The notes under the pieces were generated by a model. The model worked only from the letters and a program-made list of their open reading frames with translations. It searched no databases and was not told the origin of the DNA. A stretch of DNA of 55,716 nt from Armatimonadota bacterium (lineage in GTDB: Bacteria > Sysuimicrobiota > Sysuimicrobiia > Sysuimicrobiales > Sysuimicrobiaceae). This document shows positions 1 to 55,716 of the stretch, in pieces. Every line of letters starts with the position of its first letter. Within the stretch, counting starts at the first letter, position 1. The stretch spans positions 1 to 55,716 of the forward strand of contig JANXBY010000058.1 of the NCBI GenBank assembly GCA_025060455.1. Reading direction: 5' to 3'. The position numbers were made by a program, and so were the translations under genes.

Positions 1-10
1 GGCTGGTCTC

Positions 11-880
11 CTATTCCCGCGGCTCCCGGGCCCTGCTGGGGCCTCGGCCGGGTGCAGGGCGGGGAGCAGGCGGTGCGTAGGGCAGCGGCACGTACTCCAC
101 GGAGGGACGGCGGGGTCCGGCCTGCGGGTACAGGGCCATCAGCCGGTGCACCTCCGGGGGCATGTCCGTGGAAACCCGCAGCCCCAGCTCCCGCGCCTCC
201 CCCACGGTGATGGGGTAGTCGTGGGTCCATCGTCCGCAGCTCAGAGCCTCCGCGACCGCATCCGCCTGCTCCGGAGGCATTTTGTCCGCCAGCAGCTCCC
301 GCACCGCCGCGCGCACCTGGCGGAGGGCCTTCTCCGCCACGTCGGCCAGGATCACCGTCTGGTCGTCCACCTCGTTGATGTTCTTGCGCTCCAAAACCTT
401 CAGCACGGAAGCCGCGGGGTACTGCCCCAGCTGCGGGTCCACGGGACCCAACACCGCGTGGGGATCCATGACGATCTCGTCCGCGGCCAGGGCGATGAGG
501 GTGCCGCCGGACATGGCGTAGTGGGGCACGAAAACGGTGACCTTCCCCTGGTGGGCCTGCAGGGCGCGGGCGATCTGCTCCGCGGCTAGCACCAGCCCTC
601 CAGGGGTGTGGAGGATCAGGTCGATGGGCATCTCAGGAGGGGTGAACCGCACCGCCCGCAGCACCGCCTCGGAGTCGTCGATGTCGATGTAGCGCACCAG
701 CGGGAAGCCCAGCAGGCTCATGGTCTCCTGGCGGTGGATCATGGCGATCACCCGCGACCCACGGGCGCGTTCGAGCTCGTGGATCAGGCGCAGGCGGGCG
801 GCTTCCAGCCACCGGCGCTGCAGCACGGGCTGGAGGGCGGAGGCGATGAAGAAAAACCACAGGATGTCCAGAGCCGTCAC
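11..880 (-). CDS. SDH-family (ClpP/crotonase-fold) membrane-anchored serine protease
   Basis: The 289-residue protein has one N-terminal hydrophobic segment (about residues 3-20), so it is probably membrane-anchored. A ClpP/SppA-like domain of the serine dehydrogenase proteinase (SDH) family follows. Visible signatures are the HTPGG oxyanion-type strand/turn near residue 91, the AMSGGT motif with the likely nucleophile Ser near residue 124, and a DPHAVLGPVDPQ segment. The start is GTG with a GGAGGG ribosome site just upstream on the minus strand. It diverges from the PRC-barrel/BON gene, with an inverted repeat (893-912) between them. In other bacteria such proteins are thought to take part in membrane-protein quality control. 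That would suit the neighbouring chaperone operon, but the substrate is unknown. Confidence 0.85.
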   Translation of the reverse strand: MTALDILWFFFIASALQPVLQRRWLEAARLRLIHELERARGSRVIAMIHRQETMSLLGFPLVRYIDIDDSEAVLRAVRFTPPEMPIDLILHTPGGLVLAAEQIARALQAHQGKVTVFVPHYAMSGGTLIALAADEIVMDPHAVLGPVDPQLGQYPAASVLKVLERKNINEVDDQTVILADVAEKALRQVRAAVRELLADKMPPEQADAVAEALSCGRWTHDYPITVGEARELGLRVSTDMPPEVHRLMALYPQAGPRRPSVEYVPLPYAPPAPRPAPGRGPSRAREPRE

Positions 881-892
881 GGTCCCTCCTCT

Positions 893-912
893 GTCAAGCT
901 AAACGACTTGAC
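893..912. promoter_or_regulatory. Inverted repeat GTCAAG-N8-CTTGAC between divergent genes
   Basis: A perfect 6-bp dyad lies in the gap between the SDH protease start (880) and the PRC/BON start (971). It uses the same GTCAA/TTGAC half-sites as the hspR promoter region at 2411-2439, but with different spacing. It may be an operator for HspR or another regulator. No convincing -10 box sits at the right distance on either strand, although TATACC occurs at 951-956. Confidence 0.4.
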
Positions 913-970
913 GATGGCAGTCCGCCCCCGCACACTGGAGGCGGGACGAGTATACCGCGGAGGGCTTGGC

Positions 971-2410
971 ATGGAGACGGCGGGACGTTCGAGACGGCTG
1001 GAGATCCGGCCGGGAGCCCTGGTGCACGGCACGGACGGCGTGGCGGGGCGCGTGGCGGAGGTGGTGGTGAGCCCCCGGGAGCGCCGGGTGGTGGCCCTGG
1101 CGGTGCAGCTGGCCTCCGGCCGGGCGGTGCAGGTGCCCGCGGAGGCGGTGCGGGACGCCACGGAGGAGGCGGTTTGGGTAGAGGGCACCGTGGCAGAGTT
1201 GGAGCGCCTACCAGATTGGCAACCGGAGGCCCACGCCCCCGCGGCGCTTTCGTGGCCCGGCTGGCGCGGGCTGCGGGAGGGCGGCGCGTGGCTGGCGCTG
1301 CCAGGCTCCTTGCGGCGCATGGAGGGGCTGGAGCGCCAGATCTCCGGTGCCGCGGAGGCGCGGCCGGAGGAAAGACTAGTGACCATCCGGCGGGGCCAGC
1401 GGGTGCTGGCCAGCGACGGACCCATCGGACGTGTGGACCAGGTCCTGGTGGACGCAGAAACCGGACGCGTGAAGCACCTGGTGGTCCGGCAGGGGCGGTT
1501 GTTCTCGCGGGACGTGGCGGTGCCCGCGGACTGGGTGTCCACGGTGGAGGACGGGGTGGTGGTCCTGGAAGCGTCCCGGGACTCGGTGGCCCGGCTGCCG
1601 GTCTACCGGCCGGACGACGAGCTGGAGCGGGATGTGGAAGACGCCCTCCAGCGGGAGGAGCTGCTGCGGGTGCTGGCCCTACCCGTGCGCCCGGAGGTCA
1701 CCGACGGCGTCGTGCGGTTGCGGGGCCACGTGCACAACCGCGCCCTGGCAGCCCGGGCGGAGGAGGTGGCGCGCTCCGTCCCCGGCGTGGCGGACGTGCA
1801 GAACGAGTTGGTGGTGGACCACGAGCTGCTACAGCAGGTGGTAGCCTCCGTGCAGGCGGACGAGATTACCCGCCACCTAGCGGGCTACTTCCTTCGGGTG
1901 CGGGACGGCCTCGTGGAGCTCACGGGAACCGCGCCCTCTCTGGAGGCGGCACAGGCCCTGGAGCGCGCCATCGCGCGAGTCGCAGGGGTGCGGGGGATCG
2001 CCAACCACATGACGGGTCTTGACATCCCGCCGGGCTGGCGCCGGGTGGTGCAGCCGGAGATCGATCAGGCGGTGTACGCCACCGACCAGGAGGTGGGGCG
2101 GGTGGACTCCGTGGTGATCGACCCCGACAACCGGCGGGTGCAGGCGGTGGTGGTGGCGGGCGAGTTCCCCGACCCTGGGGCGCCGCCCTTCGCCGCGGGG
2201 CCGCTGTGGGAGCGGCGGGTGGTGGTTCCGCTGGAGGATGTGGACCGGGTGACCCCCGGGGGTGTGTTCCTGCGGATCCACGCGGGAGAGGCCGCGGAGC
2301 GGCCGGACCTGAGGGAGGACGAGTACCCGGCCGCGCCGGCCCAGTGGACGCCGCCGTTCCCGTACGAGAGCCGGCACGTCCGGTGGCCCAGGCGGACCGG
2401 TGATGGGTAA
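971..2410 (+). CDS. PRC-barrel / BON domain multidomain protein
   Basis: The 479-residue protein has a PRC-barrel-like unit at about 10-75, a second at about 136-200, two BON-type modules (about 215-290 and 293-350) and a third PRC-barrel-like unit at about 364-440. No signal peptide or membrane segment is evident, so it is probably cytoplasmic. PRC-barrels bind RNA, proteins or small ligands, and BON domains often occur in stress or envelope proteins; the function here is unknown. The ATG at 971 is chosen because a GGAGGG ribosome site sits about 7 bases before it. The reading frame stays open further upstream, but that stretch overlaps the divergent protease gene. The stop is immediately followed by the hspR promoter/operator. 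Confidence 0.75.
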
Positions 2411-2449
2411 TGTCAAAAGACTTGACAATGTTATTGACAGGCCTATACC
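2411..2449 (+). promoter_or_regulatory. Promoter with overlapping operator-like repeats for the hspR heat-shock operon
   Basis: TTGACA (2422-2427) and TATACC (2444-2449) are separated by 16 bases and make a near-consensus promoter. The -35 box is one arm of the inverted repeat TGTCAA-N5-TTGACA (2411-2427), and a further TTGACA copy lies at 2434-2439. A repressor bound here would block polymerase. Autoregulation by HspR is the simplest reading, although the classical HAIR element (CTTGAGT-N7-ACTCAAG) is not present as such. Confidence 0.65.
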
Positions 2450-2481
2450 GTGGACGTGGAGTCTGGCGACGAGGTCGGGCC

Positions 2482-2817
2482 GTGGCGGAGCGCACCGTCC
2501 GTCGGGATGAGCTTCCGCTGTACGTGATCAGCGTGGCCGCGGAGCTGGCGGGGGTGCACCCCCGGACGCTGCGGATCTACGAGGCGAAGGGGTTGATCCG
2601 TCCCGCCCGGCGGCGGCACATCCGGCTGTTCAGCGAGCGGGACGTGCAGCGGGTGCGCCTCATTCAGTACCTCACACAGGAGGTGGGGCTGAACCTGGCG
2701 GGGGTGCGGCTGTTCCTGGAGATCCAGGAGCGGCACGAGGAGGTAGCCCGGTGGCTGTTGGAGCTGTGTGAGGCTCCGGCGAACCGAACCAAAACGGAAA
2801 GGAGGGGACAGCGATGA
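2482..2817 (+). CDS. hspR: MerR-family heat-shock regulator HspR
   Basis: A 111-residue MerR-type helix-turn-helix protein. The N-terminal winged-helix segment [19 protein letters not shown] is followed by the wing residues [15 protein letters not shown], then a C-terminal helix without a ligand-binding domain, as in HspR. It heads the cluster hspR-hsp20-dnaK-grpE-dnaJ-clpB, and known HspR proteins repress dnaK/clpB operons. The GTG start at 2482 has GAGGT about 7 bases upstream and lies about 26 bases after the predicted transcription start. The frame is open back to 2410, but that would put the coding start upstream of the promoter. In Actinobacteria hspR usually lies after dnaJ, so first position here is notable. 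Its stop overlaps the hsp20 start (ATGA). Confidence 0.85.
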
Positions 2818-3266
2818 GCATCCTGCGGTGGGACCCATTTGAGGAGCTTCGGGAGGTCCAGCGGTCGCTCGACCGGCTGTTCGACGAGCTGGCGGGCCGG
2901 AGGCCCCTGCGGCGTCGGGAGGCGCGGGAACCCGTGGTGTGGGAGCCCGCGGTGGAGGTGTACGAGACCGACCAGGACGTGGTGATCCGGGCGGAGCTAC
3001 CTGGCGTGGATCCGAAGAACGTGAACGTCACCGTGCAGGACAACACCCTCACCATCGAGGCGGAGGCCAAGGAAGAGCAGGAGGAGCGCGGCCGCAACTA
3101 CCTGCGGCGGGAGCTGCGGTACGGCCAGTTCTGCCGGACCGTGGCCCTGCCTACGGAGGTCAAGGCGGAGGCCGCGAAGGCGACCTTCCGCAACGGCCTC
3201 CTGGAAGTCCGGGTGCCCAAGAGTGAGCGGGCCAAGCCCAAGCAGGTGAAGGTGGAGGTGAGCTGA
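2814..3266 (+). CDS. Hsp20/alpha-crystallin small heat-shock protein
   Basis: A 150-residue small heat-shock protein. The N-terminal arm ([21 protein letters not shown]) is typical of bacterial class A Hsp20. The alpha-crystallin domain runs from about residue 42 to 140, with the conserved [12 protein letters not shown] and GLLEVRVPK segments. It is an ATP-independent holdase that keeps unfolding proteins soluble for DnaK/ClpB, both encoded just downstream. The ATG overlaps the hspR stop and follows a strong AGGAGGGG ribosome site, so the two genes are translationally coupled. Confidence 0.93.
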
Positions 3267-3280
3267 GCTTTCACGACACG

Positions 3281-3307
3281 GGGGCGGCCCGACCTTCGGG
3301 CCGCCCC
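3281..3307 (+). terminator. Strong GC hairpin between hsp20 and dnaK (attenuator or mRNA-stabilising stem)
   Basis: A perfect 11-bp stem (GGGGCGGCCCG / CGGGCCGCCCC) with a 5-base loop ACCTT lies in the 60-base gap. No T-tract follows, so it is not a classical intrinsic terminator. It may reduce read-through to dnaK or protect the 3' end of an hspR-hsp20 message. Confidence 0.55.
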
Positions 3308-3326
3308 TCCAGCGGAGGGAACGGCG

Positions 3327-5210
3327 ATGGGTCGGGTTGTCGGCATCGACCTGGGGACCACCAACTCGGTCATCGCGGCCATGGTGGGCGGGGAGCCGGT
3401 GGTGATCCCGAACCGGGAGGGCAGCCGCCTCACCCCGTCCGTGGTGGCCTTCACCAGGACCGGGGAGCGGCTCGTGGGCCAGATGGCCAAGCGGCAGGCC
3501 ATCCTGAACCCCGAGAACACCATCTACTCCATCAAGCGGTTCATGGGGCGCCGCTTCCACGAGGTGGAGACGGAGCGGAAGATGGTGCCCTACAAGGTGG
3601 TGGAAGGACAGCACGGCATGGCGGTGGTGGAGATCCCCGCGGCCGGTCGGACCTTCACCCCGGAGGAGATCTCTGCCATGATCCTCCAGAAGCTGAAGGA
3701 GGACGCGGAGGCCTACCTGGGCGAGAAGGTGGAGGCCGCGGTCATCACGGTCCCCGCGTACTTCAACGACGCCCAGCGGACCGCCACCAAGAACGCGGGG
3801 GAGATCGCGGGGCTGAAGGTCCTGCGGATCATCAACGAGCCCACGGCCGCGTGCCTGGCCTACGGCCTGGATAAAAAAGGGTCGGAGACGGTGCTGGTGT
3901 GGGACCTAGGGGGTGGGACGTTCGACGTGTCCGTGCTGGAGATCGGGGAAGGTGTGTTCCAGGTCCGGGCCACCGCGGGGGACACCCACCTGGGTGGGGA
4001 CGACTGGGACGAGCGCATCGTGAACTGGCTGGCGGATGAGTTCCGCAAGCAGCACGGCATCGACCTGCGGCAGGACCGCCAGGCGCTGCAGCGGCTCCGG
4101 GAGGCCGCGGAGCGGGCCAAGATCGAGCTCAGCGCCATGGTGCAGACCACCATCAACCTGCCCTTCATCACCGCGGACGCCACCGGGCCCAAGCACCTGG
4201 ACATGGTTCTGACCCGGGCCAAGTTCGAGGAGCTCACCGCGGACCTGGTGGAGCGGTGCATCGGCCCGTTCCGGCAGGCCCTGCAGGACGCCAAGCTCAC
4301 CGAGCGGGACCTGCACGAGGTCATCCTCGTGGGCGGTAGCACCCGGATGCCCATGATCCAGGAGCTGGTGCGCCGGCTCACGGGCAAGGAGCCGAACAAG
4401 GAGGTTCACCCCGACGAGGTGGTGGCCATCGGCGCGGCCATCCAGGCGGGTGTGCTGGCGGGTGAGGTCCGGGACGTGGTGCTGCTGGACGTGACCCCGC
4501 TGTCCTTGGGCATCGAGACCCTGGGCGGGGTCATGACGGTGTTGATCCCCCGCAACACCACCATCCCCACCCGGAAGAGCGAGACGTTTACCACCGCGGA
4601 GGACGGCCAGACGCAGGTGGAGATCCACGTGCTGCAGGGCGAGCGGCCCATGGCCCGGGACAACCGCACCTTGGGCCGGTTCATCCTGGACGGAATCCCG
4701 CCCGCTCCCCGGGGGGTGCCGAAGATCGAGGTGACCTTCGACATCGACGCTAACGGCATCCTGGCGGTGTCCGCCAAGGACCTGGCCACGGGCCGGGAGC
4801 AGTCCATCAGGATCACCGGCACCTCCACCCTGACCCGGGAAGAGGTGGAGCGGATGATCCGGGAGGCGGAGGCCCACGCGGAGGAGGACCGCCGCAAGCG
4901 GGAGGAGGCGGAGGTCCTGAACCGCGGGGACAGCCTGGCCTACCAGACGGAGCGGCTGCTCCGGGACCAGGCGAAGCTGGTGTCCGAGTCCGACCGGCGG
5001 GAGCTGGAGCAGAAGGTGGCGGAACTGCGGCAGGCGGTGCAGGCCCGCGACGTGGCCCGGGTCCGGCAGCTGTCAGACGAGGTGCAGCGCCTCACGTACA
5101 AGTTGAGCGAGCTGCTGTACCGAGGTGCGGCCACCGGGGCCGGCACGGGCGGCCGGGAGGCGAAGGGCGACGGCGAGGTGATCGACGCGGAGTACAAGCC
5201 CAGCGACTAG
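3327..5210 (+). CDS. dnaK: Chaperone DnaK (Hsp70)
   Basis: A 627-residue full-length Hsp70. The ATPase domain carries [12 protein letters not shown], the phosphate-2 motif [16 protein letters not shown] and [11 protein letters not shown]. The interdomain linker [16 protein letters not shown] and substrate-binding domain follow, and the C-terminus ends in a DAEYKP-type tail. It is an ATP-driven foldase that works with the DnaJ and GrpE encoded directly downstream. The ATG start has GGAGGG upstream. The gene may be transcribed from the hspR promoter by read-through past the 3281-3307 hairpin; no separate promoter is obvious in the 60-base gap, and no CIRCE element was seen. Confidence 0.98.
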
Positions 5211-5228
5211 TTCCGGAGGGTTCGGACC

Positions 5229-5843
5229 ATGTCCGAAGAGCGCGCAGAACAGGACGCGGCAGAGCTGGAGCGGACCGACCTCCAGGCGGCGGAGGTACCG
5301 GAGGAAGCCGGGCAGGCCGCGGGGCCGGTGGGTTTCGTCCCCGCGGCGCCGGTCAGTCCGGAGGAGCTGGCGGCGCTCCGGGAAGAGGTGGAGCGGTACC
5401 GCCAGGAGGCGGAGCGGAACTGGCAGCAGTTCCTGCACGCGGCCGCGGACCTGGAGAACTACAAGAAGGCCGCCGCCCGCATGCAGCAGGACGCGGTGGA
5501 GCGCACGCGCCGGCAGATGCTGCGGGTGGTGCTGGGGGCCGTGGACGACCTAGAGCGGGCTATCCAGTACGCGGAGCAGGCCGCGGAGCACGAGGCGGTG
5601 GCAGGGATTCTGGAGGGGCTGCGGATGACCCACCGGTCCCTGCTGGAGCAGCTCCGCGCGCACGGGGTGGAGCGCATGGAGGCGGTGGGGGAGCCCTTCA
5701 ACCCCGAGCGGCACGAGGCCGTGGAGCTGGCCTCGGCGGAGGAGGCGGGGGTGGAGCCCGGGACGGTGCTTGGGGTGGTGCAGCACGGGTACACCCTGGA
5801 CGGACGGGTTCTGCGCCCCGCACGGGTGCGGGTGGCCCAGTAA
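5229..5843 (+). CDS. grpE: Nucleotide exchange factor GrpE
   Basis: A 204-residue protein with an acidic, low-complexity N-terminus (about 1-45), a long coiled coil (about 45-110) and the C-terminal beta domain containing FNPERHEAVE and VLGVVQHGYTLDGRVLRPARVRVA, the standard GrpE signature. It releases ADP from DnaK. The gene follows dnaK by 18 bases and precedes dnaJ by 15, within the same operon. Confidence 0.96.
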   Translation: MSEERAEQDAAELERTDLQAAEVPEEAGQAAGPVGFVPAAPVSPEELAALREEVERYRQEAERNWQQFLHAAADLENYKKAAARMQQDAVERTRRQMLRVVLGAVDDLERAIQYAEQAAEHEAVAGILEGLRMTHRSLLEQLRAHGVERMEAVGEPFNPERHEAVELASAEEAGVEPGTVLGVVQHGYTLDGRVLRPARVRVAQ

Positions 5844-5858
5844 GGGCCCGAGGAAGCC

Positions 5859-6767
5859 ATGGAGTTCAAGGACTACTACAGGATCCTGGGCGTGGACCGG
5901 AAGGCGGACAGCAAGGCCATCGGGGAGGCGTTCCGCCGGCTGGCGCGCCAGTACCATCCGGACGTGAACAAGGACCCCGAGGCGGCGGAGAAGTTCAAGG
6001 AGATCAACGAGGCTTACCAGGTCCTAAGTGACCCCGAAAAGCGCGCCCGCTACGACCAGATGCTGGACCTGCGGGAGCGGGGGATGCCCTGGGAGCAGGT
6101 GTTCACCCGACCCGGTACGGGGCCGCGGCCCGGGGAGTGGACGGTGGTGTTCGGCGAGGGCCCGGACCTGTTCGGGGGGTTTTCCGAGTTTTTCCGCCGG
6201 TTCTTCGCCGACCTGGGGGCGGAGCCCTTCGGAGCCAGCCGGCTGTGGCCCGAACCCCTGGTGACCGCCACCGCGGAGATCAGCCTGGAGGAGGCGTTCC
6301 GCGGCACGGAACGGGAGCTGGTGGTGCGCAACGGCTACCCCCGGCGCGTCACCGTGCGCATCCCACCCGGGGTGCGCAGCGGGCAGAAGGTACGGGTGCG
6401 GGGTGGCGCGGACGGCGACGTGTACGTGGAGGTGCGGGTGCGGCCGCACCCGATGTTCACCCGGGAGGGAGACGACCTCGTATGCGAGATCCCCATCTCC
6501 CTCGCCGAGGCCCTCCTGGGGGCGGAGATCGAGGTGCCGACCCTCGCGGGGAAGGTGAAGGTGCGGATCCCGCCCGAGACCCAGCACGGGCAGGTGCTGC
6601 GGCTACGGGGCTTGGGGATGCCGAAGCTATCTGGCGGCCGGGGCGACCTGCTGGTGCGCCTGAAGGTGGTCCTGCCCCGCGGGCTGTCCCCGGAGGAGCG
6701 GCGGCTCGTGGAGGAGCTGGCCAGGCTGCGGCGGGAGAACCCGCGGGCGGCTATGGGTCTGAAGTAG
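5859..6767 (+). CDS. dnaJ: DnaJ/CbpA-type J-domain co-chaperone without zinc finger
   Basis: A 302-residue Hsp40. The J domain occupies residues 1-70 with the essential HPD in [14 protein letters not shown] short glycine/phenylalanine-rich linker and two C-terminal beta-barrel substrate-binding domains follow. The four CxxCxGxG zinc repeats of class A DnaJ are missing, so it is class B (CbpA-like), although it occupies the dnaJ position in the operon. It stimulates the DnaK ATPase and delivers clients. The next gene, clpB, starts 10 bases downstream. Confidence 0.93.
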
Positions 6768-6777
6768 AGGAGCGGCC

Positions 6778-9384
<2,607 letters not shown>

Positions 9385-9471
9385 ACGGGACCGTCAGCGA
9401 TCCGCGGGCCCGAGCAACGCCCGTACTCCCGATCCTACCCGTCGGCTGGTAGAGAGTGGGGCTGAGCGGCT

Positions 9472-9843
9472 CTAACCATACCCCAGCTCCTCCAGGCGGT
9501 CCTCGTCCAGGCCGAAGTAGTGGCCCAGCTCGTGGAGCACGGTGCGGCGCACCTCCTCCCGGAGCTCCTCTTCGGTCTCGCAGGCCTCCTCCAGAGGGCC
9601 CTGAAATAGGGTGATCCGGTCGGGCAGCAGGGGCGGTTCCAGCCCCCGTTCGGACAGCGGGGTGCCCTCGTACAGGCCGAACAGGACCCCGTCTTCCGGG
9701 AGGCCCACAGAGGCGAGCTGCTCGGGCGTTGGCCAGTCCTCCACCACCACGTGGACGTTGTCCAGGGCACGGCGGAAGGGCTCCGGGATCCCCGCCAGGG
9801 ACTCCTCCACGAGCTGCTGGAAGCGGCGGCGGCTCAGGCGCAC
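9472..9843 (-). CDS. Small zincin metallopeptidase-family protein
   Basis: A 123-residue protein of the zincin-like family (PF06262 type). The metal-binding HExxH motif appears as VLHELGHYFGLDEDRL near the C-terminus, giving two zinc-ligand His plus the catalytic Glu and a downstream acidic residue. The length is normal for the family, and no physiological substrate is known. It starts with GTG only 9 bases after the purK stop, so it is the last gene of the purE-purK unit, and it converges on clpB. Confidence 0.88.
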   Translation of the reverse strand: MRLSRRRFQQLVEESLAGIPEPFRRALDNVHVVVEDWPTPEQLASVGLPEDGVLFGLYEGTPLSERGLEPPLLPDRITLFQGPLEEACETEEELREEVRRTVLHELGHYFGLDEDRLEELGYG

Positions 9844-9852
9844 GACCTGCCC

Positions 9853-10980
9853 TCAGGGCTGCGGGGCGGTGCTGGCGGGGACGGGCGGCACGCGCAGACC
9901 CCGGCGCCGCAGCTCCTCCAGGCGTTCCAGCAGAAGCTCCAGCCGGTCCGCGCACACGGTCACGTGCCCCACCTTCCGTCCGGGGCGCACCGCCTTCCCG
10001 TACCAGTGGTAGTAGGTCCCCGGCACCTGCAGCACCTCCACAGGGTCCGGCTGCTCCCCGAGGAGGTTCACCATGGCGCACCACCCGCGCGCCTGTGCGG
10101 ACCCCAACGGGAGCCCTGCCACCGCCCGGACGTGGTTGGCAAATTGGCTGGTCCACGCCCCCTCAATGGTCCAGTGCCCGGAGTTGTGAACCCGGGGGGC
10201 CATCTCGTTGGCCAGCAGCATGCCGGCGACCTCGAACACCTCCACGCACAGGACGCCTACGTAGCTCAGGGCGTGCAGGACGCGGCGCGCGTAGTCGTGC
10301 GCCAGCTGCTCTAGGGCGGAGTCCAGGCCCGGTGCGGGCGCTACGGAAAGCCGCAGGATCCCCGCCTCGTGGTGGTTTTGCACCACCGGGTAGCAGGCCA
10401 TCTGGCCTGCGCGATCCCGCACCGCCAGCACTGACAGCTCCCTGCGGAAGGGGACGAAGGCCTCGAGGATCAAGCCGTCCCCCCCTAGGGCCTCCCACGC
10501 GGGCTGCAGCTCGCGGGGCTCCCGCAACACCCTTTGGCCCTTTCCATCGTAACCCATGCGGCGGGTCTTGAGGACGGCGGGCAGGCCCACCTGCTCCACC
10601 GCGGCCTCCAGCTCGGCGAGAGAGTCCACGGCCGCGAACTCCGGGGTGGGGATCCCGAGCGAACGGAAGAACCGCTTCTCCGCCAGCCGGTCCTGGGCCA
10701 CCTCCAGGGCGCGGGGCGGTGGGTACACGGGCACCGAGCGGGCCAGCTCCCGCACCGCCTGCACCGGCACGTTCTCAAACTCGTACGTCGCCCGCTGGCA
10801 GGTACGGGCGAGTTCCGCAAGGGCCGTGGGGTCGGTGTACGGGGCCGGGAGGTGACGGCCCACGGCGGCGGCGCAGGCGTCCGGTGCAGGGTCCAGGAAG
10901 GTGAACTCCACGCCCATGGGCAGGCCTGCCAACGCCAGCATCCGGCCCAGCTGACCTCCGCCCAGGACGCCGATCCTCAC
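9853..10980 (-). CDS. purK: N5-carboxyaminoimidazole ribonucleotide synthetase PurK
   Basis: A 375-residue ATP-grasp enzyme. The N-terminal [16 protein letters not shown] is diagnostic of PurK, with the ATP-grasp core ([16 protein letters not shown]) and the C-terminal metal/ATP residues [16 protein letters not shown]. It carboxylates 5-aminoimidazole ribonucleotide using bicarbonate and ATP, giving the substrate of PurE in purine biosynthesis. The GTG start overlaps the purE stop (GTGA), so the pair is translationally coupled. Confidence 0.96.
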
Positions 10981-11471
10981 GGCCCGCTGCGGGGGTCTGG
11001 GTGCTGCAGCACCGCCTGCGTCTGCTGGGCGCGGTAGCGGCGCAGCGCCTCCCGGACCTCCGGGTGCTTGTTGCCCAGGATGCTGGCCGCCAGCAACGCG
11101 GCGTTCACCGCACCGGCCCGGCCGATGGCCAGGGTCCCCACAGGCACTCCCGCCGGCATCTGAACGATGGACAGCAGGGAGTCCAGACCCCTGAGGGCCT
11201 GCGTCTCCACCGGAACGCCCAACACGGGGAGGATGGTGTTGGCCGCGGTCATGCCGGGCAGGTGTGCGGCGCCTCCCGCCCCCGCGATGATCACCTCGAG
11301 TCCGCGCGCCTCTGCACCTTTGGCGTACTCGTAGAGCAGGTCCGGGGTGCGGTGGGCGGATACCACCCGGACCTCGTACGGAACCCCCAGCTCGTCCAGG
11401 GTCTCCGCCGTGTGCCGCAGGGTCTCCCAGTCGGACCGGGAACCCATGATCAGGGCGACGAGAGGCTGCAT
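10977..11471 (-). CDS. purE: N5-carboxyaminoimidazole ribonucleotide mutase PurE
   Basis: A 164-residue class I Pur[13 protein letters not shown] carries the conserved Ser and Asp of the carboxylate site, followed by VSAHRTPD and [15 protein letters not shown]. It moves the carboxyl group of N5-CAIR to C4. The ATG at 11471 is chosen because conserved residues begin right after it; the open frame further upstream runs through arsM antisense-frame sequence. There is no ribosome site, but TAGAAT lies 7 bases before the ATG (11484-11479, minus strand) and overlaps the arsM stop. A leaderless transcript from this -10 box is possible. Confidence 0.95.
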
Positions 11472-11478
11472 CAACGCG

Positions 11479-11484
11479 ATTCTA
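11479..11484 (-). promoter_or_regulatory. -10-like box TAGAAT before purE
   Basis: TAGAAT on the minus strand is separated from the purE ATG by 7 bases and includes the TAG stop of arsM. The distance would place transcription start at or next to the A of the ATG. No good -35 was found 17 bases upstream, so this is tentative. Confidence 0.4.
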
Positions 11485-12207
11485 GCAGCCGGACCCGCGG
11501 GAGCGTGGCTCTCGTCGGGGCTTGCGGGCCCGTACGGTGACCGAGCGCAGCTGTACGCCCCACGCACTTCCCCAACGGACCGGTGACTCCTCCAGGACCT
11601 CGGTGGCGTCGAACCCCGCGGCCCGCAGCATTCGCAGGACGTCCTCGAGGTCCACCGCACCCGATACGCACGCGCTCCACGCTTCCAGGTCCTGTCGCAA
11701 CTCGGGCGGCACAGGCTGCTGGGCCACCACGTCGGATAGCACCAGCCGCCCTCCGGGCCGCAGCACGCGAAACGCTTCGCAAAACGCGCGGAGCTTGTCG
11801 GGTACCAGGTTGATGGCACAGTTGCTCAGCACCACGTCGGCGACGTCGTCGGGCAGGGGTAGGCTCTCCGCGTCTCCCAGGAGGAAGGAGGCGTTGGGAA
11901 CTCCTCGGGCGGCCGCGTTTCCCCTGGCCGCAGCCACCATCTCGGGCGTGATGTCGATACCCACCGCCCGTCCCCTGGGCCCCACCAGGGTCGCGGCCTC
12001 GATCACCTCCAGCCCCGGGCCGCTGCCGACGTCCACCACCACTTCCCCGGGCCTGAGGTGGGCGTGGGCCACCGGGTTCCCACAGCCCAGGGACGGCCCG
12101 CAACCTGTCTCAGCGGCAACGGGGAGGCCACACCCGCAGCAGCCTTCCCGCGCGGCGCGGGCGTACCGCTGCCTTACCGCCTGCCGGATCCGCTCCTGCT
12201 CTACCAC
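11482..12207 (-). CDS. arsM: Arsenite S-adenosylmethionine methyltransferase ArsM
   Basis: About 241 residues. The SAM-binding motif [12 protein letters not shown] follows a Cys-rich N-terminus (EGCCGCG) and LGCGNPVA. Cysteines at the arsenic-binding positions of ArsM enzymes are visible in [11 protein letters not shown] and SACVSGAV. It methylates As(III) to methylated, partly volatile arsenicals in the cytoplasm. The GTG at 12207 ([11 protein letters not shown]) is the preferred start because homologous-looking sequence begins there; no strong ribosome site is seen and the frame is open upstream. It follows arsR with an arsR-like operator (12220-12237) in the gap. Confidence 0.88.
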
Positions 12208-12219
12208 GGGGCCACCGGA

Positions 12220-12237
12220 CGATTGATGTTTGTCGAT
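12220..12237 (-). promoter_or_regulatory. ArsR-type operator dyad upstream of arsM
   Basis: The 18-base element CGATTGATGTTTGTCGAT (plus strand) is an imperfect dyad of the form ATTGA-N6-TCGAT. It closely matches the element in front of arsR at 12654-12671 (14 of 18 positions). It ends 12 bases before the arsM GTG. This fits binding by the adjacent ArsR repressor, which would derepress arsM when arsenite is present. Confidence 0.6.
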
Positions 12238-12272
12238 GCGATCTCCATGCGTCTCACGCGCGGAAGGCCCTG

Positions 12273-12653
12273 CTACAAAACGTCCAGCAGGGCAGCGGTC
12301 AGCGCCTTGAGCCCGTCCCGGCGAAGGCGGTAGTGCACCCACGGGCCCCGGCGCTCCGACTCCACCAGCCCTGCCTCCCTCAGCACCTTCAGGTGGTGGG
12401 AGACTGTGGGTTGAGCCAACGAAAGGGCCGCTTGGAGCTGGCAGACGCACAGCGTGCCGGAGCGGGAGAGCATGTGCAGGATGAGGAGCCTTGCGGGGTC
12501 CGCCAGCGCGGCGAACCCACGACAGGCCTCCCCGGCGCGGTGGTGCAGCCCCGGGGGCACGGGAGTCGCCGCGGAGGGATCCCGTCGCAGCCGGTCAGCG
12601 GAGCCGGGCACGAACGCAGGCTCAGGCACCACGGGCCCCAGGCTAGCACCCAT
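12273..12653 (-). CDS. arsR: ArsR/SmtB-family arsenic-responsive repressor
   Basis: About 126 residues. The winged helix includes LAQPTVSHHLKVLREAGLVE and the wing ERRGPWVHYRL. The metalloid site CVC at the start of the recognition region (TLCVCQL) matches the ELCVCDL signature of ArsR proteins that sense As(III)/Sb(III). The N-terminal 35 residues are unconserved. The ATG at 12653 lies next to the operator-like dyad. A downstream GTG (about 12615) is possible, since no ribosome site is apparent. It precedes arsM in the same direction. Confidence 0.85.
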   Translation of the reverse strand: MGASLGPVVPEPAFVPGSADRLRRDPSAATPVPPGLHHRAGEACRGFAALADPARLLILHMLSRSGTLCVCQLQAALSLAQPTVSHHLKVLREAGLVESERRGPWVHYRLRRDGLKALTAALLDVL

Positions 12654-12671
12654 ATCGAAAGACGTCAATCG
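12654..12671 (-). promoter_or_regulatory. ArsR-type operator dyad at the arsR start
   Basis: ATCGAAAGACGTCAATCG (plus strand) is an ATCGA-N6-TCAAT dyad, the second copy of the arsM-upstream element, placed directly before the presumed arsR ATG. It implies autoregulation of arsR. TTGACG inside it could double as a -35 box, in which case translation would start downstream of 12653. Confidence 0.6.
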
Positions 12672-12679
12672 GACTCTTC

Positions 12680-13927
12680 TTAGAGGGCTCGGGTGGCGCC
12701 GCGACCCAGGACCACCAGCCCCGAGGGGTCCACGTGGTAGCGGCGGGCGTCCTGTTCAGGGTCAAACCCGATGACCGTTCCCGGCTCGAGGGTGTTGAAC
12801 CGGTCCACGATCACCCGCCGCAGCCGGACCCCGGGTCGGAGCACGCAGTAGTCCATGACCACGGATTCTTCCACCTCCACGTCCTCCTCAACCCGCACCT
12901 CGCGGCCCAACACGGACCGCACCACCCGACCGCCGTGGATGACGCACCCCTCCCCCACCAGGGAGTCCCGGACCTCACCGCACACGATCCGGGCGGACGG
13001 CCCCGCATAAGGGGCGCCCTTGATGGGCCACAGGTGGTTGGACAGGTCGAACCGTGGCTGCGGGCCCAGCAGGTCCATGTGGGCCCGCCAGTACGCCTCC
13101 AGGGTGCCCACGTCCCGCCAGTAGCCTGGCTCCTCATACGGCTTGGTGCCCGGGATGCGGTTGGTGTGGAAGTCGTACGCGAACACCCGGCGCCGGGACA
13201 CCAGGGCCGGCAGGATGCTGCGGCCGAAGTCGTGCTCGCTGTCCCGGGCGGCGTCCTCGGTGACCGCGTCCACCAGCAAACGCGCGTCAAACAGGTAGTT
13301 GCCCATGGAGGCCAGGGCAAACCCCGGCCGCCCCGGCATGGGGCGCGGCCGGGCCGGCTTTTCCTCGAAGCCCCGCACGCGGCCGTCGGGATCCGTCTCC
13401 AGCACCCCCATGCGGGTGGCTTCCTGCAGGGGCACGGGCAGGGCCGCCACCGTCACCTCCGCCTCCCGCTCCAGGTGGAAGTCCACCATCTGGGAGACGT
13501 CCATGCGGTAGATGTGGTCGGCTCCGAACACTGCCACCAGGGCGGGCCCGAAGTCCCGGATGAGGTTCAGGTTTTGGTACACGGCGTCTGCGGTCCCCCG
13601 GTACCAGGAGTCGCCCCACCGCATCTGGGGCGGGACCACCAGCACGAAGTGGTCCTCGTGAAGCCCGCTGGCACGCCACGCGTGGCGCAGGTGGTCGATG
13701 AGGGACTGCGACTTGTACTGCACCAGGATGTACAGGGAGAACACGTTGGAGTTGACTAGGTTGCTGAGGACGAAGTCCACGATGCGGTACTTGCCCCCGA
13801 AGGGGACCGCCGGTTTGCTGCGGTCCCGGGTCAGGGGGTGGAGTCGTTCGCCGCGGCCACCCGCCAGCACCAGGCCCAACGTCCGCCTGCGTCCGCCCGG
13901 AGAAGGTCGGTCCGAGTTTGTGGACAT
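12680..13927 (-). CDS. glgC: Glucose-1-phosphate adenylyltransferase GlgC
   Basis: A 415-residue ADP-glucose pyrophosphorylase. The N-terminal nucleotidyltransferase motif GLVLAGGRGERLHPLTRDRSKPAVPFGGKYRIVDFVLSN (first part, residues 17-30) is standard. FGADHIYRMD and FEEKP follow, and a C-terminal left-handed beta-helix runs from about residue 300. It makes ADP-glucose from glucose-1-phosphate and ATP for glycogen synthesis, and possibly as glucosyl donor for GpgS encoded upstream. It starts 19 bases after mscS and looks like the last gene of the gpgS-GH63-mscS-glgC unit. A TATGAT box overlapping the mscS stop and a GGGGTGG ribosome site could also give it its own promoter. Confidence 0.96.
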   Translation of the reverse strand: MSTNSDRPSPGGRRRTLGLVLAGGRGERLHPLTRDRSKPAVPFGGKYRIVDFVLSNLVNSNVFSLYILVQYKSQSLIDHLRHAWRASGLHEDHFVLVVPPQMRWGDSWYRGTADAVYQNLNLIRDFGPALVAVFGADHIYRMDVSQMVDFHLEREAEVTVAALPVPLQEATRMGVLETDPDGRVRGFEEKPARPRPMPGRPGFALASMGNYLFDARLLVDAVTEDAARDSEHDFGRSILPALVSRRRVFAYDFHTNRIPGTKPYEEPGYWRDVGTLEAYWRAHMDLLGPQPRFDLSNHLWPIKGAPYAGPSARIVCGEVRDSLVGEGCVIHGGRVVRSVLGREVRVEEDVEVEESVVMDYCVLRPGVRLRRVIVDRFNTLEPGTVIGFDPEQDARRYHVDPSGLVVLGRGATRAL

Positions 13928-13946
13928 GAACCACCCCGCAGACCCA

Positions 13947-14795
13947 TCATAGCGGCCACGGACTGCCCGACAGCGCCTGCACCACGAGCCCCGCTTCCCG
14001 CAAGGCCTCCCGCAACCGCCAGCGCAGCTGCCGCTCCGCCTCCGCCCGAAAGGCGGGCAGGACCGGTACTGCCACCCGCAGGGTGGCGCCCGCGGACGAC
14101 AGCTCCACCAGCGGGTCCAGTTCCACGGGGCCCGTCACCTGGTCGCCTTGCTGGGAAGCCCAGTTCTCCGCCACCTCCCGGGCCACCGCGGCCGCGGCGG
14201 CCAGGTCCGCGTCCGCGGGGAGGGTCACCAGGACCACCGCCCGCAGGTATCCGCGGCTGAGGTTGGCGAAGCGGGTAATTTCCCCGTTGGGAATGGTCAC
14301 CAGTTCGCCGGTGTACCGGCGGATCTGGGTGTTCCGCAGGGTGATCTGCTCCACCTGGCCCACCTCGCCTGCCACGGACACCACGTCGCCGACCTGGAGG
14401 CTGCCGTCCAGCAGCAGGAAGAACCCTGAAAGGCTGTCCCGTACCAGGGTCTGGGCGCCCAGCCCCACCGCCAGACCCGCAATCCCCGCGCTGGCGATGA
14501 CCGCGGCGGCGTCCACGTTCACCTGTCGGAGGATCATCACCAGGGCCACGAAGTACACCGTGTAGCGCACCACGCTGTGGGCCAGGGAGGCCAGGGTACG
14601 GGCCCGGGCCAGCCGCGCTTCGTAGTCCCGCACCCCCGGAAGAGGCCGGAGGAGCCGGTCCAGGACCCGCCGCGACAGGGACACCGCCGCCGCGGCGGCG
14701 GCCACGATCAGGGCCACGCTCACCAGCGTCCGGACCGCTCCGGCCACGTGGGCCGGAGCGGTCAGCTGCCCGAGGACTTCCCGCACGAACTCCAC
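13947..14795 (-). CDS. MscS-family small-conductance mechanosensitive channel
   Basis: A 282-residue membrane protein with three hydrophobic segments (about 20-40, 70-90 and 95-115). The third carries the Gly/Ala-rich pore helix IASAGIAGLAVGLGAQTLVRD. The MscS beta domain (GDVVSVAGEVGQVEQITLRNTQI) and a C-terminal alpha/beta domain follow. Such channels open under membrane tension and release solutes on hypo-osmotic shock. The GTG start has GAGGTG upstream. The gene lies 21 bases after the GH63 glycosidase and 19 before glgC, suggesting co-expression with the solute genes. Confidence 0.92.
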   Translation of the reverse strand: MEFVREVLGQLTAPAHVAGAVRTLVSVALIVAAAAAAVSLSRRVLDRLLRPLPGVRDYEARLARARTLASLAHSVVRYTVYFVALVMILRQVNVDAAAVIASAGIAGLAVGLGAQTLVRDSLSGFFLLLDGSLQVGDVVSVAGEVGQVEQITLRNTQIRRYTGELVTIPNGEITRFANLSRGYLRAVVLVTLPADADLAAAAAVAREVAENWASQQGDQVTGPVELDPLVELSSAGATLRVAVPVLPAFRAEAERQLRWRLREALREAGLVVQALSGSPWPL

Positions 14796-14816
14796 CCGGT
14801 CACCTCGCGGCTCCGC

Positions 14817-16589
14817 TCAGATCTCCCCGCGGGCCCGCCGCACGGCCAGGTCGATGAACAGGGCCGCGGTCCACCCGAACGCGGGCGCGGCCCGGGTCCC
14901 GGGACGCCCGGTCTCCGGGTGGTAGTACTCCCGCGTGTCGGGAAAAGCTGCCACCATGTCCAGGGTGCGGTCGCACAGCTCGCGAGCCTGTTCTGCCTGT
15001 CCGCACCGCAGCAGGGCCTCCACCAGCAAGTAGTTCATGTTGACCCACACCGGGCCGCGCCACATGCGGTCCGGGTCGTAGGCAGGGTCGCAGCGCGCCA
15101 CCGTGGGCACCGGGTAAGGCGACCAGAAGGCCTCTGGGTCCAGCAGCCGCTCCACCAGGGCTTCACGGGCGCGCGGGGGCAGCCGGCCGGTGAGCAGGGG
15201 CAGCAGGGAGGTGACCGCCAGCACGGGTACCCGCTCGTGGCCGGCGGCGGTCATCCGCTGCGCCCAGAACACACCCCGCTGGGGGTCGTACAGGTGCTCC
15301 ACCAGGGCGGCTGCCAGGCCGTCCGCCTGAGCCTGCCATGCCTGGGCCTCTGCGGACAGGCCCAAAGCGTCCGCCACGCGGCCCAACGACTCCGCCTGCA
15401 GGCACAGGTAAGTGTTCAGGTCCGGGGACTCCACGGGCATCCCCCGGTCCCACAGGGGGCTGTCGTCCAGTCCGGAGGAGTAGGGGTGGTCGTACTGGCA
15501 GACGCCGTCGCCGTCCCGGTCGGCTCGTTCCAGCCACCACCGCTGCCACCGGCTCAGCGGCTCGTACATCTCGTCCAGGAAGTCCAGGTCCCGCGTGGCC
15601 TCGTACACCCGCCACAGGCACCAGCCCGCCACGGGCGGCTTGGTCACGGACGCGTCCACGGGATATCCGAGGTGGTCCACCAACCCCTCGTCGAACACGC
15701 AGTCGGGCACCATACCGTCCGGACGCTGGTGGTCGAACAGCACGCGGAACTGGTCGTGCGCCAGCTGCGGGTCCACGTGGCGGTAGGCCAGGGCGTGAAA
15801 GAACGCGTCCCACTGCCACAGGCCCACGTAGTGCACCTTCGACGGCACCATGGCTTCCCGCGTCACGTAGTACCGGCTGCTGATGAGCCCCGCCCGCATC
15901 ACGTACCACGCGTACAGGTACGCGGGCCTCAGGTGGGGAGGACAGGCGGGAACCCGGTCAAACCACTCCCTCCACCGCCGCTCCGCCGCCTCGAACAGGC
16001 CCAGAGGCTGGATGCGGCGGTCGAAGCCCAGCCGGGGCGTGATGTTCACGGTGAACAGGGGCTGCGGGTGGTCGTCCACCAGCACGGTCACCCGCCACTG
16101 GCCCGCATCTGTGGCAACCGCCTCGTTGCGCAGCACCCGGGCGTTGGTGGTGTAGGCCACGTGGCGCACGCCCCGTGCCCGGCCGCCCCGCCGGTCCGGC
16201 GTGAGGCTGTCCGCGCGGACGACGAACCGGATGCCCCACCGTCCCCTGGGCGGCCGCAGGGCCAGGAGCTCCGGGGTGGCGAAACACAGGTCAAATCGTC
16301 CCGCGGGCGTGTGGAACACCCACTGGTCCGGGTAGCAGTCCAGGTCCCACCTCAAGGGCTGTCCGGAGGAATCCAGCAGCTCTACCTCCTTTAGCAGGGG
16401 CGGGCGGACGCGGTAGGTCCCCTCGACGTACTCCAGCTTGGGCCATCGCTCGCAAACCCGGAGGTACAGCCGGTGGCGGTCCGGCTCCCGGAACACCAGA
16501 AGCCGGCTGCCTCGGTCCGTGAAGGGCACCCTGGTTGGGTCCAGCCGCGAGCCCACCACCTGCAGGGGGTCTGTGGGACGGTCACGCAT
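14817..16589 (-). CDS. GH63-type (alpha/alpha)6-barrel glycoside hydrolase, possible glucosylglycerate hydrolase
   Basis: A 590-residue protein with an N-terminal beta-rich region (about 1-215) and a C-terminal (alpha/alpha)6 barrel. LWQWDAFFHALAYRH near residue 260 contains the Asp expected as general acid. MWRGPVWVNMNYLLVEAL and REYYHPETG toward the end resemble the GH63/GH37 active-site region. Known bacterial GH63 members include glucosylglycerate and mannosylglycerate hydrolases, which lack so large an N-terminal domain. A trehalase-like or glycogen-debranching role cannot be excluded. The start overlaps the 3' end of gpgS by 8 bases, so the linkage to glucosylglycerate metabolism rests on context as well as family. 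Confidence 0.75.
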   Translation of the reverse strand: MRDRPTDPLQVVGSRLDPTRVPFTDRGSRLLVFREPDRHRLYLRVCERWPKLEYVEGTYRVRPPLLKEVELLDSSGQPLRWDLDCYPDQWVFHTPAGRFDLCFATPELLALRPPRGRWGIRFVVRADSLTPDRRGGRARGVRHVAYTTNARVLRNEAVATDAGQWRVTVLVDDHPQPLFTVNITPRLGFDRRIQPLGLFEAAERRWREWFDRVPACPPHLRPAYLYAWYVMRAGLISSRYYVTREAMVPSKVHYVGLWQWDAFFHALAYRHVDPQLAHDQFRVLFDHQRPDGMVPDCVFDEGLVDHLGYPVDASVTKPPVAGWCLWRVYEATRDLDFLDEMYEPLSRWQRWWLERADRDGDGVCQYDHPYSSGLDDSPLWDRGMPVESPDLNTYLCLQAESLGRVADALGLSAEAQAWQAQADGLAAALVEHLYDPQRGVFWAQRMTAAGHERVPVLAVTSLLPLLTGRLPPRAREALVERLLDPEAFWSPYPVPTVARCDPAYDPDRMWRGPVWVNMNYLLVEALLRCGQAEQARELCDRTLDMVAAFPDTREYYHPETGRPGTRAAPAFGWTAALFIDLAVRRARGEI

Positions 16590-18402
16590 CGGCGCCGAGG
16601 CCTACCGCGGTGGACCTCCGCCGGGCGCGGTACTCGGGGATGGTGACCATGGGCGGTCGCTCCACCTCCACCACCTCCTGCTCCTCCAAGGACAGCCGCC
16701 CCTCCTCGTAGCGCACCAGCTTCATGGTCCGGTCCGCCCCATCGAGCAGCGGCGTCCCCAGCCGATCCTCAAGCCGGCGGGCCACCACCTGGACGATCTG
16801 GAAGGCCATAAGGGACAGGCTCTGCAGCGATTGGTTGCGGTGCACCCGCTGTTCCAGGTCCACCTGGCCGATGGCCTCCAGCCCGAACCGGTTCAGCAGG
16901 TCGATCAGCATGCCCGTTTCCACTCCATAGCCGGTGAAGAAGGGGATCTGTTCCAGGGCCTCCCGGCGCCCCGCGTACTCGCCCGCCAGCGGCTGGATGA
17001 GGCCCGACAGCTGCGGGAAGAACAGGTTCAGCAGGGGACGGGCCACCAACTCGGTCACGCGGCCCCCGCCCGTCTCGTACAGCCGGTCACCCACCTGCAC
17101 GGGGCGGCGGTAGTACCCCTTGACGAACAGGATGCGGTCCTCCCGCAGCAGCGGCCCCACGAGCCCGTACACGAACTTGGGGTGCATGTTGCGGATGTCT
17201 GTATCCACCCACACCACCACGTCGCCCCGCAGCACGTACAGGCTCTTCCACAACGCCTCTCCCTTGCCCCGGTAAGAGCCCAGATGGGGCAGCACCTCCC
17301 GGTGCCGGACCACCGGGATGCCCTCGGCTTCCGCGATCTCCCGGGTCCGGTCGGTGGAGTCGCTGTCGATTAGGACCATCTCGTCCAGCAGGGGCACGTC
17401 CCGCATCAGCCGGTCCCGCAACACGCGGATCACCGCGCCCACCGTCTCCTCCTCGTTCAGGGCGGGCAGCCCGAGGCTGATGGTCCAGCCCCGCTGCCGC
17501 TTGAGGTCCACCAGGTGGTCCAGGTCCTCAAACTCGCGGGCGTGGAAGGTGTTGTGGGCGAACCACCGCTCCACCTCCGGCCGGGACCACCGGGCCGGCC
17601 CGCGCGCGTGCTCCGCCAGCCAAGCCTGGACGGATTGGCCGCTGCGGACCACCACCAGGGGCTCCACCGCGCGCAGGGCAGGCTGTACCGCGGGACGCGC
17701 GGGGTCCGCGGTGGCGCCGACCACCACCGCCGTGTACCCGGGCGCTTCCTGCGCGATGACCTGGGCGGCGCTGCCGGCCGCGATCCGCTTGCGGACCGAC
17801 CCTTCGGCCCGCTGCATCACCGCCAGGTACGGGCGCTCCTCACGCCAGCGGTCGCGTTCGTGGACGTCGTCCCGGAACACGTGCAGGGCGGTGACCTCCC
17901 CGCCCACCGCCCTGGCCAGGGCCTGCGCCACCCGCAGGGCCAGCTCCGCGTTGGGGCCCCCGCGGACGCCCACCAGCACCCGCGCGAACGCGGCAGGAGG
18001 CAGGGGGGGCGTGAGGACCGCGTCGCACGGCGCCGCGCGGAGCAGCTCGTCCGGCTGTCGGCCGAACAGTCGGTCGACCAGGGACCCCGCGCGGAGCAGC
18101 ACCAGCAGTTGCGCGCCGTGCTCTTGGCAGGCGGCGGCCACCTCCGCCCACGGGTCGTAGCCCGCGCGGACCATCGCGCGCACGGCCACCGCGGCGGAGG
18201 CTTCCCGCAAGGCGGCCTCCAGAGCTTCCCGCGCCTGCTGGACTCCGGTGGCTGCGGTGCTGAGAGGCTGGTCGGGCGGCACCGGAAGGGGGTGGAGGAC
18301 GACCGCCTCCGCGGCCCACTCACGGCATAGCGGCACCAACAGGTCCACGGCCGCACGGCCGTGTTCCGGCCGTGGCACCGCCGCCAGGACGCAGCGCTTC
18401 AT
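16582..18402 (-). CDS. gpgS: Tandem universal-stress-protein domains fused to glucosyl-3-phosphoglycerate synthase
   Basis: A 606-residue fusion. Residues 1-133 and about 137-255 are two UspA-like domains (the second begins FARVLVGVRGGPNAE). A linker leads to a GT-A glycosyltransferase from about residue 305 (TISLGLPALNEEETVGAV). The VDTDIRNMHP metal/nucleotide motif is near 397, then YRRPVQVGD, ETGGGRVTELVARPLL, QPLAGEYAGRRE and GYGVETGMLIDL, all hallmarks of GpgS. GpgS joins NDP-glucose and 3-phosphoglycerate to glucosyl-3-phosphoglycerate, precursor of the compatible solute glucosylglycerate. No GpgP phosphatase is in the window. It heads the operon with GH63, mscS and glgC. The USP part could make the enzyme responsive to ATP or stress; that is inference. 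Confidence 0.88.
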   Translation of the reverse strand: MKRCVLAAVPRPEHGRAAVDLLVPLCREWAAEAVVLHPLPVPPDQPLSTAATGVQQAREALEAALREASAAVAVRAMVRAGYDPWAEVAAACQEHGAQLLVLLRAGSLVDRLFGRQPDELLRAAPCDAVLTPPLPPAAFARVLVGVRGGPNAELALRVAQALARAVGGEVTALHVFRDDVHERDRWREERPYLAVMQRAEGSVRKRIAAGSAAQVIAQEAPGYTAVVVGATADPARPAVQPALRAVEPLVVVRSGQSVQAWLAEHARGPARWSRPEVERWFAHNTFHAREFEDLDHLVDLKRQRGWTISLGLPALNEEETVGAVIRVLRDRLMRDVPLLDEMVLIDSDSTDRTREIAEAEGIPVVRHREVLPHLGSYRGKGEALWKSLYVLRGDVVVWVDTDIRNMHPKFVYGLVGPLLREDRILFVKGYYRRPVQVGDRLYETGGGRVTELVARPLLNLFFPQLSGLIQPLAGEYAGRREALEQIPFFTGYGVETGMLIDLLNRFGLEAIGQVDLEQRVHRNQSLQSLSLMAFQIVQVVARRLEDRLGTPLLDGADRTMKLVRYEEGRLSLEEQEVVEVERPPMVTIPEYRARRRSTAVGLGADA

Positions 18403-18485
18403 CGCAACGGCAGTTTACCGCTCCGCGACAGAGCCAGGCACGCGGAAGACAGGGGAACCCCGGCAAGCTCCCGAAATGTCAACGC

Positions 18486-19547
18486 GTGACGTACGTGCTG
18501 GATGACCCCGGGCGGCGCGCGTCCTTGGATCCCGGCGGCATGGCGGAGCTCGTGGTGCGGACCGCGGACTTCCTGCGGGAAGGGTGGGAGCTGGGCGTAC
18601 GGGCGGCCCTCCCCGAGGGCAGCTCACCCTCCCACCTGCTGGTGCTGGGGATGGGGGGCTCGGGGATCGGTGGCGACCTGCTCCGGAGCCTGCTGTACGA
18701 CCGCGTGCGGTTCCCGGTGACCGTGGTCAAGGACTACACGCTGCCGGGCTGGGTAGGACCCGAGGCCGTGGTGTTCGCCTGCTCGTACTCCGGAGACACG
18801 GAGGAGACCCTGGCGGCGTACGGGGCAGCCCGGGCAGCCGGCGCCGCCTGCGTGGCGGTCACCTCCGGCGGCCGGCTGGCACAGAGGGCGCAGGAGGACG
18901 GAGTCCCGCTGGTGCGCATCCCCTCGGGCCTGCCTCCGCGGGCAGCCCTGGGCTACCTGCTCGGACCCATGCTCGGCGCACTGCAGCGGTGGGGGTGGGT
19001 GGAGGGGCTGGAAGAGGAGGTGACGGAGGCAGAGGCCCTGCTGCGGAGCCTTGCCGCGGAGTGGGGGCCGGAGGTGCCCACCGCGCACAACCCCACCAAG
19101 CAGCTGGCCCGGTCCTTGGTGGGGCGGGTGCCCGTGGTGTACGCGGCCTCCCGGCTGTCGGAGCCCGCCGCGCTGCGGTGGAAAACGCAGCTCAACGAGA
19201 ACAGCAAGGTGTACGCTACGTGGAACGTGTTCCCCGAGCTGAACCACAACGAGACCGTCGGCTGGGCGCTGGCCGGGCAGCCGGAGGGCCTGCTGGAGGT
19301 GGTGGTGTTGCGGGACCCGGAAGACGCGCCGAGGCTGGTGCGCCGGGTGGAGATCACCCGGGAGGTGGCCCTGGGTGGGGCGGCGGGCGTCCACCAAGTG
19401 CACGCCCGGGGGACCCGCCGGCTCAGCCGGCTGCTGTCCCTCGTCTTGTTCGGGGATCTGGTGAGCGTGTATCTTGCATATCTGAACGAGGTGGATCCAA
19501 CCCCAGTGGCGGTCATCGACGAGCTCAAGCGGCGGCTGGGCTCTTGA
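18486..19547 (+). CDS. Bifunctional phosphoglucose/phosphomannose isomerase
   Basis: About 353 residues. Two SIS sugar-phosphate-binding halves are visible: LLVLGMGGSGIGGDLLRS with FACSYSGDTEETLAAY in the first, and a C-terminal domain containing the catalytic segment WNVFPELNHNETVGW. This matches the archaeal/bacterial dual-specificity PGI/PMI family, which interconverts fructose-6-phosphate with glucose-6- or mannose-6-phosphate. The start is uncertain: GTG 18486 or GTG 18495, neither with a clear ribosome site. It diverges from gpgS and precedes the ABC ATPase by 25 bases. Confidence 0.88.
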   Translation: MTYVLDDPGRRASLDPGGMAELVVRTADFLREGWELGVRAALPEGSSPSHLLVLGMGGSGIGGDLLRSLLYDRVRFPVTVVKDYTLPGWVGPEAVVFACSYSGDTEETLAAYGAARAAGAACVAVTSGGRLAQRAQEDGVPLVRIPSGLPPRAALGYLLGPMLGALQRWGWVEGLEEEVTEAEALLRSLAAEWGPEVPTAHNPTKQLARSLVGRVPVVYAASRLSEPAALRWKTQLNENSKVYATWNVFPELNHNETVGWALAGQPEGLLEVVVLRDPEDAPRLVRRVEITREVALGGAAGVHQVHARGTRRLSRLLSLVLFGDLVSVYLAYLNEVDPTPVAVIDELKRRLGS

Positions 19548-19572
19548 GGGGGCGAAGGAGGCGGAATCGGGC

Positions 19573-20679
19573 ATGGCCCGGGTGTTCCTGGAGAATGTGA
19601 CGAAGCGGTTCGGCAACGTGGTGGCGGTGAACCGGGTCACCCTGGAGATCCCGGACCGCCAGTTCACGGTCCTGGTGGGCCCCTCGGGGTGCGGGAAGAC
19701 CACGTGCCTGCGGCTCATCGCGGGGCTGGAGGAGGCCACGGAGGGCAACATCTACATCGGGGACCGGCTGGTGAACGACGTCCCGCCCAAGGATCGGGAC
19801 ATCGCGATGGTGTTCCAGAACTACGCCCTGTACCCGCACATGACCGTGTACGACAACATGGCCTTCGGGCTGCGGCTGCGCAAGTACCCGAAGCACGAGA
19901 TCGACCGGCGGGTGCGGGAGGCCGCGGCCATGCTGGGCATCGAGAACCTGCTGGACCGCAAGCCCCGCCAGCTGTCCGGAGGCCAGCGCCAGCGGGTGGC
20001 AGTGGGCCGGGCCATCGTGCGGGAACCCCAGGTGTTCCTCATGGACGAGCCGTTGAGCAACCTGGACGCGGCGCTCCGGGTGCAGACCCGGGCGGAGCTC
20101 AAGAAGCTGCACGCGCGGCTGCAGACCACCACCGTGTACGTGACCCACGACCAGGTGGAGGCCATGACCATGGGTGACCGCATCGTGGTGATGCGGGACG
20201 GCGTGGTCCAGCAGGTGGACAGCCCCATGAACCTGTACGAGAAGCCCGCGAACCTGTTCGTGGCAGGATTCATCGGTAGCCCCTCCATGAACTTCGTGCC
20301 GGGGGAGGTCCGGCAGCGGGACGGGACCCTGGTGTTCGACGCGGGGACGTGGCAGGTGCCCATCCCGCCCGACCTGTACGAGTACGTGCGGCCGTGGGAG
20401 GGGCAGCGGGTCATCTTCGGGATCCGGCCGGAGCACATGGAGGACGCGGCCCTGCGCAACGGCCAGCTGCCTCCGTCCTTCGTCACCCTGCGGGCCAAGG
20501 TGGAGGTACACGAGCCCCTGGGCTCCGACGTGATCCTTTACCTGGACGCCGGCGGCCACTCCCTGGTGGCGCGGGTGGACGCCCACACGCAGGCCAAGAT
20601 GGGGGACGAGGTCACCGTGGCCATGGATCTGCGGAAGATGCACCTGTTCAACGCGCAGACCCACGAGGCCATCGTCTGA
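19573..20679 (+). CDS. ugpC: Sugar ABC transporter ATP-binding subunit (UgpC/MsmK/MalK type)
   Basis: A 368-residue ATPase. Walker A is GPSGCGKTTCLRLIAG, the Q-loop is VFQNYALYPHMTVYDNM, the signature is LSGGQRQRVAVGRAI, Walker B is VFLMDEPLSNLD and the switch His is in THDQVEAMTMGDRI. A C-terminal TOBE regulatory domain (about 240-368) is typical of carbohydrate importers. No permease or binding-protein genes are adjacent, so it probably serves several sugar transporters encoded elsewhere. An AGGAGG ribosome site precedes the ATG. Confidence 0.93.
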   Translation: MARVFLENVTKRFGNVVAVNRVTLEIPDRQFTVLVGPSGCGKTTCLRLIAGLEEATEGNIYIGDRLVNDVPPKDRDIAMVFQNYALYPHMTVYDNMAFGLRLRKYPKHEIDRRVREAAAMLGIENLLDRKPRQLSGGQRQRVAVGRAIVREPQVFLMDEPLSNLDAALRVQTRAELKKLHARLQTTTVYVTHDQVEAMTMGDRIVVMRDGVVQQVDSPMNLYEKPANLFVAGFIGSPSMNFVPGEVRQRDGTLVFDAGTWQVPIPPDLYEYVRPWEGQRVIFGIRPEHMEDAALRNGQLPPSFVTLRAKVEVHEPLGSDVILYLDAGGHSLVARVDAHTQAKMGDEVTVAMDLRKMHLFNAQTHEAIV

Positions 20680-20724
20680 ACCGCCGCCTGGGGCGCGGCG
20701 TCGCGGTCCGGCTCCTGCGCCGGC

Positions 20725-21594
20725 CTACGCGGCCGTCCCCTTGTCCTCCAGGGCTTTCTGGGCCAGGTCACCCAGGGGCGCCAGCAGCCGGGTGAACTCC
20801 ATGGGGAACACGAACTTGGTGGCGGGGCTTTCGCCCAGAGCCTTCAGGGCCTCCAGGTACTGCAACGTCATGGTCTTGCTGTCCACGTTCCGGGCCACGC
20901 TGAAAATCTTGTCCAGGGCCAAGGCGAAGCCCTCCGCCCGCAGGATGGCCGCCTGACGGTCGCCTTCCGCCTTGAGGATGGCCGCCTGCTTTTCGCCCTC
21001 CGCGACTTTGATGGCCGCCTCCCGCTTTCCGTCCGCCTCCGTGACCACGGCCCGGCGGTTGCGCTCTGCAGACATCTGACGGGTCATGGCCTCCTGAACC
21101 TCGCGCGGCGGTAGGATTTCCCGGATCTCCACCGCGGTCACCTTGACCCCCCACCGCTCGGTCACCTCGTCCAGCTTGGCCCGCAACACCTGGTTGATCT
21201 GTTCCCGCCGGGCCAGCACGTCGTCCAGCACGATGTCGCCGATCACCGCGCGCAGGGTGGTGGTGGCGATCCCCCGGGCCGCGCCCGCAAAGTCCGCCAC
21301 CTGGATCACGGACGCCTCCGGCTCCACCACCTTCCAGTAGATCAGGAAGTCGATGTTGATGGGGGCGTTGTCCTTCGTGATGCAGGTCTGGGAGGGAATT
21401 TCCAAAAAGGCTTCCCGCAGGTCCACCCACACCGCCCGGTCCACCAAGGGGATCAGGAACACGATCCCCGGGCCCCGCTGGCCGATCGACCGGCCGAACC
21501 GGAACACCACCAGCCGCTGGTACTCGCGGACGATCTTGACGGCCGACAACAGCAGCCACAGGCCGACGACGACCGCGGCCACCAGGTACGTCAT
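20725..21594 (-). CDS. SPFH/stomatin-like (slipin) membrane protein
   Basis: A 289-residue protein with one N-terminal membrane segment (about 3-22) and a Band 7/SPFH domain (EYQRLVVFRFGRSIGQRGPG, VDLREAFLEIPSQ). An Ala/Glu-rich coiled coil (AAIKVAEGEKQAAILKAEGDRQ region, about 190-235) precedes a hydrophobic C-terminus. Slipins assemble into membrane microdomain scaffolds and are usually paired with an NfeD protein, which is not seen here. The ATG has a GGGAGGTGA ribosome site. It converges on ugpC across 45 bases. Confidence 0.93.
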   Translation of the reverse strand: MTYLVAAVVVGLWLLLSAVKIVREYQRLVVFRFGRSIGQRGPGIVFLIPLVDRAVWVDLREAFLEIPSQTCITKDNAPINIDFLIYWKVVEPEASVIQVADFAGAARGIATTTLRAVIGDIVLDDVLARREQINQVLRAKLDEVTERWGVKVTAVEIREILPPREVQEAMTRQMSAERNRRAVVTEADGKREAAIKVAEGEKQAAILKAEGDRQAAILRAEGFALALDKIFSVARNVDSKTMTLQYLEALKALGESPATKFVFPMEFTRLLAPLGDLAQKALEDKGTAA

Positions 21595-21682
21595 CCCTCA
21601 CCTCCCAGCTCCATGGCAGGTCCGTAGCGTATCTTTTGAGTGCGGAGGCGAAACTTCCTGCAGGGCCACTGGGAGGCGCGGC

Positions 21683-22621
21683 GTGACAGGCGGCACGGTG
21701 GCGGTGGACCTGGGAGGCAGCTGGATCCGGGCAGGGGTGGTGAGCCCGCAGGGCGAGGTGGTGGACGTGCTGCGGGCGCCCACGCCGCAGACCGGGCCGG
21801 AGGCGGTGGTGGAGGCCATCGCGCGCCTCGTGGAACGCCTGCCGCCCGTGCCGGGTAAGGTGGGGGTGGCGGTGCCGGGACCCCTCAGCGTGCGGGACGG
21901 TGTGGTGTTCGAGCCCCCGAACCTGCACGGCTGGAAGGACGTTCCGCTGCAGCGCATGTTGCAGGAGCGGCTGGGTCGGGCGGTGGTGCTGGAGAACGAC
22001 GCCAACGCGGCGGGGCTGGGGGAGTGGTGGCGAGGGGCGGGGAGGGGAAGCCGGCACCTGGTGTACCTGACGGTGAGCACGGGGGTTGGGGGTGGGCTGG
22101 TGCTGGACGGCCGGCTGTACCGGGGTGCCACCGACACCGCGGGGGAGATCGGACACGTGGTGGTGGACCCCGCGGGTCCCGTGTGCTCGTGCGGGCGGCG
22201 GGGCCACCTGGAGGGGATCGCCTCGGGTCCGGCCATCGCCCGCTGGGCGGAGGAACAAATCCGGCAGGGCCGGGAAAGCCTCCTGGCCGCCCGGACGCGG
22301 TTTTCCGCGCGGGAGGTGGCGGAGGCCGCGGAGGCGGGCGACGGGCTGGCCCAGGAGGCGCTTGGGAGGGCCGGGCGGTATCTGGGCTGGGCGGTGGCGG
22401 GGCTGCTGAATTTGCTGAACCCTGAGGTGGTGGTGGTGGGAGGCGGGGTGGCGCGGGCCGGGCGGTGGCTGTGGGACCCGCTGCGGCAGGCAGCCCGGGA
22501 GGCGAGCTTCGACCGGCCGTGGCGGGCGGCGCGGATCGTCCCCGCCGCGCTCGGGGACCGCGCGGGAATCCTCGGAGCCGCCTACCTGGCAACGCAGGAA
22601 GGAGGGGAGGTCGGTGAGTAG
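21683..22621 (+). CDS. ROK-family sugar kinase (glucokinase-like)
   Basis: A 312-residue kinase. The phosphate-1 motif is [15 protein letters not shown], the catalytic region [14 protein letters not shown], the phosphate-2 motif [13 protein letters not shown], and a ROK zinc cluster occurs as [24 protein letters not shown]. It most likely phosphorylates glucose with ATP, though other hexoses are possible. The GTG at 21683 is chosen because GGGAGG lies 6 bases upstream; the frame is open further back across the slipin gene. Its last 8 bases overlap the macro-domain gene. Confidence 0.9.
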
Positions 22622-23186
22622 AGTTTCCGTCTCGGTCGGCGGGAGTGTCCTGGAGCTGGTGCGCGGGGACATCACGCAGCAGGACACGGACGCCATCGTG
22701 AACGCGGCCAACCCCAGCCTGATGGGAGGCGGCGGGGTGGACGGGGCCATCCACCGGGCCGGTGGGCCCGCGATCCTGGAGGAGTGCAAGCAGATCGTCA
22801 GAACCCTCCCCGGAGGACGCTTGCCGCCCGGCTGCGCGGTGATCACCACAGGCGGGAAGCTGCGCAGCCGCTACGTGATCCACACCGTCGGGCCCGTGTG
22901 GCGCGGCGGCGTGGAAGGGGAGGACGAAGTCCTGGCCAGCGCTTACCGGTCCAGCCTGGCCCTGGCCAAGGAGAAGGGGTTGCGGTCGGTGGCGTTTCCC
23001 TCCATCAGCACCGGCGCGTACGGGTTTCCCGTGGACCGGGCGGCGCGGGTGGCGCTTCGGACCGTGTTGGACTTCCTGCGCGAAAACCCCGGGACGTTTC
23101 ACGTGGTGCGCATGGTGCTGTGGAGCGCTGCGGACTTCGAAACCTACCGAAAGACCCTGGAGGAGCTGGCCGCCTCACAGCAGTAG
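22614..23186 (+). CDS. Macro-domain ADP-ribose hydrolase (O-acetyl-ADP-ribose deacetylase type)
   Basis: A 190-residue macro domain. [34 protein letters not shown] contains the ADP-ribose-binding Asp, Asn and glycine loop (residues about 19-45), and [15 protein letters not shown] the second phosphate loop. Such enzymes hydrolyse O-acetyl-ADP-ribose or remove ADP-ribose from proteins or nucleic acids. It is translationally coupled to the ROK kinase (GTG start inside it, AGGAGGGGAGG upstream). Its 3' end overlaps the convergent pdhC 3' end by 12 bases. Confidence 0.93.
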
Positions 23187-24335
23187 GCGCGCCGGGTTCT
23201 CCAGCAGCCCCTTGACGTCTGTCAGGAAGCGGGCCGCCCCGACTCCGTCGGTCACCCGGTGGTCCGCGGACACCGTGAGCTGCAACACGGGCCGCACCAC
23301 CACCTGGCCTGAGCGGACCACGGGCCGCTCCTGCGCCCGGCCCACGGCCAGGATGCCGGCCTGAGGCGGCTGGATGACGGCCACGAAGTTCACCACGTCG
23401 TACATGCCCAGGTTGCTCACGGAGAAGGTGGCACCCGTGTACTCCTCCTGGCGGAGCCGCTTGGCGTGCGCGCCTTCCACGAGCCGCCGGGCTTCCTTGG
23501 CCAGCTGCAGGAGCGGCAGGCGGTCCGCGTCCCGCAGCACAGGCACGATGAGGCCGTCGGGGGTGGCCACCATGATCCCCAGGTGGACCCTCCGGAACCG
23601 CCGCAGGGTCTGTTCGTCCACCAGCTGGCTGTTGAGATCCGGGTGCTGCCGCAGCGCCAGGGCGGTGGCCTTCAGGACCAGGTCGTTGACGGTGAGACGC
23701 CCCTCCTCGCCCAGGGCCTCCCGCAGCTGCTCCCGCAGCTCCAGGGCTCGCCCCATGTCCACTTCCACCGTGACGTAGAAGTGCGGGACCTGCTGCTTGC
23801 TCTGCGTCACCACCCAGCCGATGGCCTGGCGCATGCGGCTCAGGGGGACGTCCTCGTACTCCGCCTCCGCAGGCGGCGGGACGGCGGGGGCGCGGCGTTC
23901 CAGGTACGCCAGCACGTCGCGCTCCACCACGCGGCCGCCGGGGCCGGTGCCCTTTACCTGCGACAGGTCCACCCCGTGCTCCGCGGCGATCCGGCGGGCC
24001 AGAGGAGAGGCCTTCACCCGCTCTGTGGCCGGGGGCGGGGCCGGGGCGGCCGGCGGGGGCGGTGCGGTCTGGACGGGCTGGGGCTCCGGAGCGGGTCCCA
24101 CGGGGTGGCCGTTGATGTACGCGATCACCTGCCCCACGGGGACGGTTCGGCCCTCGGGCACGGCGATGTGCAGGATGCCGGAGGCCTCCGCCTCAATCTC
24201 CACGTTGACCTTGTCCGTCTCGATCTCCGCGAGCACCTCGCCTTTTTCCACGCGCTCCCCGTGGCGCTTGCGCCACGACAGAATCCGGCCCTCCGTCATG
24301 GCGTCGCCCATCTTGGGCATGATGACCTCGGCCAT
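23175..24335 (-). CDS. pdhC: 2-oxoacid dehydrogenase E2 (dihydrolipoamide acyltransferase)
   Basis: A 386-residue E2 subunit with a single lipoyl domain (lipoyl Lys in [12 protein letters not shown], about residue 42), an Ala/Pro-rich linker, a peripheral-subunit-binding domain ([20 protein letters not shown]) and the catalytic domain ending in [16 protein letters not shown] (active His and Asp). It transfers the acyl group from lipoate to CoA. The ATG at 24335 has a GGGAGGGG ribosome site. It lies 11 bases after pdhB. No E3 (lpd) gene is present in the window. Whether the complex uses pyruvate, acetoin or branched-chain acids cannot be settled from sequence; position beside acc genes favours pyruvate. 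Confidence 0.92.
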
Positions 24336-24346
24336 GACCCCTCCCG

Positions 24347-25321
24347 CTACTGCAGGACCCGGCGGACGGCCTGCGCGATCCGGCTCTCGTCCGGGAACGC
24401 CAGCTTCTCCAGGTTGCGGGCGTACGGAGCGGGCACGTCCTCCCCCGTAACCCGTTCCACGGGCGCGTCCAGGTCGTCGAAGCACCGCTCGTAGATGCCT
24501 GTCGCCACCTCCGCGGCGGCGCCGAACAGGGGCCACTGTTCCTGCACCACCACCGCGCGGTGCGTGCGCCGCACGGACTCCGCCACGGTGTCCATGTCCA
24601 GGGGGCGGAGGCAGCGCAGGTCCACCACCTCGCACTCCACCCCCTCCTGCGCCAGTTCGTCCGCGGCCGCCAGGGCCAGGTGCAGCATGCGGCTGTACGC
24701 CACCACGGTCACATCCCGGCCAGGCCGCACCACCGCCGCCTGGCCGAAGGGCACCGTGTAGTCGGCCTCCGGTACTGGACCCCGCATGCCGTACAGGGCC
24801 GCGTGTTCCAGGAAGATCACAGGGTCCTCCGCACGGAGGGCGGTGCGCAGCAGCCCCCGGGCGTCCGCGGGGGTGGCGGGGGCCACCACCCGCAGGCCCG
24901 GGAAGTGGCCGTAGAAGGACTCCAGGGACTGGGAGTGCTGCGCGGACAGCTGCACGCCGGCGCCGTTGGGCCCCCGGATCACCAAAGGCACCGACACCTG
25001 CCCGCCGGAGAAGTACCGCACCTTGGCGGCGTTCTGGAGGATCTGGTCCGCGGCGGGCAGGGAGAAGTTCCACGTCATCACCTCCACCACCGGCCGCAAG
25101 CCCAGCATGGCCATGCCGATGGCGGCGCCGATGAACCCGAGCTCCGAGATGGGGGTGTCGATCACCCGCCGGGGCCCGTACCGTTCCAGCAGCCCCTCCG
25201 TGATCCGGAAGGTGCCCTGGTAGACGCCGATGTCCTCCCCCAGCAGCAGCACCCGCGGGTCGCGGTCCATCTCCTCCACCAGGGTGGAGCGCAACGCCTC
25301 CCGGTAGGTCATCTCCGGCAT
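24347..25321 (-). CDS. pdhB: 2-oxoacid (pyruvate-type) dehydrogenase E1 beta subunit
   Basis: A 324-residue transketolase-type subunit. GEDIGVYQGTFRITEGLLERYG and DTPISELGFIGAAIGMAMLGLRPVVE are the conserved N-terminal motifs; the C-terminal transketolase domain carries VVVQEQWPLFGAAAEVA. With the alpha subunit it forms the thiamine-diphosphate enzyme that decarboxylates the 2-oxoacid and acylates the E2 lipoyl group. The start is 4 bases after the pdhA stop. Confidence 0.93.
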   Translation of the reverse strand: MPEMTYREALRSTLVEEMDRDPRVLLLGEDIGVYQGTFRITEGLLERYGPRRVIDTPISELGFIGAAIGMAMLGLRPVVEVMTWNFSLPAADQILQNAAKVRYFSGGQVSVPLVIRGPNGAGVQLSAQHSQSLESFYGHFPGLRVVAPATPADARGLLRTALRAEDPVIFLEHAALYGMRGPVPEADYTVPFGQAAVVRPGRDVTVVAYSRMLHLALAAADELAQEGVECEVVDLRCLRPLDMDTVAESVRRTHRAVVVQEQWPLFGAAAEVATGIYERCFDDLDAPVERVTGEDVPAPYARNLEKLAFPDESRIAQAVRRVLQ

Positions 25322-25325
25322 GGGG

Positions 25326-26321
25326 TCAGCCTCCGTACACGTCCCGGTACAGCTCCTCCGGCGGCGGCTCAGGGCTCGCTTCCGCGAACGCCACCGCCTC
25401 CTGCACCCGCTGCTCCGCCCACGCCTCTACTTCCCGCACCCGGGCGTCGTCCAGGAGGCCTTCCTGCCGCAGCCGCCGCTCCAGCAGAAGGATGGGATCC
25501 CGCTGTCGCCACCGCTCCACCTCCTCCTTGGTCCGGTACGGCTGGAAAAGGTCCGCGGCCCCGTGCCCGGAGAACCGGTAGGTGATGGTCTCCACCGCGT
25601 ACGGCCGGCCGGTGCGACGGACCTGGTCCACCACCCGCCGGGCCACCTCGTACACCACCACCACGTCCATCCCGTCACACCGCTCGTTGGGGATGTCGTA
25701 GGCGTCGAACCGTCGGGCCAGCTCCGCCACCGCGGAGGCGCGCTCCACAGACGTGCCCATCCCGTACTGGTTGTTCTCCACCACGAACACCACCGGGCAC
25801 AGACCCTCGCGGCCCCACAGGCCTGCGAGGTTCGCCGCCTCGTGCAGCGCCCCGCTGTTCATGGCCCCGTCCCCGAAGAAGCACAGGCACACCCGGTCGG
25901 TGCCCTGGTAGCGCAGGGCGTACGCGGCGCCGACGGCGAGGGGAATGTGGCCGCCCACGATGCCATAGCCGCCGTAGTTCCCCCGCGAGACGTCGAACAG
26001 GTGCATGGAGCCGCCCTTACCCTTGCATGTTCCCCCCAGCTTACCGTACAGCTCCGCCATGACCGCCCCCGGATCGGTGCCACGGACCAGGGTGTGCACA
26101 TGGTCGCGGTAGGAGACGAAGAACACGTCGTCCGCCCGGGCCGCGGACAGGAAGCCCAGGGGGACCGCCTCCTGGCCGATGGCCACGTGCAGGTAACCGC
26201 CGATCTTGCCCCGCCGGAAGCTGCGCTCCGTCTGCTCCTCGAACCGGCGGCAGAACACCAGGGTCCGGTACCACTCCAGGAGGGTTTCCGCCGGCACGGT
26301 GACCGGCTGCGCGTGCTGCAT
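25326..26321 (-). CDS. pdhA: 2-oxoacid (pyruvate-type) dehydrogenase E1 alpha subunit
   Basis: A 331-residue thiamine-diphosphate-dependent subunit. The TPP motif begins with FFGDGAMNSGALHEAANLAG and continues to VVENNQYGMGTS. GKGGSMHLFDVSRGNYGGYG forms the loop near the active site, and YRFSGHGAADLFQPYR the phosphorylation-loop region. The ATG at 26321 is chosen for its AAGGGGGA ribosome site; an in-frame start 10 codons upstream is less likely. It lies 17 bases after accC. Confidence 0.93.
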   Translation of the reverse strand: MQHAQPVTVPAETLLEWYRTLVFCRRFEEQTERSFRRGKIGGYLHVAIGQEAVPLGFLSAARADDVFFVSYRDHVHTLVRGTDPGAVMAELYGKLGGTCKGKGGSMHLFDVSRGNYGGYGIVGGHIPLAVGAAYALRYQGTDRVCLCFFGDGAMNSGALHEAANLAGLWGREGLCPVVFVVENNQYGMGTSVERASAVAELARRFDAYDIPNERCDGMDVVVVYEVARRVVDQVRRTGRPYAVETITYRFSGHGAADLFQPYRTKEEVERWRQRDPILLLERRLRQEGLLDDARVREVEAWAEQRVQEAVAFAEASPEPPPEELYRDVYGG

Positions 26322-26338
26322 GGGTCCCCCTTCCGCGC

Positions 26339-27706
26339 TCAGGTGGACCATCGGCCGAGCTGAGCCAGGTCCACGCGGCGCTGCACGAAGTTGGTGTACA
26401 CCTCGCCGCGCCGGAAGAACGCGTTGTCTAGGATGGCGCGGTGGAGCGGGATGGTGGTGCGGATGCCGGTGATCTCGAACTCCCGCAGCGCCCGCTCCAT
26501 CCGGACGATGGCCTCCGCCCGGTCCCGTCCCCAGGCCACCACCTTCGCCACCAGTGAATCATAGTACGGGGGGATCGTGTAGCCCGCGTACACGTGGGTG
26601 TCCACGCGGATCCCGGGCCCCCCGGGCGGCACGAAGGACACCACCCGGCCCGGGGACGGCCGGAAGTCGTGGGCGGGGTCCTCCGCGTTGATCCGGCACT
26701 CCAGGGCGTGGCCGCGGAACTCCACCTCCCGCTGGGTGAAGCGCAGCCGCTCCCCCGCGGCCACGCGGATCTGCTCGGCCACCAGGTCCAGCCCCGTCAC
26801 CATCTCCGTCACGGGGTGCTCCACCTGGATGCGGGTGTTCATCTCGAGGAAGTAGAAGTTCTCGTGCCGGTCCACCAAGAACTCCACGGTGCCCGCGTTG
26901 ACGTACCCGATGGCGCGGACCAGGCGCAGGGCCGCCCGGTACAGCTGCTCCCGCAGGCGCGGGGAAAGCCCCGGAGCCGGGGCTTCTTCCAGGAGCTTCT
27001 GGTGGCGGCGCTGGATGGAGCACTCCCGGTCCCCCAGGTGGACCGCGTTGCCCCGGCTGTCCGCGAGGACCTGGACTTCCACGTGGCGGGGCTCTTCCAG
27101 ATACTTTTCCAGGTACACCTCGCCGCTGCCGAAGGCCGCCTCCGCCTCCCGCTGGGCCGTCTGCAGGGCCCGGGCCAGGTCGTCGCGGTTGTGCACCACC
27201 CGCATGCCGCGACCCCCACCGCCCGCGGAGGCCTTCACCAGAAGCGGGTAGCCCAGACGGTCCGCCACCTGGGAGGCCTCACGCTCCGTGCGCACGGGGC
27301 CGGGGCTTCCCGGGACCACAGGAACACCCGCCCTCTGAGCGATCTCCCGGGCCCGGGCCTTGTTGCCCATGGCCTCGATGGCCTCCGGGGGCGGGCCGAT
27401 GAAGGTGATCTTGGCGTCCCGGCAGATCTCCGCGAAGCGGGGATCCTCCGACAGGAAGCCGTAGCCGGGGTGGATGGCATCCACGCCCAACAGCTCCGCG
27501 GTGCTCAGGATGTTCGGGACGTTCAGGTAACTTTCCGCCGCGGGCGGCGGGCCGATGCAGAAGGCTTCGTCGGCCAGGCGCACGTGCAGGCTGTCGCGGT
27601 CCGCCTCGGAGTACACCGCCACCGTGCGGATCCCCAGCTCCCGGCACGCCCGGATCACGCGCACCGCGATCTCGCCCCGGTTGGCCACCAGCACCTTCCG
27701 GAACAT
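26339..27706 (-). CDS. accC: Biotin carboxylase subunit AccC
   Basis: A 455-residue ATP-grasp enzyme. [20 protein letters not shown] opens the N-terminal domain; [29 protein letters not shown] (ATP lid) and [20 protein letters not shown] (catalytic) follow. It carboxylates biotin on BCCP using ATP and bicarbonate, the first half-reaction of acetyl-CoA carboxylase. It is 5 bases after accB in the same operon. Confidence 0.97.
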
Positions 27707-27711
27707 GCGGG

Positions 27712-28188
27712 CTAGCCCTGCGGGTCGATGAGAAACAGCGGCTGTCCGTACTCCACGGGCGCCCCGTTCTCCGCGAGCACCCGCACCACCCGCCCGGACA
27801 CCTCCGCGGGGATCTCGTTGAACATCTTCATGGCCTCGATGATGCAGAGGGTCTGGCCGGCCTCCACCCGGTCGCCCTCCTGGACGAACGGCGGCTGGTC
27901 CGGGCCGGGCGCGCGGTAAAAGGTGCCCACCATGGGCGCGGTCACGGGCACCCAGTGCGGGCTGGGCGCCTGCGGGGCCGGCGCCTCGGGCGCGGCGGGC
28001 GTGCTGGGAGCGACTGCCGGGGGGTTGGCAGGTGCCACAGGCGCCGGCGAGGCGCGCGGCGCCTTGCGGATAGCCACCCGCAGGTGGCCCGCCTCCACCT
28101 CCAGCTCCGCGATGTCTGCCTCGCTGGCGATCCGGACCAGCTCCCGGATCTCCTCGAGGTTCAGGGACGGCCGCTGCTCACCGGACAT
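27712..28188 (-). CDS. accB: Biotin carboxyl carrier protein AccB
   Basis: A 158-residue BCCP. A short N-terminal helical region leads to an Ala/Pro-rich linker (about 46-80) and the biotinyl domain with the biotin-attachment Lys in [18 protein letters not shown]. It shuttles carboxybiotin between AccC and AccA/AccD. The start overlaps the accA 3' end by 11 bases. Confidence 0.96.
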
Positions 28189-29170
28189 CAGCGCTCCTCG
28201 GATCGTCAGACGGTGCTGCGGCGTGTGCGGGCCGCAGGGAAAAACGCCCCATGCGCCGGTACTTATCGTACCGGCACCGGATGCGCTCTTCCGGGGGCAG
28301 GGCCCGAACCTCCCCCAGGTGCCGTGTCAGGGCTTCGTGAAGGGCCGCAGCCGCCCGGTCGGGATCCCGGTGGGCGCCCCCGAGAGGTTCAGGGACCACT
28401 TCGTCCACCACGCCCAACTCAAGGAGGTCCTGGGCGGTGAGCTTGAGGGCACTGGCGGCTTCCTCCTTCCGGGCCGCGTCCCGCCACAGGATGGCGGCAC
28501 ACCCCTCAGGCGGGATCACGGAGTAGATGGCGTACTGCATCATCAGGACGCGGTCTCCCACGCCGATGGCCAGGGCCCCGCCGCTGCCGCCCTCTCCTGT
28601 GATGGCCACCACCACCGGGCTGCGCAGCTGCACCAGGGTGAAGATGCTGCGGGCGATGGCCTCCGCCTGGCCGCGCTCCTCCGCCTCCACCCCGGGGTAG
28701 GCGGCGGGGGTGTCCACCAACGCCACCACGGGCAGCCCCAGTTTGTCGGCCAGCCGGAACAACCGCGCGGCCTTCCGGTAGCCCTCGGGGTTGGGCATGC
28801 CCCACCGGCGGTAGACATTCTCCCGCGTGTCCTTGCCCTTGTGGTGGCCCACCACCACCACCGGTTCGCCGTCCAGGCGGGCCAGCCCGGCGAACACCGC
28901 GGGGTCGTCCCCGAACAACCGGTCCCCGTGGAGCTCCACCACATCGGTGAAGATCCGGGTGAGGTAGTCGCCCAGCTTGGGCCGCTGTGGGTGGCGCGCC
29001 GCCTGCACCACCTGCCAGGGGGACGGGTGGCGCCACACCGCCTCCCGCAGGGCCTGCACCCGCGCTTCCAGGTCTGCGGTGTCCGCCCCGGAGGCGCGCA
29101 TCTGGGCCAGCTGTTCCTCCAGCTGCTCCAGCTCCCGTTCCCGGGCGGCGCGGTCCTGCGCGTCGGTCAC
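28178..29170 (-). CDS. accA: Acetyl-CoA carboxylase carboxyltransferase alpha subunit
   Basis: A 330-residue carboxyltransferase alpha chain. An N-terminal coiled coil is followed by the CoA-binding core: [56 protein letters not shown] and [16 protein letters not shown]. It transfers carboxyl from biotin to acetyl-CoA with AccD. The GTG start at 29170 overlaps the accD stop (GTGA). The open frame extends far upstream antisense to other genes, but conserved sequence begins here. Confidence 0.95.
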
Positions 29171-30009
29171 CCGACCACCTCCCCGGCGCCCATGAGGTGC
29201 AGCAGGCGCGCCACGGTGGCCTTCAGCTCCGCCCGGGGCACGATGAGGTCCACCAGCCCGCAGCGCAGGAGGAACTCCGCGGTCTGAAACCCCTCGGGCA
29301 GCTTCTGCCGGATGGTCTGCTCGATCACCCGGGCCCCCGCGAACCCGATGAGCGCTCCCGGTTCCGCCACGTGCACATCCCCCAGCATGGCGAAGGAGGC
29401 GGTGACCCCGCCGGTGGTGGGGTCGCACAGCACGGACACGAACGGCAGCCCCGCGGCGTGCAGCCGCCCCACCGCGGCCACGGTCTTCGCCAGCTGCATG
29501 AGGGACAGCACGCCCTCCTGCATGCGGGCCCCGCCGCTGGCGCTGCAGGTGACCACGGGCAGCCGCAGGTCCACCGCCCGCTCGAAGGTGCGCGCCACCT
29601 TCTCGCCCACCACGGAGCCCATGCTCCCCCCGAGGAAGTCGAAGTCCAGCACCGCCACCGCCGCCGGCACACCGTCGATCCGCCCCCGGCCGCACAACAC
29701 CGCCTCGGGACGGCCTGTGCGCTGCACCGCTTGCCGGTAGCGGTCCGCGTACTCGGGGAACCCCAGGGGGTCCTCCGAAGCCAGGTCCGCGTCCCACTCC
29801 TGGAACGTCCCTTCGTCCACCAGCAGCCGCAGCCGCTCCGGGCCGCTCAACCGGTGGTGGTAGCCGCACTTGGGGCACACCTTGAGGTTGCGCTCCAGCT
29901 CCTTGCGGTACACCAGCTGCGCGCAGCGCGGGCACTTCGCCCACAGCCCCGCGGGGATGTCCCGTCGCTCCACGGATTCGTATTTGGGACGCCGCAGCCA
30001 GTTCAGCAC
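29167..30009 (-). CDS. accD: Acetyl-CoA carboxylase carboxyltransferase beta subunit
   Basis: About 280 residues. The N-terminal zinc ribbon has two CxxC pairs (CPRCAQ and CPKCGYHH). The carboxyltransferase core includes DFDFLGGSMGSVVGEK, SASGGARMQEG and PTTGGVTASFAMLGD. The GTG at 30009 (VLNWLRRPKYE) matches where AccD proteins begin; no strong ribosome site is visible. It heads the seven-gene operon accD-accA-accB-accC-pdhA-pdhB-pdhC and diverges from a secreted-protein gene. Confidence 0.93.
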   Translation of the reverse strand: MLNWLRRPKYESVERRDIPAGLWAKCPRCAQLVYRKELERNLKVCPKCGYHHRLSGPERLRLLVDEGTFQEWDADLASEDPLGFPEYADRYRQAVQRTGRPEAVLCGRGRIDGVPAAVAVLDFDFLGGSMGSVVGEKVARTFERAVDLRLPVVTCSASGGARMQEGVLSLMQLAKTVAAVGRLHAAGLPFVSVLCDPTTGGVTASFAMLGDVHVAEPGALIGFAGARVIEQTIRQKLPEGFQTAEFLLRCGLVDLIVPRAELKATVARLLHLMGAGEVVG

Positions 30010-30076
30010 GCTGTCCGGTTTTCGGGTCGCCCGCGCCGGAATCCTTCCCCCAAAATGGTGCGGAGGAGGTGAAGGA

Positions 30077-31150
30077 ATGTTCCGCGGGGCAAGGCTGGCG
30101 GTCCTGCTGGTGGTGGCGTGGGCGGCGGCCGCGCACCCGGGTGGGGTGACGGCGGCGGGCGAGGACACGTTGGAGGTGTACCGGTGGCGGTGGGAGAACG
30201 CACCGGGCGGGGCGGTGGAGGCCAGCGAGGACGGCGGCCGCACGTGGAAACAGGTGGGCCGGGTGGTACGGCCCGCGGTGGCCACCGCGGTGGGATTCAC
30301 CGCCAGCCGCTGGGGCCGGGCGGGTACGGTGGTGGCCAGCGGTGCCAACGCGGTGCACGTGAAGGTGGGCGAAGCTCCGGACGGCCGGGGCCTGATCTTC
30401 ACCCTGTGGCCGCGGGGCGCCCGCTGGGCGCCGCACGTGGTTCTCACGGACATCCCTGGCGGGGGCGCCATCTTCGGCGGCCGGTACAGCGCGTTCGTGG
30501 GCAACGAGGTGTGGGTGGAGGCGCCGGAGGGGATGCGCCCGGCGGCGGGCTGGACGCCCACCGTGGGCGCACGGGTGGTGGTGGTGGTGCGTCGGCCCGC
30601 GCGCTACCCGGCGGAGGTGGAGTTCGAGAACCGGTTTGGAGGACTGGTGCGGGCCCGGTACCCGGACGGGTCGGAGGAGCTGCTGGCGGTGGTCCTCCGC
30701 CCGGTGGCCGGTGTGGGCCGGTTCGAGGGGACGCAGTATGTAGGCATCGGGCGCGTGCGGGCCAACCACCCCGGGGTGATCGACGTTTCCACATCTCCCG
30801 TGGGGCAGGTGGGTGGGTTCCAGATCATCCCGCGGGACCACGCCCACAGCCCGGAGCTGGTGGGCGCGGTGCTGGGCACCCAGTGGATGGTGGTCGGTCC
30901 CCTCAACCCCCTGGACCCCTCCCCGCAGGGCACCGCCCCGCTGTTCAGTGCGTTCATCGCGCCCCGGTACGAGGCGGACGACCTGCTGGACGAAGCGGAG
31001 TGGCAGCTCCGCGTGGCGGAGCGGTTCCTGGTGATGTGCCGGGTGGACGCGGGATCCTGGCAGCTGTTGCCGCCGCTCGTGGGGCGCCAGGACGCGGCGT
31101 TGCTGCGGGTGACGCACATCAAGATCCTGTTCCCCTTATGGTCGCGGTAG
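30077..31150 (+). CDS. Predicted secreted protein of unknown function with one Asp-box-like motif
   Basis: A 357-residue protein with a signal peptide (about residues 1-27, charged start then hydrophobic run). The mature part is rich in beta strands. ASEDGGRTWKQVG resembles an Asp box (SxDGGxTW) of beta-propeller sialidase/BNR proteins, but only one copy is present, so no propeller is claimed. No catalytic motif is recognised. The ATG follows GGAGGTGAAGGA, a strong ribosome site. It lies upstream of htrA in the same direction, 72 bases apart. Confidence 0.75.
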   Translation: MFRGARLAVLLVVAWAAAAHPGGVTAAGEDTLEVYRWRWENAPGGAVEASEDGGRTWKQVGRVVRPAVATAVGFTASRWGRAGTVVASGANAVHVKVGEAPDGRGLIFTLWPRGARWAPHVVLTDIPGGGAIFGGRYSAFVGNEVWVEAPEGMRPAAGWTPTVGARVVVVVRRPARYPAEVEFENRFGGLVRARYPDGSEELLAVVLRPVAGVGRFEGTQYVGIGRVRANHPGVIDVSTSPVGQVGGFQIIPRDHAHSPELVGAVLGTQWMVVGPLNPLDPSPQGTAPLFSAFIAPRYEADDLLDEAEWQLRVAERFLVMCRVDAGSWQLLPPLVGRQDAALLRVTHIKILFPLWSR

Positions 31151-31222
31151 GTAGGCCTGGTGTCCAGCCGCCGCGGGCCCGCAACACGCGGCCGGCGCCG
31201 TGTGACATTATGAAGGAGACCT

Positions 31223-32386
31223 GTGCGGCACGAGGGTAGAGCCATGTCGAGTCCGTATCCCGTGTACGCGTCCCCTCAGGGAACGCCGCCTCGCGGCCCG
31301 GGGTTCGGCGTGTGGGTGGCCGTGGTGCTGGCGGCCCTGGCCGCGGGGGCCGTGGGCGGATATCTGTCCGCGCGGCGGGTGGCGACGCCAGCGCCCGCGG
31401 TGGCCTCCTCCCCACAGTCGCCCCAGCCGCCCGGCGGAGTGGTGCGGGTGCAGACGGAGGAGTCCGTGGTGATCCAGGTGGTGGAGAAGGTGCGGCCCGC
31501 GGTGGTCAACATCCAGACCCGCGGGTTCGCGCCGGACTTCTTCGGTCAGCTGTTCCCGCAGGAGGGCGCGGGCTCTGGGGTCATCGTGAGCGAGGATGGG
31601 TACATCCTGACCAACAACCACGTGATCCGCAACGCCACCCAGATCCGGGTGCGGCTGCTGGACGGCACCGAACTGGAAGGACGCGTGGTGGGTACCGACC
31701 CGCCCTCGGACCTGGCGGTGATCAAGGTGGACCCCCGGGGGCGCAAGCTGCCCGCGGCGGAGCTGGGGGACTCCCACAGCCTCAAGGTGGGCCAGCTGGC
31801 CATCGCCATCGGCAACCCCTTCGGGTTAGGGAGCACGGTGACCGTGGGTGTGGTCAGCGCCCTCAACCGATCCATCCAGGTGCCAGGGTTCGTCATCGAC
31901 AACCTGATCCAGACCGACGCGGCCATCAACCCGGGGAACAGCGGGGGCGCCCTGGTGAACAGTTCTGGGCAGGTGATCGGCATCAACACCGCCATCATCC
32001 CCCAGGCGCAGGGCATCGGGTTCGCCATTCCCTCCTCCGTGGCGCGGTCGGTGATGGAGCAGCTGATCCGCACGGGCAGCGTGCAGCGGCCCTTCTTCGG
32101 GGTGGCGTACGTGGAGGTGACCCGGGAGCTGGCACAGGCCTACGGGCTGGCCGCGGACCACGGGGTCCTGGTGCAGCAGGTCGTGCCGGGCAGCGGGGCG
32201 GAGGCGGCCGGGGTGAAGCCCCTGGACATCATCGTGGAGATGCAGGGCAAGCGGGTGGAGGGCGCTGCGGACTTCCAGCGGGAGATCCTGCAGCGGAAGG
32301 TCGGGGACGTGGTGAGGGTGACGGTGGTCCGCGGCGGCCAGCGGCTGCAACTACAGGTCAAGCTGGGCCCGCGGCCGCCCCAGTGA
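31223..32386 (+). CDS. HtrA/DegP-type serine protease with PDZ domain
   Basis: A 387-residue protein with a cytoplasmic Pro-rich N-terminus, one membrane segment (about 28-50), a trypsin-like domain and one PDZ domain (about 285-380). The catalytic triad is visible: His in TNNHVIRN, Asp in PPSDLAVIKVD and Ser in NPGNSGGALVN. It degrades or refolds misfolded extracytoplasmic proteins. GTG 31223 is preferred because AGGAG lies 5-6 bases before it; ATG 31244 is an alternative. Its 3' end overlaps the convergent cyclic-DPG synthetase-like gene by 36 bases. Confidence 0.95.
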   Translation: MRHEGRAMSSPYPVYASPQGTPPRGPGFGVWVAVVLAALAAGAVGGYLSARRVATPAPAVASSPQSPQPPGGVVRVQTEESVVIQVVEKVRPAVVNIQTRGFAPDFFGQLFPQEGAGSGVIVSEDGYILTNNHVIRNATQIRVRLLDGTELEGRVVGTDPPSDLAVIKVDPRGRKLPAAELGDSHSLKVGQLAIAIGNPFGLGSTVTVGVVSALNRSIQVPGFVIDNLIQTDAAINPGNSGGALVNSSGQVIGINTAIIPQAQGIGFAIPSSVARSVMEQLIRTGSVQRPFFGVAYVEVTRELAQAYGLAADHGVLVQQVVPGSGAEAAGVKPLDIIVEMQGKRVEGAADFQREILQRKVGDVVRVTVVRGGQRLQLQVKLGPRPPQ

Positions 32387-33715
32387 GGGCCGCCAGCCCT
32401 CCTCCAGCCAGGCGTGCAGCAGCTCCGCCAGGGTCGGCGAGCCCCTCTCCTCCAGCTCGTAGCGGACCTTGGCGGCGGGTTTGTCCAGCTGCAGCAGGCG
32501 CCGCAGGTCCACCGGGGTCCCCACCACCACCGCGTCCGCGGGCACACGCAGAAGCGTCTCCGCCAGCTCCCGAAGCTGCTCCCCTCCGTACCCCATGGCG
32601 GGCAAGACCTCCGTGAGGTGCGGGTAGTCCCGGAAGACCTGCTGGAGACTCCCCGTGGCGTACGGACGCGGATCCACCACCACCGCCCCCAAAGCCCGGG
32701 CGGCTAGAAGCCCCGCCCCGTACGGCATCTCCCCGTGGGTCACCGTAGGCCCGTCCTCCACCACCACCACGCGACGGCCCGCTACCCACTCCGGGTGGTC
32801 TACCTGGATGGGGGAGGCGGCCTCCACGAGGACGGCGGCGGGGTTTGCGGCCCGGACGTTGCGCCGGACCTGTTCCACGGCTTCGACGGGTGCGGTGTCC
32901 ACCTTGTTGACCACCACCACGTGGGCCATGCGGAGGTTCACCTCCCCGGGGTGGTAGCGGAGCTCGTGCCCGGGGCGGTGGGGGTCTACCACCACCACGT
33001 AGAGGTCCGGCCACACGAAGGGGAAGTCATTGTTCCCGCCGTCCCAAACCAGGACGTCTGCTTCCGCCTCTGCCCGGCGGAACACCTCCGCGTAGTCCAC
33101 CCCTGCGTACACCACCACCCCGGAGGCCACGTGAGGCTCGTACTCCTCGCGTTCCTCCACGGTCAGTGCGGCGCGGTCCAGATCCTCCCAGGAGGCGAAC
33201 CGCTGCACCGCCTGGGCCAGCAGGTCGCCGTAGGCCATGGGGTGGCGGACCACCACCACCCGCCGGCCCCACAGGCGCAACAGCCGTGCCACCTTGCGGG
33301 CCGTTTGGCTCTTGCCACACCCGGTCCGCACCGCACCCACCGCCACCACGGGCACCCGGACCCGCAGCATGGTGTCCTGCGGCCCCAGCAGCCGGACGGA
33401 ACTCCCTGCGGCCATGGCCCGGGAGGCCACGTGCATGACGTGCTCGTGGGGGACGTCGCTGTAGCTGAACACCACCTCGCCGACCTGCTCGCGCCGGATC
33501 CACGCCTCCATCTCCTCCTCGGGCACGATGGGGATGCCGTCCGGGTAGTGAGGACCTGCCAGCTCCGGCGGGTAGCGACGGCCGGCCAGGTGCGGGATCT
33601 GGGTGGCGGTGAAGGCCACCACCCGGTAGTCCGGGCGGTGGCGGAAGTACACGTTGAAGTTGTGAAAGTCTCGTCCGCCCGCACCCAGGATCATGACGCG
33701 GACGGGCTCTGGCAT
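32351..33715 (-). CDS. Cyclic 2,3-diphosphoglycerate synthetase-like P-loop protein
   Basis: A 454-residue protein matching the family annotated as cyclic 2,3-diphosphoglycerate synthetase/predicted GTPase (COG2403). Key segments are GAGGRDFHNFNVYFRHRPDY at the N-terminus, FTATQIPHLAGRRYPPELAG, the P-loop GAVRTGCGKSQTARKVARLL near residue 127, WDGGNNDFPF, PHRPGHELRYHPGEVNLRMA and NKVDTAP. In Methanothermus fervidus the enzyme cyclises 2,3-diphosphoglycerate to a thermoprotective solute; for bacterial members the function is not proven. It follows argS by 5 bases. No 2-phosphoglycerate kinase is in the window. Confidence 0.85.
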   Translation of the reverse strand: MPEPVRVMILGAGGRDFHNFNVYFRHRPDYRVVAFTATQIPHLAGRRYPPELAGPHYPDGIPIVPEEEMEAWIRREQVGEVVFSYSDVPHEHVMHVASRAMAAGSSVRLLGPQDTMLRVRVPVVAVGAVRTGCGKSQTARKVARLLRLWGRRVVVVRHPMAYGDLLAQAVQRFASWEDLDRAALTVEEREEYEPHVASGVVVYAGVDYAEVFRRAEAEADVLVWDGGNNDFPFVWPDLYVVVVDPHRPGHELRYHPGEVNLRMAHVVVVNKVDTAPVEAVEQVRRNVRAANPAAVLVEAASPIQVDHPEWVAGRRVVVVEDGPTVTHGEMPYGAGLLAARALGAVVVDPRPYATGSLQQVFRDYPHLTEVLPAMGYGGEQLRELAETLLRVPADAVVVGTPVDLRRLLQLDKPAAKVRYELEERGSPTLAELLHAWLEEGWRPSLGRPRAQLDL

Positions 33716-33720
33716 GGCCC

Positions 33721-35562
33721 CTACATGACCTCGGGGGCAGGCACGCCCAGCAGCTCCAGCCCGGTGCGCAGCACCTCCCTCACCTGGCGGACCAGGCTCA
33801 GCCGCGTCCCGCGCAGCCCCGGCGGGGCCTGCAGCACCGGGGTGGCGGAGCTGCCGTCCGGGTTTCGGGCGTTGTAGTACGCGTTCCACACCGCGGCCAG
33901 CTCCAGGAGGTACTGCGCCAGCACGTGAGGGGTGCGTTGGGCCGCCGCCGCGCGGACGGCCTCGGGGAAGTCCAACAGCGCCCTCGCCACGGGCCGTTCG
34001 AACTCGGTGACCTGGGTGAGGTCCGGCTCTTCGTCCTGCAAACCGGCATCCTGTGCGCGGCGCAGGAGGGAGGCGGCCCGGGCGTGCGCGTACTGGACGT
34101 ACGGACCGCTGTCCCCGTCAAAGGACAGGGCCTGCTCCCAACGGAAGTCGATCTGCCGGCGGGGTTCGGTCTTCACCATGGCGAACCGCACCGCACCGAT
34201 CCCCACGGCCTGCGCGGCGGCGTCCGGGTCCGGGTGGTCCGGGTTCTTCTCCGCCACGACCTGTCGCGCCCTGCGGCACGCCTCGTCCAACACCTCGTCC
34301 ACGGACACCGTGTGGCCCCGGCGGCCGGAGATGCGGCGGCCCTCCAGGGTCACGGTCTCGTACGCCAGGTGGTAGGCGCCCTCCGCCAGGTCCGGCCGGC
34401 CCGCCACCGCCAGGGCGGCCCGGACGACCCGCTGCGGATAGCTCTGGGTAACGTCGATCACGTTGATGGTCTCCTCGCACCCGCCGAACCGCGCCGACCG
34501 GTCGCCCTCGGGGTGGGAGGTGTACAGGACGCGGCCCGAGGGTTGTCGGGTGAAGGCACGGAAGCCCAGGCCCTGCAGCAGCCCCATCTTCCAGAACTGG
34601 AAGGCGATGTCCTTGGCCGGGTAGGTGGCTGTGCCGTCCGACCGGACCAGCACCAGGTAGGGGTCTTCCAGCCCCTCCACGAAGGGCGAGGTGTCCATCA
34701 CCAGCGCCCCCGCGTACCTGCCCTCCTGCGGCCGCTGCACGTAAGGGGTGTGCTCCAGGAGGGCCAGGGCCTGCTGCAGGAGGCCTTCCCGCACCAGGTC
34801 GGACTCCCACACCAAGGCGTCGTACTCTGCTCCGAGCCGCCACATGGTCTGTAGCTGCGCGCGCAGGATACGCTCCACCTCTCCGCGCAGCTGGCCAGAC
34901 TCCAGGCGGTGCAACACCGCGCGGACGCCCTCCTCCAACTTCGCGCGCGCCGCAGGATCCTCCATCTCCCGGTGCAGGCGCACGTACGCCTCGCCTACCC
35001 AGTGGTCGTACTTGGTCCGGCCGTCGTACTCCAGCCCGTAGTGCTCCAGGGCGAACAGGGTCTCCGCCACCTGTCGGCCGGTGTCGTCGATGTAGTTGAG
35101 GACCTGCACCTCGTAGCCCGCGTAGCGGAGGATGCGGCTCAGGGCGTCGCCCAACGCCACGTTTCGGAGGTGTCCTACGTGCAGCTCCTTGTTGGGGTTG
35201 ACGGAGGTGTGCTCCACCAGCACCCGGCGCCCCAGGAGCGGAGGGGGGCGGAGGGGTTCGGTGGCCGCGCGCACCAGGTGGGCGGGTTCCAGGAGAAAGT
35301 TCACGTAACCGCCCACAGGCTCCGCGCGGACGACGCCGGGTGGAAGCGGAACGCGCGCGGCCAGGTCGCGGGCGATCTCCACGGGCGGGCGGCGGAGGGC
35401 GCGCGCCAGGGTGAAGGCCACCGGGGTGCCGTAGTCCCCTGGCCGGTCTGGCGGCGTGGGCTGCAGGGCCACCTCCACAGGCTCCTCCACCCCGAGCAGC
35501 GCCACGGCCTGCTCCACGGCCCTGCGGAGTTCCTCCTTGAGATCCCGCACGTCCTGGACCAT
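33721..35562 (-). CDS. argS: Arginyl-tRNA synthetase
   Basis: A 613-residue class I synthetase. The N-terminal Add-1 domain recognises the tRNA D-loop; the HIGH motif appears as NKELHVGHLRNVALGDALSR near residue 125; the KMSK region is degenerate (RRISGRRGHTVSVDEV), as in many ArgRS. A DALR anticodon-binding domain ends the protein with the usual PEVM-type C-terminus. The ATG at 35562 is chosen where homology begins; no ribosome site is evident. It shares its upstream region with the divergent coiled-coil gene. Confidence 0.96.
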   Translation of the reverse strand: MVQDVRDLKEELRRAVEQAVALLGVEEPVEVALQPTPPDRPGDYGTPVAFTLARALRRPPVEIARDLAARVPLPPGVVRAEPVGGYVNFLLEPAHLVRAATEPLRPPPLLGRRVLVEHTSVNPNKELHVGHLRNVALGDALSRILRYAGYEVQVLNYIDDTGRQVAETLFALEHYGLEYDGRTKYDHWVGEAYVRLHREMEDPAARAKLEEGVRAVLHRLESGQLRGEVERILRAQLQTMWRLGAEYDALVWESDLVREGLLQQALALLEHTPYVQRPQEGRYAGALVMDTSPFVEGLEDPYLVLVRSDGTATYPAKDIAFQFWKMGLLQGLGFRAFTRQPSGRVLYTSHPEGDRSARFGGCEETINVIDVTQSYPQRVVRAALAVAGRPDLAEGAYHLAYETVTLEGRRISGRRGHTVSVDEVLDEACRRARQVVAEKNPDHPDPDAAAQAVGIGAVRFAMVKTEPRRQIDFRWEQALSFDGDSGPYVQYAHARAASLLRRAQDAGLQDEEPDLTQVTEFERPVARALLDFPEAVRAAAAQRTPHVLAQYLLELAAVWNAYYNARNPDGSSATPVLQAPPGLRGTRLSLVRQVREVLRTGLELLGVPAPEVM

Positions 35563-35590
35563 GGTAGCAGGGCCCGGGCGGGGTGGGTGG

Positions 35591-35596
35591 TATAAT
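35591..35596 (+). promoter_or_regulatory. Consensus -10 box TATAAT, 6 bases before a GTG start
   Basis: TATAAT is followed by GCCGGC and then the GTG of the coiled-coil gene, so transcription should begin at the start codon. The overlapping minus-strand TATACC (35594-35589) could serve argS. No -35 match is seen. Confidence 0.6.
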
Positions 35597-35602
35597 GCCG
35601 GC

Positions 35603-35941
35603 GTGACGGCGGCGCGGGAGTTGCTGGATCGGGTGGTGCGCTCGGTGCGCGAGGGCGCCACCTCCGTAGCCCGGGAGTCGGAGCGGCTGGCGCGCCTGGC
35701 GCGGGTGCGGCTGGAGATCGGGACCCTTCAGGCGCGCCTGGAGGAGCGGTACACGGACATTGGCCGGGTGGTGCACGCTCGGTACCGGGCGGGGACCCTG
35801 CAGGACCCGGAGCTGTCCGCCCTCTGCCAGCCCGCGGAGGTGTTGGAGTCGGAGATCCGCCGGTTGGAAGGAGAGCTGGCGGAGCTGCGGAGCGCAGAGG
35901 CCGCCCGGGGCGCGCCCGAGGACCGGCCGGGTGGCTCCTAG
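35603..35941 (+). CDS. Small coiled-coil protein of unknown function, probably leaderless
   Basis: A 112-residue, mostly helical, charged protein (RLARLARVRLEIGTLQARLE, YTDIGRVVHARYRAG, ESEIRRLEGELAELRS). The helix-YxxIG-helix pattern resembles the N-terminal half of small Firmicutes-type proteins that end in a zinc ribbon, but there are no cysteines for a ribbon here. The GTG start sits directly at the predicted transcription start downstream of TATAAT and has no ribosome site, so translation is probably leaderless. Confidence 0.7.
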   Translation: MTAARELLDRVVRSVREGATSVARESERLARLARVRLEIGTLQARLEERYTDIGRVVHARYRAGTLQDPELSALCQPAEVLESEIRRLEGELAELRSAEAARGAPEDRPGGS

Positions 35942-36030
35942 GGGCTGGCCACAGGGGGTCTTTCGGCGCCGGTCGGTGGATTCGTGCGTGGTTTCTCCCC
36001 TGACGGAAACGTGAAGGAGGCGGGGTGGTG

Positions 36031-37278
36031 ATGGTTCGCCGGAGCTGGTGGTGTGCGGTCCTGCTGGCGGCGGTGGTGGCGCTGCCCGCCTGGGGCCAGA
36101 TCTTCTCGGACGTGGCCGGCCGTCCCGAGCAGCGCATGCTGGAGAAGCTGGCGGCCAAGGGGGTGTTTCCAATCCCTCAGGACCGGCGTTTCCAGCCGGA
36201 CGAGCCGATCACCCGCCTGGACTTCTTCGTGGCCCTGGCCCGGGCGGTGGGGCTGCGGGAAGGTGGGGGGACGTTGCCGGAGTACCGGGACGCCCAGGAG
36301 ATCCCCTCCGGCGCCCGCGGTTTGCTGGCAGCCCTGGCCAGCGCGGGGACGGTGAATCAGCGCAAGGCGGTGCGCAAGGTGCAGGAGTGGGAGGTGATTC
36401 TAGAGGCGGACAAGGGTACCTACGGGCCTGGGGAGGAAATCGGGCTGGTCCTGTCCGTGCGCAACACCGCGGGCCGGGTGGCGGAGCTGGAGTTCGCCAC
36501 GTCCCAGCAATACGACTTCGTGATCCGCAGCCCGTCGGGAGAGGAAGTGGCCCGGTGGTCCTTGGGTCGGCAGTTCACCACTCAGGGGATGAAGCTGCGC
36601 GTGGATCCGAACCAGCAGGTGGTCGTCGGCGAGGGGAGGTGGAAGCAGCTGGATCAGAACGACCGGCCGGTACCGCCCGGCCGGTACGAGCTGGTGGGAG
36701 TGGTGACAGCCCGGCCGCAGCCGATGACGGTGACCATCTTTTTCAGCAAGGGGTTCGTCACCAGCTTCCCCGACAACACCTTCCGGCCGCGGGGGCAGCT
36801 CACGCGGGCGGAGGTGGCGGAGCTCGTCGCCCGGGTGAGCGGGCTGGAGCAGGAGGCGTTGGCCAAGCGCGGGAACCCCATCCCCGCACAGGACGCGCAG
36901 GAGGTCAAGCCTGAACACCGGGGGTACGTGGCCCTGGCGCTGGAGCGGAAGTTCCTAGTGGCCTCCGACGGCCGCGTCCGGCCCAACGCGCCGGCCACGC
37001 GGCTGGACGCCGCGGTGGCGTTGGACGGCGTGATGAACGCGCTGGGGCGGTACAACTTCGTGCGGGGGCGGTTCCGCGGAATCCAGCCCGGCAACCCCAC
37101 CATCCTCTCCATCACGGATGGCCCCACGATCCGCAACTTCCGCCTGGGTCCCGTGGTGGCGGTGTACAGGAACGACCGGCCTGCCCAGCTGCAGGACTTG
37201 AAGCCCAACGACGAATTGGCCATGCTGTTGCTGGGGGACGTGGGAGACGTGACCTACGTCGAGGCGAAGGGGCCGTAG
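36031..37278 (+). CDS. Exported SLH-domain protein with an inserted BsuPI-like domain
   Basis: About 415 residues with a signal peptide (1-23, ending near AWGQ). An S-layer homology unit ([43 protein letters not shown]) comes first. A BsuPI-type beta domain (intracellular proteinase inhibitor family; [20 protein letters not shown] to [12 protein letters not shown]) covers about 125-228. More SLH-like sequence follows ([45 protein letters not shown]). A beta-rich tail ends the protein. SLH units anchor proteins to the cell wall or outer polymer. Start choices are GTG 36025, GTG 36028 or ATG 36031, all after AAGGAGG; ATG is used here. Confidence 0.82.
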
Positions 37279-37291
37279 GGCGGAGCGCCGG

Positions 37292-37975
37292 ATGCAATTT
37301 TTCCTGGACACCGCCAACCCCGACCAGGTCCGAACTGCGGCGTCGTGGGGGATCCTGGACGGCGTCACCACCAACCCGACCCTCATGGCCCGGGAAGGGC
37401 GCGAGCCTCGGGAGCTGGTGCGCGAGATCGCCCGGTGGGTATCCGGCCCCATCAGCGTGGAGGCCACCAGCCTGGACGCGGAAGGCATGGTCCGGGAGGC
37501 GCGGGAGTTCGTGACCTGGGCGCCCAACGTGGTGGTCAAGGTCCCCATGACGCCGGAGGGGCTGCGGGCGGTAGTGACCCTGCGGGAGGAGGGGATCCGC
37601 ACCAACGTCACGCTGGTCTTCACCCCGGTGCAGGCGCTGCTGGCCGCCAAGGCGGGAGCGACCTTCGTGAGCCCCTTCGTGGGGCGGCTGGACGACATCG
37701 GCCACGTGGGGATGGACACGGTCCGCCAGGCGGTGGAAGTGCTGCGGCAGTACGGGTTCGCCACGAAGGTCCTGGCCGCCAGCCTGCGGCACCCCCTGCA
37801 CGTCCTGGAGGCGGCCCGGGCGGGCGCGGACATCGCCACCATGCCGTTTGCGACCCTGGAGCAGCTGTTCCGCCACCCGCTCACGGACCAGGGGCTGGAG
37901 CGGTTTCTGGCGGACTGGCGTAGGCTGCAGGCGGAGCTGGCGGGCCGGGCGGAAGCGCGCGCGGGAGGCGTTTAG
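37292..37975 (+). CDS. fsa: Fructose-6-phosphate aldolase / TalC-type transaldolase
   Basis: A 227-residue single-domain TIM barrel. [14 protein letters not shown] and [14 protein letters not shown] open it; the Schiff-base Lys is in [15 protein letters not shown] (about residue 84); [13 protein letters not shown] follows. The short form is either a transaldolase or a fructose-6-phosphate aldolase, and the sequence does not decide which. It lies upstream of rho, as in several Firmicutes. Confidence 0.93.
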
Positions 37976-37993
37976 AGGCGGCGTCCTCCCCTG

Positions 37994-39367
37994 GTGGCGG
38001 CGGGCCGGTGGGTCTACACCGCAAAGACTCTGCCCCCGGGACGGCCCGGCCGGGCGGCGACCGACACACGGGCACAGAAACTGGAGGTGGCGGCAATTCT
38101 CGCGCTGGCAGAACTGGAAGCGAAAAACCTGACCGAGCTCCAGGAGATCGCCAAGGAGCTGAACATCCCCAACTATCGGCGCTACCGCAAGCAGGAGCTC
38201 ATCATGCGGATCCTGCAGGCGCAGACGGAGCAGTCAGGCCTGATGTTCCGCTCCGGCATCCTGGAGATCATGCCGGAAGGGTACGGGTTCCTGCGGACCA
38301 GCGGGTACCTGCCGGGCCCGGAGGACATCTACGTCTCCCCGTCCCAGATCAAGCGGTTCGGCCTGCGGGTGGGGGACGAGGTGCTGGGCCAGGTGCGACC
38401 TCCCAAGGACAACGAGAAGTACTACGCGCTGCTGCGGGTGGAGGCGGTGAACGGACTGGATCCCGAGCAGGCCCGCAACCGCCCGCACTTCGAGCAGCTC
38501 ACCCCGGTGTTCCCATATGAGCGCTTCCGCCTGGAGACCGGCAGCGACCTCACCACCCGGGTGGTGGACCTGTTCGCGCCCATCGGCAAGGGCCAGCGGG
38601 CCATGATCGTGTCCCCGCCCAAGGCGGGCAAGACCACCCTCCTCAAGAAGATCGGCCAGGCCATCGTGCAGAACCACCCCGAGGTGTACCTCATGGTGCT
38701 GCTGCTGGACGAGCGGCCGGAGGAGGTCACGGACATGCGGCGGTCCGTGGAGGCGGAGGTGGTGGCCAGCACCTTCGACCGGCCGCCGGAGGAGCACGTG
38801 CAGGTGGCGGACCTGGTCCTCGAGCGCGCCAAGCGCATCGTGGAGGGCAAGCGGGACGTGGTTATCCTCCTGGACAGCCTTACCCGGTTCGCCCGGGCCA
38901 ACAACCTGGTGATCCCACCTTCCGGCCGCACCCTGTCGGGAGGCCTGGACCCCGCGGCCCTGCACCGGCCCAAGCGCTTCTTCGGGGCCGCGCGCAAGAT
39001 CGAGGAGGGCGGCAGCCTGACCATCGTGGCCACCGCCCTGATCGACACCGGAAGCCGCATGGACGACATGATCTACGAGGAGTTCAAGGGCACGGGCAAC
39101 ATGGAGCTGCACCTGAACCGCAAGCTGCAGGAGCGCCGCACCTTCCCGGCCATCGACATCAAGATGTCGGGCACCCGCCGCGAGGAGCTCCTCCTGACGG
39201 AGGAGGAACTCCGGAAGGTGTGGGTGCTGCGGAAGTCCTTGGAGCAGCTGGACACCGTGGCCATGACCGAGCTCATCCTGGACCGCATGCGCAAGACCCC
39301 CAACAACGCCGCGTTTTTGCGGTCCATCGTGAAGTCCTCCGAAGAGGAGATCCGCGTGGGCTCGTAG
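37994..39367 (+). CDS. rho: Transcription termination factor Rho
   Basis: Up to 457 residues. The Rho N-terminal helical domain starts at [20 protein letters not shown]. The cold-shock-like RNA-binding domain has [20 protein letters not shown], Walker A is [15 protein letters not shown], and the ATPase core carries [14 protein letters not shown] and [21 protein letters not shown]. It is a hexameric RNA helicase that ends transcription. The start is uncertain: GTG 37994 gives an extra basic N-terminal stretch, GTG 38087 a more usual length (about 426 residues); neither has a well-spaced ribosome site. Confidence 0.95.
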
Positions 39368-39445
39368 GCCAGCCAGCCCAGGCTTCTCTTCTATAGACCG
39401 ATGGCAAGCCCTCGGAACTCGTGCATTTGTTCCCGTAGATCGCGC

Positions 39446-39472
39446 TTGACAACCTAGCCTAATATCTATACG
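39446..39472 (+). promoter_or_regulatory. Sigma-70-type promoter before the M23 peptidase gene
   Basis: TTGACA (39446-39451) with TATACG (39467-39472) at 15-base spacing; TATCTA or CTATAC give alternative alignments. It lies in a locally AT-richer stretch unlike its surroundings. The transcript would have a leader of about 75 bases before the TTG start at 39553. No known riboswitch could be fitted to that leader. Confidence 0.65.
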
Positions 39473-39552
39473 TGCGCCTCTCTGACGGGCGTTAGGCGCT
39501 GCGGTTTTCGTCCAGGGCAAGACCTAAAGAACCCAGGCAACCGGGAGGGGCG

Positions 39553-40584
39553 TTGCACCGCGCCGCTTTCCGAGCGCTGGCTGTGTGCGCTGTGCTGGTG
39601 GTTCCAGGGCCGCGCACCGACCTCGGACATATTTCCCCGGACGCGCAGCAGGGGGCGTCCCGTTCGGTGGTGTTTACCCAGGTGAGCACCCCGCTGCTGC
39701 CGCAGGTGGTCCGGCCCCCCTCTTTCCTCACGAAGCCGACGGGGCTTCCGCTGCGCCCCGCAGGCTTGTCGGGCCAACGCGGAGTGAGCTCCCGTGCCGA
39801 CGCGCCCGCAAGCCGCCCAAGGCTTCCGGCCCCGGGTCCACAGGCGGCCCTGCGGTACACGGTGGTGGAAGGCGACAGCCTGTGGGCCATCGCGCGGCGG
39901 TTTGGGACCACGGTGGAGGTCATCGCCGCAGCCAACGGGATCTCCGAGGGGGACTTCCTGCGGCCCGGACAGACCCTGAGGATCCCCGCGGCCGCGAGCC
40001 GCGGGGCCCGGCAGGCGGCCGGGCTACCCACCTACACCGTCCGTAAGGGAGACACCCTATGGGCCATCGCCCTCAAAACGGGCGTGCGGGTGGAGGATCT
40101 GGCGGAGGCCAACGGGATCCAGGGTGACCGGCTGCGGGTGGGGCAGCGGCTGGTGATTCCCACGGGCTCTGTCACAAGACCACCGGCGGTCCGCGCCCTC
40201 CCGCGCACCCGTGCCGTGGTGGCGTACCTGTGGCCAGCCAGGGGGGTCGTCACGTCTCGTTTCGGGACGCGGTGGCGGAGTCACCACAGCGGCGTGGACA
40301 TCGCGGCGCCCAGAGGGACTCCCATCCGCGCGGCCCGGGACGGGCGGGTGGTCCGCGCGGGGTGGTACGGCGGATACGGGCTGGTGGTGGTGCTGGACCA
40401 CGGGGACGGCATGGAAACGTGGTACGGCCACGCGTCGGCGATCCTGGTCCGGGTGGGCCAGGTGGTGGAGCGGGGCCAGGTGATTGCCCGCGTGGGCTGT
40501 ACGGGCGCGTGTACAGGCCCCCACGTGCACTTCGAGGTGCGGGTCCGCGGCCAGCCGGTCAACCCTCTCCGGTACCTCCCGTAG
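39553..40584 (+). CDS. Secreted LysM-LysM-M23 peptidoglycan endopeptidase
   Basis: A 343-residue protein with a short N-terminal hydrophobic segment (signal peptide or anchor), a Pro-rich spacer and two LysM repeats ([20 protein letters not shown], about 100-145; [20 protein letters not shown], about 158-205). The C-terminal M23 peptidase domain has zinc ligands in [10 protein letters not shown] and [10 protein letters not shown]. It probably cleaves peptidoglycan cross-links during growth. The start is TTG, supported by GGGAGGGG just upstream. It sits between rho and DUF1385, where rpmE is found in many relatives. Confidence 0.92.
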
Positions 40585-40692
40585 CCTTCTTCGGCCGGAC
40601 GTCAGGTGCTGCCCGGGCTTTCGGGATGCGCCCGGAGCCCGCGGGCGTTGTGCGTGTCGGACGCCGGTTGGTGCGGACGTCGGCCGCTCCGG

Positions 40693-40698
40693 TAGGAT
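40693..40698 (+). promoter_or_regulatory. -10-like box TAGGAT, 6 bases before a GTG start
   Basis: TAGGAT-N6-GTG repeats the spacing found at 35591. TTGGTG (40668-40673) is a weak -35 at 19 bases. It suggests a leaderless message for the DUF1385 gene. Confidence 0.45.
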
Positions 40699-40704
40699 GG
40701 AAGC

Positions 40705-41598
40705 GTGGGCTCCTCGGCAAAGGCGGCCATCGGCGGGCAGGCGGTCCTGGAGGGTGTGATGATCCGCGGGCCGCACTGGGTCGGTACCGCGGTTCGGCGT
40801 CCGGACGGCGCCATCTCGGAAGAGGTGCTGTACCGCCCCAGCCTGCTGGTCCGTACCCGCTGGGCGCGGCTTCCCCTGGTGCGGGGCGTGGTGGTATTGT
40901 GGGAGGCCCTCGTGATCGGCACCCGGGCGCTGGTGTACTCTGCCAGCCAGGCTGTGGAGAGCGAGCTGGGCCGGCCTCTGTCCACACGGGAGGTGGGCCT
41001 CAGCCTGGGCCTGGGGCTGGGCCTGGCGGTCGGCCTGTTCTTCGTCCTGCCCACGGTGGTCGTCCGGTGGGTGGACCCGGGGTGGGGCGCTGTGGCGTTC
41101 AACGTGGCGGAAGGAGTCGTGCGCACGGCGGTGTTGGTGGCCTACGTGGGGGCGGTGGGCTTCCTGCCCGAGGTGCGGCGGGTGTTCATGTACCACGGAG
41201 CCGAGCACAAGGTGGTGAACGCGTGGGAGCAAGGGGTTCCCCTGGTGGTGGCGGAGGTGCAGAAGCAGAGCCGGTTCCACCCGCGCTGCGGCACTTCGTT
41301 CCTGCTGGTGGTGGTGCTGGTGGCGGTGGGGGTGTTCTCGTTACTGGGCAAACCACCGCTGCCGTGGCGGGTGGCCTCTCGGGTGCTCCTGGTGCCCGTG
41401 ATCGCGGGCGTGGCGTACGAGGTGGTCCGGGCGGGGGCGCGGCGCCGATGGCTGCGTCCCCTGCTGGCCCCCGGGATGTGGCTTCAGCGCCTGACGACCC
41501 GGGAGCCGGAGCCGCAGCAGGTGGAGGTGGCCATCCGGGCGCTGCGGGCGGTGCTGCAGCGGGAGGACACCGGCTCGTTGGAGCGGACGGTGGCATGA
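40705..41598 (+). CDS. DUF1385 family multi-pass membrane protein
   Basis: A 297-residue membrane protein. The N-terminus [17 protein letters not shown] and the central [16 protein letters not shown] and [10 protein letters not shown] are the diagnostic DUF1385 motifs. About four hydrophobic segments lie at about 50-75, 100-120, 130-160 and 200-245. The conserved His, Glu and Cys residues suggest a metal or cofactor site, but the function is unknown. It is typically found beside prfA, as here. No ribosome site precedes the GTG. Its stop overlaps prfA (ATGA). Confidence 0.9.
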
Positions 41599-42686
41599 TG
41601 AGGGACACGCAGGGACTGCTGGAGGAACGGGTCGCGCGCGTGGAGCGGCGGTACGAAGAACTCGGCCAGCTGCTGGGGGACCCGTCCGTCCTGCAGGATC
41701 CCTCCCGGTACCGGGAGCTGGCCAAGAAGTACGCGGACCTGGAGGAAGTGGTACAGCGGGCCAGGACCCTGCGCCAGGTGGAGGCGCAGCGGGCCCAGGC
41801 GCAGGCGCTCCTGCAGGACCCGGACCCTGCCCTGCGGGAGCTGGCGGCCCAGGAGCTGGAGGAGCTCGACCGACGCCGGCAGGCCCTGCGGTCGGAGCTG
41901 GAGGAGCTGCTGGCTCCCAAGGATCCATACGACGACCGCAACATCTTCCTGGAGATCCGGCCCGCGGCGGGCGGGGAGGAAGCCGCGCTGTTCGCCGCGG
42001 ACCTGCTTCGCATGTACACCCGGTACGCGGAGCGGCACGGCTGGAAGGTGGAGGTGCTGGACCTGAGCCCCTCCGACCTGGGGGGCGTGAAGTCCGCCAC
42101 CTTGAGCATCGCGGGCAAGGGTGCGTACAGCCGGCTGAAGTTTGAAAGCGGCGTCCACCGGGTCCAGCGGGTCCCCGTCACCGAGGCGGCGGGCCGCATC
42201 CACACCTCCACGGCCACGGTGGCGGTGCTGCCGGAAGCGGAGGAGGTCGAGGTGGAGATCCGGCCGGAGGAGCTGGAGGTAGACACCTTCCGAGCCGGCG
42301 GGGCGGGCGGCCAGAACGTGAACAAGGTGGAGACCGCGGTTCGGATCAAGCACCTTCCCACGGGGATCGTGGTTACCTGCCAGGACGAGCGGTCTCAGCA
42401 CCAGAACCGGGAGAAGGCCCTGCGGGTCCTGCGGGCGCACCTCCTGGAGCTGCGGCGGCGCGAGCAGCAGGAGCGCATCGCGGCCACCCGCCGGCAGCAG
42501 GTGGGCAGCGGCGAGCGCAGCGAGAAGATCCGAACCTACAACTTCCCCCAGAACCGGGTCACCGACCACCGCATCGGGCTCACCCTGCACCGGCTGGACG
42601 CGGTCCTGGACGGGGAGTTGGACCCCATCGTGGACGCCCTGACCGCCCACGCGCGCGGAGAGGCGGAGCGGGTCGCGGCCCGCTGA
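41595..42686 (+). CDS. prfA: Peptide chain release factor 1
   Basis: A 363-residue RF1. The codon-recognition loop reads [19 protein letters not shown] (PxT type, specific for UAA/UAG). The peptidyl-tRNA hydrolysis motif GGQ is in [18 protein letters not shown]. The C-terminus [17 protein letters not shown] is canonical. The ATG at 41595 overlaps the DUF1385 stop; a second ATG follows at once. prmC, whose product methylates the GGQ glutamine, begins 4 bases downstream. Confidence 0.97.
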
Positions 42687-42690
42687 CGAA

Positions 42691-43575
42691 ATGCGGCGAG
42701 ATGGGGCGGGAGCACCGCGAACCCTGCGCGAGGCGTACTTGCAGGGCCGGGAACACCTGGCGGCCTGCGGGGTCCCCGCGGCCGCCCTGGAGGCGGAGGT
42801 GCTGCTGCGCCACGCGCTGGGGGTGGACCGGGCGCAGCTGTACGCGCGCTGGCCGCAGCCCGTGGACGAGGGGGCCTGGGCGCGGTACTTGGCGCTGCTG
42901 GAGCAGCGCGCCGCCGGGAAACCTGTCGCCTACCTGGTGGGCGAGCGGGAGTTCTTCGGGATTCCCCTGTACGTGGACCACCGCGTGCTAGTGCCCAGAC
43001 CTGAAACCGAGTGGTTGGTGGAGGTGGCGTTGCTGCACACCCGGGAGGTGGACTCTCCCGTGTACGTGGACGTGGGGACCGGTAGCGGGGCGGTGGCGGT
43101 GGCCCTGGCGGTGCAGCGCCCCGACGCAACCGTCTACGCCACCGACGTGTCCTCCGAAGCCCTCGCGGTGGCCGAGGCCAACGCACACCGGCACAGGGTT
43201 TCCGCCCGCCTGCGGCTTCGCGAGGGCGACGCGCTGGTGCCCTTGCAGGAGGAGGGCGTACGGGCCCACGTGGTGGTGAGCAACCCCCCGTACGTCCCAC
43301 CCCACGCCCGGGCCGAGCTCCCGCCGGAGGTCCTGGCGGAGCCGGAGGTGGCGGTGTTCGCCCCGGGGCCGAGGGGGGTGGAGCTGCACGAACGCATCGC
43401 GGACCAGGCGCGCGAGGTCCTACACGAGGGAGGGCTGTTGGCGTTGGAGGTGGCGGCCAAATGGGACCAGGCCATGCAGGTGGCGGCCTACCTGGAGGCC
43501 GCCGGGTACCGAGCGGTTCGGGTCGTGCAGGACCTGGCGGGGTTGGACCGGGTGGTGGTGGGGCTGTGGCGCTGA
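42691..43575 (+). CDS. prmC: Release factor glutamine N5-methyltransferase PrmC
   Basis: A 294-residue SAM-dependent methyltransferase. An N-terminal helical domain recognises RF1. VPRPETEWLVE, the SAM motif YVDVGTGSGAVAVALA and the catalytic NPPYVPP are all present. It methylates the Gln of the GGQ motif in release factors, including the PrfA encoded immediately upstream. Confidence 0.95.
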   Translation: MRRDGAGAPRTLREAYLQGREHLAACGVPAAALEAEVLLRHALGVDRAQLYARWPQPVDEGAWARYLALLEQRAAGKPVAYLVGEREFFGIPLYVDHRVLVPRPETEWLVEVALLHTREVDSPVYVDVGTGSGAVAVALAVQRPDATVYATDVSSEALAVAEANAHRHRVSARLRLREGDALVPLQEEGVRAHVVVSNPPYVPPHARAELPPEVLAEPEVAVFAPGPRGVELHERIADQAREVLHEGGLLALEVAAKWDQAMQVAAYLEAAGYRAVRVVQDLAGLDRVVVGLWR

Positions 43576-43641
43576 GCGGTGGAGGTTGCGGGTGTGGAGG
43601 GGCGGCCGTACAGTGGGCTCGAGGCTGACGGAGGAAGCGCG

Positions 43642-44313
43642 ATGGCAGAACTCCTGTTGAACCCGGTGGTGGTGCTGCGGGTGGATCCGGAAGCTCCGGC
43701 CCCGAGGCGGGCCGTGGAGGCGCTGCGGGCGGGTGAGGTGGTGGTGTACCCCACCGACACGGTGTACGGGCTGGGTTGCGACGCCACCAACGCCCGCGCC
43801 GTCCGGCGGGTGTTCGAGATCAAGGGGCGTCCGCCGGACCAACCCGTGCCCGTGCTGCTGGCGGACGCACATCAGGCGGTGGAGCTGGCGGCGATCCCGG
43901 AGGGGGCCCGCCGCCTGATGCGGCGTTTTTGGCCAGGCCCACTCACCCTGGTGTTGCCTTCCCGGGGCGTGGTGGCGGACCTGGTCACCGCGGGCACGGG
44001 GACCGTGGGCCTGCGAGTACCGGACCACCCGGTGCCGCGGGCGCTGGTGCGGGCGTGCGGGTTCCCCCTGGTGGGGACCAGTGCCAACTCCACGGGCAAG
44101 CCCGCGCCCGTGACGGTGGCGCAGGTGCTCTCAGACCTGGACGGACGCGTGGGGCTGGTGCTGGACGGTGGGCGGCTGGCGGGTCGGCCGTCCACCGTGG
44201 TGGACTGCACCGGCGACCGGCCCCGTCTGGTGCGGCCGGGGCCCATCCCCGCGGAGCTGATCGAGCGCGTGTGGGCGGAGGGGCAGGTGGAGGTGGTCTC
44301 CGCCGCGAAGTAG
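43642..44313 (+). CDS. L-threonylcarbamoyladenylate synthase (Sua5/YwlC/TsaC)
   Basis: A 223-residue YrdC-fold protein. VVYPTDTVYGLGCDATNARAV, KGRPPDQPVPVLLAD, WPGPLTLVLPS and LVGTSANSTGKPA are the conserved motifs. It makes threonylcarbamoyl-AMP for the t6A modification of tRNA. The C-terminal Sua5 domain is absent. The ATG at 43642 has GGAGGAA upstream; TACAGT at 43609-43614 could be its -10 box. An open frame back to 43579 offers GTG alternatives. Confidence 0.94.
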   Translation: MAELLLNPVVVLRVDPEAPAPRRAVEALRAGEVVVYPTDTVYGLGCDATNARAVRRVFEIKGRPPDQPVPVLLADAHQAVELAAIPEGARRLMRRFWPGPLTLVLPSRGVVADLVTAGTGTVGLRVPDHPVPRALVRACGFPLVGTSANSTGKPAPVTVAQVLSDLDGRVGLVLDGGRLAGRPSTVVDCTGDRPRLVRPGPIPAELIERVWAEGQVEVVSAAK

Positions 44314-44323
44314 TCCGTGGGCC

Positions 44324-44776
44324 GTGCGCATCGCCATCGCCAGCGACCACGCGGGCTACGCCCTCAAGGAGGAGGTGAAACGGTTCGTCCAGGAGCTGGG
44401 GCATGAGGTCCGGGACTTCGGCACCCATAGCCCGGAGCCGGTTGATTACCCGGACTTCGTGGTCCCGGCCGCGGAGGCGGTGGCGCGGGGTGAGTGCGAC
44501 CTCGGCATCGTGCTGGGCGGCAGCGGGAACGGGGAAGCCATGGCCGCTAACAAGGTGCCCGGCGTGCGCTGCGCGGTGTGCTGGGAGTCCTACACCGCCC
44601 GGATGGCCCGGCAGCACAACGACGCCAACGTGCTTTCCCTGGGTGCTCGGGTGATCGGGCCCGAACTGGCCCGGGAGATCGTCCGGACGTGGCTGGAGGC
44701 CCGATACGAGGGCGGCCGGCACGACCGCCGCCTGGCGAAGATCCGGGCCGTGGAGCAGAAGTATGGGAGGGGGTGA
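44324..44776 (+). CDS. rpiB: Ribose-5-phosphate isomerase B
   Basis: A 150-residue RpiB/LacAB-family enzyme. [19 protein letters not shown], the active-site region [33 protein letters not shown], and [24 protein letters not shown] are typical. The usual active-site Cys of the GxCGTG loop is replaced in this protein by GGSGNG, as in actinobacterial-type RpiB, which uses Glu instead. It interconverts ribose-5- and ribulose-5-phosphate. It starts with GTG 10 bases after sua5, with no clear ribosome site. Confidence 0.94.
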
Positions 44777-44783
44777 ACCCGCC

Positions 44784-46058
44784 ATGCTGGAGTTCCTGCT
44801 GCGACAGGACCCCCAGGTGGCCGACGCCATCGTCCGGGACATCGAGCGGCAGCAGAGCCGCATCAACCTCATCGCGTCGGAGAACTACGCCAGCCGCGCG
44901 GTGCTGGAGGCGCAGGGCAGCGTGCTGACCAACAAGTACGCCGAGGGATATCCCGGACGCCGCTACTACGGCGGTTGCGAGTTCGTGGACGTGGTGGAGC
45001 GGCTGGCCATCGAGCGGGCCAAGGCCCTGTTCGGAGCGGAGCACGTGAACGTCCAGCCCCATTCAGGCTCCCAGGCGAACTTCGCGGCCTACTTCGCGGT
45101 GCTACAGCCCGGGGACAAGATTCTGGCCATGAGCCTGGCCCACGGCGGCCACCTGACCCACGGCAGTCCGGTGAACTTCTCCGGCCAGTTGTTTCAGGTG
45201 ATCCCGTACGGGGTGGACCCGAAGACGGAACGGCTGGACTACGACCAGTTGCGCCGGCTGGCTCAGGACCACCGGCCGCGGATGATCGTGGCGGGAGCCA
45301 CCGCCTACCCGCGCCACTTCGACTTCCCGCGGCTGCGGGAGATCGCCGACGAGGTGGGCGCGTACCTCCTCGTGGACATGGCCCACTTCGCGGGGCTGGT
45401 GGCGGGCAAGGTCCACCCGGACCCGGTGCCGTACGCGCACCTGGTCACCTCCACCACCCACAAGACCCTCCGGGGTCCCCGGTCGGGGATGATCCTTTGC
45501 AAGGAGGAGCTGGCGAAGGCGGTGGACCGCGCGGTGTTCCCCTTCTCCCAAGGTGGCCCCCTCATGCACGTCATCGCGGCCAAGGCCGTGTGCTTCCAGG
45601 AGGCGTCCACCCCGGCCTTCCGGGCCTACGCGGCCCAGGTGGTCCGGAACGCCCAGGCGCTGGCGGAGGAGCTGCAGCGACACGGTTTCCACATCACCTC
45701 CGGCGGAACCGACAACCACCTGATGCTGGTAGACCTCCGAAGCAAGGGGCTCACCGGAAAGGCCGCGGAGGAGGCCCTGGGGCAGGCCCACATCGTGGTG
45801 AACAAGAACATGGTGCCCTTCGACCCGCAGAAGCCCACGGTGACCAGCGGGATCCGGATCGGCACCCCCGCGGTCACTACCCGCGGGATGAAGGAGGACG
45901 AGATGCGGCAGATCGGCCGGTGGATGGCGCAGGTGCTGAACGCGCCGGACGACGCCGTCATCCAGGCCCGGGTCCGGGGCGAGGTGCACGAGCTGTGCAA
46001 GAGCTTTCCCATCTACGCGGAAGAGGACGTCCCGAAGCCGACCGCAGCCCGCACGTAG
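44784..46058 (+). CDS. glyA: Serine hydroxymethyltransferase
   Basis: A 424-residue PLP enzyme. The N-terminal [40 protein letters not shown], and the PLP-lysine segment [19 protein letters not shown] are diagnostic. It converts serine and tetrahydrofolate to glycine and methylene-tetrahydrofolate. The ATG at 44784 is preferred over 44763 because GGGAGGGGG lies about 8 bases before it and homology starts there. Confidence 0.97.
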
Positions 46059-46068
46059 GGGGTGTGCT

Positions 46069-46698
<630 letters not shown>

Positions 46699-46699
46699 C

Positions 46700-47188
46700 G
46701 TGAGCCGGCCCGGGTGGGACGACTACTTCATGAGTCTGGCGGCCCTGGCCGCCACCCGATCCACCTGCCTCCGCCGCCGGGTGGGCGCCGTGGTGGTGAA
46801 GGACCGCATGGTGCTGTCCACGGGCTACAACGACACCCCCCGCGGCCTCCGGAACTGCGGGGAGGGAGGGTGCGCGCGCTGCGCGGGGGACGCTCCCCCG
46901 GGGACCGGACACGACACCTGCCTGTGCATCCACGCGGAGCAGAACGCCATTCTGCAAGCTGCCTACCACGGCGTCGCGGTCGCGGGAGGTACCCTCTACT
47001 GCACCCACCAGCCGTGCCTCGCGTGTGCGAAGATCATCGCGAACGTGGGCATCGTACGGGTCGTCTACGGAGGAGCGTACCCGGACCCCTTCGCGTGGCG
47101 GCTGCTGGAAGACGCCAAGGTGGAGTTGGTGCAGTACCGGGGTGCCCTGGGCGCTCTGCATCTCGCCGCTCCGCCGGCAGGTGGCTGA
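46700..47188 (+). CDS. dCMP/cytidine deaminase (ComEB type)
   Basis: A 162-residue zinc deaminase. The Zn ligand and catalytic Glu lie in CIHAEQNAILQAA and the two Cys ligands in THQPCLACAKII. An additional Cys-rich insertion (NCGEGGCARC) is typical of dCMP deaminases, which make dUMP for thymidylate synthesis. The GTG start lies 1 base after the upp stop. It is the end of the rho-to-deaminase block. Confidence 0.93.
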   Translation: MSRPGWDDYFMSLAALAATRSTCLRRRVGAVVVKDRMVLSTGYNDTPRGLRNCGEGGCARCAGDAPPGTGHDTCLCIHAEQNAILQAAYHGVAVAGGTLYCTHQPCLACAKIIANVGIVRVVYGGAYPDPFAWRLLEDAKVELVQYRGALGALHLAAPPAGG

Positions 47189-47231
47189 AGGCGCCGCCGA
47201 CCAGACCCTGCCGCCACCTCGCGGAGGGTGA

Positions 47232-47246
47232 GACACCGGCGGTGTC
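47232..47246. terminator. Small GC hairpin after the dCMP deaminase gene
   Basis: GACACC-GGC-GGTGTC forms a 6-bp stem with a 3-base loop, 44 bases after the stop codon. No T-tract follows. It may mark the 3' end of the upp-deaminase message. The rest of 47189-47327 shows no gene. Confidence 0.3.
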
Positions 47247-47328
47247 GGCCCGCCGCCATGGGGCCGGCGACGTTTGGGCGATGCCCGAGCGGGTCTGGCC
47301 TCTCGCCACGCTCAGGGACACAGCTCGT

Positions 47329-47367
47329 TTTATCAGGTCTTAACCAAGCCGTGCACTCCAGTTAACA
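47329..47367 (+). promoter_or_regulatory. Pho-box-like array of four 6-base repeats at 11-base spacing
   Basis: TTTATC, TTAACC, GTGCAC and TTAACA begin at 47329, 47340, 47351 and 47362, each separated by exactly 5 bases. This matches the TT(A/T/C)A(C/T)A repeat arrangement bound by PhoP in Bacillus; the third repeat is degenerate. The array ends 10 bases before a weak TACCGG -10 position, an activator-type geometry. It lies 46 bases before the phoX ATG. Confidence 0.7.
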
Positions 47368-47413
47368 CGGCCGGAGTACCGGAGTCCCGGACTCTCTGGC
47401 AGGAGGTCAGCGG

Positions 47414-49342
47414 ATGGAACGGCTGCCGTTTCTGCAGATGTGTCGCTGGAAGTGTGGGTGGGCTTGCCGGACGGAGACTGCGAACCCCTCACAGGCCCCC
47501 ACGCTGGAGCAGGTACTGCAGGAAGCGTTCACCCGTCGAGAGTTTCTCCGCGGGATCCTCGGAGCGGCGATCGTCCTGGGCGTACCGGAGTGGTTCCGTC
47601 GGGCTGCGGAAGCCTCCGGGGGGACAGGGGTCCCGTTCATTCCGGTGGGACTGAGCCGGGACGATCGCGTGGCCGTGCCCAGCGGGTACCTGACGCGGGT
47701 GGTGGTGCGTTGGGGCGACCCGCTCTTTCGGGACGCACCGCCCTTCAACCCGGAGCGGCTTCAGCCAGAGGCACAGGCAACTCAGTTCGGATACAACTGT
47801 GACTTCGTGAGCTTCCTACCCCTGGGGCGGCGTGGGGGTGACCGGGGTCTGCTGTGGGTGAACCACGAGTACACCAACCCCGAGTTGATGTTCCCCGGGT
47901 ATCCGGCGGGCCGCCCGACTCGGGAGATGGTGGATGTGGAAATTGCGGCCCACGGGGGTTCGGTGGTGGAGGTACGGGCGGGTTCGGACGGGAACTGGGT
48001 GTACGTCCGGGAATCGCGCTTCAACCGTCGGGTCACTGGCGAGACGCTGTGCCTGATGACCGGACCAGCGGCCGGGCACGAGTGGACCCGGACACAGGAA
48101 GACCCTTCGGGAGTCCGGGTCCGGGGGACCCTGAACAACTGCGCGGGTGGGGTGACCCCGTGGGGTACGGTTCTGACGTGCGAGGAGAACTTCCACCAGT
48201 ACTTTGGGAACGCGGGACAGCTCCCCGCAGACGACCCCAGACGGCGGGTGCACGCGCGCTACGGGATCCCAGGCGGCGCCAGCGAACGCCGGTGGGAATT
48301 GCACCACCCGCGGTTCGACGTGGGCCGAGAGCCCAACGAACCCTTCCGGTTCGGGTGGGTGGTGGAGGTAGATCCGTACGACCCGACGTTCGTGCCGCGG
48401 AAGCGAACAGCCCTGGGCCGGTTCAAACACGAAGGAGCGACGGTGGTGGTGACGCGGGAACGGCGGGTCGTGGTCTACTCCGGAGACGATGAGCGGTTCG
48501 AGTACATCTACAAGTTCGTGTCCTCCAAGACGTTCCGGCCGGGGGATCGCGCTCACAACCTGACCCTCCTGGACGAGGGGACACTGTACGTGGCTCGGTT
48601 CTACCCGGACGGCACGGGCGAGTGGCTACCCTTGACCTTTGGCAACGGACCGCTCACCCCGGCCAACGGGTTCCGGAGCCAGGCAGATGTCCTTCTGAAC
48701 ACCCGGGGTGCCGCAGACCTCCTGGGCGCGACAAGGATGGATCGGCCGGAGGACATTGAGGCGCACCCGGTCACCGGAACCGTTTACGCGGTGTGCACCA
48801 ACAACGACCGCCGGACCCTGGCGCAGGTGGATCCCGCCAACCCGCGGGCGGTCAACCGCCATGGGCACATCCTGGAGATCTTTGAAGCCGGAGGCGACCA
48901 CGCGGCGACCCGTTTCCGCTGGCAGATCTTCCTCCTGTGTGGGAATCCGGCGGATCCCGACACGTACTTCGCGGGATACCCGAAGGAGCGCGTGAGCCCG
49001 ATCAGCTGCCCGGACAACATCGTCTTCGACCGCGTGGGCAACCTCTGGATCGCGACCGACGGACAGCCCGCCGCCCTCGGATACAACGACGGTCTGTACG
49101 TGGTGCCCGTGTCTGGCTCCCACCGGGGCCGGGTGTGGCAGTTCCTCAGCGGGCCCCTGGGCTGCGAGATCTGCGGTCCGGAATTCACTCCTGACTTCCG
49201 CACTCTGTTCGTGGCTGTCCAACATCCAGGCGAAGGGGGCACCTGGGAGCGTCCGCTCAGCCGGTGGCCGGACGGAGCCGTGCCGCCGAGACCCTCGGTC
49301 GTGGCGGTACGCCACCGGGAGGGGAGGGAAGTGGGGAGCTGA
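47414..49342 (+). CDS. phoX: PhoX-family alkaline phosphatase (DUF839), Tat-exported
   Basis: A 642-residue protein. TRREFLRGILGAAIVLGVP (about 37-55) is a twin-arginine signal. The mature part matches the PhoX beta-propeller: GYNCDFVSFLPL, LLWVNHEYTNPELMFPG, NNCAGGVTPWGTVLTCEENFHQYF (Cys and Glu metal-ligand region), DRPEDIEAHPVTGTVYAVCTNN and CPDNIVFDRVGNLWIATDG. PhoX enzymes use iron and calcium to release phosphate from organic esters outside the cytoplasm under phosphate starvation. The ATG follows CAGGAGGT, and an upstream Pho-box-like array plus the downstream PhoP/PhoR pair support regulation by phosphate. Confidence 0.92.
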   Translation: MERLPFLQMCRWKCGWACRTETANPSQAPTLEQVLQEAFTRREFLRGILGAAIVLGVPEWFRRAAEASGGTGVPFIPVGLSRDDRVAVPSGYLTRVVVRWGDPLFRDAPPFNPERLQPEAQATQFGYNCDFVSFLPLGRRGGDRGLLWVNHEYTNPELMFPGYPAGRPTREMVDVEIAAHGGSVVEVRAGSDGNWVYVRESRFNRRVTGETLCLMTGPAAGHEWTRTQEDPSGVRVRGTLNNCAGGVTPWGTVLTCEENFHQYFGNAGQLPADDPRRRVHARYGIPGGASERRWELHHPRFDVGREPNEPFRFGWVVEVDPYDPTFVPRKRTALGRFKHEGATVVVTRERRVVVYSGDDERFEYIYKFVSSKTFRPGDRAHNLTLLDEGTLYVARFYPDGTGEWLPLTFGNGPLTPANGFRSQADVLLNTRGAADLLGATRMDRPEDIEAHPVTGTVYAVCTNNDRRTLAQVDPANPRAVNRHGHILEIFEAGGDHAATRFRWQIFLLCGNPADPDTYFAGYPKERVSPISCPDNIVFDRVGNLWIATDGQPAALGYNDGLYVVPVSGSHRGRVWQFLSGPLGCEICGPEFTPDFRTLFVAVQHPGEGGTWERPLSRWPDGAVPPRPSVVAVRHREGREVGS

Positions 49343-49402
49343 GGAGGGAGGGAGGAGGCACCGCGTCCCGGTTGTCTACCCGCTCCGCGGTGGGATGTCA
49401 TC

Positions 49403-49439
49403 TCCGGCACGTCCCGCCGGCGAGGAGGCGGGTGCCGGG
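49403..49439 (+). terminator. GC hairpin downstream of phoX
   Basis: CCCGCC (49413-49418) pairs with GGCGGG (49427-49432) across an 8-base loop. The stem extends outward as TCCGGCA against TGCCGGG with a small bulge. There is no T-tract, so it may stop transcription weakly or protect the phoX mRNA 3' end. Confidence 0.45.
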
Positions 49440-49465
49440 CGCCCCTACGCGCGGGCCGCTGCGAA

Positions 49466-49529
49466 TCTCCGTCTGCCCTGGCCTTCCCCGTCCCACTTCC
49501 TAGACGGAGACCGGGGTTCGGGGTACGCT
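49466..49529 (+). promoter_or_regulatory. Promoter of the response-regulator gene with a 9-bp inverted repeat
   Basis: TAGACG (49501-49506) and TACGCT (49524-49529), 17 bases apart, form a promoter whose start would be at the ATG (49535), 5 bases further on. The -35 box lies within AGACGGAGA (49502-49510), the arm of an inverted repeat with TCTCCGTCT (49466-49474). This suggests a regulated, leaderless transcript. Confidence 0.5.
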
Positions 49530-49534
49530 TCCGT

Positions 49535-50236
49535 ATGGAGATGCAGCCGTACGGAGAGCCCTCCGCAGCCGCCCGGGTGCTGGTGGTGGAAGACGAGCGG
49601 CCGCTGGTCGACGCCATCCGGGTTGCGCTGGAACGGGAAGGTCACGTGGTGCTGACCGCACACGACGGTGCCTCGGGTCTGGAACGAGCGCTCCACGAAC
49701 CGGTGGACGTTGTCATTCTGGACGTTATGCTCCCCGGTATGAGTGGGTTCGAGGTGTGCCGGTTCCTGCGGCAGCGAAGCGATGTGCCCATCCTTCTGCT
49801 GACGGCCCGCGTGGACGAAACGGACCGAGTGGTGGGGCTCGACCTGGGTGCGGACGACTACATCACCAAGCCGTTCTCCATGCGGGAGCTCATGGCCCGG
49901 GTGCGAGCGGCCCTGCGGCGGAAGGGGCTGGCGCAGACGGCCAGGCTGGCTGTGGGCGACCTGGTGGTGGATCCCGCGCGGCACGAGGTGCGGTGCGGGG
50001 ACCGGGTGCTCCCCCTGAGTCCGAAGGAGTATGACCTCCTGGAAGTCCTGTCGCGACACGCCGGGCGGGTCCTCAGCCGCGGTCAGCTCCTGGAGCTGGT
50101 TTGGGGCTACGACTACGAGGGCGACGAGCGCACGGTGGACGTGCACGTGTCGTGGCTGCGGCGGAAGCTGCGGGAGGCGGGCTCCGCAGTGCGCATCGTG
50201 GCCGTCCGCGGGGTGGGCTACCGGCTGGAGCCCTGA
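49535..50236 (+). CDS. phoP: OmpR/PhoB-type response regulator (PhoP-like)
   Basis: A 233-residue regulator. The receiver domain carries VEDERPLVDAI (acidic pocket), the phospho-acceptor Asp in VVILDVMLPGMSGFE, and GADDYITKPFSMREL. The C-terminal winged helix (about 130-230) has LSPKEYDLLEVLSRHAGRVL, WGYDYEGDERTVDVHVSWLR and GVGYRLEP. It sits between phoX and a PhoR-like kinase, so phosphate control is inferred. ATG 49535 is preferred (see the promoter entry); ATG 49541 is an alternative. There is no ribosome site. Confidence 0.9.
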   Translation: MEMQPYGEPSAAARVLVVEDERPLVDAIRVALEREGHVVLTAHDGASGLERALHEPVDVVILDVMLPGMSGFEVCRFLRQRSDVPILLLTARVDETDRVVGLDLGADDYITKPFSMRELMARVRAALRRKGLAQTARLAVGDLVVDPARHEVRCGDRVLPLSPKEYDLLEVLSRHAGRVLSRGQLLELVWGYDYEGDERTVDVHVSWLRRKLREAGSAVRIVAVRGVGYRLEP

Positions 50237-50272
50237 CCGTCCCGCGAAGGCTCCACAGTCCCGGAGGTCTCC

Positions 50273-51562
50273 GTGAGCCCGTGGGTGTGGTGGGTGTGGG
50301 CACTGCCCGTGGCGGCGGCTGCCGTGTGGGCCTCTGTGTCGGGACCGCCGTGGGCCGCGGCCGCGGCGTGGGCCGCGGTCGCCGTCCTGGTGCTGGCAGG
50401 GTTGAGGGAGCGGACGTGGCGCCGGGCCATGCGCAGGGCGGCGCAGCAGGTGCGAGACGGCCGACCCGTGGAGGAGGACAACCCAGACGTCGCGGACCTG
50501 GCCGCGGCGGTGGAGTCGAGGCTTCGGGACCTCCGGGAAGGTTGGGAGGGGGCCCGGCGGGAGGCAGACCGGCTCCGGGAGGTGGTGGACAGCCTGCCCT
50601 GGGGCGTGGTGCTGGTTGACGGCCGGCGTCGGGTGGTCTGGATGAACCACTCTGCGGGGACGCTTTTGGGGGTGCATCGCGAACAGGCGCAGGACCTGTC
50701 TCCTGTCGCGATCTTCCGGCGGCACGAGGTCGACGACCTGCTGGAGCGCGCGCAGCAAAGAGGCGAAGCGACCCAGGACCTGGAGGGGGGCACCGTGCTG
50801 CGGGTGACGGTGCGGCAGCTGCGGTCGGGCGGGTTTGTGGTGGTGGTGCAGGACGTGACCTCCGACCGGCGCGCGGAGGCGGTGCGGCGAGACTTCGTGG
50901 CGAACGTGTCCCACGAGCTGCGCACCCCGCTGGCGTCCCTGCGAGCCATGACGGAGACGCTACGGGACGGCGGGCTGGAAGACCGGCAACTGGCAACCCG
51001 CTTCCTGGATCAGATGCTGCAGGAGGTGGACCGGATGAGCCGGCTGGTGAACAACCTCCTGGACCTCTCCGCCCTGGAGGCGGGCGTGGTGCGGTTGCGG
51101 TGGGAGGAGCTCCAAGTGGAAGCGCTCCTCGAGGCCGTGGTGAGGCGGTACGAACCCCTGGCTTCCCGGAAGGGCGTGAGCCTGGGGGTTCGATCCGGTG
51201 GGGAGCGGGTGTGGGGCGACCGGGAGCGCCTTGAGCAGGCCCTGGGCAACCTGGTGGACAACGCGGTGAAGTACACGCCCCCCGGCGGGCGGGTGGAGGT
51301 GGCGGCGGAGATCCGCGGCGACGAAGTCCACCTGGTGGTGGACGACACAGGCCCGGGCATCCCGGCCGAGCACCTGCCGCGGGTGTTCGAGCGGTTCTAC
51401 CGGGCGGACCCCGCCCGAAACCGAGCCGAGGGGGGGACAGGGCTAGGGCTGGCGATTACCAAGCACGTGGCCCTGGCCCACGGCGGCCGTGTGGAGGCGG
51501 CGAACCGGCCAGGGGGCGGTGCTCGGTTCGAGTTGGTGTTGCCCTCCCGCGCACGGCCCTGA
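50273..51562 (+). CDS. phoR: PhoR-like membrane histidine kinase with PAS domain
   Basis: A 429-residue kinase with two N-terminal membrane segments (about 4-22 and 27-46) and almost no extracytoplasmic loop, as in proteobacterial PhoR. A PAS domain (about 100-190) leads to the H box (FVANVSHELRTPLASLRAM, phospho-His near residue 218) and the ATPase domain: N box LGNLVDNAVKYTPPGGR, G1 VDDTGPGIP, F box FERFYRADPA and G2 GGTGLGLAITKH. The lack of a sensor loop suggests signal input from another protein, as from the Pst system. It lies 36 bases after phoP. Confidence 0.9.
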   Translation: MSPWVWWVWALPVAAAAVWASVSGPPWAAAAAWAAVAVLVLAGLRERTWRRAMRRAAQQVRDGRPVEEDNPDVADLAAAVESRLRDLREGWEGARREADRLREVVDSLPWGVVLVDGRRRVVWMNHSAGTLLGVHREQAQDLSPVAIFRRHEVDDLLERAQQRGEATQDLEGGTVLRVTVRQLRSGGFVVVVQDVTSDRRAEAVRRDFVANVSHELRTPLASLRAMTETLRDGGLEDRQLATRFLDQMLQEVDRMSRLVNNLLDLSALEAGVVRLRWEELQVEALLEAVVRRYEPLASRKGVSLGVRSGGERVWGDRERLEQALGNLVDNAVKYTPPGGRVEVAAEIRGDEVHLVVDDTGPGIPAEHLPRVFERFYRADPARNRAEGGTGLGLAITKHVALAHGGRVEAANRPGGGARFELVLPSRARP

Positions 51563-51578
51563 GCGCAGGGCGCGCGGG

Positions 51579-51607
51579 TTGTGGACTCCCGCGGGCCCTG
51601 CTATACT
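51579..51607 (+). promoter_or_regulatory. Promoter of the fluoride-riboswitch/crcB transcript
   Basis: TTGTGG (51579-51584) and TATACT (51602-51607) with a 17-base spacer place the transcription start near 51614, a few bases before the aptamer begins. Confidence 0.65.
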
Positions 51608-51619
51608 ACCTATGGTTTT

Positions 51620-51671
51620 GCGGCGATGGAGCTCGCCGGAACCGCCGCAGCCAGCGGCTGATGGCTCCTAC
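51620..51671 (+). ncRNA. Fluoride riboswitch aptamer (crcB motif)
   Basis: The sequence matches the fluoride-sensing crcB RNA. Stem GGCGA/TCGCC (51622-51626 with 51633-51637) carries the ATGGAGC loop, followed by GGAACC. The second stem is GCCGC/GCGGC (51644-51648 with 51654-51658). The conserved 3' segment is CTGATGGCTCCTAC. GGAGC (51628-51632) can pair with GCTCC (51664-51668) to form the pseudoknot. The downstream crcB gene encodes a fluoride exporter, which confirms the assignment. Confidence 0.95.
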
Positions 51672-51693
51672 CCGGCTCGGTAGGAGCTTTTTT
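51664..51693 (+). terminator. Intrinsic terminator of the fluoride riboswitch
   Basis: GCTCCTACC (51664-51672) pairs with GGTAGGAGC (51679-51687) around the 6-base loop CGGCTC, followed by six T (51688-51693). The 5' arm reuses the GCTCC that closes the aptamer pseudoknot. Fluoride binding and termination are therefore mutually exclusive: an ON switch. Confidence 0.95.
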
Positions 51694-51704
51694 GTTGCCG
51701 GGAC

Positions 51705-52076
51705 GTGAGGTACGCGCTCGTACTCCTCGGTGGCGCTCTGGGCGCGCTGGCCCGTTACGTGGTGGACGGGTGGGTGGTGAGTCGGCTTGACCTGGGCTTC
51801 CCGTTCGGGACCTTCGTGGTCAACGTGTCCGGAAGTTTCCTCCTGGGGGTGCTCTCTGTGCTCACCGCGGAGCGCCTCCTGGTGCCCTCGGAGTGGAGGT
51901 TGCTCCTGGGCGTCGGGGTGCTGGGGGCGTACACCACCTTCTCCACCTGGCAGTACGAGACCTTCCGGCTCCTGGAGGCCGGACAGTGGGGTGCAGGGCT
52001 GGCTAACCTCTTCGGCAGCGCCGGGGCCGGGTTCGCCGCACTTGCGCTGGGCGTGGTGGTTGGGCGCGCGCTGTGA
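51705..52076 (+). CDS. crcB: Fluoride exporter CrcB/Fluc
   Basis: A 123-residue protein with four membrane helices. GGALGALARYVVDGW, FPFGTFVVNVSGSFLLGVL and LGVLGAYTTFSTWQYETF are the Fluc signatures; the last includes the Phe-box and polar track residues. It forms a dual-topology dimeric fluoride channel that lowers cytoplasmic fluoride. The GTG start is 11 bases after the riboswitch terminator T-tract, with no strong ribosome site. Confidence 0.95.
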   Translation: MRYALVLLGGALGALARYVVDGWVVSRLDLGFPFGTFVVNVSGSFLLGVLSVLTAERLLVPSEWRLLLGVGVLGAYTTFSTWQYETFRLLEAGQWGAGLANLFGSAGAGFAALALGVVVGRAL

Positions 52077-52079
52077 GGC

Positions 52080-53672
52080 TCAGCGCCGGTCGGGCTGCGG
52101 GCGGTGGCGGTACAGGATCACCCGTACCTTCTCCAGGGTTACCAGTCCCTCTGTGATCATTTCGTCCAGGACCGGCAGGAAGCGTTCGATACGGTCTACT
52201 TCGTCTGCGATCTCCACCACCACGGGCAGGTCCTCGGAAAGGCGCAGGAGTTTCGCGGTGTGGATGCGGCTGCTGGCCCCAAACCCAGCGAGCCCGCGCA
52301 ACACGGTGGCGCCCGCCAACCCCATCTCGCGGGCCCGGAGCACGATCGCCTCATACAGCGGGCGGTCGTGCCACCGGTCCGACTCGCCCACGTAGACCCG
52401 CAGGAGCAGGCCTTCCTCGCTGAGCTTCATGGTGCCCCCCGGGCTGGATTCTCCGCCCACGCCGAGGGGCCCTGCGTCCCCGGCGGGGACCCCTCCACCT
52501 TGGGGCCGGGTGCGCGCGAACAGCAAGGCGGCGGCGACCTGCAGGGTCACCGCGAAGGCGGCCAGGTAGTCGGGGCGCAGGTCATACAGGACTCCCATGG
52601 CGGCGCTACCCGCGAACCACCCCGCCCCGTACACGGTGTGGAACAGTCCGAAGGCGGAGGCCCGGCGGTCCGGAGGAGCCATACGGGCCACCGCCGCGCG
52701 CAACACGGACTCCTGCAGCCCCATACCGGCTCCCCACAGGGCCATCCCGAACGCCGCTCCCACACCTCCTCCGAACACCACCAGCGGCGAAGCCGCTGCC
52801 GCCACCAGCGTCCCCAACGCCAGGACGGGTGTGCCGTGCCGGTCGAACCACCTCCCCAGCAACAGAGCTGCCCCCGCGTCGGTGGCCATAGCGACGGCGT
52901 ACAGGGCGGGGGTGGACGCGGCCGGCAGCAGCTCGCTCCGGCTGAGGTGGTAGGCCAGCAACGCGAAGTCGGGGAAGCCCGCCGCGAGCAGGGCCACGCC
53001 GAAGAGGTACCGTTTGGGAACGCGGGGGGACGCGCGACCCAGCTGAGCGGGCGGCCGCTCAAGTGCGGACGGGTGGGGAAGCTGCGCCCGCGCGCGGGCC
53101 AGCACCACCAGGCAGAGGACGGCGGGGGCCGCCAGGGCTGCAAACGCCTGGCGGAAACTTGCACCGGCGGCCAGCAGGCCTGCCACCCCCAGCGGACCGG
53201 CCACGGCTCCCACTTGGTCGAGGGCTTCATGCAGCCCGAAGGCCCAACCGGTGCCCAGCCGCGTCGCCGCGTGCGAGAGCATAGCGTCGCGGGGAGGTGT
53301 ACGGACGGCCTTGCCGGCACGCTCCAGGATCACCAGCGCCCCCGCGGGCTCCCAGCGGCCGGCCAGTGCCAGCGCGGGCACCGAGATCAGGTTCACCACG
53401 TATCCCCAGAACGTGAACGCCCAGTAGCGGCGCGTGCGGTCCGCCAGCCGGCCGGACACAAGCCGCAGGCCGTACCCGGCCAGTTCCCCAAGACCTGCCA
53501 CGAAGCCCACCGCGGTGGCCGAAGCTCCCAGGGCCAGCAGGTAGGGACCGAGAACGCTCCGGGCGCCCTCGTACGTGGCGTCCGCTAGCAGGCTGACAAC
53601 TCCCATCAGGAGCACGAACCGCGCCGCGGCGCGGTCCGCACGGTGCGGGGCAGAGGCCGGGGAGCGCTTCAC
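52080..53672 (-). CDS. MFS transporter fused to a C-terminal DUF190 domain
   Basis: A 530-residue protein. Residues about 15-400 form a 12-helix major-facilitator transporter (LLADATYEGARSVLGPYLL, GRLADRTRRYWAFTFWGY, TPPRDAMLSHA). From about residue 415, KLSEEGLLLRVYVGESDRWH through GASSRIHTAKLLRLSEDLPVVVEI is a complete DUF190 domain, a PII-like fold often encoded next to crcB. The internal ATG at 52430 has GGGGGG upstream, so a separate DUF190 protein (52430-52080) may also be made. The 3' end lies 4 bases from the convergent crcB stop. The GTG start overlaps the stop of the upstream gene (GTGA). The transported substrate is unknown. Confidence 0.85.
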   Translation of the reverse strand: MKRSPASAPHRADRAAARFVLLMGVVSLLADATYEGARSVLGPYLLALGASATAVGFVAGLGELAGYGLRLVSGRLADRTRRYWAFTFWGYVVNLISVPALALAGRWEPAGALVILERAGKAVRTPPRDAMLSHAATRLGTGWAFGLHEALDQVGAVAGPLGVAGLLAAGASFRQAFAALAAPAVLCLVVLARARAQLPHPSALERPPAQLGRASPRVPKRYLFGVALLAAGFPDFALLAYHLSRSELLPAASTPALYAVAMATDAGAALLLGRWFDRHGTPVLALGTLVAAAASPLVVFGGGVGAAFGMALWGAGMGLQESVLRAAVARMAPPDRRASAFGLFHTVYGAGWFAGSAAMGVLYDLRPDYLAAFAVTLQVAAALLFARTRPQGGGVPAGDAGPLGVGGESSPGGTMKLSEEGLLLRVYVGESDRWHDRPLYEAIVLRAREMGLAGATVLRGLAGFGASSRIHTAKLLRLSEDLPVVVEIADEVDRIERFLPVLDEMITEGLVTLEKVRVILYRHRPQPDRR

Positions 53673-54145
53673 GGTGCGGGTCGGAACCTCGTGATGTCCC
53701 GCCGAGGCTGGAAACGCGCCCGGACCTCCTGAGGGTCGCGGCCGCTGAGGACTTCCAGCGCCCGCAGCCAGCTGGCCGCCTGATCCTCGGTCAGGCCCTC
53801 GTGCCGGAAACGGTAGTCGTGCTTGCGCACCAGCTCCCCGAGGTCACCTTCCAGGCGGACGAGAGCTGGGCGGAGGTCCTGGAGCAGGCGCCTCAAGTCC
53901 CCTTCAGACTTCGACAGGGAGGCTGCCAGGATCAAGGGGGGAGCAAACAGGGCCGACGGACCGGCCAGGGCCCTGCGCACTTCGGGATCCGCCAGCCGAT
54001 CCAGCAGGGCCGCCAGGTAGGCCTTCGCCATGCGACAGGCGTGAACGGGATCCTGGCAGACGATGTCGACGCCCAGCACCGGGTTACGCTGCGCGGAGGG
54101 TCCCGCGCTGTCGGCTTGCTTGCCTGCCTCTTTCTCATGTACCAC
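53669..54145 (-). CDS. Hypothetical protein upstream of the MFS-DUF190 gene
   Basis: A 158-residue protein I do not recognise. It is mostly helical and charged, with a central hydrophobic stretch (GPSALFAPPLILAASLS) too short and polar-flanked to call a membrane helix confidently. No signal peptide or metal motif is seen. The GTG start lies 13 bases after a TAGCAT -10-like box on the minus strand. It is coupled to the MFS-DUF190 gene through GTGA, which suggests a shared function. An internal start near CRMAKAYLAALLD is possible. Confidence 0.6.
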   Translation of the reverse strand: MVHEKEAGKQADSAGPSAQRNPVLGVDIVCQDPVHACRMAKAYLAALLDRLADPEVRRALAGPSALFAPPLILAASLSKSEGDLRRLLQDLRPALVRLEGDLGELVRKHDYRFRHEGLTEDQAASWLRALEVLSGRDPQEVRARFQPRRDITRFRPAP

Positions 54146-54256
54146 CGGCGGCCCGCGGATGCTACAGTCAGCTCGGTGAGGGCCCAGCCAGCGCAGGGCG
54201 TGTGCGCAACTGAGCGGTCAACGCACCAGGGGGCGGAGCAGAGCCGGCAGGAACTC

Positions 54257-55716
54257 GTGAGCTACTCCCTGTCCAGGTGCGGGGCCGGGGTAGCCTCCGG
54301 GGTCCTCCTGGCTTTGAGTTTCCCTCACCCGGGCTGGTGGCCCCTTGCGTGGTTCGCCCTCGTGCCCCTGCTGCTTGCCCTACGCGGCCTGCCGCCGTCC
54401 AGGGCTGGGGGCGTGAGTTTCGCCTTCGGGCTGGGCTTCTACGGCCTCCTGCTCACGTGGCTGAACCGCCTGGGCGTCCCTGCATACCTGACCGTCGTGG
54501 CGGTGAGCGCCGCGTACTCGGCCGCGTTCGGTGTCCTCCTGTCCGCAGCATCCCGGGGCCGGGGCGACGGCCGGTTCCTCGTGGCCACCTGTCTTGCCTG
54601 GACCACCGTGGAGTGGCTCCGCGGGCTGGGAACCGCCTCCTTCCCCTGGGGGCTTGTGGGCTACTCGCAGTGGACCAACCTCCCGATCCTACAGCTCGCT
54701 TCCGTGGGCGGGGTGTACCTCGTCTCCGCCACGGTGGTGGCCGCCAACGCAGGGCTTGCGCTCCTCCTGCTGCGCAGGCCGCTCGGTGTGCTACCGCTTG
54801 TGCTGGTCGCGGTGGCGTGGAGCTGGGGAGAAGGACGGCTGACTTCCCAAAGCCCGGGCAGTGGCCCGCTCCTGCAGGTGGCGGCGGTTCAGCCCAACCT
54901 GGTGCAGCAGCGGAAGCTCGACCCAGACCACGCCTCCCTGACCCGTCAGACGCTGCTGGGGCTCACTGCGGAGGCGGTGCGCGCGGGGGCGCAGCTGGTG
55001 GTCTGGCCGGAGCACTACTGGCCGGACCCGCTGCTCCGCGGAGGCCGGCTGGACCCCGTGATCGGGAGAGCGGTCCCTGAAGGGGTGGCGCTGCTGGCCA
55101 CGGGGGAGATCGATGGGCACTGGAATTCTGCGTTGATGGTCGAGCGGGGGAGCGTGGTGGGCCGGCACGACAAGGTCCGGCTGGTGCCCCTGGGCGAGTG
55201 GTGGGCAGACCCCGGACCGGGCTACACGCCGGTGGACGCGCCCGGCGGACCTGCGGGGGTCCTGCTGTGCTACGAAGTGGTCTACCCGCAGGCCGCCCGA
55301 GCCCTGGTCCTCCGCGGGGCCCGCTACTTGATTCACTCGTCGGAAGAGGGCTGGTTCGGAGAGTCTGCGGGGCCCGTGCAGCACCTGGGCTTCGCGGTGG
55401 TGCGGGCGGTGGAACTGGGCCGGGACGTGGTGCGGGCGGCCAGCATCGGGATCTCCGGGATCATCGACCGCACGGGTCGCCTCCAGGCGCAGCTCCCGCA
55501 GGTGACGCAGGGGTGGGTCGCCGGTCGCATCGAGCCCCTATCGGATCTCACGCCCTACGCCCGGTGGGGAGACCAGTGGGTGTGGGCGGCTGCGGTGGTG
55601 CTGGGGGGGATGGGCTTCCCCGCCGTACTCCCATGGATGCGCCGGGAGGTGGTGGTGCCGTTCTTGCTCCCCGCGGCGGCCGTGGCCTTGGGACGGCTCT
55701 TCGGACTCGGCCCGTT
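54257..55716 (+). CDS. lnt: Apolipoprotein N-acyltransferase Lnt, 3' end beyond the window
   Basis: An open frame runs without a stop from at least 54176 to the last base, so the gene is truncated by the window edge. The N-terminal half has several membrane helices (GVLLALSFPHPGWWPLAWFALVPLLLALRG and later ones). The nitrilase-type catalytic domain then shows the full triad: Glu in VVWPEHYWPD, Lys in RHDKVRLVPLGEWW and Cys in VLLCYEVVYP. HSSEEGWFGESAGPVQHL is also typical. Lnt N-acylates lipoproteins at the outer face of the inner membrane. GTG 54257 fits the usual N-terminal length; GTG 54176, 7 bases after TACAGT, would be a leaderless alternative. Confidence 0.93.
   Translation, partial: MSYSLSRCGAGVASGVLLALSFPHPGWWPLAWFALVPLLLALRGLPPSRAGGVSFAFGLGFYGLLLTWLNRLGVPAYLTVVAVSAAYSAAFGVLLSAASRGRGDGRFLVATCLAWTTVEWLRGLGTASFPWGLVGYSQWTNLPILQLASVGGVYLVSATVVAANAGLALLLLRRPLGVLPLVLVAVAWSWGEGRLTSQSPGSGPLLQVAAVQPNLVQQRKLDPDHASLTRQTLLGLTAEAVRAGAQLVVWPEHYWPDPLLRGGRLDPVIGRAVPEGVALLATGEIDGHWNSALMVERGSVVGRHDKVRLVPLGEWWADPGPGYTPVDAPGGPAGVLLCYEVVYPQAARALVLRGARYLIHSSEEGWFGESAGPVQHLGFAVVRAVELGRDVVRAASIGISGIIDRTGRLQAQLPQVTQGWVAGRIEPLSDLTPYARWGDQWVWAAAVVLGGMGFPAVLPWMRREVVVPFLLPAAAVALGRLFGLGP

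Follow-up and report, generated by a model that had tools for sequence, protein, structure and literature searches.

The locus described here raises two questions: whether the leader of a crcB gene in the window (the whole 55,716-base stretch of DNA that was analysed) is a complete fluoride riboswitch controlling transcription, and whether the transporter gene that converges on crcB belongs to the fluoride response as well. An Rfam covariance scan of the window returned RF01734, the fluoride riboswitch family, as its sole match, on the forward strand at 51613-51677 (53.5 bits against a gathering score of 34; E 4.5e-12). The match was complete, spanning model positions 1-64 of 64, and RF01734 was matched only once in the 2,264,116 bases of the genome to which the window belongs. 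The complete fluoride riboswitch proposed by the preliminary description, which had named the Rfam model as a check, is therefore present, with every conserved aptamer segment found (Table 1). The span given there, 51579-51704, holds for the whole leader; the aptamer proper is narrower. Compared with the Rfam consensus pseudoknot (GGAGU/ACUCC), one pair has been swapped on both strands (GGAGC/GCUCC, U-A to C-G), so that pairing is kept. Minimum-free-energy folding of the aptamer alone, a method that cannot display pseudoknots, favoured an alternative pairing in the P3 region. In itself the riboswitch is an ordinary further example of a well understood class.

Table 1. Features of the crcB leader and its neighbours (window coordinates).
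Feature	Position	Strand	Evidence or remark
Response regulator (49535-50236) and sensor kinase (50273-51562)	49535-51562	+	Upstream of the riboswitch; ORF and profile evidence
Inverted repeat, arms 51565-51578 and 51588-51601	51565-51601		14-nt arms, 93% complementary, 9 nt apart
Putative promoter: TTGTGG 51579-51584, spacer 17, extended -10 TGcTATACT 51599-51607	51579-51607	+	Sequence
Fluoride riboswitch aptamer, RF01734	51613-51677	+	53.5 bits, full length
P1 hairpin, arms 51622-51625 and 51634-51637	51622-51637	+	cmscan structure line
Pseudoknot 5' strand GGAGC	51628-51632	+	Sequence; covariation
Conserved junction AACC	51640-51643	+	cmscan; both A invariant in 31/31 type-1 aptamers
Second aptamer hairpin (P3), arms 51644-51647 and 51655-51658	51644-51658	+	cmscan structure line
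Intrinsic terminator: stem 51663-51688, perfect arms 51664-51672 and 51679-51687, six T 51688-51693	51663-51693	+	Terminator scan, folding, inverted-repeat search
Pseudoknot 3' strand GCUCC, common to terminator 5' arm	51664-51668	+	Sequence; inverted repeat; covariation
crcB (Fluc fluoride channel), 123 aa, GTG start	51705-52076	+	PF02537, TIGR00494
MFS transporter (MFS_1) read in one frame into a DUF190 domain	52080-53672	-	Convergent with crcB
158-aa remnant of the longer CPVC-containing protein of relatives	53669-54145	-	Overlaps the MFS gene start

The pseudoknot 3' strand is also the start of a terminator. The terminator stem is an inverted repeat of 9 bp without mismatch, extended to 10 bp if an outer G-U pair is counted, which opens exactly at the pseudoknot 3' strand and is abutted by six T, as the preliminary description had stated in assigning GCTCC to both structures. 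The hairpin has a predicted energy of -17.5 kcal/mol (z -4.3), and none of 200 shuffles was equally stable. A loose terminator scan by itself found one site against 0.6 +/- 0.9 in shuffles, which is not beyond chance; the terminator stands beyond chance because it coincides exactly with the pseudoknot strand and is conserved among aptamers. U51669, which we take to be the counterpart of U48 in the Thermotoga petrophila aptamer and thus presumably the partner in the A40-U48 pair, also lies inside the terminator arm. Since both GCUCC and U51669 are part of this arm, the aptamer and the terminator are mutually exclusive.

Joint variation of the two structures was assessed in relatives. A search with RF01734 (E up to 0.001) of 61 genomes, comprising the window's own, 42 others from its order and 18 that are more distantly related, yielded 45 matches across 24 genomes. 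The covariation set consisted of 44 of these aptamers, from the own genome, its relatives and a few distant genomes; G005:C2 was left out because its pseudoknot strand could not be parsed. All five pseudoknot pairs were standard in 43 of the 44 aptamers, and 42 of the 44 had a terminator-like arm, defined by pairing of at least four of five positions with the pseudoknot 3' strand followed by at least three further pairs. Pseudoknot positions were paired in 217 of 220 cases (shuffle mean 201) and terminator positions in 209 of 210 (shuffle mean 195), values reached by none of 2000 label shuffles in either case; both figures lean upward, because the shuffles ignore kinship and the terminator arm was picked as the best-pairing site. 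With a cruder parse, the overlap was seen in 34 of the 40 readable aptamers among the 45. Most aptamers with the variants GGAGC/GCTCC, GAGGC/GCCTC and GAAGC/GCTTC were accompanied by a terminator arm matching their own 3' strand through standard or G-U pairs. The pseudoknot and the terminator thus vary jointly among relatives, as the published fluoride ON switch predicts. The available text of Hertz 2026 (PMC13273304) reports such covariation over many fluoride riboswitches, and its full-riboswitch model for RF01734 resembles the present leader in that one strand serves both pseudoknot and terminator stem, which covary. The energies of the terminators there range from -17.1 to -2.5 kcal/mol, which places the present hairpin at the strong end, the folding programs being different.

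The gene directly downstream is crcB. Its GTG start lies 11 nt past the T-run, and its product scored 102.3 bits against PF02537 (threshold 32.9) and 97.7 bits against TIGR00494 (cut-off 80.45). Because it is the only crcB in the genome, a CrcB homodimer would be expected by analogy with single-gene Flucs. The same arrangement, aptamer and terminator ahead of an 85% identical CrcB, was found in a genome of the same family (G006). A mobile origin of the crcB cassette was considered, and a search of a plasmid collection with 51560-52079 gave a single partial match, at 72%.

Taken with the architecture of published switches (shared strand, six T, crcB directly 3'), these features support the transcriptional ON switch for CrcB predicted by the preliminary description, and we regard this reading as highly probable. 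Fluoride binding, the direction of switching and export by CrcB are proposed by analogy with published fluoride riboswitches. RNA polymerase would begin at 51613 or close to it. If fluoride is absent, the terminator hairpin would, as it grows, take GCUCC from the pseudoknot, and transcription would stop in the U-run, short of crcB. Once Mg2+ and fluoride are bound, strand exchange would be withstood by the pseudoknot and the flanking long-range pair, allowing read-through into crcB, whose product would export fluoride. In the portions available of the respective papers, Weinberg 2010 (PMC2864571) notes that terminators often overlap the crcB motif and expects the ligand to raise expression, and Hertz 2024 (PMC11077080) describes aptamer and expression platform as mutually exclusive, the terminator breaking the pseudoknot unless fluoride is bound. 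The Bacillus cereus crcB riboswitch treated in PMC11077080 is alike in that the pseudoknot 3' strand forms the base of the terminator of an ON switch for crcB, as far as the text available describes it; the present leader differs in sequence, in its GC-rich lineage and in its long, strong terminator stem.

Where transcription of the leader begins bears on the best-surviving alternative, which is compatible with an ON switch: the riboswitch may be an attenuator without its own promoter inside a response regulator-kinase-crcB operon. The kinase stop lies only 50 nt upstream of the aptamer, and the order of regulator, kinase, riboswitch and crcB is kept in G006, where the regulator-kinase pair likewise precedes the crcB riboswitch. 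The putative promoter agrees with the consensus at just 8 of 12 positions, which is weak, and a promoter scan gave nothing above its cut-off at 51579-51607. Against this, an extended -10 precedes the aptamer both here and in G006 (TGcTAGAAT, similarly placed), a TTGACN...TATAAT-like pair spaced by 16-18 nt occurs upstream of many of the 45 aptamers, and a strong hairpin stands between kinase and aptamer. This hairpin corresponds to an inverted repeat that separates the kinase stop from the -10 and holds the putative -35, TTGTGG, in its loop; the region 51560-51612 folds at -31.2 kcal/mol (z -3.4), and an operator or a kinase terminator without a U-run are candidate roles for the repeat. On balance we consider a promoterless attenuator possible, at perhaps one chance in four.

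Far less probable is control of translation, in which the hairpin would mask the crcB ribosome site. The nearest purine-rich stretch, AGGAG (51682-51686), does fall within the terminator 3' arm, but it lies 18 nt before the GTG, which is far for a ribosome site, and six T follow the stem directly. Furthermore, the antiporter genes at L032 and L034 have a GGAGGT-like site of their own beyond the terminator, so that the hairpin there cannot act by masking. Least likely of all, and barely credible here, is a decaying, non-working switch such as the crcB leader of G005 seems to be, with only a remnant aptamer (16.7 bits with R1, the covariance model described below; GACGG for GATGG), since this locus retains all conserved aptamer segments and the pseudoknot together with a perfect terminator and an intact crcB. 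The G005 remnant lies at L158:5479-5543 before crcB and is itself apparently a decayed switch.

The place of the crcB switch among the switches of the order was examined. Among the 43 genomes of the order that were searched, a fluoride aptamer was found in 21, CrcB in 3, DUF190 in 3 and a CLC match in 6. The CLC gene of the own genome, G000:C19:2222-3255, is interrupted by a TGA, which may mark a pseudogene or a sequencing error. Neither CrcB nor CLC exceeded threshold in 14 of the 21 riboswitch-bearing genomes, a figure to which incomplete genomes may contribute. When the first reference gene downstream of each of the 45 aptamers was tallied (with Pfam names for the antiporter, Usp and MutS-domain genes), 14 aptamers preceded a Na+/H+ exchanger and 13 a small protein of about 133 aa leading an operon that often includes an MFS gene. 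A further 4 lay before a MutS-like protein, 1 before an MFS gene and 1 before a CPVC-containing protein, 3 before crcB (one of these outside the order), and 9 were without a clear target. In this order, crcB is the exception among fluoride riboswitch targets, most of the aptamers preceding antiporter, MutS-like or small-protein/MFS operons.

The 13 aptamers of the small-protein operons (L032:9623-9689, L034:2361-2427 and 11 others) keep the pseudoknot, GAUG and GAUR and lack the junction AA: the second A of the junction was present in 1 of these 13 (type 2) versus 31 of 31 others (type 1), the groups being set by the downstream gene. Aptamers without the AA junction are a possible variant class with changed binding.

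Comparison of gene order revealed how the window locus differs from its relatives. Two relatives, G001 and G003, share a layout that runs from a riboswitch through the small protein, p147, the CPVC-containing protein and MFS to another riboswitch, which precedes the antiporter, Usp and two MutS-like genes; a kinase and regulator follow on the opposite strand. The window retains a regulator-kinase pair on one side and the MFS gene with a CPVC-protein remnant on the other; the 158-aa remnant lacks both CPxC segments of the G001 copy. The antiporter operon is absent, with riboswitch-crcB in its place on the opposite strand, and the first riboswitch of the MFS operon and its small-protein genes are gone. 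No second aptamer upstream of MFS genes was found with Rfam at E up to 10 over 46500-54500, and R1 found nothing else above 10.3 bits across the window.

The MFS-DUF190 gene and crcB converge, with stops 3 nt apart and no terminator-like site between them. The convergent product scored 104.1 bits against MFS_1 (threshold 33.4), and its structural model (pLDDT 88.1) matched NorA, NupG and MdfA in Foldseek. The substrate cannot be read from the fold, because Foldseek matched many MFS proteins about equally. No NCBIfam model gave a family name above its cut-off, and the PDB held no sequence relative of the family. Fusion to DUF190 as a general feature was rejected: in G006 the two are separate genes, divided by a stop codon and an apparent ribosome site, and the long-looking DUF190 frame of G005 does not read upstream into MFS. 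A stop-free linker is not improbable in GC-rich DNA.

To what extent this MFS family accompanies fluoride aptamers was assessed in a search of 84,980 species genomes with an MFS alignment, which gave at least 507 confirmed relatives, of which the best 80 loci were kept. These loci, 1.17 Mb in all, were searched with R1, a covariance model derived from 44 of the total of 45 aptamers, at an E limit of 0.1 for the whole search. Aptamers were found within about 10 kb in 36 of the 80 loci (the best 80 of at least 507 relatives). Only 4 of the 36 came from the window's own order; outside it, the count was 32 of 76. At least 27 of these 76 reach the Rfam gathering score: the Rfam scan covered the 32 R1-positive loci, 27 of which attained it (12/13, 7/7, 6/7 and 2/5 in successive batches). 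For comparison, RF01734 matched once in the 2.26 Mb of the own genome and 45 times in 61 whole genomes. In a tree of 87 MFS proteins, the riboswitch label changed 15 times versus about 29 in shuffles, none of 500 being as low; the window and six extra relatives had been marked as linked by hand.

Linked members are labelled as belonging to at least eight bacterial phyla (Armatimonadota, Chloroflexota, Pseudomonadota, Bacillota, Acidobacteriota, Planctomycetota, Thermodesulfobacteriota and Myxococcota), as well as to Methanoperedens and a Jordarchaeia archaeon; many are metagenome bins. An aptamer lay less than 400 nt upstream of the MFS gene on the same strand in 12 of the best 80 loci, and only three of these sites (L079, L104 and L141) reached the Rfam gathering score. 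The remaining sites are variants that fall short of it, and several of them carry additional sequence separating P1 from the second hairpin. Aptamer-like sub-threshold sites directly upstream of MFS in Chloroflexota are L116:9824, L123:9854, L121:9827, L098:9823, L101:9764 and L140:6547. The window's own MFS gene has no aptamer upstream on its strand.

The link is not universal. CrcB was encoded in 11 of the best 80 loci, DUF190 in 12, an antiporter in 16 and MutSa in 17, and 42 of the 80 had neither an aptamer, CrcB nor tandem MutS, including whole clades such as Brocadia-like planctomycetes and cyanobacteria, which counts against an obligatory MFS-aptamer association. The idea that MFS simply substitutes for CrcB or CLC was not supported: among the riboswitch-bearing genomes of the order, MFS is found in 9 of the 14 that have neither CrcB nor CLC and in 5 of the 7 that have one of them, and the presence of CrcB in 11 of 80 MFS loci likewise speaks against it. 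In G004 (99% complete), CrcB and CLC were not found and the riboswitch operon is without an antiporter, so that MFS is the only transporter seen there under these switches.

Other fluoride operons offer partial parallels, in so far as the available text of each source describes them. The FRM fluoride operon of Enterobacter cloacae (PMC5533749) likewise has a riboswitch before crcB and adds stress genes including uspA, whereas in the present locus crcB is the sole gene under the switch and faces MFS-DUF190. Clostridioides difficile CD0656-7 (PMC11477304) combines a fluoride riboswitch with a Na+/H+ antiporter, as do the relatives here; it has CLC in place of crcB, and MFS is not named in the text available. 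A 2024 review (PMC11139923), in its accessible text, mentions no bacterial exporter besides Fluc and CLC-F and places antiporters next in frequency among riboswitch genes, with no occurrence of 'mfs' or 'facilitator'. Our literature searches returned no report of a link between MFS and fluoride riboswitches, which the supplement of Baker 2012 may list.

The convergent MFS-DUF190 gene probably takes part in the fluoride response, and the linkage suggests that the family may be an overlooked part of fluoride defence and a candidate fluoride-stress transporter. A tentative proposal, which we consider rather unlikely, is that the family contributes widely to the fluoride response without having been recognised, possibly as a proton-coupled fluoride exporter that would form a third bacterial system beside CrcB/Fluc and CLC-F. 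Fluoride as the transported solute would be a guess based on the linkage to riboswitches, and efflux of another solute under fluoride stress fits as well.

A role of the MFS protein in fluoride defence, if it has one, would go some way towards accounting for those riboswitch-bearing genomes of the order that have neither CrcB nor CLC, though only the 9 of 14 in which it occurs. The locus itself adds one clean riboswitch example from a lineage that has been little studied. More broadly, one MFS subfamily adjoins fluoride riboswitches across many phyla, and the interest of the finding lies in this transporter family rather than in the riboswitch.
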